This document shows, in pieces, positions 1 through 27,287 of a stretch of DNA of 27,287 bases. The stretch is from a virus. Positions within the stretch are counted from its first letter, which is position 1. Each line of letters opens with the position of its first letter. A program made the position numbers and the translations under genes. A model generated the notes under the pieces. That model was not told the DNA's origin. It ran no database searches and saw only the letters and a list, made by a program, of their open reading frames with translations. The stretch lies in the IMG/VR virus record IMGVR_UViG_3300015168_000002, positions 1-27,287 of that record; one strand, 5' to 3'.

Positions 1-495
1 GTGGTCGGCGGAGTCGGCAAAACAAACCGAATCACAACTGCAACGTGATAGCCTTTTATCAATTATTCGTGGTTTGAAATAAACATTACTGATCAGGGCT
101 AATAGCCCGAAACGCTAGACGTATTTTACCTAGCGTATAATGTTGATAGCAAACAGACCTATATTCGGTTGGTCACCGCCTGTAGTTTGCTAGATTCCGG
201 TTTCCGTACCGATTACGGATAGTGAGTAGCTGGCACAGAGGACGATCTGCACGAATTAGCGAGTCAGAATGGTAAACCCTGTAGGTTTCCAAAACTTCGG
301 AAACGAAAGTTTGATTGTCGCCCGCGCCATTTTCGGTAGCCAGCGCAGCCTAGCCGAAGTGCTCTTTGACTGACATACTCAATTGCAGGCGGAAGTTTCG
401 CCATAATAGTCTGACGTATGCAGTATTAATGACTAGCCTAAATGACCTTGGCGTTAGTTAAATGAATATGCCAAGCCGGATCAAGGTAACCGGCA

Positions 496-548
496 GTTAG
501 ACGGCAGTGTCTTGAAGCGCTGCGCCGTCAACTTTATAGGACTTCAAG
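496..548 (+). other. RNA pseudoknot within the structured RNA
   Basis: Stem 1 pairs GTT-a-GACGGC (496-505, one bulged A) with GCCGTCAAC (524-532). Its loop carries CTTGAAG (511-517), an exact complement of CTTCAAG (542-548) nine nt beyond the stem. The second strand directly abuts the next helix (549-554/566-571), which would allow coaxial stacking. Both stems are read directly from the sequence; their formation in the cell is inference. Confidence 0.6.
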
Positions 549-613
549 CTAGGTTTGGTTGCAGCACCTAGGCAAAACGCACGGTAGAAATACGCCGGAT
601 ACCGTAACCGGCT

Positions 614-710
614 TTTATATCAACGGGCGTCAACCATGACACGTAATGGCGTGCGCGGGAACAGGCAGCGAAAGCGTCGATGCCGATAAGCTGGCGTCCG
701 TTGATATAAA
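614..710 (+). other. 19-bp terminal hairpin of the structured RNA, next to the tRNA
   Basis: Bases 614-632 pair with 692-710: 13 uninterrupted Watson-Crick pairs followed by 6 more including two G-U pairs. The 59-nt loop holds two smaller hairpins, 634-637/646-649 and 664-667/681-684. The second contains GC-GAAA-GC (668-675), a GNRA tetraloop. The helix ends 7 nt before the mature tRNA 5' end, so RNase P cleavage at 717/718 could define the RNA's 3' end (inference). Confidence 0.65.
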
Positions 711-717
711 TAATTTA

Positions 718-802
718 GCCAGCGTGACGAAACTGGTAGACGTAGCGGACTTAAAATTCGCAGGCTTAGGCTGTGTCGGTTCGATTCCGACCGCTGGCAC
801 CA
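718..802 (+). tRNA. tRNA-Leu (anticodon UAA)
   Basis: The acceptor stem GCCAGCG (718-724) pairs with CGCTGGC (792-798), followed by an encoded A-CCA (799-802). The anticodon stem GCGGA (745-749)/TTCGC (757-761) closes loop CTTAAAA with anticodon TAA at 752-754. The T arm is GTCGG (775-779), loop TTCGATT, CCGAC (787-791). The 13-nt stretch 762-774 gives the long variable arm of class II tRNAs, consistent with Leu. It would read UUA and UUG. The CCA end lies 3 nt before the Shine-Dalgarno sequence of the next gene, so tRNA and mRNA are probably cut from one transcript. Confidence 0.95.
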
Positions 803-815
803 ACTAAGGATTAAC

Positions 816-1061
816 ATGGCATTCGAAAGTAAAGACCCAGAGACTTTAAAAGTCGTGCACAATTATGGCGAAGCAATGGCAACACTTCCTGCCTCGCTAG
901 TCGCTGAACTAAATACAATCATTGACGAATCATGCAAGCCTGCTGAATTTCGTATGCGCCATATGAACGCAGAACACGGCGAAATCGGTCGCATTATTGC
1001 TGTCGGTATTATGCTTCGCATGACGCTATTGATAGAAGAATTTCCGGGCGAAGAAGAATGA
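816..1061 (+). CDS. small phage protein of unknown function (81 aa)
   Basis: I do not recognise this protein. It starts at ATG with AAGGA (806-810) 5 nt upstream, a good ribosome binding site. It has no signal peptide or clear membrane segment; residues around IIAVGIMLRMTLLI are hydrophobic, and the C-terminus is acidic (EEFPGEEE). The predicted character is a small, mostly helical soluble protein. Its stop overlaps the next start as ATGA (1058-1061), so it is translationally coupled to the Sak4-like ATPase, which suggests a replication or recombination accessory role. That role is inferred from position only. Confidence 0.75.
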   Translation: MAFESKDPETLKVVHNYGEAMATLPASLVAELNTIIDESCKPAEFRMRHMNAEHGEIGRIIAVGIMLRMTLLIEEFPGEEE

Positions 1062-1771
1062 ACCAACGCGATCTAGTACCAGCAAACCAACTAGCGCAAC
1101 AATCAGGCGTCAAAGGCATTTTTTATGGCCCTCCCGGTTCTGGCAAAACTCCATTGATCGAAACAGCACAAAGGCCGTTTATGTTGGTTTGTGAGCCGGG
1201 CATGTTGTCGATGCGTCAAAGTCGTGTGCCATGCTATGCCGCGCCAGATGGCAAACGCATCGGTGAGTTTTTCGATTGGCTATTTCAGTCTCGCGAAGTC
1301 GATCAATTCGACACTGTGGGTATTGACTCAGGTAGCGAGCTTGCAGAAATCATCTTGCGTGAAAAGTTCGCAGTGAATAAAGACGGGCGTAAAGCCTATG
1401 GTGAAATGTCGAAACAATGCACAGATTGGTTTGATGGTTTGTACCATTTGAAGCGCAAACACGTTTACATAATTTGCAAACAGAGTGCGCTTGAAACTGT
1501 GTCAACGTCATTTATTGGCGGTGTTCCTACAATTACGACGAACCGCAGGGTTCAACCGTATTTCCCCGGTCAAGATTTGCCGATGAAAGTAAGCCACAAA
1601 TACGATTTGGTCTGCCAAGTGAATAAAGGGCCAATCCCCGGAGTTACCGGTGAATGGCCCTATTTTCGGTGTAAAGGCAGTGATACAATAACTGCCCGCG
1701 ACCGTAGCGGTAAGCTTGACGAATTCGAAGAACCGAACTTGACGAAACTATTCGCTAAAGCAATGTCATAA
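1058..1771 (+). CDS. Sak4-like phage ATPase (AAA_24-type nucleotide-binding protein)
   Basis: A 237-residue RecA-fold ATPase of the phage nucleotide-binding protein type. Walker A is GPPGSGKT (residues 24-31), and the probable Walker B is the strand ending in D90 (FDTVGIDS). Short proteins of this kind, in phages that also carry a DUF669-like protein, are described as Sak4 single-strand annealing/recombination proteins working with a single-strand-binding partner; such a partner is the next plus-strand gene here. The start overlaps the previous stop by ATGA. A hairpin at 1627-1661 inside the gene looks terminator-like but is probably coding coincidence. Alternatives are a more general AAA helper ATPase of replication. 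The ATPase fold is firm; the Sak4 role is probable. Confidence 0.8.
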   Translation: MNQRDLVPANQLAQQSGVKGIFYGPPGSGKTPLIETAQRPFMLVCEPGMLSMRQSRVPCYAAPDGKRIGEFFDWLFQSREVDQFDTVGIDSGSELAEIILREKFAVNKDGRKAYGEMSKQCTDWFDGLYHLKRKHVYIICKQSALETVSTSFIGGVPTITTNRRVQPYFPGQDLPMKVSHKYDLVCQVNKGPIPGVTGEWPYFRCKGSDTITARDRSGKLDEFEEPNLTKLFAKAMS

Positions 1772-2113
1772 CATTACTTTGACTTCGGCGGCACAGGCGG
1801 ATTATCGCCTTGCGGTCTAGGATTCGGATTCGGCGGATTCGTTGGGTTATGAACCGGCGTGTTTTTGTTTGCCGGTGTGATGGGTGAAGTAGTCATATTG
1901 ACTTTCAGAGTTTAGGGGAATTACTAGATTAGGCTAATTCATATCAAATATATGTAGGACAAACTACAATATTTATGTCAGTCAATGCCTGAGCCGGAAG
2001 AATATCGCTACCGAGTTTCGAAAGAAATAACGGGATACCGGCAGGCGCCATTTACTGAAAAGTAACGTCAACGTCGCAACGTCAACGCGGCATCTTTGCA
2101 AAGAAAGTTATTC
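1772..2113. other. intergenic region with dyad, direct repeat and possible promoter
   Basis: This 342-nt gap in an otherwise packed module holds a possible 40-codon minus-strand frame (1774-1896), a TTGACT hexamer at 1898-1903 with only poor -10 matches 16-17 nt on, and a TACAAT hexamer at 1965-1970. It also has a dyad ATA-TGTAG/CTACA-a-TAT at 1950-1972 with loop GACAAA. The 10-nt direct repeat AACGTCAACG occurs at 2064-2073 and 2078-2087, just before the single-strand-binding gene. A 26-codon plus-strand frame (1985-2065) lacks a ribosome binding site. The region may carry a promoter or operator for the genes that follow; nothing is certain. Confidence 0.35.
1774..1896 (-). CDS. possible Pro/Asn-rich 40-residue peptide, antisense to the replication module
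   Basis: The minus-strand frame runs from ATG (1896-1894) to TAA (1776-1774) and encodes a low-complexity peptide rich in Pro and Asn (NPPNPNPRP in the middle) ending PPVPPKSK. It fills the larger part of the gap between two plus-strand genes. No strong Shine-Dalgarno sequence is seen and its orientation opposes its neighbours. The biased composition could be that of a real small linker-like phage protein or chance in a short frame. No function is assigned. Confidence 0.3.
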   Translation of the reverse strand: MTTSPITPANKNTPVHNPTNPPNPNPRPQGDNPPVPPKSK

Positions 2114-2830
2114 ATGGCACAACTTCCACAACGATTCAACGCACAGCAAGTGCGACCTGCAGACCCTGACGGCGGTGGCGGATTGCCTGTTGGCAATCAT
2201 TTTGTTTACATCAAGAAAACAGAAGTAGTTGCGAACAAAGACCCAAGCACGGGTCATCAACTCGTGCTGACGATTGCTTGCTATGAAGGCCCGGCAAAAG
2301 GTTCTGAAGCGCTCTATCGTCTGAATTTGTATCACACCGGTTCGCAAGAAGCTGTGCGGATTGCTTACGAACAGCTTTCCGCTATTTGTCATGTCACCGG
2401 CAAATACGACATTGGCGATACTGACGAACTGCAGAACTCGCCGTTTATCGCTGTCGTTGAAAGCCAAAACGATCCACAATATCCGACTCGGACGCAAATC
2501 AAGGGCGTACTTGACAAGAACGGCGACAAGCCCGGACAGCCGGGTGTCAAAGGTAAGGTTGCGGCACCTAGCGCAGCACCTGCACCGAGCACACAAGCGC
2601 CCGCGCCTGCCCCGTGGACTCCCGGTACTGCAGCAGCGCCTGCCGCACCCGCAACTGCAGCTTGGGGGCCGTCTAGCGCCGCACCGGCAGCAGCACCCGT
2701 AGCCGCGCCCGGCTTTGCTCCGCCAGCGGCTGCACCTGCACCTGCTGCCGCTGCTTGGACACCGGTTCCTGCCGGTCAACCTGCCGCCACGCCGGGCAGC
2801 GGCGCACCGGCTTGGGCTGCACCGCGCTAA
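2114..2830 (+). CDS. DUF669-like single-strand DNA-binding protein with Ala/Pro-rich tail
   Basis: A 238-residue protein starting at ATG 2114 (MAQLPQRF). The frame is open upstream to a TTG at 2096, but ATG 2114 matches the usual start of such proteins. Residues about 1-130 resemble phage DUF669 proteins, including the segment LYRLNLYHTGSQEAVRIAYE and a following CHVTGK. DUF669 proteins are thought to be phage single-strand-binding proteins that partner Sak4-type ATPases, and this gene follows one. Residues about 150-238 are a low-complexity, Ala/Pro-rich, presumably disordered tail, as in many SSBs; it ends GAPAWAAPR rather than in the acidic tip of bacterial SSB. A terminator hairpin follows 20 nt after the stop. 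Confidence 0.75.
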   Translation: MAQLPQRFNAQQVRPADPDGGGGLPVGNHFVYIKKTEVVANKDPSTGHQLVLTIACYEGPAKGSEALYRLNLYHTGSQEAVRIAYEQLSAICHVTGKYDIGDTDELQNSPFIAVVESQNDPQYPTRTQIKGVLDKNGDKPGQPGVKGKVAAPSAAPAPSTQAPAPAPWTPGTAAAPAAPATAAWGPSSAAPAAAPVAAPGFAPPAAAPAPAAAAWTPVPAGQPAATPGSGAPAWAAPR

Positions 2831-2849
2831 TCGTCACTAGATGACGCTA

Positions 2850-2880
2850 GACACCGGCATGACTGCCGGTGTCTTTACTT
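2850..2880 (+). terminator. strong Rho-independent terminator
   Basis: The perfect 10-bp stem GACACCGGCA (2850-2859)/TGCCGGTGTC (2864-2873) has loop TGAC and is followed by TTTACTT. It sits 20 nt after the DUF669-like stop and only 9 nt before the ATG of the nuclease gene. It may end most transcripts from the upstream operon or act as an attenuator or processing site, with partial read-through to the nuclease and helicase. Confidence 0.85.
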
Positions 2881-2889
2881 GAAGCTTCC

Positions 2890-3765
2890 ATGACACAAGA
2901 ACTTGATCTAGGCGCACCCGGCGTAGCTAAGAAAGTTGCGCGGGAAGTTCTGGAAGATATCGACCGCGCGGCGGTAGAACTCTACACAGACGGACACAGA
3001 AAACACCTAGGCGCGTCGATCATTGGTGAAACGTGTTACCGCAAACTTTGGTTTGTTTTCCGTTGGGTTTATAACTTTCCGTTTCAAGGTAGACAGTTGC
3101 GCCTATTAAATCGAGGGCATCGCGAAGAAATTCGCTTCAACGAATGGCTTGCACACAGCGGATATGATGTTCGCCCGCTTGACCCCGAAACAGGCAAACA
3201 ATGGCGCGTTAACGCTATTGGTGGTCACTTTGGTGGTTCGCAAGATGGTGAAGTAATTTTACCTGCGAAATTCAATTATCCGTATCCGTTACTATTAGAA
3301 TACAAGACTAACGGAACAGGACCAAATTTCAACAAGCTACTTGATAAAGGTATTGTAGTTGCGAAGCCGCAGCACTTTGACCAAATGAATACGTATGGAT
3401 ACATCAAAGGCTACAAATGGGGCCTTTATCTGAACGTATGCAAGAATGATGATAATATTCATTCTGAAATAGTCAAACTAGACCATGACCGAGGTAAGAA
3501 ACTAGAAGACAAAGCCAGAGTAATAATTCTGTCTCAAGTACCACCGCCGCGCGCTGCTGAAAATCCCGCCGCCGAAGTCTGCAAATATTGCAATTTCAAA
3601 GACGTTTGCTATTACCGTCAACCTGTTGAAAAGAATTGCCGTAGCTGTAGTTACGCATCGGCTCAGGACAACAAAGAATGGCACTGCGGTAAATGGAATG
3701 CAATTATTCCTGAAGCCGCTATTATTGCCGGTTGTCCCGAATGGATAAGCATTTACAAGCCCTAA
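2890..3765 (+). CDS. Cas4/RecB-like PD-(D/E)XK nuclease with probable Fe-S cysteines
   Basis: A 291-residue protein. The start is placed at ATG 2890 (MTQELD); an in-frame GTG at 2869 lies inside the terminator stem and is unlikely. The order of motifs matches RecB-family nucleases: GASIIGETCYRKLW (residues 41-54), H77 in GHREE, D119 in GSQDGE, and E137-x-K139 in LLEYKT. C49 together with the C-terminal CKYCNFKDVC fits the four-cysteine 4Fe-4S arrangement of Cas4/AddB nucleases. Further cysteines follow (NCRSCSYA and HCGKW). The likely job is end resection producing single strands for the Sak4-like/DUF669-like pair. No cas1 or CRISPR array is nearby, so this is a phage recombination nuclease rather than a CRISPR gene. 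One nt separates it from the helicase. Confidence 0.85.
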   Translation: MTQELDLGAPGVAKKVAREVLEDIDRAAVELYTDGHRKHLGASIIGETCYRKLWFVFRWVYNFPFQGRQLRLLNRGHREEIRFNEWLAHSGYDVRPLDPETGKQWRVNAIGGHFGGSQDGEVILPAKFNYPYPLLLEYKTNGTGPNFNKLLDKGIVVAKPQHFDQMNTYGYIKGYKWGLYLNVCKNDDNIHSEIVKLDHDRGKKLEDKARVIILSQVPPPRAAENPAAEVCKYCNFKDVCYYRQPVEKNCRSCSYASAQDNKEWHCGKWNAIIPEAAIIAGCPEWISIYKP

Positions 3766-3766
3766 C

Positions 3767-5422
3767 ATGCAAGCCCGTTGGTATCAAGCTGGTGCTATTC
3801 AAAGCCTGTTCGAATTCGTGCAGGCCAAAGGTACGCGCGACCAAGCGCCATTAATAGCATTGCCCACAGGAACTGGAAAAGGATATGTTGTAGGTGACTT
3901 TACGCGTCAGGTAATGTCGCGCGCTCCCCGAACTCGCGTAATGATGGCAACGCACGTCAAGGAACTTATCAGCCAAAACGCAGCAAAGCTTTTAGAAATC
4001 TGGCCGCTTGCACCACTTGGTATTTACAGCGCAGGTTTGAAGTCGCGTGATATGGGTATGCCTATAACGTTTTGCGGCGTGCAAAGTGTCTACAAGAAAG
4101 CTGAATTATTCGGTTGGATAGACATTTTGATTATTGATGAAGCGCATTTGCTAAGTCCAAAATCTGCCTCAATGTATCAGGTTCTAATAGCGAAGCTTCG
4201 CGCTATGAATCCTGACATATTCATTGTGGGCTTGACAGCTACAGCCTATCGCATGGGTCAAGGTTCATTGACAGATGGTGATGGAATTTTTACCGATATC
4301 TGTTACGACATGACAGATATAAAGGGGTTCAATCAGCTTGTTGCAGAAGGCTTTTTATGTCCGCTTTATCCGAAGAAAACCAACACAACATTTGACGTTT
4401 CAAAAGTCGGAATAAGCAATGGAGAATTCAACAAAGGCGAGCTAGAAAAGGCAGTTGACAAGGACACTTTGACGCGCGCTTGTTTGGCAGAATTAGTACA
4501 CTTTGGAGCGGACCGCGATTGCTGGATGATTTTTGCATCGGGCATTCACCACTCAGAACGAATTGCCGCAATTCTTCGCGACGAATTCGGAGTGAGTGCG
4601 GGTGCGATTCATAGTGGAAATAGTGATGATGAAAATAACGCATTCATTAGCGCGTTTAAGTCGGGACAAATGCGTTGCGCCGTTAACATGAACAAGTTAA
4701 CGACTGGGTTTGACCATCCACCTATTGATTTGATCGGCGGAATGCGACCGACACAATCACCAGGGCTTCACGTTCAAATGTTGGGGCGCGGAACTAGGCC
4801 AAGTCATGATACTGGAAAACGAGATACGTTAGTTTTAGATTTCGCTGGAAACACAAGACGTTTAGGACCAATCAATGATCCAAAAATTCCGACGAAATCA
4901 GGCGGCGGTGGCGGCGATGCCCCGGTGCGAATATGTGAACAATGCGGCATATATTGCCCGGCTTCGGCACGTATTTGTTATTGCTGCGGTTACGAATTCA
5001 CGTTTCAAGAAAAACTACTTTCTACAGCAAGCACGGATGAACTTATACGCAGCGATGCGCCGATTATCGAAACGTTCCCCGTTAAGCGGGTTTTGTACGG
5101 TCGCCATCAGAAAAAAATAACCAATCCTGACGGTTCGATAACGCTTAGACCGCCGTGTATGCGTGTGACGTATCTTGTAGGCATGACACCATATACTGAA
5201 TGGGTGTTTCTTGACTCTGACCCGAAAAGCCTTGCTGCTAAAAAATCGCGCGATTGGTGGCACCAACGACATGCATACGAACCGCCGAATCCTTCTAACT
5301 GTGCTCCATTTCCGAGTGCTACAGATGCAGCATTGTCGATAGCGTCACAATTGAAAGTTCCTAAGTCGATTCGAGTATGGACGAATAGACCACAGCCTGA
5401 GGTGCAAAGTGTCGAATATTAG
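3767..5422 (+). CDS. SF2 DEAH-box helicase with C-terminal zinc ribbon
   Basis: A 551-residue superfamily 2 helicase. Motif I LPTGTGKG lies at residues 32-39, motif II is IIDEAHL (about 122-128), motif III is GLTATAYRMG, and motif VI is MLGRGTRPS, so both RecA-like lobes are present. After the helicase core, CEQCGIYCPASARICYCCGYE supplies paired cysteines for a zinc ribbon or zinc finger. Helicases of this layout are common in phage replication clusters and probably unwind or remodel DNA at forks or recombination intermediates. The start is 1 nt after the nuclease stop. The 3' end overlaps the next gene by 14 nt in another frame, again suggesting coupling. Confidence 0.9.
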   Translation: MQARWYQAGAIQSLFEFVQAKGTRDQAPLIALPTGTGKGYVVGDFTRQVMSRAPRTRVMMATHVKELISQNAAKLLEIWPLAPLGIYSAGLKSRDMGMPITFCGVQSVYKKAELFGWIDILIIDEAHLLSPKSASMYQVLIAKLRAMNPDIFIVGLTATAYRMGQGSLTDGDGIFTDICYDMTDIKGFNQLVAEGFLCPLYPKKTNTTFDVSKVGISNGEFNKGELEKAVDKDTLTRACLAELVHFGADRDCWMIFASGIHHSERIAAILRDEFGVSAGAIHSGNSDDENNAFISAFKSGQMRCAVNMNKLTTGFDHPPIDLIGGMRPTQSPGLHVQMLGRGTRPSHDTGKRDTLVLDFAGNTRRLGPINDPKIPTKSGGGGGDAPVRICEQCGIYCPASARICYCCGYEFTFQEKLLSTASTDELIRSDAPIIETFPVKRVLYGRHQKKITNPDGSITLRPPCMRVTYLVGMTPYTEWVFLDSDPKSLAAKKSRDWWHQRHAYEPPNPSNCAPFPSATDAALSIASQLKVPKSIRVWTNRPQPEVQSVEY

Positions 5423-5669
5423 TTTCAGAGCGCTAACGCTTATAGGCGTCGGTCACGAACTTGAAAAGGTATTACGTCGCTATGCAGGTAAAGATGGTCA
5501 AGACGGCTTGACGCCAAGTTGCATAAGCTGCGAACATTTTAGAGAATCGACAGAGGAATGCAACGCAGCTAACGGGCAGCGCCCGCCAGCGCGAATTATA
5601 GCATTTGGATGCAACCTGTATCGTGACAAAGATGATATCCCTTTTGACTATCCCCTGACGAAGACTTAG
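5409..5669 (+). CDS. small Cys-rich phage protein, probable zinc-binding (86 aa)
   Basis: It starts at GTG 5409 inside the end of the helicase gene. The core is PSCISCEHF (CxxC) followed by a further Cys (EECNAANG), then RPPARIIAFGCNLYRDKDDIPF. This spacing of four cysteines and the RPP-x-I-I-x-x-GC signature are familiar from small uncharacterised proteins encoded among phage replication genes. A structural zinc site is likely; the function is unknown. Its placement directly behind the helicase suggests an accessory of the replication or recombination complex. Confidence 0.75.
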   Translation: MSNISFRALTLIGVGHELEKVLRRYAGKDGQDGLTPSCISCEHFRESTEECNAANGQRPPARIIAFGCNLYRDKDDIPFDYPLTKT

Positions 5670-5696
5670 AATACAAGTTTTCGGCAGGGGCCAAAA

Positions 5697-6122
5697 GTGA
5701 AACAGTGTTTTAAGTGTTTGGAAATTAAAGACCTTAGCGAGTTTTATAGTCATCCGTTCATGGCTGACGGACATTTGAATAAATGCAAAACTTGTGCTAG
5801 GGCTGACGTTAGACAACATAGAAGCGAAAATGATTCGGTCAGAGAATATGACAGGTCTAGACATGCCGTAAACGAAGACAGGCAAGTTGCCAATTTCTTA
5901 AGAACAATGACTTGGCGCAAAGATAATCCAGAAGCCTATAAAGCGCATAACAAAGTAGCATATGAAATTAAAATAGGGCGACTGATTAGGCAACCGTGTA
6001 GGGTTTGCGGTGAAAAAGGCCATGCTCATCATGCTGATTATAGTAAGCCGCTTGAAATTGATTGGTTATGCCCAAGGCATCATCACTTGCTGCATGCGCC
6101 CGATAAAATGATAAAGGAATGA
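5697..6122 (+). CDS. HNH-like zinc-binding protein, possible endonuclease (141 aa)
   Basis: It starts at GTG 5697 with a G-rich ribosome binding site (5687-5690). Two zinc modules are visible: an N-terminal C4-x2-C7...C30-x2-C33 set, in a layout seen at the start of many phage endonuclease VII/HNH-like proteins, and a C-terminal C101-x2-C104, HHADY (111-115), WLC (123-125), HHH (128-130) block. The latter resembles the degenerate HNH motif of small phage proteins. The central part is basic and helical. It could be a nicking or homing-type endonuclease or a non-catalytic DNA-binding protein; the catalytic His-Asn-His set is not classical. It ends 1 nt before the clamp-like gene. Confidence 0.65.
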   Translation: MKQCFKCLEIKDLSEFYSHPFMADGHLNKCKTCARADVRQHRSENDSVREYDRSRHAVNEDRQVANFLRTMTWRKDNPEAYKAHNKVAYEIKIGRLIRQPCRVCGEKGHAHHADYSKPLEIDWLCPRHHHLLHAPDKMIKE

Positions 6123-6123
6123 C

Positions 6124-7164
6124 ATGGCAACCCGAGCACGTAAAAGCGTTAAAGTCGCTGAAGAAAAGAAAGAAGCTAATACGCTTTTGCAAGCGTTGGA
6201 ATTCGTCGCGTTAGCTCAGAAGAATATCGGCACGTACATTCAAACGCATTGTATTGTTCGTGACGGTTGGGCCGTTGCCAGCGGTAACGCATTGACAATG
6301 GGTTGTCCTGTTCCTGACGATCTAACTTCGTGCCCACAGACAAGCCGCATGATTGCAGCGCTTCGACGTTGCGGCGATACCGTAAGCCTGACGCAAATAG
6401 ATGCTGACCGGATTTCAGTCAAGTCCGGTGCCTTGCGCGTAGTCGTGCCCTGCGTCGCTTTGGAGTCAATGATAGTGTCATGGGCAGACCCGCCGATTGC
6501 GGCGCTTGGTGAGCCCTTCCGTGACGCCTGTCGGGCTATTTCGCACCTAGCTGCGGACGGGGGTGTCGCTGTGCATCTGGCAAGCTTGCTCGGGCGCGGT
6601 CAGACCTTGACCGCAACAACGGGCCGTGTCGTGCTGGAATACTGGCACGGTTTCGACATGCCGCCGTATTGGGTGCTTCCAAAGCCTGCCGTAACAGCAT
6701 TGATAAAGATTGCGAAACCGCTTGTCGGATTCGGGTTTTCAGGTCGCAGTGCAACGTTTCATTTCGAAGATAAAAGCTGGCTTCGGACGCAATTGTTTGA
6801 AGACAAATGGCCGAACGTTGATAAGCTATTCGAACAAACGTCAAGCAACCGCACACCGATACCCGATACTTTGTTTACATCAATTGATGTTCTGTCAGAC
6901 TTCGCACAACCGGGTGCATTTGTTCGGTTCAAAGATGACATGATAGAAGTCATTGCGGGTGAGACAGAAAAGGCCGAACATGCCGTATCAGGTCTGCGCG
7001 GCGGTCTGTCGTTTGGCTTGAAAGACCTACAGCAAATAAGCAAGCTTGCAAAGACACTTGACTGTGATAAAGCTAAAGACAAAGCGGCAGTAATCACGGG
7101 TGAACGGTTGCGCGGTGCGCTGTCGATTCATAACGATTCTTATAGTGATGACGTGCCGTTTTAA
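6124..7164 (+). CDS. probable DnaN-like DNA polymerase sliding clamp
   Basis: A 346-residue protein, close to the length of bacterial beta clamps (about 370). It contains several beta-clamp-like segments: MIAALRRCGDTVSLTQI followed by ISVKSGALRVVVP, resembling the clamp strand pattern where a charged hairpin precedes IKSG-x-x-x-hydrophobic, and later LFEDKWPNVDKLFE, resembling the conserved G-x-F-P-x-Y/V segment. The end SDDVPF is short and polar. Its position next to a DNA polymerase gene supports a processivity role, forming a ring on DNA. Sequence identity to textbook clamps is low, so this rests on pattern and context. The N-terminus is basic and Lys-rich. It is separated by 2 nt from the polymerase. 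Confidence 0.6.
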   Translation: MATRARKSVKVAEEKKEANTLLQALEFVALAQKNIGTYIQTHCIVRDGWAVASGNALTMGCPVPDDLTSCPQTSRMIAALRRCGDTVSLTQIDADRISVKSGALRVVVPCVALESMIVSWADPPIAALGEPFRDACRAISHLAADGGVAVHLASLLGRGQTLTATTGRVVLEYWHGFDMPPYWVLPKPAVTALIKIAKPLVGFGFSGRSATFHFEDKSWLRTQLFEDKWPNVDKLFEQTSSNRTPIPDTLFTSIDVLSDFAQPGAFVRFKDDMIEVIAGETEKAEHAVSGLRGGLSFGLKDLQQISKLAKTLDCDKAKDKAAVITGERLRGALSIHNDSYSDDVPF

Positions 7165-7166
7165 TT

Positions 7167-9176
7167 ATGTTTTTCGAACCCGGTAAAGGTCTAAGCAAAC
7201 GCTTCCGTTCAAAGGTTGAATTGACTGCGGTTGATCGACCGGCGATTTCATTCGACCTGATGACGTATGACGAAATGCTCGCATCTGTGGGCAAAGAGTT
7301 TACATTCGACATTGAAATTTACAGGAACTATTCGCTAATTGTTTTCATGTCTCGCGAGACTAAACGGTTTTGCTATGTCGAAATGACAGACGGCGAGCGG
7401 ATGCAGACAGATTTGATTTCATTCATCATGTATCAAGTCTGTACGGTTGGATTCAATTCAAATCGTTATGACTTGATTATGGCTGCTGCCATGATTCATG
7501 GGTTCAATTGTTCAACGTTGAAAGACATTTCAAACGACATAATTAAAAGTGGTTTGCGCGAAAACGATATTGCAGAAAAATATAAGTTTAAGCTACTTAG
7601 AAAAGTCAATACGTATGACCTATTTGAAGTCGCGCCGTTGACGGATTCTCTTAAGAAGTACGCGGCTCGCATGCATGCGAAACGCTTACAGGAATTGCCG
7701 TATCATGAAGCGTCAATCCTTACAGCGCAGCAAAGCGTAAAGGTTCGCGAATATTGCTTTGTTGACAACCAAAATACAGGCTTACTAGCTGATGAACTTA
7801 GCGAGCAAATCGGATTACGTGTAAATCTGTCGAAAATGTATGATGGTATCGAGCTACGTTCGAAGTCTGATGCGCAGATTTCAGAAGCTGTGATCATAAG
7901 TGAACTTACGAAACTGAACGGCCGTAGACCGTACAAACCTGATTTCGACTTAGGCTATACCTTTGCCTACACACCGCCCGAATACATACATTTTCAGACA
8001 CCTCAACTACAGGAATTGCTAGAGCGTGTGAAGCGCTGTCAGTTTACGTTGCGCGCTAACGGATCACCAAAATGTGATGAACTAGCCGGTAACAAAGAAC
8101 TAAAAATCCCGCCAATGACTGCCGTTATAAACGGCAAACGCTACACCCTAGGACTAGGGGGTTTGCACTCAACAGAAAGCGCGCAGAGCATCATTATAAA
8201 ACCGGGAAGCGGTCTAGGTCTGTTTGACACAGACTTTGAATCGTTCTACCCGAAAATGATTCTGAATAACGAATGGTATCCATCGCATTTAGGACGCGCA
8301 TTTCTTACCGTTTTTAGTCGTTTAGTTGAACGCCGTTTGCACGCAAAAGCGCAGGCAACAATATGCAAAAAGACAGGTGATAAAGAAGGCGAAAAAGCTT
8401 GGAAGGTTGAAGCCGATTCATTGAAAATTACGATTAACGGAATCTTTGGCAAGCTTGGCTCAGTTTTCTCAATTATCTATTCGCCTGACCTTTTGATTCA
8501 AACAACAGTGACCGGGCAACTAACGCTTCTTATGCTCATTGAAGCTTGCGAAATGGCTGGTATTGCAGTTGTGTCCGCTAACACTGACGGCTTTGTAGTC
8601 AACATGCACGAAAGCCGGCGCGCGACGTTTGAAGCCATCGTGAAGGGCTTCGAAGCGTTATCTAACCTAAAGACTGAGGAAACGGCTTACAGCGCAATCT
8701 ATAGTCGTGACGTTAACAACTACATTGCTGTGAAAACCGACGGCGAAGTCAAGGTTAAAGGCGCCTATAGTGAAAAGGGATCGACTGGCAACACACGACT
8801 TTCAAAGAATCCTGACGCATTGATTGTTGCTGACGCAGTTGTCGCGTATCTAACGAAAGGTCAACCAATTATCAAGACTATTCGTGAGTGCAGCGATTTG
8901 CGCCGCTTTGTGTGTGTTGAAAATGTGCGCGGTGGCGGACACATCAACGGACTATTTCTTGGAAAGACAGTGCGTTGGATGTACGGAAAGGGATCGAAAA
9001 ATACGATCAATTCCGTTGATTCCGGAAATACAGTTCCGAATAGCTACGGCGCAGTTCCTATGATGGATTTACCTGACGAATTCCCTGCAAACCTTGACCA
9101 TGACCGTTATTCGTCTATGGCACTTAAAGCGTTGGTCGATATTGGGTACAACAAAGCACCCGGCAGCTTGTTCTAG
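7167..9176 (+). CDS. family B DNA polymerase with 3'-5' exonuclease domain
   Basis: A 669-residue replicative polymerase. The exonuclease part shows Exo I FDIEI (D48, E50) and Exo II GFNSNRYD (95-102). In the polymerase part, GLGGLHS precedes motif A DTDFESFYP (354-362), motif B is KITINGIFGKLG (420-431), and motif C is SANTDGF with N472-T-D474. In textbook family B enzymes motif C is YxDTDS, so the first catalytic aspartate position is occupied by Asn here; D356 and D474 remain. It is shorter than cellular PolB (over 750 aa), as usual in phages. No protein-priming terminal protein gene is visible. Its TAG stop overlaps the stop of the converging J-like gene. Confidence 0.9.
   Translation: MFFEPGKGLSKRFRSKVELTAVDRPAISFDLMTYDEMLASVGKEFTFDIEIYRNYSLIVFMSRETKRFCYVEMTDGERMQTDLISFIMYQVCTVGFNSNRYDLIMAAAMIHGFNCSTLKDISNDIIKSGLRENDIAEKYKFKLLRKVNTYDLFEVAPLTDSLKKYAARMHAKRLQELPYHEASILTAQQSVKVREYCFVDNQNTGLLADELSEQIGLRVNLSKMYDGIELRSKSDAQISEAVIISELTKLNGRRPYKPDFDLGYTFAYTPPEYIHFQTPQLQELLERVKRCQFTLRANGSPKCDELAGNKELKIPPMTAVINGKRYTLGLGGLHSTESAQSIIIKPGSGLGLFDTDFESFYPKMILNNEWYPSHLGRAFLTVFSRLVERRLHAKAQATICKKTGDKEGEKAWKVEADSLKITINGIFGKLGSVFSIIYSPDLLIQTTVTGQLTLLMLIEACEMAGIAVVSANTDGFVVNMHESRRATFEAIVKGFEALSNLKTEETAYSAIYSRDVNNYIAVKTDGEVKVKGAYSEKGSTGNTRLSKNPDALIVADAVVAYLTKGQPIIKTIRECSDLRRFVCVENVRGGGHINGLFLGKTVRWMYGKGSKNTINSVDSGNTVPNSYGAVPMMDLPDEFPANLDHDRYSSMALKALVDIGYNKAPGSLF
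9173..9176. other. shared CTAG stop of two convergent modules
   Basis: The palindrome CTAG gives TAG to the plus-strand polymerase (9174-9176) and TAG to the minus-strand J-like gene (9175-9173). There is therefore no spacer and no terminator hairpin between the two transcription units. Confidence 0.95.
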
Positions 9177-12142
9177 AAAAAATCTAGATCGTTAGCATAG
9201 TAACGGTCATCGTAATTTACAGCAGTAAGTGTATTTACGAAATTACTTTGCGGTGTCTTTTCAGTTAGCAAGAAACCTCGATTGTTTACCTTGTCAGCGT
9301 CAACGCTTTTGACGATTTGGTAAAGAGTCTTTACAGATGACGAGTCATCAACCACTAGCTCTTCAGAAGGTGCAGTAGACAAAACCGCATGATACGAATC
9401 AGCACCGGCGCTTATGTCTATCATTTCGACAATTCCCGACTTAAGCTGTAAAAATATAACGTACTCTGCACCTGCAAGTATCGTTGCTGGCTGCGACAAC
9501 TGAACTAGCAATCCGTTCTGATCAACTATTTCTCCGTCCTGAACGTCAGGGCGCGTATTGTCAGTTATCAGAATGCGGCTACCTGTGGAAATCAATTCAG
9601 ATTCTTGTGTGGCATCAAAACTTACCGCGCGAGTTTGATAGCGCAGCCGGTTGTATTCTCTGAATGCATGCAAGTGTGCTTGTTCGGTAGAGCGTACACC
9701 TACTGACTGTAGTTTCTTTGGGTTTACTGCTGTTCTGTCTATCGGCACGTAAAAAGTTACGACAGCATCGTCGCTAGGATCGACGTAATCATATTCAATT
9801 CCATCGTTGTTATTGATTGCGCCAAAGCTGGTAGTCCGTTGCTCTGAACCCGGAAGTTTATTGCGATGATTGAAAAGCAATACGCTGTCTGACGTTTGAC
9901 GTTCAAACAAAAGTTCAATAACTCGTCCGCGTCGGTGCGCAGTACAAAACACAACTTGAGAAATTGTCGAAATCATTTCTTCAAATGACAGATTATCACT
10001 GTCAAATGTGTACGAAAATTCACCTGCTAGCGAGATTCCAAAATACGAAACTACAGCGGCAAGTGTTGTGTAAATTTGTGGGAAGTTGACTTCTGAGAAC
10101 TGACGCTTTCCAATCTTAGGATCAAGACAAATTGCAGAGATAATATCCGCTGCATTATTTGTTGCAACAAGCGTAGTTCCGAACGTATTTGTACCGCTGT
10201 TGTATGCTGGAAGCTTTCTAGTAACCAGCATGTTGATTTGACGTTCTGAAATGGCAAGCGCAGCTTGTGTAGCTTGTGTCACTGCGTGAACTGTAGTCAC
10301 ATCGCCAAACGCGATACTACCCACAGGACTAGATGAGTAAACGTCACGCCATTTAACCTCATCAACTACTGTCCCTGAAAACGTCAAGTTCTTAGGCGTC
10401 AAACGACGCGACCTAATCATGTACCGACCGGGCGTAGCTAGATCAGCGAACAGCGTTGCCGCCCTTGTCGATTGAACAGTATCAGAACCAAAAATAGTGA
10501 CTGTGAAGTAGGATTCAGGCCCGGTGGCTGTGCCATCAGAAAGGCACGGCGTTGCACCTAACTGAATGGTAACGTCAACTTCAGTTTGCGAAGTTCCATC
10601 GTCTGCGTACATACCGTTCAGGGCTACATAATTTGCAATGACTTGTGTAGTCGTGGTTACGTCAAGAACGAACGGCCCTACCCATCCCGAATCTGCAAAT
10701 CCAATCCCAATTGTCACAGTATCACCGTCAGACCCGTAGCTTGAATCGCCACCATTGAAATTCAGTTCACCAGTTGACGCCCAAAGCCAAGAACCCGCAT
10801 TCAGATAATTTGCAGGATTGTCAACAGTCATAAGCTTATCAGCTATGCTAAAAACATCATAAGTTCCTGTGAAATTAACTCTAAGAATTGACGTATTTGC
10901 AAACGTCACAGATACAGCAGCTTCTGAACCTGTAAGGTGCGACCAAGACGAATTGCAATCACTTGCGTTTACCAAATACATGAAATCACCACTATCATGC
11001 GATGATAAGTATTTGCCTGAAAAATCGTAATCGGTTCCGCCGATATTTATGACGGCGCTAGTTATTTCCACATAGTGACCGGGGCCAACGCCTGATGCAA
11101 ACGTATCGCCAGAATCACCAGAAGAAACAAGATACGTATCATATAAAGTAGCCAAAAATCCTGCGTCGAATTCAAGCGAACCGTCAGTATGAAACTTAAC
11201 ATTTCTCGGAACCGCTGACGGGAAGAAAGTTTGATTGCCATTAAATAATGCAATTCCTGCAGCATTGCTACCACCAACAACTGTAGGTGTTGTAATTACA
11301 ATAGTGTCTCCTGCCGTATATACACCGGCAAAAGTTACTGGGTTTCCAGTAATTGCAGTAATCCTATTTGGATATTCAAATGAAACCAAATTTGCATAAA
11401 GAACAGACGACGAACTTTCGTTAGGACCGACTAGAACTTGTCCATTAACAGACTTTGAACGAACTGCGGAAATTACTAATCTGGTGATTGCGTCGCCGAT
11501 TCTAAGCTGTGGGCTATCACCAGTATTCGGCGAAGTATTTGGACCGAAAATTTCTACCGATTCGCCTTCAATTTTTGACGATACAGTCTGCCCATCGCGA
11601 ACTGTATCAGCAGAAATATCATAGCTTCCGCGGCCTACGCACATATAGCAATATTCGAATTCAATATTATTATTGAATACGCTATATGGAACAGCTAGCA
11701 AATCAGGTGTTGACCTAACTGTGCCGTAAATATCTGGAATACGCGAATTAACTCTAGCTGTATTAGTACGCTGCGATAGATCGTTATTTGGCGATGAACT
11801 TTGATAGTTGCGTGAAGTGCTGTTAGGAATCTTAGGACGATTCGTAATCGCTACAATTGCAACAACTGCAATTAATGCATATGCAATATATACAAGTTCT
11901 TCAACACCGGTTCCGGGATAAACGACAACCCAAAAAGTACCTGAAAGTTTTTCAAGTGTGTCAACATCAGCTTGGTTTTTTGGCGTAATGTCATTTTCAA
12001 CAGACACATTTTTATGATAGATGCGCGCTGTATCTGGAAAATGTTCAAACCTATTCAGCAACGTTGCGCAAATATTGTCAGTCTTAACAGTTTTCCAACT
12101 GCTTAAATTGAAAATATCAGGAACAATAGTTAGGGTGTGCAT
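9173..12142 (-). CDS. lambda J-like tail hub / host-specificity protein
   Basis: 989 residues, last gene of the minus-strand tail module. Residues 84-99 (VYIAYALIAVVAIVAI) are a hydrophobic segment like that of tail tip proteins in the lambda I/J region. The nearby stretch RVNSRIPDIYGTVRSTPDLL is the typical entry into the J-type hub fold. The rest is beta-rich, as expected for hub and central-fibre domains. It follows DUF1833 and NlpC/P60 genes, the usual order. It probably forms the tail tip that contacts the receptor and opens for DNA ejection. It is somewhat shorter than lambda J (1132 aa). The start overlaps the peptidase gene by 13 nt. The stop TAG is read from the same CTAG as the polymerase stop. 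Confidence 0.85.
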   Translation of the reverse strand: MHTLTIVPDIFNLSSWKTVKTDNICATLLNRFEHFPDTARIYHKNVSVENDITPKNQADVDTLEKLSGTFWVVVYPGTGVEELVYIAYALIAVVAIVAITNRPKIPNSTSRNYQSSSPNNDLSQRTNTARVNSRIPDIYGTVRSTPDLLAVPYSVFNNNIEFEYCYMCVGRGSYDISADTVRDGQTVSSKIEGESVEIFGPNTSPNTGDSPQLRIGDAITRLVISAVRSKSVNGQVLVGPNESSSSVLYANLVSFEYPNRITAITGNPVTFAGVYTAGDTIVITTPTVVGGSNAAGIALFNGNQTFFPSAVPRNVKFHTDGSLEFDAGFLATLYDTYLVSSGDSGDTFASGVGPGHYVEITSAVINIGGTDYDFSGKYLSSHDSGDFMYLVNASDCNSSWSHLTGSEAAVSVTFANTSILRVNFTGTYDVFSIADKLMTVDNPANYLNAGSWLWASTGELNFNGGDSSYGSDGDTVTIGIGFADSGWVGPFVLDVTTTTQVIANYVALNGMYADDGTSQTEVDVTIQLGATPCLSDGTATGPESYFTVTIFGSDTVQSTRAATLFADLATPGRYMIRSRRLTPKNLTFSGTVVDEVKWRDVYSSSPVGSIAFGDVTTVHAVTQATQAALAISERQINMLVTRKLPAYNSGTNTFGTTLVATNNAADIISAICLDPKIGKRQFSEVNFPQIYTTLAAVVSYFGISLAGEFSYTFDSDNLSFEEMISTISQVVFCTAHRRGRVIELLFERQTSDSVLLFNHRNKLPGSEQRTTSFGAINNNDGIEYDYVDPSDDAVVTFYVPIDRTAVNPKKLQSVGVRSTEQAHLHAFREYNRLRYQTRAVSFDATQESELISTGSRILITDNTRPDVQDGEIVDQNGLLVQLSQPATILAGAEYVIFLQLKSGIVEMIDISAGADSYHAVLSTAPSEELVVDDSSSVKTLYQIVKSVDADKVNNRGFLLTEKTPQSNFVNTLTAVNYDDRYYANDLDFF

Positions 12143-12492
12143 GTTATGAAACGGTACGACTTGTGAAATTGCGTAGCGACATGAATTTCACTGAATTCAA
12201 CACCGCGTTCTGTTATCTGTAGAACTTTACCTCTGATGTAGATTGCCAGATGAACCGGTGACTTGGGGCGCTGCATGACAACAAGGCACGGGTCTAGAGG
12301 CTCTGCAAGGGCTTTAAAGTGTCTAACGTGCTCACGACGCAAACCGCGTCCATCATGAGCCTGTAGGAGCCCTATCAAAGCCGGAGCGATATCGACGCCT
12401 GTCAGGTCTGCCCACACTTCACGGCAAAAGTCTGAGCAAGTGTAAACGCTACGTCGATAGCGCTTGTCAAGCCATTTGTCAATGCTATTCAT
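12130..12492 (-). CDS. NlpC/P60-type tail assembly peptidase (lambda K-like)
   Basis: 120 residues. The probable catalytic Cys is C19 in YTCSDFCREVW, and the catalytic His is H81 in SPVHLAIYI, the standard spacing of NlpC/P60 cysteine peptidases in tail clusters. Lambda gpK carries an additional JAB metalloprotease domain; this protein has only the NlpC half. Family members are thought to process tail proteins or cut peptidoglycan during entry. It overlaps DUF1833 by 4 nt (ATGA at 12489-12492) and the J-like gene by 13 nt, so these three are co-translated. Confidence 0.85.
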   Translation of the reverse strand: MNSIDKWLDKRYRRSVYTCSDFCREVWADLTGVDIAPALIGLLQAHDGRGLRREHVRHFKALAEPLDPCLVVMQRPKSPVHLAIYIRGKVLQITERGVEFSEIHVATQFHKSYRFITCTP

Positions 12493-12989
12493 AGAAAGCC
12501 GCGCAGCATCGGAAACCGATCTACTCGATACAGTTCCCCGGTTTTGCTAAAGTTCAAGCCGGGTGCTTTGGCTTCAAACGATGCACCTTTATTATTATTC
12601 GACAATGCAGTTATTTCAAACGCATAAGGTCCGATTAGTGGCTGTGTCAAATCGTCGCTTTTATAGATACGATATTTTACTTGTGGATTTATGTATGCGC
12701 TATCATCACGCTCTATACGTTCAAGTTCTTTCGGAATGACTTCGCCTAAATCACCAAACGAAACTTGAATGCCGGTGTCCAAGTCATCACGAGCACCGCT
12801 GCCAGTTACTTTAAGCGGCATATATTCAAAAAACTGCGAAACGCTAGTTTCAATAACTACAGTAACGCCGTTTCGATTATTTCTGACGATATAAAACGTC
12901 CTGCTAAAACTAGGATGGGAAATCTCAAGTAGTTCTAATTGAACTACTTGACGTTTAGAACCTAGAAAGAATTCAGTTAGGGCGCTCAT
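12489..12989 (-). CDS. DUF1833 minor tail protein (lambda L-like position)
   Basis: 166 residues from ATG 12989 (MSALTEFF), which is 1 nt after the stop of the fibre gene; an upstream in-frame start at 13004 would overlap that gene and is less likely. Segments typical of DUF1833 phage tail proteins are visible: FEYMPLKVTGSGARDDLD, then VIPKELERI, PQVKYRIYKSDDLTQP, and a C-terminal AKAPGLNFSKTGE...RFPMLRGFL. The family sits just before the NlpC/P60 and J genes and is thought to be a distal tail component analogous to lambda gpL. No metal-binding cysteines like those of gpL are seen. Confidence 0.85.
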   Translation of the reverse strand: MSALTEFFLGSKRQVVQLELLEISHPSFSRTFYIVRNNRNGVTVVIETSVSQFFEYMPLKVTGSGARDDLDTGIQVSFGDLGEVIPKELERIERDDSAYINPQVKYRIYKSDDLTQPLIGPYAFEITALSNNNKGASFEAKAPGLNFSKTGELYRVDRFPMLRGFL

Positions 12990-12990
12990 T

Positions 12991-14880
12991 TTAATCAGTC
13001 TCAACGCATTCTATAGTTCCAACCCACTCAATATATGTTGCAGCAATACCTGTGACGTTTATTACTAAAGCGCCTAATGTTGTATCTGCTGCAAATACTG
13101 CTGTAGCAGTTGATAATGACACATCAGAACCTGTAGTTACCGATGTAGGCGTGCCAACCATCGCAGTAGCTGCTGCGTTAGCTCCGCGTTTTATTGTTCC
13201 CGATAAAATAAAACCAGCGGCATTGCCTGTTGGTGTTGCAATGCCAACTACTATGCCCCGGCATGCTCTTGCTGTTAAGTTTGGTAAAACGGGAACATTA
13301 GTTGAATTTGCTGCTGCGCCAAATGCAGCAATTGCAGTTGTTGTTGATCCTGTAGTAGCTGCACGTTGAAGATAATCGGATACTTGCATTGATCCCGGAT
13401 TACCGCTTACATTACCAACTGCAAAAGCCCTTGAACCTTGAATACTTCGTGTTGATGCTTCTCTACCTGATGATTGAGAATAATCACCACTAGCAACATT
13501 TGCATATCCATGAAGTACGCCAGAGTAGTCACCGCTTGCTGTTCCACTTGAACCACCGGGTACTGTAGATGAAATTCCGCTAGCGGTATTTGAAGTACCG
13601 CCACCAATAGTAGCATCTTGGCCGGAAGCTATTCCAAATTCTCCACCGGAAACAGTTGAAGCGCTGTTAGATGAAGTATTGCGATAACCACCTGCGATTA
13701 CGGATCGTTGGCCTGATGCAACTTCAGATGTTGCGCCGCGCGCTGTCTGCAAATCAACAGCCTGCGTTCCTCTTTTATCACCCCCTGTAGTCGTACCATC
13801 TGGAAGTTGGGCAAGTACAGAACCTATACCTTTAGGTTGTAAAACAATATCGCCGTCTGTGCTTGCTGTGTTAGTTAAAAAGCGCGCGGCATTTACCGTA
13901 TTATTTGGTGATGCTGTATTTAAAGACGCGGTAAACCCTGTAATACTAGCTGACGCTATATATGGCCCAACTGTTGCACCGTTAACTCGTGCAAACAATC
14001 CAGTAGTCGTTGTCCAAACATCGCCATTAGTAGGTGACGTTGGTGCGGAACCATGCGGCAATCTAAAACCAGCACCACCAGTTGCACTAGCAGGTGTAAG
14101 AATTAACCCGGTAGTGGTTAGTTTTCCAACAGCTAAAGTATCAGTGCCTGATGTGTAATTAAACGTTGATGTAGCACCAAGAATACCTGAATTATTATAT
14201 TGAACATAGGTGTTTGACCCTGCAACCGATCCACTCGGAGTAGCCCACGAACCATCACCGCGCCAAAAAGTAGAACTTGAGGCACTTGTACCGCTGTTTA
14301 AATTAGTTACCGGAAGGTTACCGCTTACATCGGCGGTAAGTGAGACTGAACTAAAAGTAGGCGCACCACTTGCATTGCCGTGCAAAAGCGTTGTCGTCGC
14401 GCCTAAAGAACCTAATACAGCAATATCATTAGAACCGACGCCAATAACCAATCTATTCGCAGTAAGTGACCCACCTGTATTTGTGACAGTGCCTGCACTG
14501 CCAGCCCCGAACGGTCCAACAGTTGTGCCGTTAATACGTGCAAATAATCCTGAAATGGTAGTCCAAATGTCGCCATTTACAGGCGAAGTTGGCGCAGTAC
14601 CGGGAGGTAACCTAAACCCTGCACTGCCAGTTCCACTAGCCGCAGTTAACGCTAGCCCTGTCGTTGTCAAATTTATGGTTGATATAGACGAACCGGGCAA
14701 ACTTGATAATATATAAGTAAGTACCTGAGCGGGTGTAATTTTTACATTAGCGCCACTTTGTACGCCTGAAATATATTCAGTTCCTGACAACGTAGTAGCT
14801 GACGGCATTGCGCTTATCTTTTGCGCATCAGCATTGAAACTTGCAAAGAAAGCGAAAACAAAAGCAAGAAACTTAAACAC
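12991..14880 (-). CDS. tail fibre-like protein with YadA-type repeats and signal-peptide-like N-terminus
   Basis: The start is chosen at GTG 14880, which has GGAG (14891-14888) 7 nt upstream and lies 4 nt after the previous stop; an ATG at 14931 would overlap the LamG gene by 47 nt. The resulting 629-residue protein begins [20 protein letters not shown], a good type I signal peptide in form. Then come [16 protein letters not shown], two copies of a 58-residue unit with GFRLP, APTSP, NGD and GLFAR (residues 71-128 and 254-311), and six 15-residue ASG-containing repeats (388-477) like YadA head repeats of trimeric adhesins. The C-terminal ~150 residues are Ala/Thr-rich beta and resemble phage virion tips. 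It is probably a trimeric adhesin fibre; why it has a secretion signal is unclear. Confidence 0.75.
13450..13719 (-). repeat. six 15-residue YadA-like repeats
   Basis: Six in-frame 45-bp units encode the pattern ASGxxxxVxGGxxxx (second copy begins SSN). The pattern matches the left-handed beta-roll repeats of YadA-type trimeric autotransporter heads, suggesting a trimeric coiled head in the fibre. Confidence 0.7.
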
Positions 14881-14884
14881 AGCT

Positions 14885-16828
14885 TTACTCCGTTTCAATG
14901 TATCCACCCGACGAAATTTCAATATTGCCATCGTGGCCGTCTTGATTGACGATAGTTATATGAGCATTGCCCGGAACTATTTCACGCGTTACGATAACAC
15001 CATCACGCATAACAAGTATACCGTTAGCCAGTGCTTTATTAAGACCTGCCGCATTTCCTGTAATATTATAAATACCAGTTTCTGCAAAAATGCTATCAGG
15101 GCTAGGAATTATAGTAGTATTTATATCAATACCCGTAAGACTATACGATCCTGAATCAACCGGTACAGAACGTGGGGATTGCATTAGTTTTGCATTAATA
15201 CCACCTAGCGTATAAACACCAGCATCAACACCAAAATGCGTTACTGCAAGCCCAAAGAGTACATTTTTACCAGAAAGAATATACGTTCCTGTATTAACAC
15301 TAAACACCGATTTAAGTAAATTACCTGAATTTACAAACGGCAACTTGTCTACGTCATAAACATCAGGTTTGACACTAAATTGTGCCTTTACTGAATATGT
15401 TTCACCTTGAATATTTGATAGCCCAAAACTACCATATACAAAAACGCACTCAAATCTTTTTAAATCAGTAGTTTCTAAAAATAGGTCACATTCGAATGAA
15501 TCACCACCTAGTGAAACAAATGTGCGATAGTATTCAGCAAGATAAGAATACATCGCAGCATCACACTGCCATGATACATCAACAACGCGATTTGTGTTTA
15601 ATAGATTGCGCCTGTAGTTGCCCACAGGACCGGGTTGGCTTGCAAGTCTATCTGAACCATCAGAAACGGCGTAATTAGCTTGATCCGGTGCGTATGGCAA
15701 TAGCGGTAAGCCTACTTTAAACGGCTGCGTTGGGGGCGTAAATGAATCACCTGTGAAGTCTACAGTATCTAACTTCATAGACCAATCATCTAATTTTCCG
15801 TGAAGATATGCTGCGTAGGCTCCGGGCCATCCACCACCAGCATAAGCTGCCCCCATTATTACGCATTGATTAGTGAAATCAGTTGCATAATATAGCCTAT
15901 GCGTTATATCTTCAGCTACTTTAACACCACCTACATAAGCACGGAAACTAGTTTCATCTTGAACTACCGCTATATGTGTAGCTGTACTTAATTCTATAAT
16001 TGTGGTATCAATAACTTTAAGACGTTGACCACCTTGATCAAATTCAGGTGCATCTAGAGAATCGCCAGAACCTATGCACGGATATAGCACTCTCAGTTGG
16101 CCATAAGGTAACGTAGTTACGTCAACACCAATTAGTATTTGCTGCGCGTCACCGCCAAATAATGTTCCGCCGCCACCGCTAACACCGGCTTGCATCAAGA
16201 ACAACGTATGAAATGAATCATAGTTATCTAACGTAACCCACCCTGAAATTTGAAAGTTTCTATTACCTAGAGTCAATATATCACGATTGTCAGAATATAT
16301 AATTGACGTTCCATCAAAAACTGCATCAGCAATACCAAACTTTGGCGATATGGTTTCGAAAGTTACGCCAGAATCTGTAAATATGAAGTTTCCAGCTTCA
16401 TCAAGAAAATTGTTATCAAACCTTAAGCCTAAAAGTAATGAACTTAGCAAAGGTTCGTCATCGCGCGGCGCAACTTCAAGCGTTACCTGAATCACCCAAT
16501 ACAGACCTACAGGCGTAGCTGTTTTTATCGTGTTAGGTAGAATTCGGCATAGATATTCGTCATAGCCTGAATCGCTGACAATCAAATCAAGCTTAAACTG
16601 AGGGCAATTTAAAGCAAGATTTTGCGTAAAGAAATCGCGAACCTTCTGAAAACGTTTTGGTTGTCCTGACCATTTAACAGTTATGAATCTGCCTGCACCT
16701 ATCTCATCAAGTCTAGTGCGCGGCATTCCACCATCAACATTAGCCGAAGCTAACGAGTTCTGATATTCAGTAACTGCATAGCCTGACTCATCAGGCTTTT
16801 CTAGCAACTTTTGAATAGGGTAAGTCAT
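14885..16828 (-). CDS. distal tail protein: duplicated domain flanking a LamG domain, plus 22-residue-type repeats
   Basis: 647 residues. Residues about 15-122 and 378-488 look like two copies of one beta domain: both begin with YAV, include a VxVxW-type strand, and end in V-[KT]-A/L-x-[FV]-[SE]-V-x-[PK]. Between them, residues 130-355 read as a laminin-G/ConA-like jelly roll, with [11 protein letters not shown], a [13 protein letters not shown] strand, [18 protein letters not shown] and GKLDDWSM. Residues 514-597 hold four copies of a G-x-Y-x-L-x-G repeat of 23-25 residues, related to the repeats of the 24714-27188 gene. The C-terminus [13 protein letters not shown] is short. It follows the tape measure with TAATG overlap, the place of distal tail or baseplate proteins. 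The LamG part probably binds carbohydrate (inference). Confidence 0.75.
15038..15289 (-). repeat. four G-x-Y-x-L-x-G repeats in the distal tail protein
   Basis: The repeat starts are GTYILSG, GVYTLGG, GSYSLTG and GIYNITG, spaced 23, 23 and 25 residues. They are diverged copies of the unit that forms the 19-copy array at 24849-26102. Confidence 0.75.
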
Positions 16829-19800
16829 TAGCGTTGACGTTGTGCGCTTGTGTTACGAGCCACAGACTTACTCATATCACTATTAGGGTTGTTAAGTTCG
16901 CCAGATACTACACGACCTGCACTCCGTTGAACTTCGGCTTTAGCTTCATCACGAGCAATCAATCTAACTTCACCAGTGGTCATACCTTGGACAGATTGGA
17001 AGTTCACACCGCCCGAAGTATGGTCTTCAATGACAACTTTAGCAGCAGGAGAACTACCCGATGCGCCAGAATTCATTGCCTGCAAAGCACCTAGATTGTT
17101 TCGTGTGGCTTGCGCATTGACGACAAACTCTTGACCATGCACAACGCCCGCAATTTGGCTTGTACCAACATTACCTGTATATCCGCCTTGTTCAAAAGCA
17201 CCAAGGCTACTTAAAACGTCAGTAAGCGCATAAGTAGCGACAATACCCTCTGACGCTGGAATAGAGTTTGCACCGAACGAGGCCAACGAAACAGCAGCCG
17301 CTGCAGGAGCCCATGCAATCGCAGTAGTAGTAGCGGCTGCGACGCTAGCTGCAGTGGTGGCAGCAAGGGCTGTAGCAGCAATGGTTGTACCTAGCCCCGC
17401 ATTGACAACGTATTGAATACCGAGTTTGACCAAAGATGAAATAAGCGCAGACACACCTTGTCGCGCAACATCCAACAATGAGTCTTTCAAGCTTCCGCCG
17501 TAGACAATTGCTTTACCTATACTGTTTGCAAATCCATCTTCAAGCTGCGTAAAGAAATTGCCGAATGTCTCGGACAATCCAGCCATTGCGTTTTTGTAGC
17601 CAGCAACAATCTTACCGATAGCTCCAAGAGCAACATTTTCAAAGTTAGCAAACCCCGCACCTTTGTCCAACAGCAATTGGTTCATCTGTAAACCAATTTG
17701 AACAAATCCTTGTGCATACTGATTTTGACTTATTGCGCCTTTCGCATATGCCGAATTAAGCGCGTTAAGTTGTGTCACCAAGTTTTCAGCTTGACCCTGA
17801 TTTGCTGCGACAAGCCTGTCATATTCAGACTGGTATTGATTGCGTTTTTGAAGTGCTAGATTTTCACGTTCAACCGTAGCCGCTTGGTCACTAGAAAGTG
17901 ATTTACCTTGCGGCGCAAGTGTCGCATTTATTTGCTGAACAGCTTGGCGTGCAGCACGTTCCTTAACGCCCAAATTAGCATCAAGCAAATCGTTCTGATC
18001 CTTCAAAGTTCTGTTGAACTGGAAAAGCGGATCAGTCGCAGCGCTATACGCAAAATTCAGCGCGCGTTGTGCTTGCGCAGCTTGCTCTGCTGTAATCGTG
18101 TAATTTTTTACAAGATTCGTAATTGCTTCTTCGCCATCATTTAAAGTCCGCAGCGGTGCAGCCACGTTCGCATAAATACTTTCTTGTGCAGCTTCTACAC
18201 GTTTGGCAACCGCAATTTGGTCAAGCAAAATCGTTATTCGGTTCTTTTCTTCATCGTCCAAAGCTTGAAGCGGTGCAAGCCTCCCGTCTTTAGTGTGGGT
18301 AGCTAGCTTGTCGTCAATCTCTTGCAGCTTTTGAGCGGCTTCGCGGGCACCGTTCAATTGATCAACAGCAACCAATTGCTTTTCAAGTGCTGCTGTTTGC
18401 TTCGCTAGAATTGCTTCGCGGTTTTCGTCAGGTGTTGCAGCAGTTTTTGGCGGTGCATACTTGCGGCGGATTGACGCTTCAATTGCGGCAGCATTGTCAA
18501 ACAAGGATGTTGCTTGCGGTGTGTTAGCTAGTCTCGGATCATCGGCTATTGTTTTCAAGTTCGTGCGGAACTTGGTTAGCTCATTGTTCATCTTTTCAAC
18601 ATTGCCGCGCGCACCATCATAAGCAGTTGATGCTTCTTTAAGCGCCAAATTAGCGGCAATGTCTTGCGCTCTTGCTTCAGAAGTTGCCTTAGCCTTATCA
18701 GACAACGCTTGTGCTTCAGCTTGAATACCATCAATCGTATTCTGTTGAGTATCAATGCCGCCTTGCAGCAAATTCGCAAGACCGTTACCACCAACGCTGC
18801 GCGCTGCATTTTGCAGTGTCTGTAAAATATTAAACTTGTTTACAGCCGCGTCTAGCTGTTGTTGTTGCGTTGGTGAGAAAACGTCAAGTGTTGCAAACTC
18901 TTTAAGCTTTGAACCAGCGTCGGAAATTTCAGTACCGAGCATGTGCCAGAACCCGGAAACTCCGGTGAGTGATTCGCGGGCCGTTCCGTTGAAATAGTCA
19001 AATAAGGCGCGCGAAATAAGTTCAACCTCTTTTGTCTTCTGACCTTGTTTATCCAGTTGATCCAACTGCGCCAACAAAGCAGGCTTTATAATGTCGGTAG
19101 TTCGCGCCAAGTTTTCCGCATAAGCTAAAGGCGATTTTGCAAGTTCATCAAAACTTTTGATAATCTTGTCTGACGATTCACTTGTGGAACGTTCTAGCCC
19201 AACTGTAGCCGTTGCGAGTTGTGAAACCTGTTCCTTAGTGAACTGACCACTAAGCGCTAACTGAGAAACTATATCTTTAGCGCTTGAAATACTAATGTCA
19301 TTTACATCAGCAACGTTCTTTGCTAAATCTTTCAAAGACGCAGCCGTCAAACCAGAAATAAATCCGGTAATAGACAATCCGTTTTGAAGTTTCTTGTTTG
19401 CATTGTCGGCAAGCCCCAACACAGCAGCAAGTGCAGCACCTGCCGCTGTCAAGATGGCAAGCACAGTACCCACAGGACCGAGGAACCCAACTAACGCAGA
19501 CAGCGCCGCGCCGACACCGTTAACGCGTTCGGCAAGCACCAACATTGAACCGGGAATACGGCTAAAGTTTCCGCTAATGGCTTCGTGACCAAGCACGATC
19601 AATTCTCGTGTTACACCGGCATTAGCTAGTGCCGCTTTATCAGCAGCAGCGGCGGTATCTTTTAAGCCTGCAGCGGCAGCATTTGCACCACCAGTTTTGC
19701 CAAGCGTATTTAATGCACTCATGTAGCTTGAATATCGCGTAGCAGCGCCCGCAGCGGCTGCGCCGTTCGCTGTCGTCGCGCGAGCTAGCCCGGCTTCAGC

Positions 19801-20304
19801 GTTGGTTGCCTGAGCCGCAGTGATGGAGATTGACTGCTGTTGCTTCGCAAGTGCCGCACCTGCCTGCGCAACGCCGTTTAACCGGGCTGCAACGTCCGCT
19901 TCAGTCTCACCGAAGGCATTGACCGCAGTAGCCGCTTGCGCGCTCGCCTGAGCCGTTTTGGTGGCTGCAGCAGCGGCTTTGAGTTGTGCAGCTTCGGACT
20001 GAAGGCTTGCCGTGGTCAACTTTTGCGCCGCAGTTTCGGCTGCGGTTTCAGCGGCAATCGCCTTATTCAGCGCTGTTTCTTGCGCCAAATAAGAAATGTT
20101 GTTTTTTGCTGTTTGTTTTTCAAGGTCAGATTGCGCTTTAGTCAACTTAGCGACTGATGAGCTGTCAATCTTGTCAAGCATAGCGTTAAGCTTATCAACG
20201 CTATTTGCGCCTTCAAGCGCAGCGGCTGCAATGTTTAACAGCTTATCGCGAACAGTAGTTGAAACTTTGTCGCGTACTTCAATGTCAATCGGTTCTGAAG
20301 ACAT
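16828..20304 (-). CDS. tape measure protein
   Basis: 1158 residues, the longest gene. Residues 1-230 are Ala/Gln/Lys-rich helical coiled coil. Around residue 229 starts AGVTRELIVLGHEAISGN, a conserved stretch of lambda H-type tape measure proteins, followed by RIPGSMLVLAERV. Hydrophobic segments lie at about 260-300 and 960-1014, suited to insertion into a host membrane at DNA entry. The C-terminal part FEQGGYTGNVG...GVVHGQEFVVNA is typical of the family. The protein sets tail length and is ejected ahead of the DNA. It is coupled to both neighbours by 1-nt TAATG overlaps. Confidence 0.95.
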   Translation of the reverse strand: MSSEPIDIEVRDKVSTTVRDKLLNIAAAALEGANSVDKLNAMLDKIDSSSVAKLTKAQSDLEKQTAKNNISYLAQETALNKAIAAETAAETAAQKLTTASLQSEAAQLKAAAAATKTAQASAQAATAVNAFGETEADVAARLNGVAQAGAALAKQQQSISITAAQATNAEAGLARATTANGAAAAGAATRYSSYMSALNTLGKTGGANAAAAGLKDTAAAADKAALANAGVTRELIVLGHEAISGNFSRIPGSMLVLAERVNGVGAALSALVGFLGPVGTVLAILTAAGAALAAVLGLADNANKKLQNGLSITGFISGLTAASLKDLAKNVADVNDISISSAKDIVSQLALSGQFTKEQVSQLATATVGLERSTSESSDKIIKSFDELAKSPLAYAENLARTTDIIKPALLAQLDQLDKQGQKTKEVELISRALFDYFNGTARESLTGVSGFWHMLGTEISDAGSKLKEFATLDVFSPTQQQQLDAAVNKFNILQTLQNAARSVGGNGLANLLQGGIDTQQNTIDGIQAEAQALSDKAKATSEARAQDIAANLALKEASTAYDGARGNVEKMNNELTKFRTNLKTIADDPRLANTPQATSLFDNAAAIEASIRRKYAPPKTAATPDENREAILAKQTAALEKQLVAVDQLNGAREAAQKLQEIDDKLATHTKDGRLAPLQALDDEEKNRITILLDQIAVAKRVEAAQESIYANVAAPLRTLNDGEEAITNLVKNYTITAEQAAQAQRALNFAYSAATDPLFQFNRTLKDQNDLLDANLGVKERAARQAVQQINATLAPQGKSLSSDQAATVERENLALQKRNQYQSEYDRLVAANQGQAENLVTQLNALNSAYAKGAISQNQYAQGFVQIGLQMNQLLLDKGAGFANFENVALGAIGKIVAGYKNAMAGLSETFGNFFTQLEDGFANSIGKAIVYGGSLKDSLLDVARQGVSALISSLVKLGIQYVVNAGLGTTIAATALAATTAASVAAATTTAIAWAPAAAAVSLASFGANSIPASEGIVATYALTDVLSSLGAFEQGGYTGNVGTSQIAGVVHGQEFVVNAQATRNNLGALQAMNSGASGSSPAAKVVIEDHTSGGVNFQSVQGMTTGEVRLIARDEAKAEVQRSAGRVVSGELNNPNSDMSKSVARNTSAQRQR

Positions 20305-20729
20305 TACAATCCCTGTTCTGCTATTTTGCGACCGATTAACTGCGCAGCTTCAACAAAGCCCGCCGGTGCTTGACTTGAATAGCCATCATTCAAACGACGG
20401 ATATACGGTAACTTATTTGAAATCCAAACACTCTGGCCCGGCTTCGCGGTCTTAGCTACAGCAATCGCAAATTCAAGTGCTTGGTCTGCGCTAACTTCGA
20501 ACGTTGAACCTTGCCTACCTTTGACAATTGCGGGCACTATGTGGGAACTGGCTACACCAAGCGTCACTTGCCAATTCGAAATGGCTTGTGAAGTGTCCAC
20601 AGGAGTTGCACGAACTAGATAACGCACAATTTCTGTAGCTACTTTTATTTTAAGTTGGTTAGCCTGCGCGTCAAAGCCAACATGCGACAAATCTGTTAGT
20701 CGGTTGGCAAGGTCGCGCAAGTCAGCCAT
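20304..20729 (-). CDS. HK97 gp10-like neck / tail completion protein
   Basis: 141 residues. The segment ATPVDTSQAISNWQVTLG followed by KPGQSVWISNKLPYIRRLND and APAGFVEAA is the recognisable core of HK97 gp10-like proteins, which sit at the head-tail interface or complete the tail. In most siphophages this gene lies between head closure and tail terminator genes; here it lies between the tail chaperones and the tape measure. It is coupled to the upstream and downstream genes by TAATG overlaps. A role in the neck is expected from the family but the location leaves room for a tail role. Confidence 0.8.
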   Translation of the reverse strand: MADLRDLANRLTDLSHVGFDAQANQLKIKVATEIVRYLVRATPVDTSQAISNWQVTLGVASSHIVPAIVKGRQGSTFEVSADQALEFAIAVAKTAKPGQSVWISNKLPYIRRLNDGYSSQAPAGFVEAAQLIGRKIAEQGL

Positions 20730-21061
20730 TACTTTGATTCCTGTTTTGTCCGAAGTCGCTTTAAATGCGCTCCGTCCATCTGTTCAATATAGAACGTTAG
20801 AAGTTCTGTTTGTTCATCGTCAAAATCAAATTCATATGCATATCTTCTAACTGCCGATGAAGGAATTCGAACTAACGAGAATGCATGCGAACGTTCAGAA
20901 TCTAAATCAAAAAAGGCTTGCAGATACAACTGCAAGCCTAGTTCTAATTCCGGCGCGTTTTGAATGTTCGTCGGCAGCGGCTTACGGGCTTGCACCGCTT
21001 GCCGCGCAATGTTCTGTTCTATCGGTGCAAGGTCAAGCAAATAGAACAGAACCTCGATTAG
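20729..21061 (-). CDS. tail assembly chaperone, T-like frame (reached by -1 frameshift)
   Basis: This frame is open from the slippery site at 21067-21061 to 20729 (110 codons). An alternative TTG start at 21040 would give 103 residues, with a distant GAGG 11 nt before it. Sequence such as PELELGLQLYLQAFFDL, then IPSSAVRRYAYEF and YIEQMDGAHLKRLR resembles the DUF1799-type tail chaperone domain (PE-x-x-x-G...AF-x-x-L...MD). It corresponds to the T part of lambda gpGT. The ribosome is expected to enter it from the upstream chaperone, giving a fusion of about 262 residues (21516 to 20729). Such fusions recruit tail tube subunits to the tape measure. Confidence 0.85.
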   Translation of the reverse strand, partial: LIEVLFYLLDLAPIEQNIARQAVQARKPLPTNIQNAPELELGLQLYLQAFFDLDSERSHAFSLVRIPSSAVRRYAYEFDFDDEQTELLTFYIEQMDGAHLKRLRTKQESK

Positions 21062-21067
21062 TTTTTT
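21011..21067 (-). other. programmed -1 ribosomal frameshift signal
   Basis: On the minus strand the heptamer A-AAA-AAC (21067-21061) is in the canonical X-XXY-YYZ register of the upstream chaperone (GCA AAA AAC TAA). After an 8-nt spacer, GTTCTGTTCTAT (21052-21041) pairs perfectly with ATAGAACAGAAC (21022-21011): a 12-bp stem with an 18-nt loop. A one-base slip leads directly into the T-like frame (CTA ATC GAG...). Heptamer, spacer length and hairpin together match known tail chaperone frameshift sites. Confidence 0.93.
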
Positions 21068-21516
21068 GCGCTTGCGTCTTCTTCACCTTCACGAAACAAC
21101 GTCAAATCTGCTGCGCGTTCTTGCAAGTCTGCGTAAAGTTCGGGAAGCCGCGTAAGAAGCTTTTTCGCGTTATCTTGGCTGTACTCGCAATACCCTGTGT
21201 CAGTTTCAACACCGCTCACGTCAGACAGCGGAATATTGCCCCATGACAGTAACGCACCTTCAACGAATGAAGCCATAAGCAGTTCGTCAGCACGTTGATT
21301 GTCAAGTGTCTTCAACCGAAGTTCTGCGCGGACAGGGCGCATATTGCGTTCCAACGCCTTTTGATAGCGTTGATTAGACTTGCCGCCAGTGCGAGCAATG
21401 ATGAAATAAGGTACTGTACCGTCATCATTTGCAGGCATTGAAACGGTAACGCCTTCGGTTTCTTTCTTGGAATCAGTCTTGTATATTTTGGTGAGTGACA
21501 TTTTAGTGGTTGCCAT
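21058..21516 (-). CDS. tail assembly chaperone, G-like frame
   Basis: 152 residues from ATG 21516 (MATTKMSL). An in-frame GTG at 21561 would add 15 residues but lies in the loop of a terminator-like hairpin. The protein has an N-terminal beta part (VTVSMPANDDGTVPYFIIART) and a helical C-terminal half ending EGEEDASAKN. Its stop is directly preceded by the slippery heptamer. Position between tail tube and tape measure, plus the frameshift into a DUF1799-like domain, identify it as the lambda G-like chaperone. The unshifted product should be the major one. Confidence 0.85.
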   Translation of the reverse strand: MATTKMSLTKIYKTDSKKETEGVTVSMPANDDGTVPYFIIARTGGKSNQRYQKALERNMRPVRAELRLKTLDNQRADELLMASFVEGALLSWGNIPLSDVSGVETDTGYCEYSQDNAKKLLTRLPELYADLQERAADLTLFREGEEDASAKN

Positions 21517-21542
21517 GTAAACGCGGCGTATCAAACCGCAGG

Positions 21543-21571
21543 AAAATAGCGCGACTATCACTGCCGCGCTA
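21543..21571 (-). terminator. terminator-like hairpin after the tail tube gene
   Basis: On the minus strand TAGCGCG (21571-21565) pairs with CGCGCTA (21553-21547), 11-nt loop, followed by TTTT (21546-21543). It begins 10 nt after the tail tube stop. The short U-tract suggests partial termination, which would keep the abundant tube protein above the chaperones and tape measure. Confidence 0.55.
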
Positions 21572-21580
21572 CCTGATACC

Positions 21581-23509
21581 TTATACCGGCATAGCTACAT
21601 TCGGCAGATACGGGAACCAATCCGAAAGCGCAGTAAAGCCGTGAATGTTTTGTGCGCCTGTCGCATTCAACGGAAGCTTAATTGCAGTATTCAATGCAAC
21701 AGCAAGACCTGACGTGTCAAGACCGAGCAACGGAGTGTCAAACACCATTCCGCCATTTGCGCGGGCTGCAATGAAGTTCAAACCAATGTCAGCATTAGCA
21801 CGAATTGCGGCCAATGCTTCAACAGTCGAAAACAGCGCAGTGACAGTGCCTGAAGATTCGAAGTTACCCACAGAAACGTCAATCGCGCCAAGAACACCAA
21901 GCGCCTTAACAGGAGCGGCGTTATTCTTAATGTCTAAATCTGCGCTTTCGACAAAGCCGAATAGGGCATCTTGATTCATTGCAGTTTCATCGTGAATTGC
22001 CATCTTCACACGGTACAAATCAAGCGCTGTGTTGAATGCAGTTTCACCCGGCGCCGCAACACGAGTACCTGTCTTGATGCCTTGCGTACCCGTGCGCGTA
22101 GTAGCATCAAGGGCGACAATGCTCAAATCAACATTCAGTTTGTCGCCTTCTGGAAAATTGACCTTCATTTCATTGGCAATACCACCTTCAAGGTATTCAG
22201 CCTGCACGCCAACGTCATCATGCCCGAGCGTGCGTTCGAAGTTATACGAACGCGTAACGATATCTGCGGACAACGGTTCGTTGCGAATCACAGTGCCGAA
22301 GAAAAGTTGAATCGTCTTGCTAGTGCCAGCATCGGTTTGCGGTGTCCAAGTCGTATCATCCAGCGTAAGTGAGGAATTGGTTACTGCGCTGACGCGAGCG
22401 TAACCCGGCCGATTGGTAGATGAAGTTTGAGTGAACGCGGTTGCTACATCGTCACCGCCAACAAAGACCCATTCGCCCGGAACAAAACCAAGGTCAAGGA
22501 AACTTGCAGCGCCAGTGCCACCGGTCAGCGTTGCAGCACTGAATGACGTATTCGTACCGGCTTCAGTCGTTGCAATGCTGTTAGAAGCTACACCGCCATT
22601 GATGGCGGTAAGCGTCACAACACCGGCGACTGACACGGCGGTAACTTGCGTATTTGCAAGAGTGCCAACGTTATATGAAGTTCCTGCGCCTGTAACAGCG
22701 TCGATTGCGGCTGCAAGATTGGCACCGGTAGCCGTGGCATCAGCGCCGATAAGCACTTGGTCAGTTGCACCAGTCAGTGCGGCAACAAGCGTATAGACCC
22801 GAGTACCGATAGTCACGGTATCTGCAGCAGTACCCGGTCCGCTGAAAGTCAGAACACCGGTTGCTTGTGCAACACCGGTCAACGCAAGCACAGCCGCAGC
22901 AGCGGTTGCAGTGATGCTCATAACGCCCGCAGCGAATTGGAAGCCGACAGCTTCAAGCTTTGCAGCAGCAGGCGGCGCAGCTTCATCCGTCAAGTTCGTT
23001 GCAACCATCGTTTTCGCAGCAACGTGACCGGTAGTTACGCGGTGCAAGCCATTATTCAGACCAAAGCCGGAAGCCTTAATCAAATGCCCAGTCAAGAATG
23101 CAACCAAACCTGATGCAGCGTTGAAACTATCGTCAGAAGTAGCAACACTAGTAATAGGGTGCTGCGTACCGTTGAACGGTTGCGTTGCGGGCTTCTGGCG
23201 GGCATTCGCGAAAAAGAAACCTTGCATCAAACGCGTCAGATTTGATTGCGTCAGGTCTTGATTCCAAGCACCTGATGCATCAAGACCAACAAGCGTGCCT
23301 TTCTTACGTTGGCGCGTTGCCGAAATCGGCTGACGTGCAACGGTAGTCTGTTTGCCACCGAAGTTCGAATACGAATTCGGTTCAAGACCGTACCAAGTTG
23401 GATCGAAACCATCAGCACCAAGTGTGGGCAGTTGCTTCAAGCAAACTTCTTCAGCAAACGCCAAACCTGTGACGTTCGAATCAATCTTATTTACGGTGCA
23501 AGTCGTCAT
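21581..23509 (-). CDS. major tail tube protein (Phage_tube_2-like) with inserted beta module
   Basis: 642 residues. SNVTGLAFAEE near the start, then ATRQRKKGTLVGLDASG, DLTQSNLTRLMQGFFFA and, later, GFVPGEWVFVGGD and VTRSYNFERTLGHDD are segments typical of phage tail tube proteins of the Phage_tube_2 type, usually nearer 350-500 residues. Residues about 205-335 are a Thr/Ala/Gly-rich module (GVLTFSG, DTVTIGTRVYTL, ANLAAAIDAV, NSIATTEAG). Modules of this kind recur inside various phage structural proteins, and this one accounts for much of the extra length. It would project from the tube surface (inference). A GGAAA ribosome binding site precedes the ATG, and a hairpin terminator follows the gene, as expected for a highly expressed virion protein. 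Confidence 0.88.
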   Translation of the reverse strand: MTTCTVNKIDSNVTGLAFAEEVCLKQLPTLGADGFDPTWYGLEPNSYSNFGGKQTTVARQPISATRQRKKGTLVGLDASGAWNQDLTQSNLTRLMQGFFFANARQKPATQPFNGTQHPITSVATSDDSFNAASGLVAFLTGHLIKASGFGLNNGLHRVTTGHVAAKTMVATNLTDEAAPPAAAKLEAVGFQFAAGVMSITATAAAAVLALTGVAQATGVLTFSGPGTAADTVTIGTRVYTLVAALTGATDQVLIGADATATGANLAAAIDAVTGAGTSYNVGTLANTQVTAVSVAGVVTLTAINGGVASNSIATTEAGTNTSFSAATLTGGTGAASFLDLGFVPGEWVFVGGDDVATAFTQTSSTNRPGYARVSAVTNSSLTLDDTTWTPQTDAGTSKTIQLFFGTVIRNEPLSADIVTRSYNFERTLGHDDVGVQAEYLEGGIANEMKVNFPEGDKLNVDLSIVALDATTRTGTQGIKTGTRVAAPGETAFNTALDLYRVKMAIHDETAMNQDALFGFVESADLDIKNNAAPVKALGVLGAIDVSVGNFESSGTVTALFSTVEALAAIRANADIGLNFIAARANGGMVFDTPLLGLDTSGLAVALNTAIKLPLNATGAQNIHGFTALSDWFPYLPNVAMPV

Positions 23510-23523
23510 GATGAAATTTCCTT

Positions 23524-24006
23524 TTAGCCTAGTTCGTCATATTCGAATTCGGCTATGACGTTAAGCCGATATTGATCGTTTTCAATCGGTAGATTGTTGT
23601 TGATTCTAGGATTGCGGAACCACACCGAATCATCACTAGAGTGCCCTTGTTGCCCTCGGAAGGCATTACGCGCGATTGTAGCCAAGTCAAGGGCCTTTCT
23701 CGCAACCTCTTTGTCAACCATAGGTGCGAAAAGCTGCAAAAAGGTCAAGCCTGAGGTTGTGTAGCGCTTTTGACCGTTCGCACCTTCACACGTTGATAGT
23801 GTCGATTGGGGCGAAGTGACGATATTGTGCGAAACGCGAATCCAATATTTTGATCCGTCAGGCTTTGCACGATTTTCTACACCTTCCCACAGGATGACAA
23901 GCGGCCCGAACGCCCCTAGCAAAGTGTCCACTGAAGTGTCAGTAAGCGCAGTAAAAATCTGCGCATTCATTACGTCTAAGGCTTCGCCGGGATTCAACGT
24001 AATCAT
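23524..24006 (-). CDS. tail terminator protein (gpU-like)
   Basis: 160 residues. Features fitting DUF4128/gpU-type tail terminators are the N-terminal helix (PGEALDVMNAQIFTALTD), the segment YWIRVSHNIVTSPQSTL, the central RYTTSGLTFLQLFAP, a long helix EVARKALDLATIARNAF and the C-terminal strand YRLNVIAEFEYDE. Terminators form a ring that caps the tail tube and joins it to the head. Location directly before the tail tube gene supports this. It overlaps the previous gene by ATGA. Confidence 0.8.
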   Translation of the reverse strand: MITLNPGEALDVMNAQIFTALTDTSVDTLLGAFGPLVILWEGVENRAKPDGSKYWIRVSHNIVTSPQSTLSTCEGANGQKRYTTSGLTFLQLFAPMVDKEVARKALDLATIARNAFRGQQGHSSDDSVWFRNPRINNNLPIENDQYRLNVIAEFEYDELG

Positions 24007-24386
24007 ACTTTCAAATCCAACGTATACAGAATTGGGGTTCCATCAGGCGCAAGCGGGTCAAGCTTATTGATCCGATAAACTGTACCGTCAGGATGAATCA
24101 AAACGTCAGTAATAGACGGCTTGAATGCTTGTTGTGCCATCAGCCCTTTTACGTCGCCTATTTGAATTTCAGTGCCAGTCAGAAGACGCAAAAATTCATA
24201 TCCCATACGTGTATAAGGCAGGATTACAACGCGAATATTCTTAAAATCTTTAGGTGTGCCTGCAACAACCTTCCAAGGTTCCAAAGTATCAGGTGTTGCA
24301 TCTGGAAGTTGACGCCAAGTGCAATTAGCCCCATTCTTTTCAATGAGGCGTTTCGCAGTAGCGATTTGACGGACAAATGCTGTCAT
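24003..24386 (-). CDS. probable head closure / head-tail connector protein
   Basis: 127 residues, beginning TAFVRQIATAKRLIEKNGA-x-CTWR and ending in ITDVLIHPDGTVYRINKLDPLAPDG-T-P-ILYTLDLKV. This start (short helix, then a beta strand with W/R) and end (wRV-x-x-x-x-PLAP-x-GTPxLYxLxV) are common in the head closure-like proteins encoded just before tail terminators. The fold is predicted to be a small beta barrel. It probably plugs or extends the neck below the portal adaptor. Assignment rests on pattern plus gene order. It overlaps both neighbours by 4 nt (ATGA). Confidence 0.65.
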   Translation of the reverse strand: MTAFVRQIATAKRLIEKNGANCTWRQLPDATPDTLEPWKVVAGTPKDFKNIRVVILPYTRMGYEFLRLLTGTEIQIGDVKGLMAQQAFKPSITDVLIHPDGTVYRINKLDPLAPDGTPILYTLDLKV

Positions 24387-24712
24387 CTGTCTTTCACCTT
24401 AAAATATAATGTTCTGTCGTCTATACGCCCGGCTGCGGTATGAATACGGAATGTCGCGTTTTCTTTTACGCCGGGTCTGCCGCCAGTTATCCAAGCGGTT
24501 ACTATCAATCCATCAGTCAAGACGGTAGGGTGTGCAGAGTCAAGCGCTAGAGTACATAACGGGTCTTTAAAAATAAGTTCCGCGCTAGAAATAGTGTCAG
24601 TAACTGCAGCTAGCCAAGCCGTCCAATCTTCTGAATAATCCAAAACCGCATCAGGGTCTTTAGGAATTACCGGTTGATCGGGATTAGTTACATCGTAAGT
24701 TTCAGTAGACAT
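24383..24712 (-). CDS. small beta-sandwich structural protein, fibre-tail adaptor-like
   Basis: 109 residues from ATG 24712 (MSTETYDV), 1 nt after the repeat-protein stop and with GGAA 8 nt upstream; an in-frame start at 24742 would overlap that gene. The pattern DYSEDWTAWLAAV-x-D-T-I, then TDGLIVTAWITGGRPG and a C-terminal RIHTAAGRIDDRTLYFKV is common in small phage virion proteins that are annotated as fibre-tail adaptor-like or Ig-like. The GG-x-x-G turn and the TxxGRxDxRTL end are the strongest marks. It probably anchors a fibre or decorates the neck; neighbour order fits, but direct evidence is lacking. Confidence 0.6.
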   Translation of the reverse strand: MSTETYDVTNPDQPVIPKDPDAVLDYSEDWTAWLAAVTDTISSAELIFKDPLCTLALDSAHPTVLTDGLIVTAWITGGRPGVKENATFRIHTAAGRIDDRTLYFKVKDR

Positions 24713-24713
24713 T

Positions 24714-27188
24714 TTAAGTTCCGTGTTTACGGTCTTCAGCAAGAATACCCGAATAGATACGATTTTCAGGCGTTATTCCTGCGTACAGCCGACTTTCAGG
24801 ATTCAGCGAATATAACCTGTTTTCACTTTGTACAGAATAGGTGCGCTCTATAGAACGAATAAACGATTCTATTTTACGTAGAGATACGTCTAAACCAATT
24901 AATGAATAACTGCCTGTTAGACCAACAAGCGATGAAACATGAATTAGATTTACGTTATTTCCTGAAAGGTTATAGGCGCCTACAGCTATAGCAATAGCGC
25001 TTATCTTAGACAAACCAGCGTCACTACCTAGCAACGAATAAATGCCTTGACCGATATTTAAATGTGTCGGTTTAAGCAGGTTTGCAGATTGCCCTGACAA
25101 TACATAGATGCCGGTAACATTGCGTTCAACACGCGAATAAAACAGGTTAATAGGCTGACCATTTAAGGCATATGATCCTGTCAAGAATTGACCTGCCGCT
25201 ACTTTAGACAATGCGGCCGCAATTCCAGTCAACGTATAAGCACCGACTACAAGGGAAAGCTTCGAAGTTTTGAGCAATCCTGCATTGTTCCCTGTCAGCA
25301 GATATTGCCCCGCCTGAAATGTGCCCGCAGACAGGCGAGACAGGGCCGCAGCGATCCCGGTCAGTGCGTAGGCACCCGAGACAGCCCCGACGAACCGCGA
25401 GCCGTACAGGCCCGCATTTTGACCCGTCAGGCTGTAGGCACCGGCAGCGGCAAGCAATGTATACGATTCAAGCAAGCCGATAGCTTGACCTGTAAGTGTA
25501 TAAGCGCCTACTGACGTAACGTTGACACGATTAACCTTTAACAGTGCGGCAACACCCGAATACGTGTAAGAACCGGCAGATGCAATAAGGCGAAGCGTTC
25601 TAACAAAATTTACAGCTTGACCTATAAGCGAATATGCGCCAGTTGCAAATTGCGTAACTCTGGCGTATTTCAATGCTGCAGCAATGCCTGTCAGAACATA
25701 CGATCCGGCTACTTCAGGAATCTTTGACGCATGCGTAAGTATCGCATTTTGACCCGTCAATGAATATGAACCCTGTATTGCACCAACGGTAAATGCTCTG
25801 CCTATATTTGCAGCAATTCCTGTTAGTGAATATGAACCGACACTAGCCGATATTTTTAAATTACGATCTAAATTAGCAGAAACACCGGTAAGTGCATAAT
25901 TGCCGGTTACTACTGGATTATCCCTAGCGTATTTAAGTAGTGCAATTTGACCTGTGAGTGAATAAGTACCCACAGAAAGCGGTGTTGAATAATTGTGATC
26001 TAGCGCAGTGCTAATACCAGTTAATGAATATGCGCCAAGACCAGCACCAACTTTAGAATTGCGGTCTAAACCTGCAGCAATGCCTGTTAGCGTGTATGCG
26101 CCTACAGATGCAGGAATGGTTGCTGCAGAAGTTGCAGCTTTAATCATGTCACGGTCGAATAGACCGGCAGATTCCATTGCAATACTAAACCATCCAGCAC
26201 CAGAATAATCGTAAGTTTGACTGCGCTTTTTAGTGAAATAGGTGCGTAGTGTCGTATCTACAGGTGAATACGTAATAACTATGATACCGTTGGCGCCGGT
26301 TCCGAACGTTGTGCCGAAACCTGTGCCGTCTGAACCACCACCACCGCCGCCGTACAGACCGCCGTTACCCGGCTGTCTAGTGCCTGTACCTGCGCGACCG
26401 CAGCCACCACCACCACCGCCTGAGCCGACAGTAGTCCATTCAATACCGTTACCGCCGTTACCACCACCACCGCCGCCTGTGGTTCCGTTAGTTGTGCCAC
26501 CACCGCCGCCACCGCCACCACCAAGAGTTCCGACTGAACCGTCAGCAGCGGGAGATTCAACACCAGATGCGCCAGCGGCACCCGCACCGTTTCCGGCTTG
26601 ATTTGCACCACCGGGGCCGCCTGTGCTAGTTGTTGATTGTGTACCAGTGGAACCACCACCGTTACCACCACCACCGCCACCACCGCCTAGGCTTATTAGT
26701 GTCGAATCATTTTGACCTTTAGCACCATTACCTAACGGGCCTGCTGCACCACCACCGCCGCCACCAGCATCAGTAGTTGTTACGTTAGCGTCACCACCTG
26801 AACCGCCGCTATGTGTAGTGGTTCCTATCGTTGTGTCTGACGTTCCGCCTGTCGCTCCGACAGAGGATGTAGTTGCGCCAAGACCGCCTTTTGCTTGAAC
26901 TATAGTCGTTGCTGAATTATCTTTTAAGTATGTGGCCTGTCCGTTTGAATTGACAGTAGCACCGCCTGCGCCAATTTGAACAGCAACAGTTGACCCGGGT
27001 GTTAAAGTAGTATTTGAAATTTTGGCGTAATAGCCACCTTCACCGCCTGCGCCTGCTTCAGATGACGGACTACCTGCCGCACCCGCACCACCACCGCCGA
27101 TTACTTCGATAGTGTTATTCGTACTGTCAAAATCAGCGGGAACGGCCCATGTCGTGCCCGCTGTAATGATGACGACTTTGTTTGTCAT
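24714..27188 (-). CDS. Gly-rich adhesin-like protein with 19 tandem 22-residue repeats
   Basis: 824 residues. Residues 1-310 are a Gly-rich domain of the kind found on phage receptor-binding proteins: it opens VVIITAGTTWAVPADF, contains many poly-Gly runs, and closes GANGIIVITYSP. Residues about 311-362 are a linker. Residues 363-780 are 19 repeats of exactly 22 residues, pattern GxYxLTGxxAxL. Residues 781-824 carry short repeats with ENRLYS, ESRLYA, ENRIYS and EDR at about 10-residue steps. It starts directly after the stop of another Gly-rich protein (TAAATG). It lies ahead of the neck genes, so it may be a head or neck fibre rather than a tail-tip fibre. Function is inferred from the Gly-rich domain only. 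Confidence 0.75.
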   Translation of the reverse strand: MTNKVVIITAGTTWAVPADFDSTNNTIEVIGGGGAGAAGSPSSEAGAGGEGGYYAKISNTTLTPGSTVAVQIGAGGATVNSNGQATYLKDNSATTIVQAKGGLGATTSSVGATGGTSDTTIGTTTHSGGSGGDANVTTTDAGGGGGGAAGPLGNGAKGQNDSTLISLGGGGGGGGNGGGSTGTQSTTSTGGPGGANQAGNGAGAAGASGVESPAADGSVGTLGGGGGGGGGTTNGTTGGGGGGNGGNGIEWTTVGSGGGGGGCGRAGTGTRQPGNGGLYGGGGGGSDGTGFGTTFGTGANGIIVITYSPVDTTLRTYFTKKRSQTYDYSGAGWFSIAMESAGLFDRDMIKAATSAATIPASVGAYTLTGIAAGLDRNSKVGAGLGAYSLTGISTALDHNYSTPLSVGTYSLTGQIALLKYARDNPVVTGNYALTGVSANLDRNLKISASVGSYSLTGIAANIGRAFTVGAIQGSYSLTGQNAILTHASKIPEVAGSYVLTGIAAALKYARVTQFATGAYSLIGQAVNFVRTLRLIASAGSYTYSGVAALLKVNRVNVTSVGAYTLTGQAIGLLESYTLLAAAGAYSLTGQNAGLYGSRFVGAVSGAYALTGIAAALSRLSAGTFQAGQYLLTGNNAGLLKTSKLSLVVGAYTLTGIAAALSKVAAGQFLTGSYALNGQPINLFYSRVERNVTGIYVLSGQSANLLKPTHLNIGQGIYSLLGSDAGLSKISAIAIAVGAYNLSGNNVNLIHVSSLVGLTGSYSLIGLDVSLRKIESFIRSIERTYSVQSENRLYSLNPESRLYAGITPENRIYSGILAEDRKHGT
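24849..26102 (-). repeat. 19 x 66-bp in-frame tandem array
   Basis: Each unit encodes 22 residues with the core G-[ASTNQI]-Y-x-L-[TSI]-G and no insertion or deletion through 1254 bp. DNA sequences of the units are well diverged, so it is an old protein repeat and not a recent DNA expansion. One unit (the ninth) reads GSYTYSG; the rest keep the core. Confidence 0.95.
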
Positions 27189-27287
27189 TTAGAAGCTATA
27201 AACGTAGATAGTGCCGCGACCACCAACACCGCCTGCACCACCAAGCCCCGGGTTCATACCGCAGCCACCACCACCACCACCGCCGCA
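27189..27287 (-). CDS. C-terminal end of another Gly-rich protein (truncated by the window)
   Basis: Only the last 32 codons are present. They encode a run of Gly, then CGMNPGLGGAGGVGGRG and the end TIYVYSF before TAA (27191-27189). The composition matches the Gly-rich domain of the next gene, and its end GTIYVYSF takes the place of GIIVITYS there, so the two are probably tandem paralogues. The next ATG follows the stop directly. Confidence 0.7.
   Translation of the reverse strand, partial: CGGGGGGGCGMNPGLGGAGGVGGRGTIYVYSF

Follow-up and report, generated by a model that had tools for sequence, protein, structure and literature searches.

A hammerhead fold with C at core position 8 heads the probable leader of a phage tRNA-Leu and replication operon

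The gene-free start of a 27,287-base phage sequence carries a hammerhead fold in which the conserved G at core position 8 is replaced by C. We read positions 1-717, with a probability of roughly two in three, as the untranslated leader of a siphophage tRNA-Leu/Sak4 replication operon, with a hammerhead-derived, inactive junction at its 5' end and a hairpin at its 3' end (Table 1). The window, meaning the whole stretch of DNA analysed, is an entire IMG/VR virus record; position 1 is therefore a contig edge, and the 5' end of 1-717 is no real boundary. The plus strand of the record encodes a siphophage replication module (Sak4, SSB, Cas4-type exonuclease, helicase, endonuclease VII, clamp and DNA polymerase), tail genes lie on the minus strand, and protein relatives with roughly 45-54% identity come from Lokivirus, Titanvirus and Septimatrevirus phages.

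A sequence-only reading of the DNA had proposed some 710 nt without a gene, followed after 7 nt by a tRNA, and both points were borne out. Neither strand of 1-717 holds a gene-sized ORF, the longest ORF lying fully inside it on either strand being 46 aa, and the hairpin ends at 710, with a tRNA-Leu(UAA) beginning at 718. On the minus strand, an 80-aa frame and two smaller frames extend through the tRNA. The frame left open at the contig edge, over 1-82, is not significant by itself, and no protein match was found for the putative gene end; as the end of a gene, it would parallel the phage hammerheads that are sited behind a stop codon. Because tRNA-Leu(UAA) adjoins Sak4, upstream or downstream, in ten related phages (L005, L006, L018, L032, L063, L078, L079, L081, L086 and L093), the tRNA is probably an older neighbour than the non-coding stretch. 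At the same place, known relatives carry MazG and a Gam-like or hypothetical gene, and the closest of them, L032, has a short reading frame, not the stretch, ahead of its tRNA-Leu. Consensus searches revealed no plus-strand promoter in 1-3000 and no terminator in 1-717, and none was seen that would delimit a discrete plus-strand transcript of ~700 nt; for this reason, we assume that the leader would be transcribed by read-through from upstream.

Further into the module, the 325-nt gap between Sak4 and SSB (1772-2095) falls within the record's most stable tile (1541-2257, z -5.8) and contains a 40-aa proline-rich minus-strand ORF (1774-1896) and a CGTCAACG repeat at 2066-2087. SSB itself stands out in its C-terminal half (2500-2830), where the G+C content climbs to as much as 0.75, against about 0.46 in the remainder of the genome, and an alanine/proline-rich tail is encoded.

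Table 1. Features at the left end of the window, with the evidence for each
Feature	Positions	Strand	Evidence
Contig edge, possible 3' end of an upstream gene	1..82	+	frame 2 open to TAA at 80-82 (ORF list with open ends)
Extended hammerhead-like fold: outer helix 72-76/150-154, internal loop, stem I	72..154	+	minimum-energy fold, z -4.1, 0/200 shuffles
Hammerhead core fold, 63 nt, type I	82..144	+	models R1 and R2; descriptor scan
Core position 8 = C (conserved base G)	94..94	+	alignment of 29 distinct hammerheads
Non-coding stretch, predicted multibranch domain at 330-570	145..613	+	no ORF; folding z; no homologues
3' hairpin domain, 19-bp helix 614-632/692-710 closing two small hairpins	614..710	+	inverted repeat; z -4.9
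tRNA-Leu, anticodon UAA, CCA encoded	718..802	+	ARAGORN, Rfam, sequence
81-aa protein, no assigned function	816..1061	+	ORF list; neither a PHROG match nor a Pfam match above threshold
Sak4-like annealing protein, first recognised replication-module gene	1058..1771	+	PHROG 124, E 5e-35

The element near the 5' end has the layout of a type I hammerhead, a three-way junction that forms both alone (72-154) and inside the 717-nt fold. Stem I pairs 82-88 with 138-144 (7 bp), stem II 96-100 with 104-108 (5 bp) and stem III 112-118 with 130-136 (7 bp), and the junction linkers measure 7, 3 and 1 nt (CUGAUCA at 89-95, GAA at 109-111 and A137, the H17 position). Read along the strand, the parts follow as AACAUUA, CUGAUCA, GGGCU-AAU-AGCCC, GAA, ACGCUAG...CUAGCGU, A and UAAUGUU, with the stems in the order I, II, III, I and the core elements CUGAUCA, GAA, A-U and A all present. 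With the phage and prophage type I hammerheads (Perreault et al. 2011, PMC3088659; L105-L134), the element shares the three stems, the 7/3/1 linkers, CUGAU-A, GAAA, the A15.1-U16.1 pair, a GUA before the cleavage site and an intergenic position in a phage. It differs from them in having C at core position 8 and in its surroundings: whereas phage hammerheads are followed by a start codon at a distance of no more than some dozens of bases, behind this one come 570 non-coding bases and then the tRNA. A descriptor that was written after the motif had been seen gave two equally good matches (core at least 10/11, at least 19 pairs) in 338 Mb of shuffled sequence, a chance rate of about 3e-4 per 27-kb window, both strands included. 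The large ornate RNA proposed by the sequence-only reading holds in part: an RNA element does lie on the strand it named, beside the tRNA, but what can be recognised is this 63-nt fold, which that reading had overlooked, and not the whole stretch.

The element is homologous to phage hammerheads. Scanning viral contigs with a pattern taken from the window's own core, with G or C allowed at position 8, returned 35 loci, 24 of which were found by script to fold as complete hammerheads, mostly between phage genes. A covariance model, R1, built from 14 of these 24, scored the window element at 46 bits (E 7e-12), with the phage hammerhead members at 28-71 bits. To offset the origin of the pattern, a second model, R2, was made from four hammerheads that R1 had found outside the reach of the window-derived pattern; it scored the element at 36.4 bits (E 3e-8), the next best place in the window reaching 11.7 bits. 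The stems of the family covary, both sides changing in 13 of 16 pairs, with 95% of cells paired. Most of the collected hammerheads lie just past a stop codon, with an ATG a short way downstream; the 94 loci of related phages contained none. Four viral contigs (L105, L109, L117 and L113, from records G058, G048, G051 and G063) each carry three hammerheads of type I, and a number of these are flanked by short genes. The Rfam hammerhead families gave no match at E 10, and a consensus phage hammerhead (L129, 336-393) also stayed below cut-off, the Rfam 15 hammerhead model giving it 19 bits against a cut-off of 56; likewise, eight loci with consensus hammerhead cores had no Rfam hammerhead match at gathering. 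Because the Rfam models miss consensus phage hammerheads, library scans undercount them.

Taken as a whole, 1-717 folds more stably than its shuffles (plus strand -237 kcal/mol, z -4.2; minus strand, z -3.4), but hardly exceeds the rest of the genome. When the genome was divided into 717-nt tiles (74 over both strands), the stretch came fifth with its minus strand and sixth with its plus strand, coding tiles equal it and reach z -4, and the mean z of 120-nt local windows is -0.81 in the stretch vs -0.50 elsewhere (Mann-Whitney P 0.06). The 17 helices put forward earlier are not beyond what this genome gives, as the 12 perfect helices of at least 6 bp in 1-717, vs 6.4 in shuffles, are equalled in 7 of 36 genome tiles. 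The finer details suggested alongside them survived unevenly: one GAAA tetraloop, at 300-303, is predicted, the one at 587-590 closes only a 3-bp stem and that at 670-673 is no tetraloop in the minimum-energy fold, and a pseudoknot can be drawn from the helix list (500-505/524-529 with 511-517/542-548) but competes with the best nested fold. Three regions stand out by folding, namely 72-154 (z -4.1), 330-570 (z -3.3, with boundaries chosen afterwards) and the hairpin region 610-714 (z -4.9, 0/200 shuffles), whose 19-bp helix ends 7 nt before the tRNA; 155-609 gives z -1.75. Because a known ROOL RNA scored z -1.1 in the same test and coding tiles reach -4, folding energy neither proves nor refutes an ornate RNA, and we discarded it as a proof.

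According to one alternative, which we consider unlikely, all of 1-717 forms a single large structured RNA from a so far undescribed class, GOLLD- or ROOL-like in kind; the C8-silenced, non-cutting hammerhead fold would serve as its 5' domain and the 19-bp hairpin as its 3' domain, with the tRNA directly behind. It would account for the roughly 570 bases of non-coding sequence in so compact a genome, for three well-defined domains (72-154, 330-570 and 610-714) and for the tRNA 7 nt downstream, and ordinary stability is no counter-argument, given that a true ROOL is also weak in folding. Against it stand a stability that is unexceptional for this genome, the promoter and terminator searches, which found neither, and the missing kin. 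No homologue of 145-717 appeared in cultured phages, 50 related records, viral-contig pattern scans or bacterial genomes, searches that would miss a divergent RNA, and consequently there is no covariation evidence for its helices. The whole records of the 50 related phages and 767 bacterial-genome searches, covering one class and phylum, held no copy, with no positive control for a divergent one; exact patterns from the 3' side had no homologue in viral contigs, in the last scan among the matches listed, which makes this a weak negative; and the stretch was absent from 80 viral loci around Sak4, 3 viral loci around the polymerase and 4 genome loci. Distant blastn of the stretch against phages and plasmids returned chance or tRNA matches only, a 38-nt match to phiHQ (E 0.7) being taken as chance. 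The 470 non-coding bases downstream of the element (145-613) are not accounted for by a relic hammerhead. These may be part of a new large RNA class, and such a third class in the stretch is possible but unproven.

Within the hammerhead, the sole departure from the consensus core (C3 U4 G5 A6 N7 G8 A9, G12 A13 A14, A15.1-U16.1, H17) is C94 in place of G8. In an alignment of 42 matches, 29 of them distinct, all 28 other distinct members have G at this position, and the C8 core pattern, where it occurred in 30 other viral contigs, never belonged to a hammerhead. A C94 that stems from misassembly or from a minor strain variant, in a phage with an ordinary active, transcript-splitting hammerhead, would fit the 28/28 G and the otherwise complete core. 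Single-base errors in assembled contigs are rare, however, and we regard this reading as rather unlikely.

Phage hammerheads that flank genes have been described, as have active core variants and inactive mutants (Perreault et al., PMC3088659). According to PMC11167929, G8C alone abolishes hammerhead cleavage and the C3G/G8C double change partly restores it. Position 3 of the window element is C, with no compensating G, and a pair of the C3-G8 type is therefore not restored. Since C8 faces C3, the C3-G8 pair is gone, as is the general acid, and cleavage should be absent or very slow. Self-cleavage after H17, where the ancestral site would have lain between 137 and 138, is predicted from the G8C literature to be absent. 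The same single core change, with C3 kept, is found in the laboratory G8C knock-outs (Martick and Scott 2006, as cited in PMC11167929), which are engineered, whereas the one in the window is natural (or an assembly artefact) and resides in a phage.

It is conceivable, if decidedly unlikely, that the hammerhead still cuts with C8 in place, helped by contacts outside the core between the stem I internal loop and loop II, or that it is slow on purpose. Such an internal loop occurs in natural hammerheads, and natural core variants with residual activity are on record, one of them in a phage (A6C in Bcep176; PMC3088659); yet tested hammerheads lose activity by G8C alone (PMC11167929), and position 3 offers no compensating G. 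The element is best read as a hammerhead that has kept its fold and has probably lost its activity, or nearly so, and because one defining base is absent we file it as hammerhead-like and not as a working hammerhead. That the 7-bp stems are intact although the core is dead could mean that activity was lost recently, that base 94 is a sequence error or that the fold is under selection for a different role.

A reading of the stretch as regulatory DNA, such as a replication origin, or as a decayed gene is highly doubtful. The stretch does open the replication module, has inverted repeats and folds similarly on both strands, but 1-717 lacks an iteron-like repeat family, stops occur in all frames, the fragments searched had no protein match, and the hammerhead fold points to RNA of one particular strand. 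A divergent GOLLD or ROOL RNA, the class membership first suggested for the stretch, is largely refuted: 1-717 resembles GOLLD (RF02032) in being a large non-coding stretch beside a phage tRNA and ROOL (RF03087) in length and tRNA neighbour, but neither model matched at E 10 anywhere in the record, while the ROOL model gave a known ROOL 130 bits. Unlike GOLLD, the stretch shows no match in sequence or structure, and unlike ROOL it came without model match, found homologues or sign of a discrete transcript; Rfam scans of the stretch and of parts of it, with the gathering cut-off as well as with E 10, reported the tRNA alone.

We return to the leader with an inactive, hammerhead-derived junction. 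In other phages, hammerhead elements of this kind sit between two genes, where their presumed task is to divide the long transcript of the phage into shorter mRNAs. An intact ancestor would have cut after A137, parting the upstream transcript from the leader, the tRNA and the replication genes, and the present-day fold may be a relic or a structural cap at which cleavage would be absent or very slow. The 19-bp hairpin at 614-710 probably keeps the tRNA precursor folding independently and may be a processing site.

What is new here is a natural G8C hammerhead fold heading the leader of a phage tRNA and replication genes. Hammerheads in phages are familiar, whereas to our knowledge their purpose is not, and a fold that survives without its catalytic base separates a structural role from a cutting role. 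Moreover, because Rfam misses phage hammerheads of this kind, a negative result from the public library says little about small ribozymes in phage contigs.
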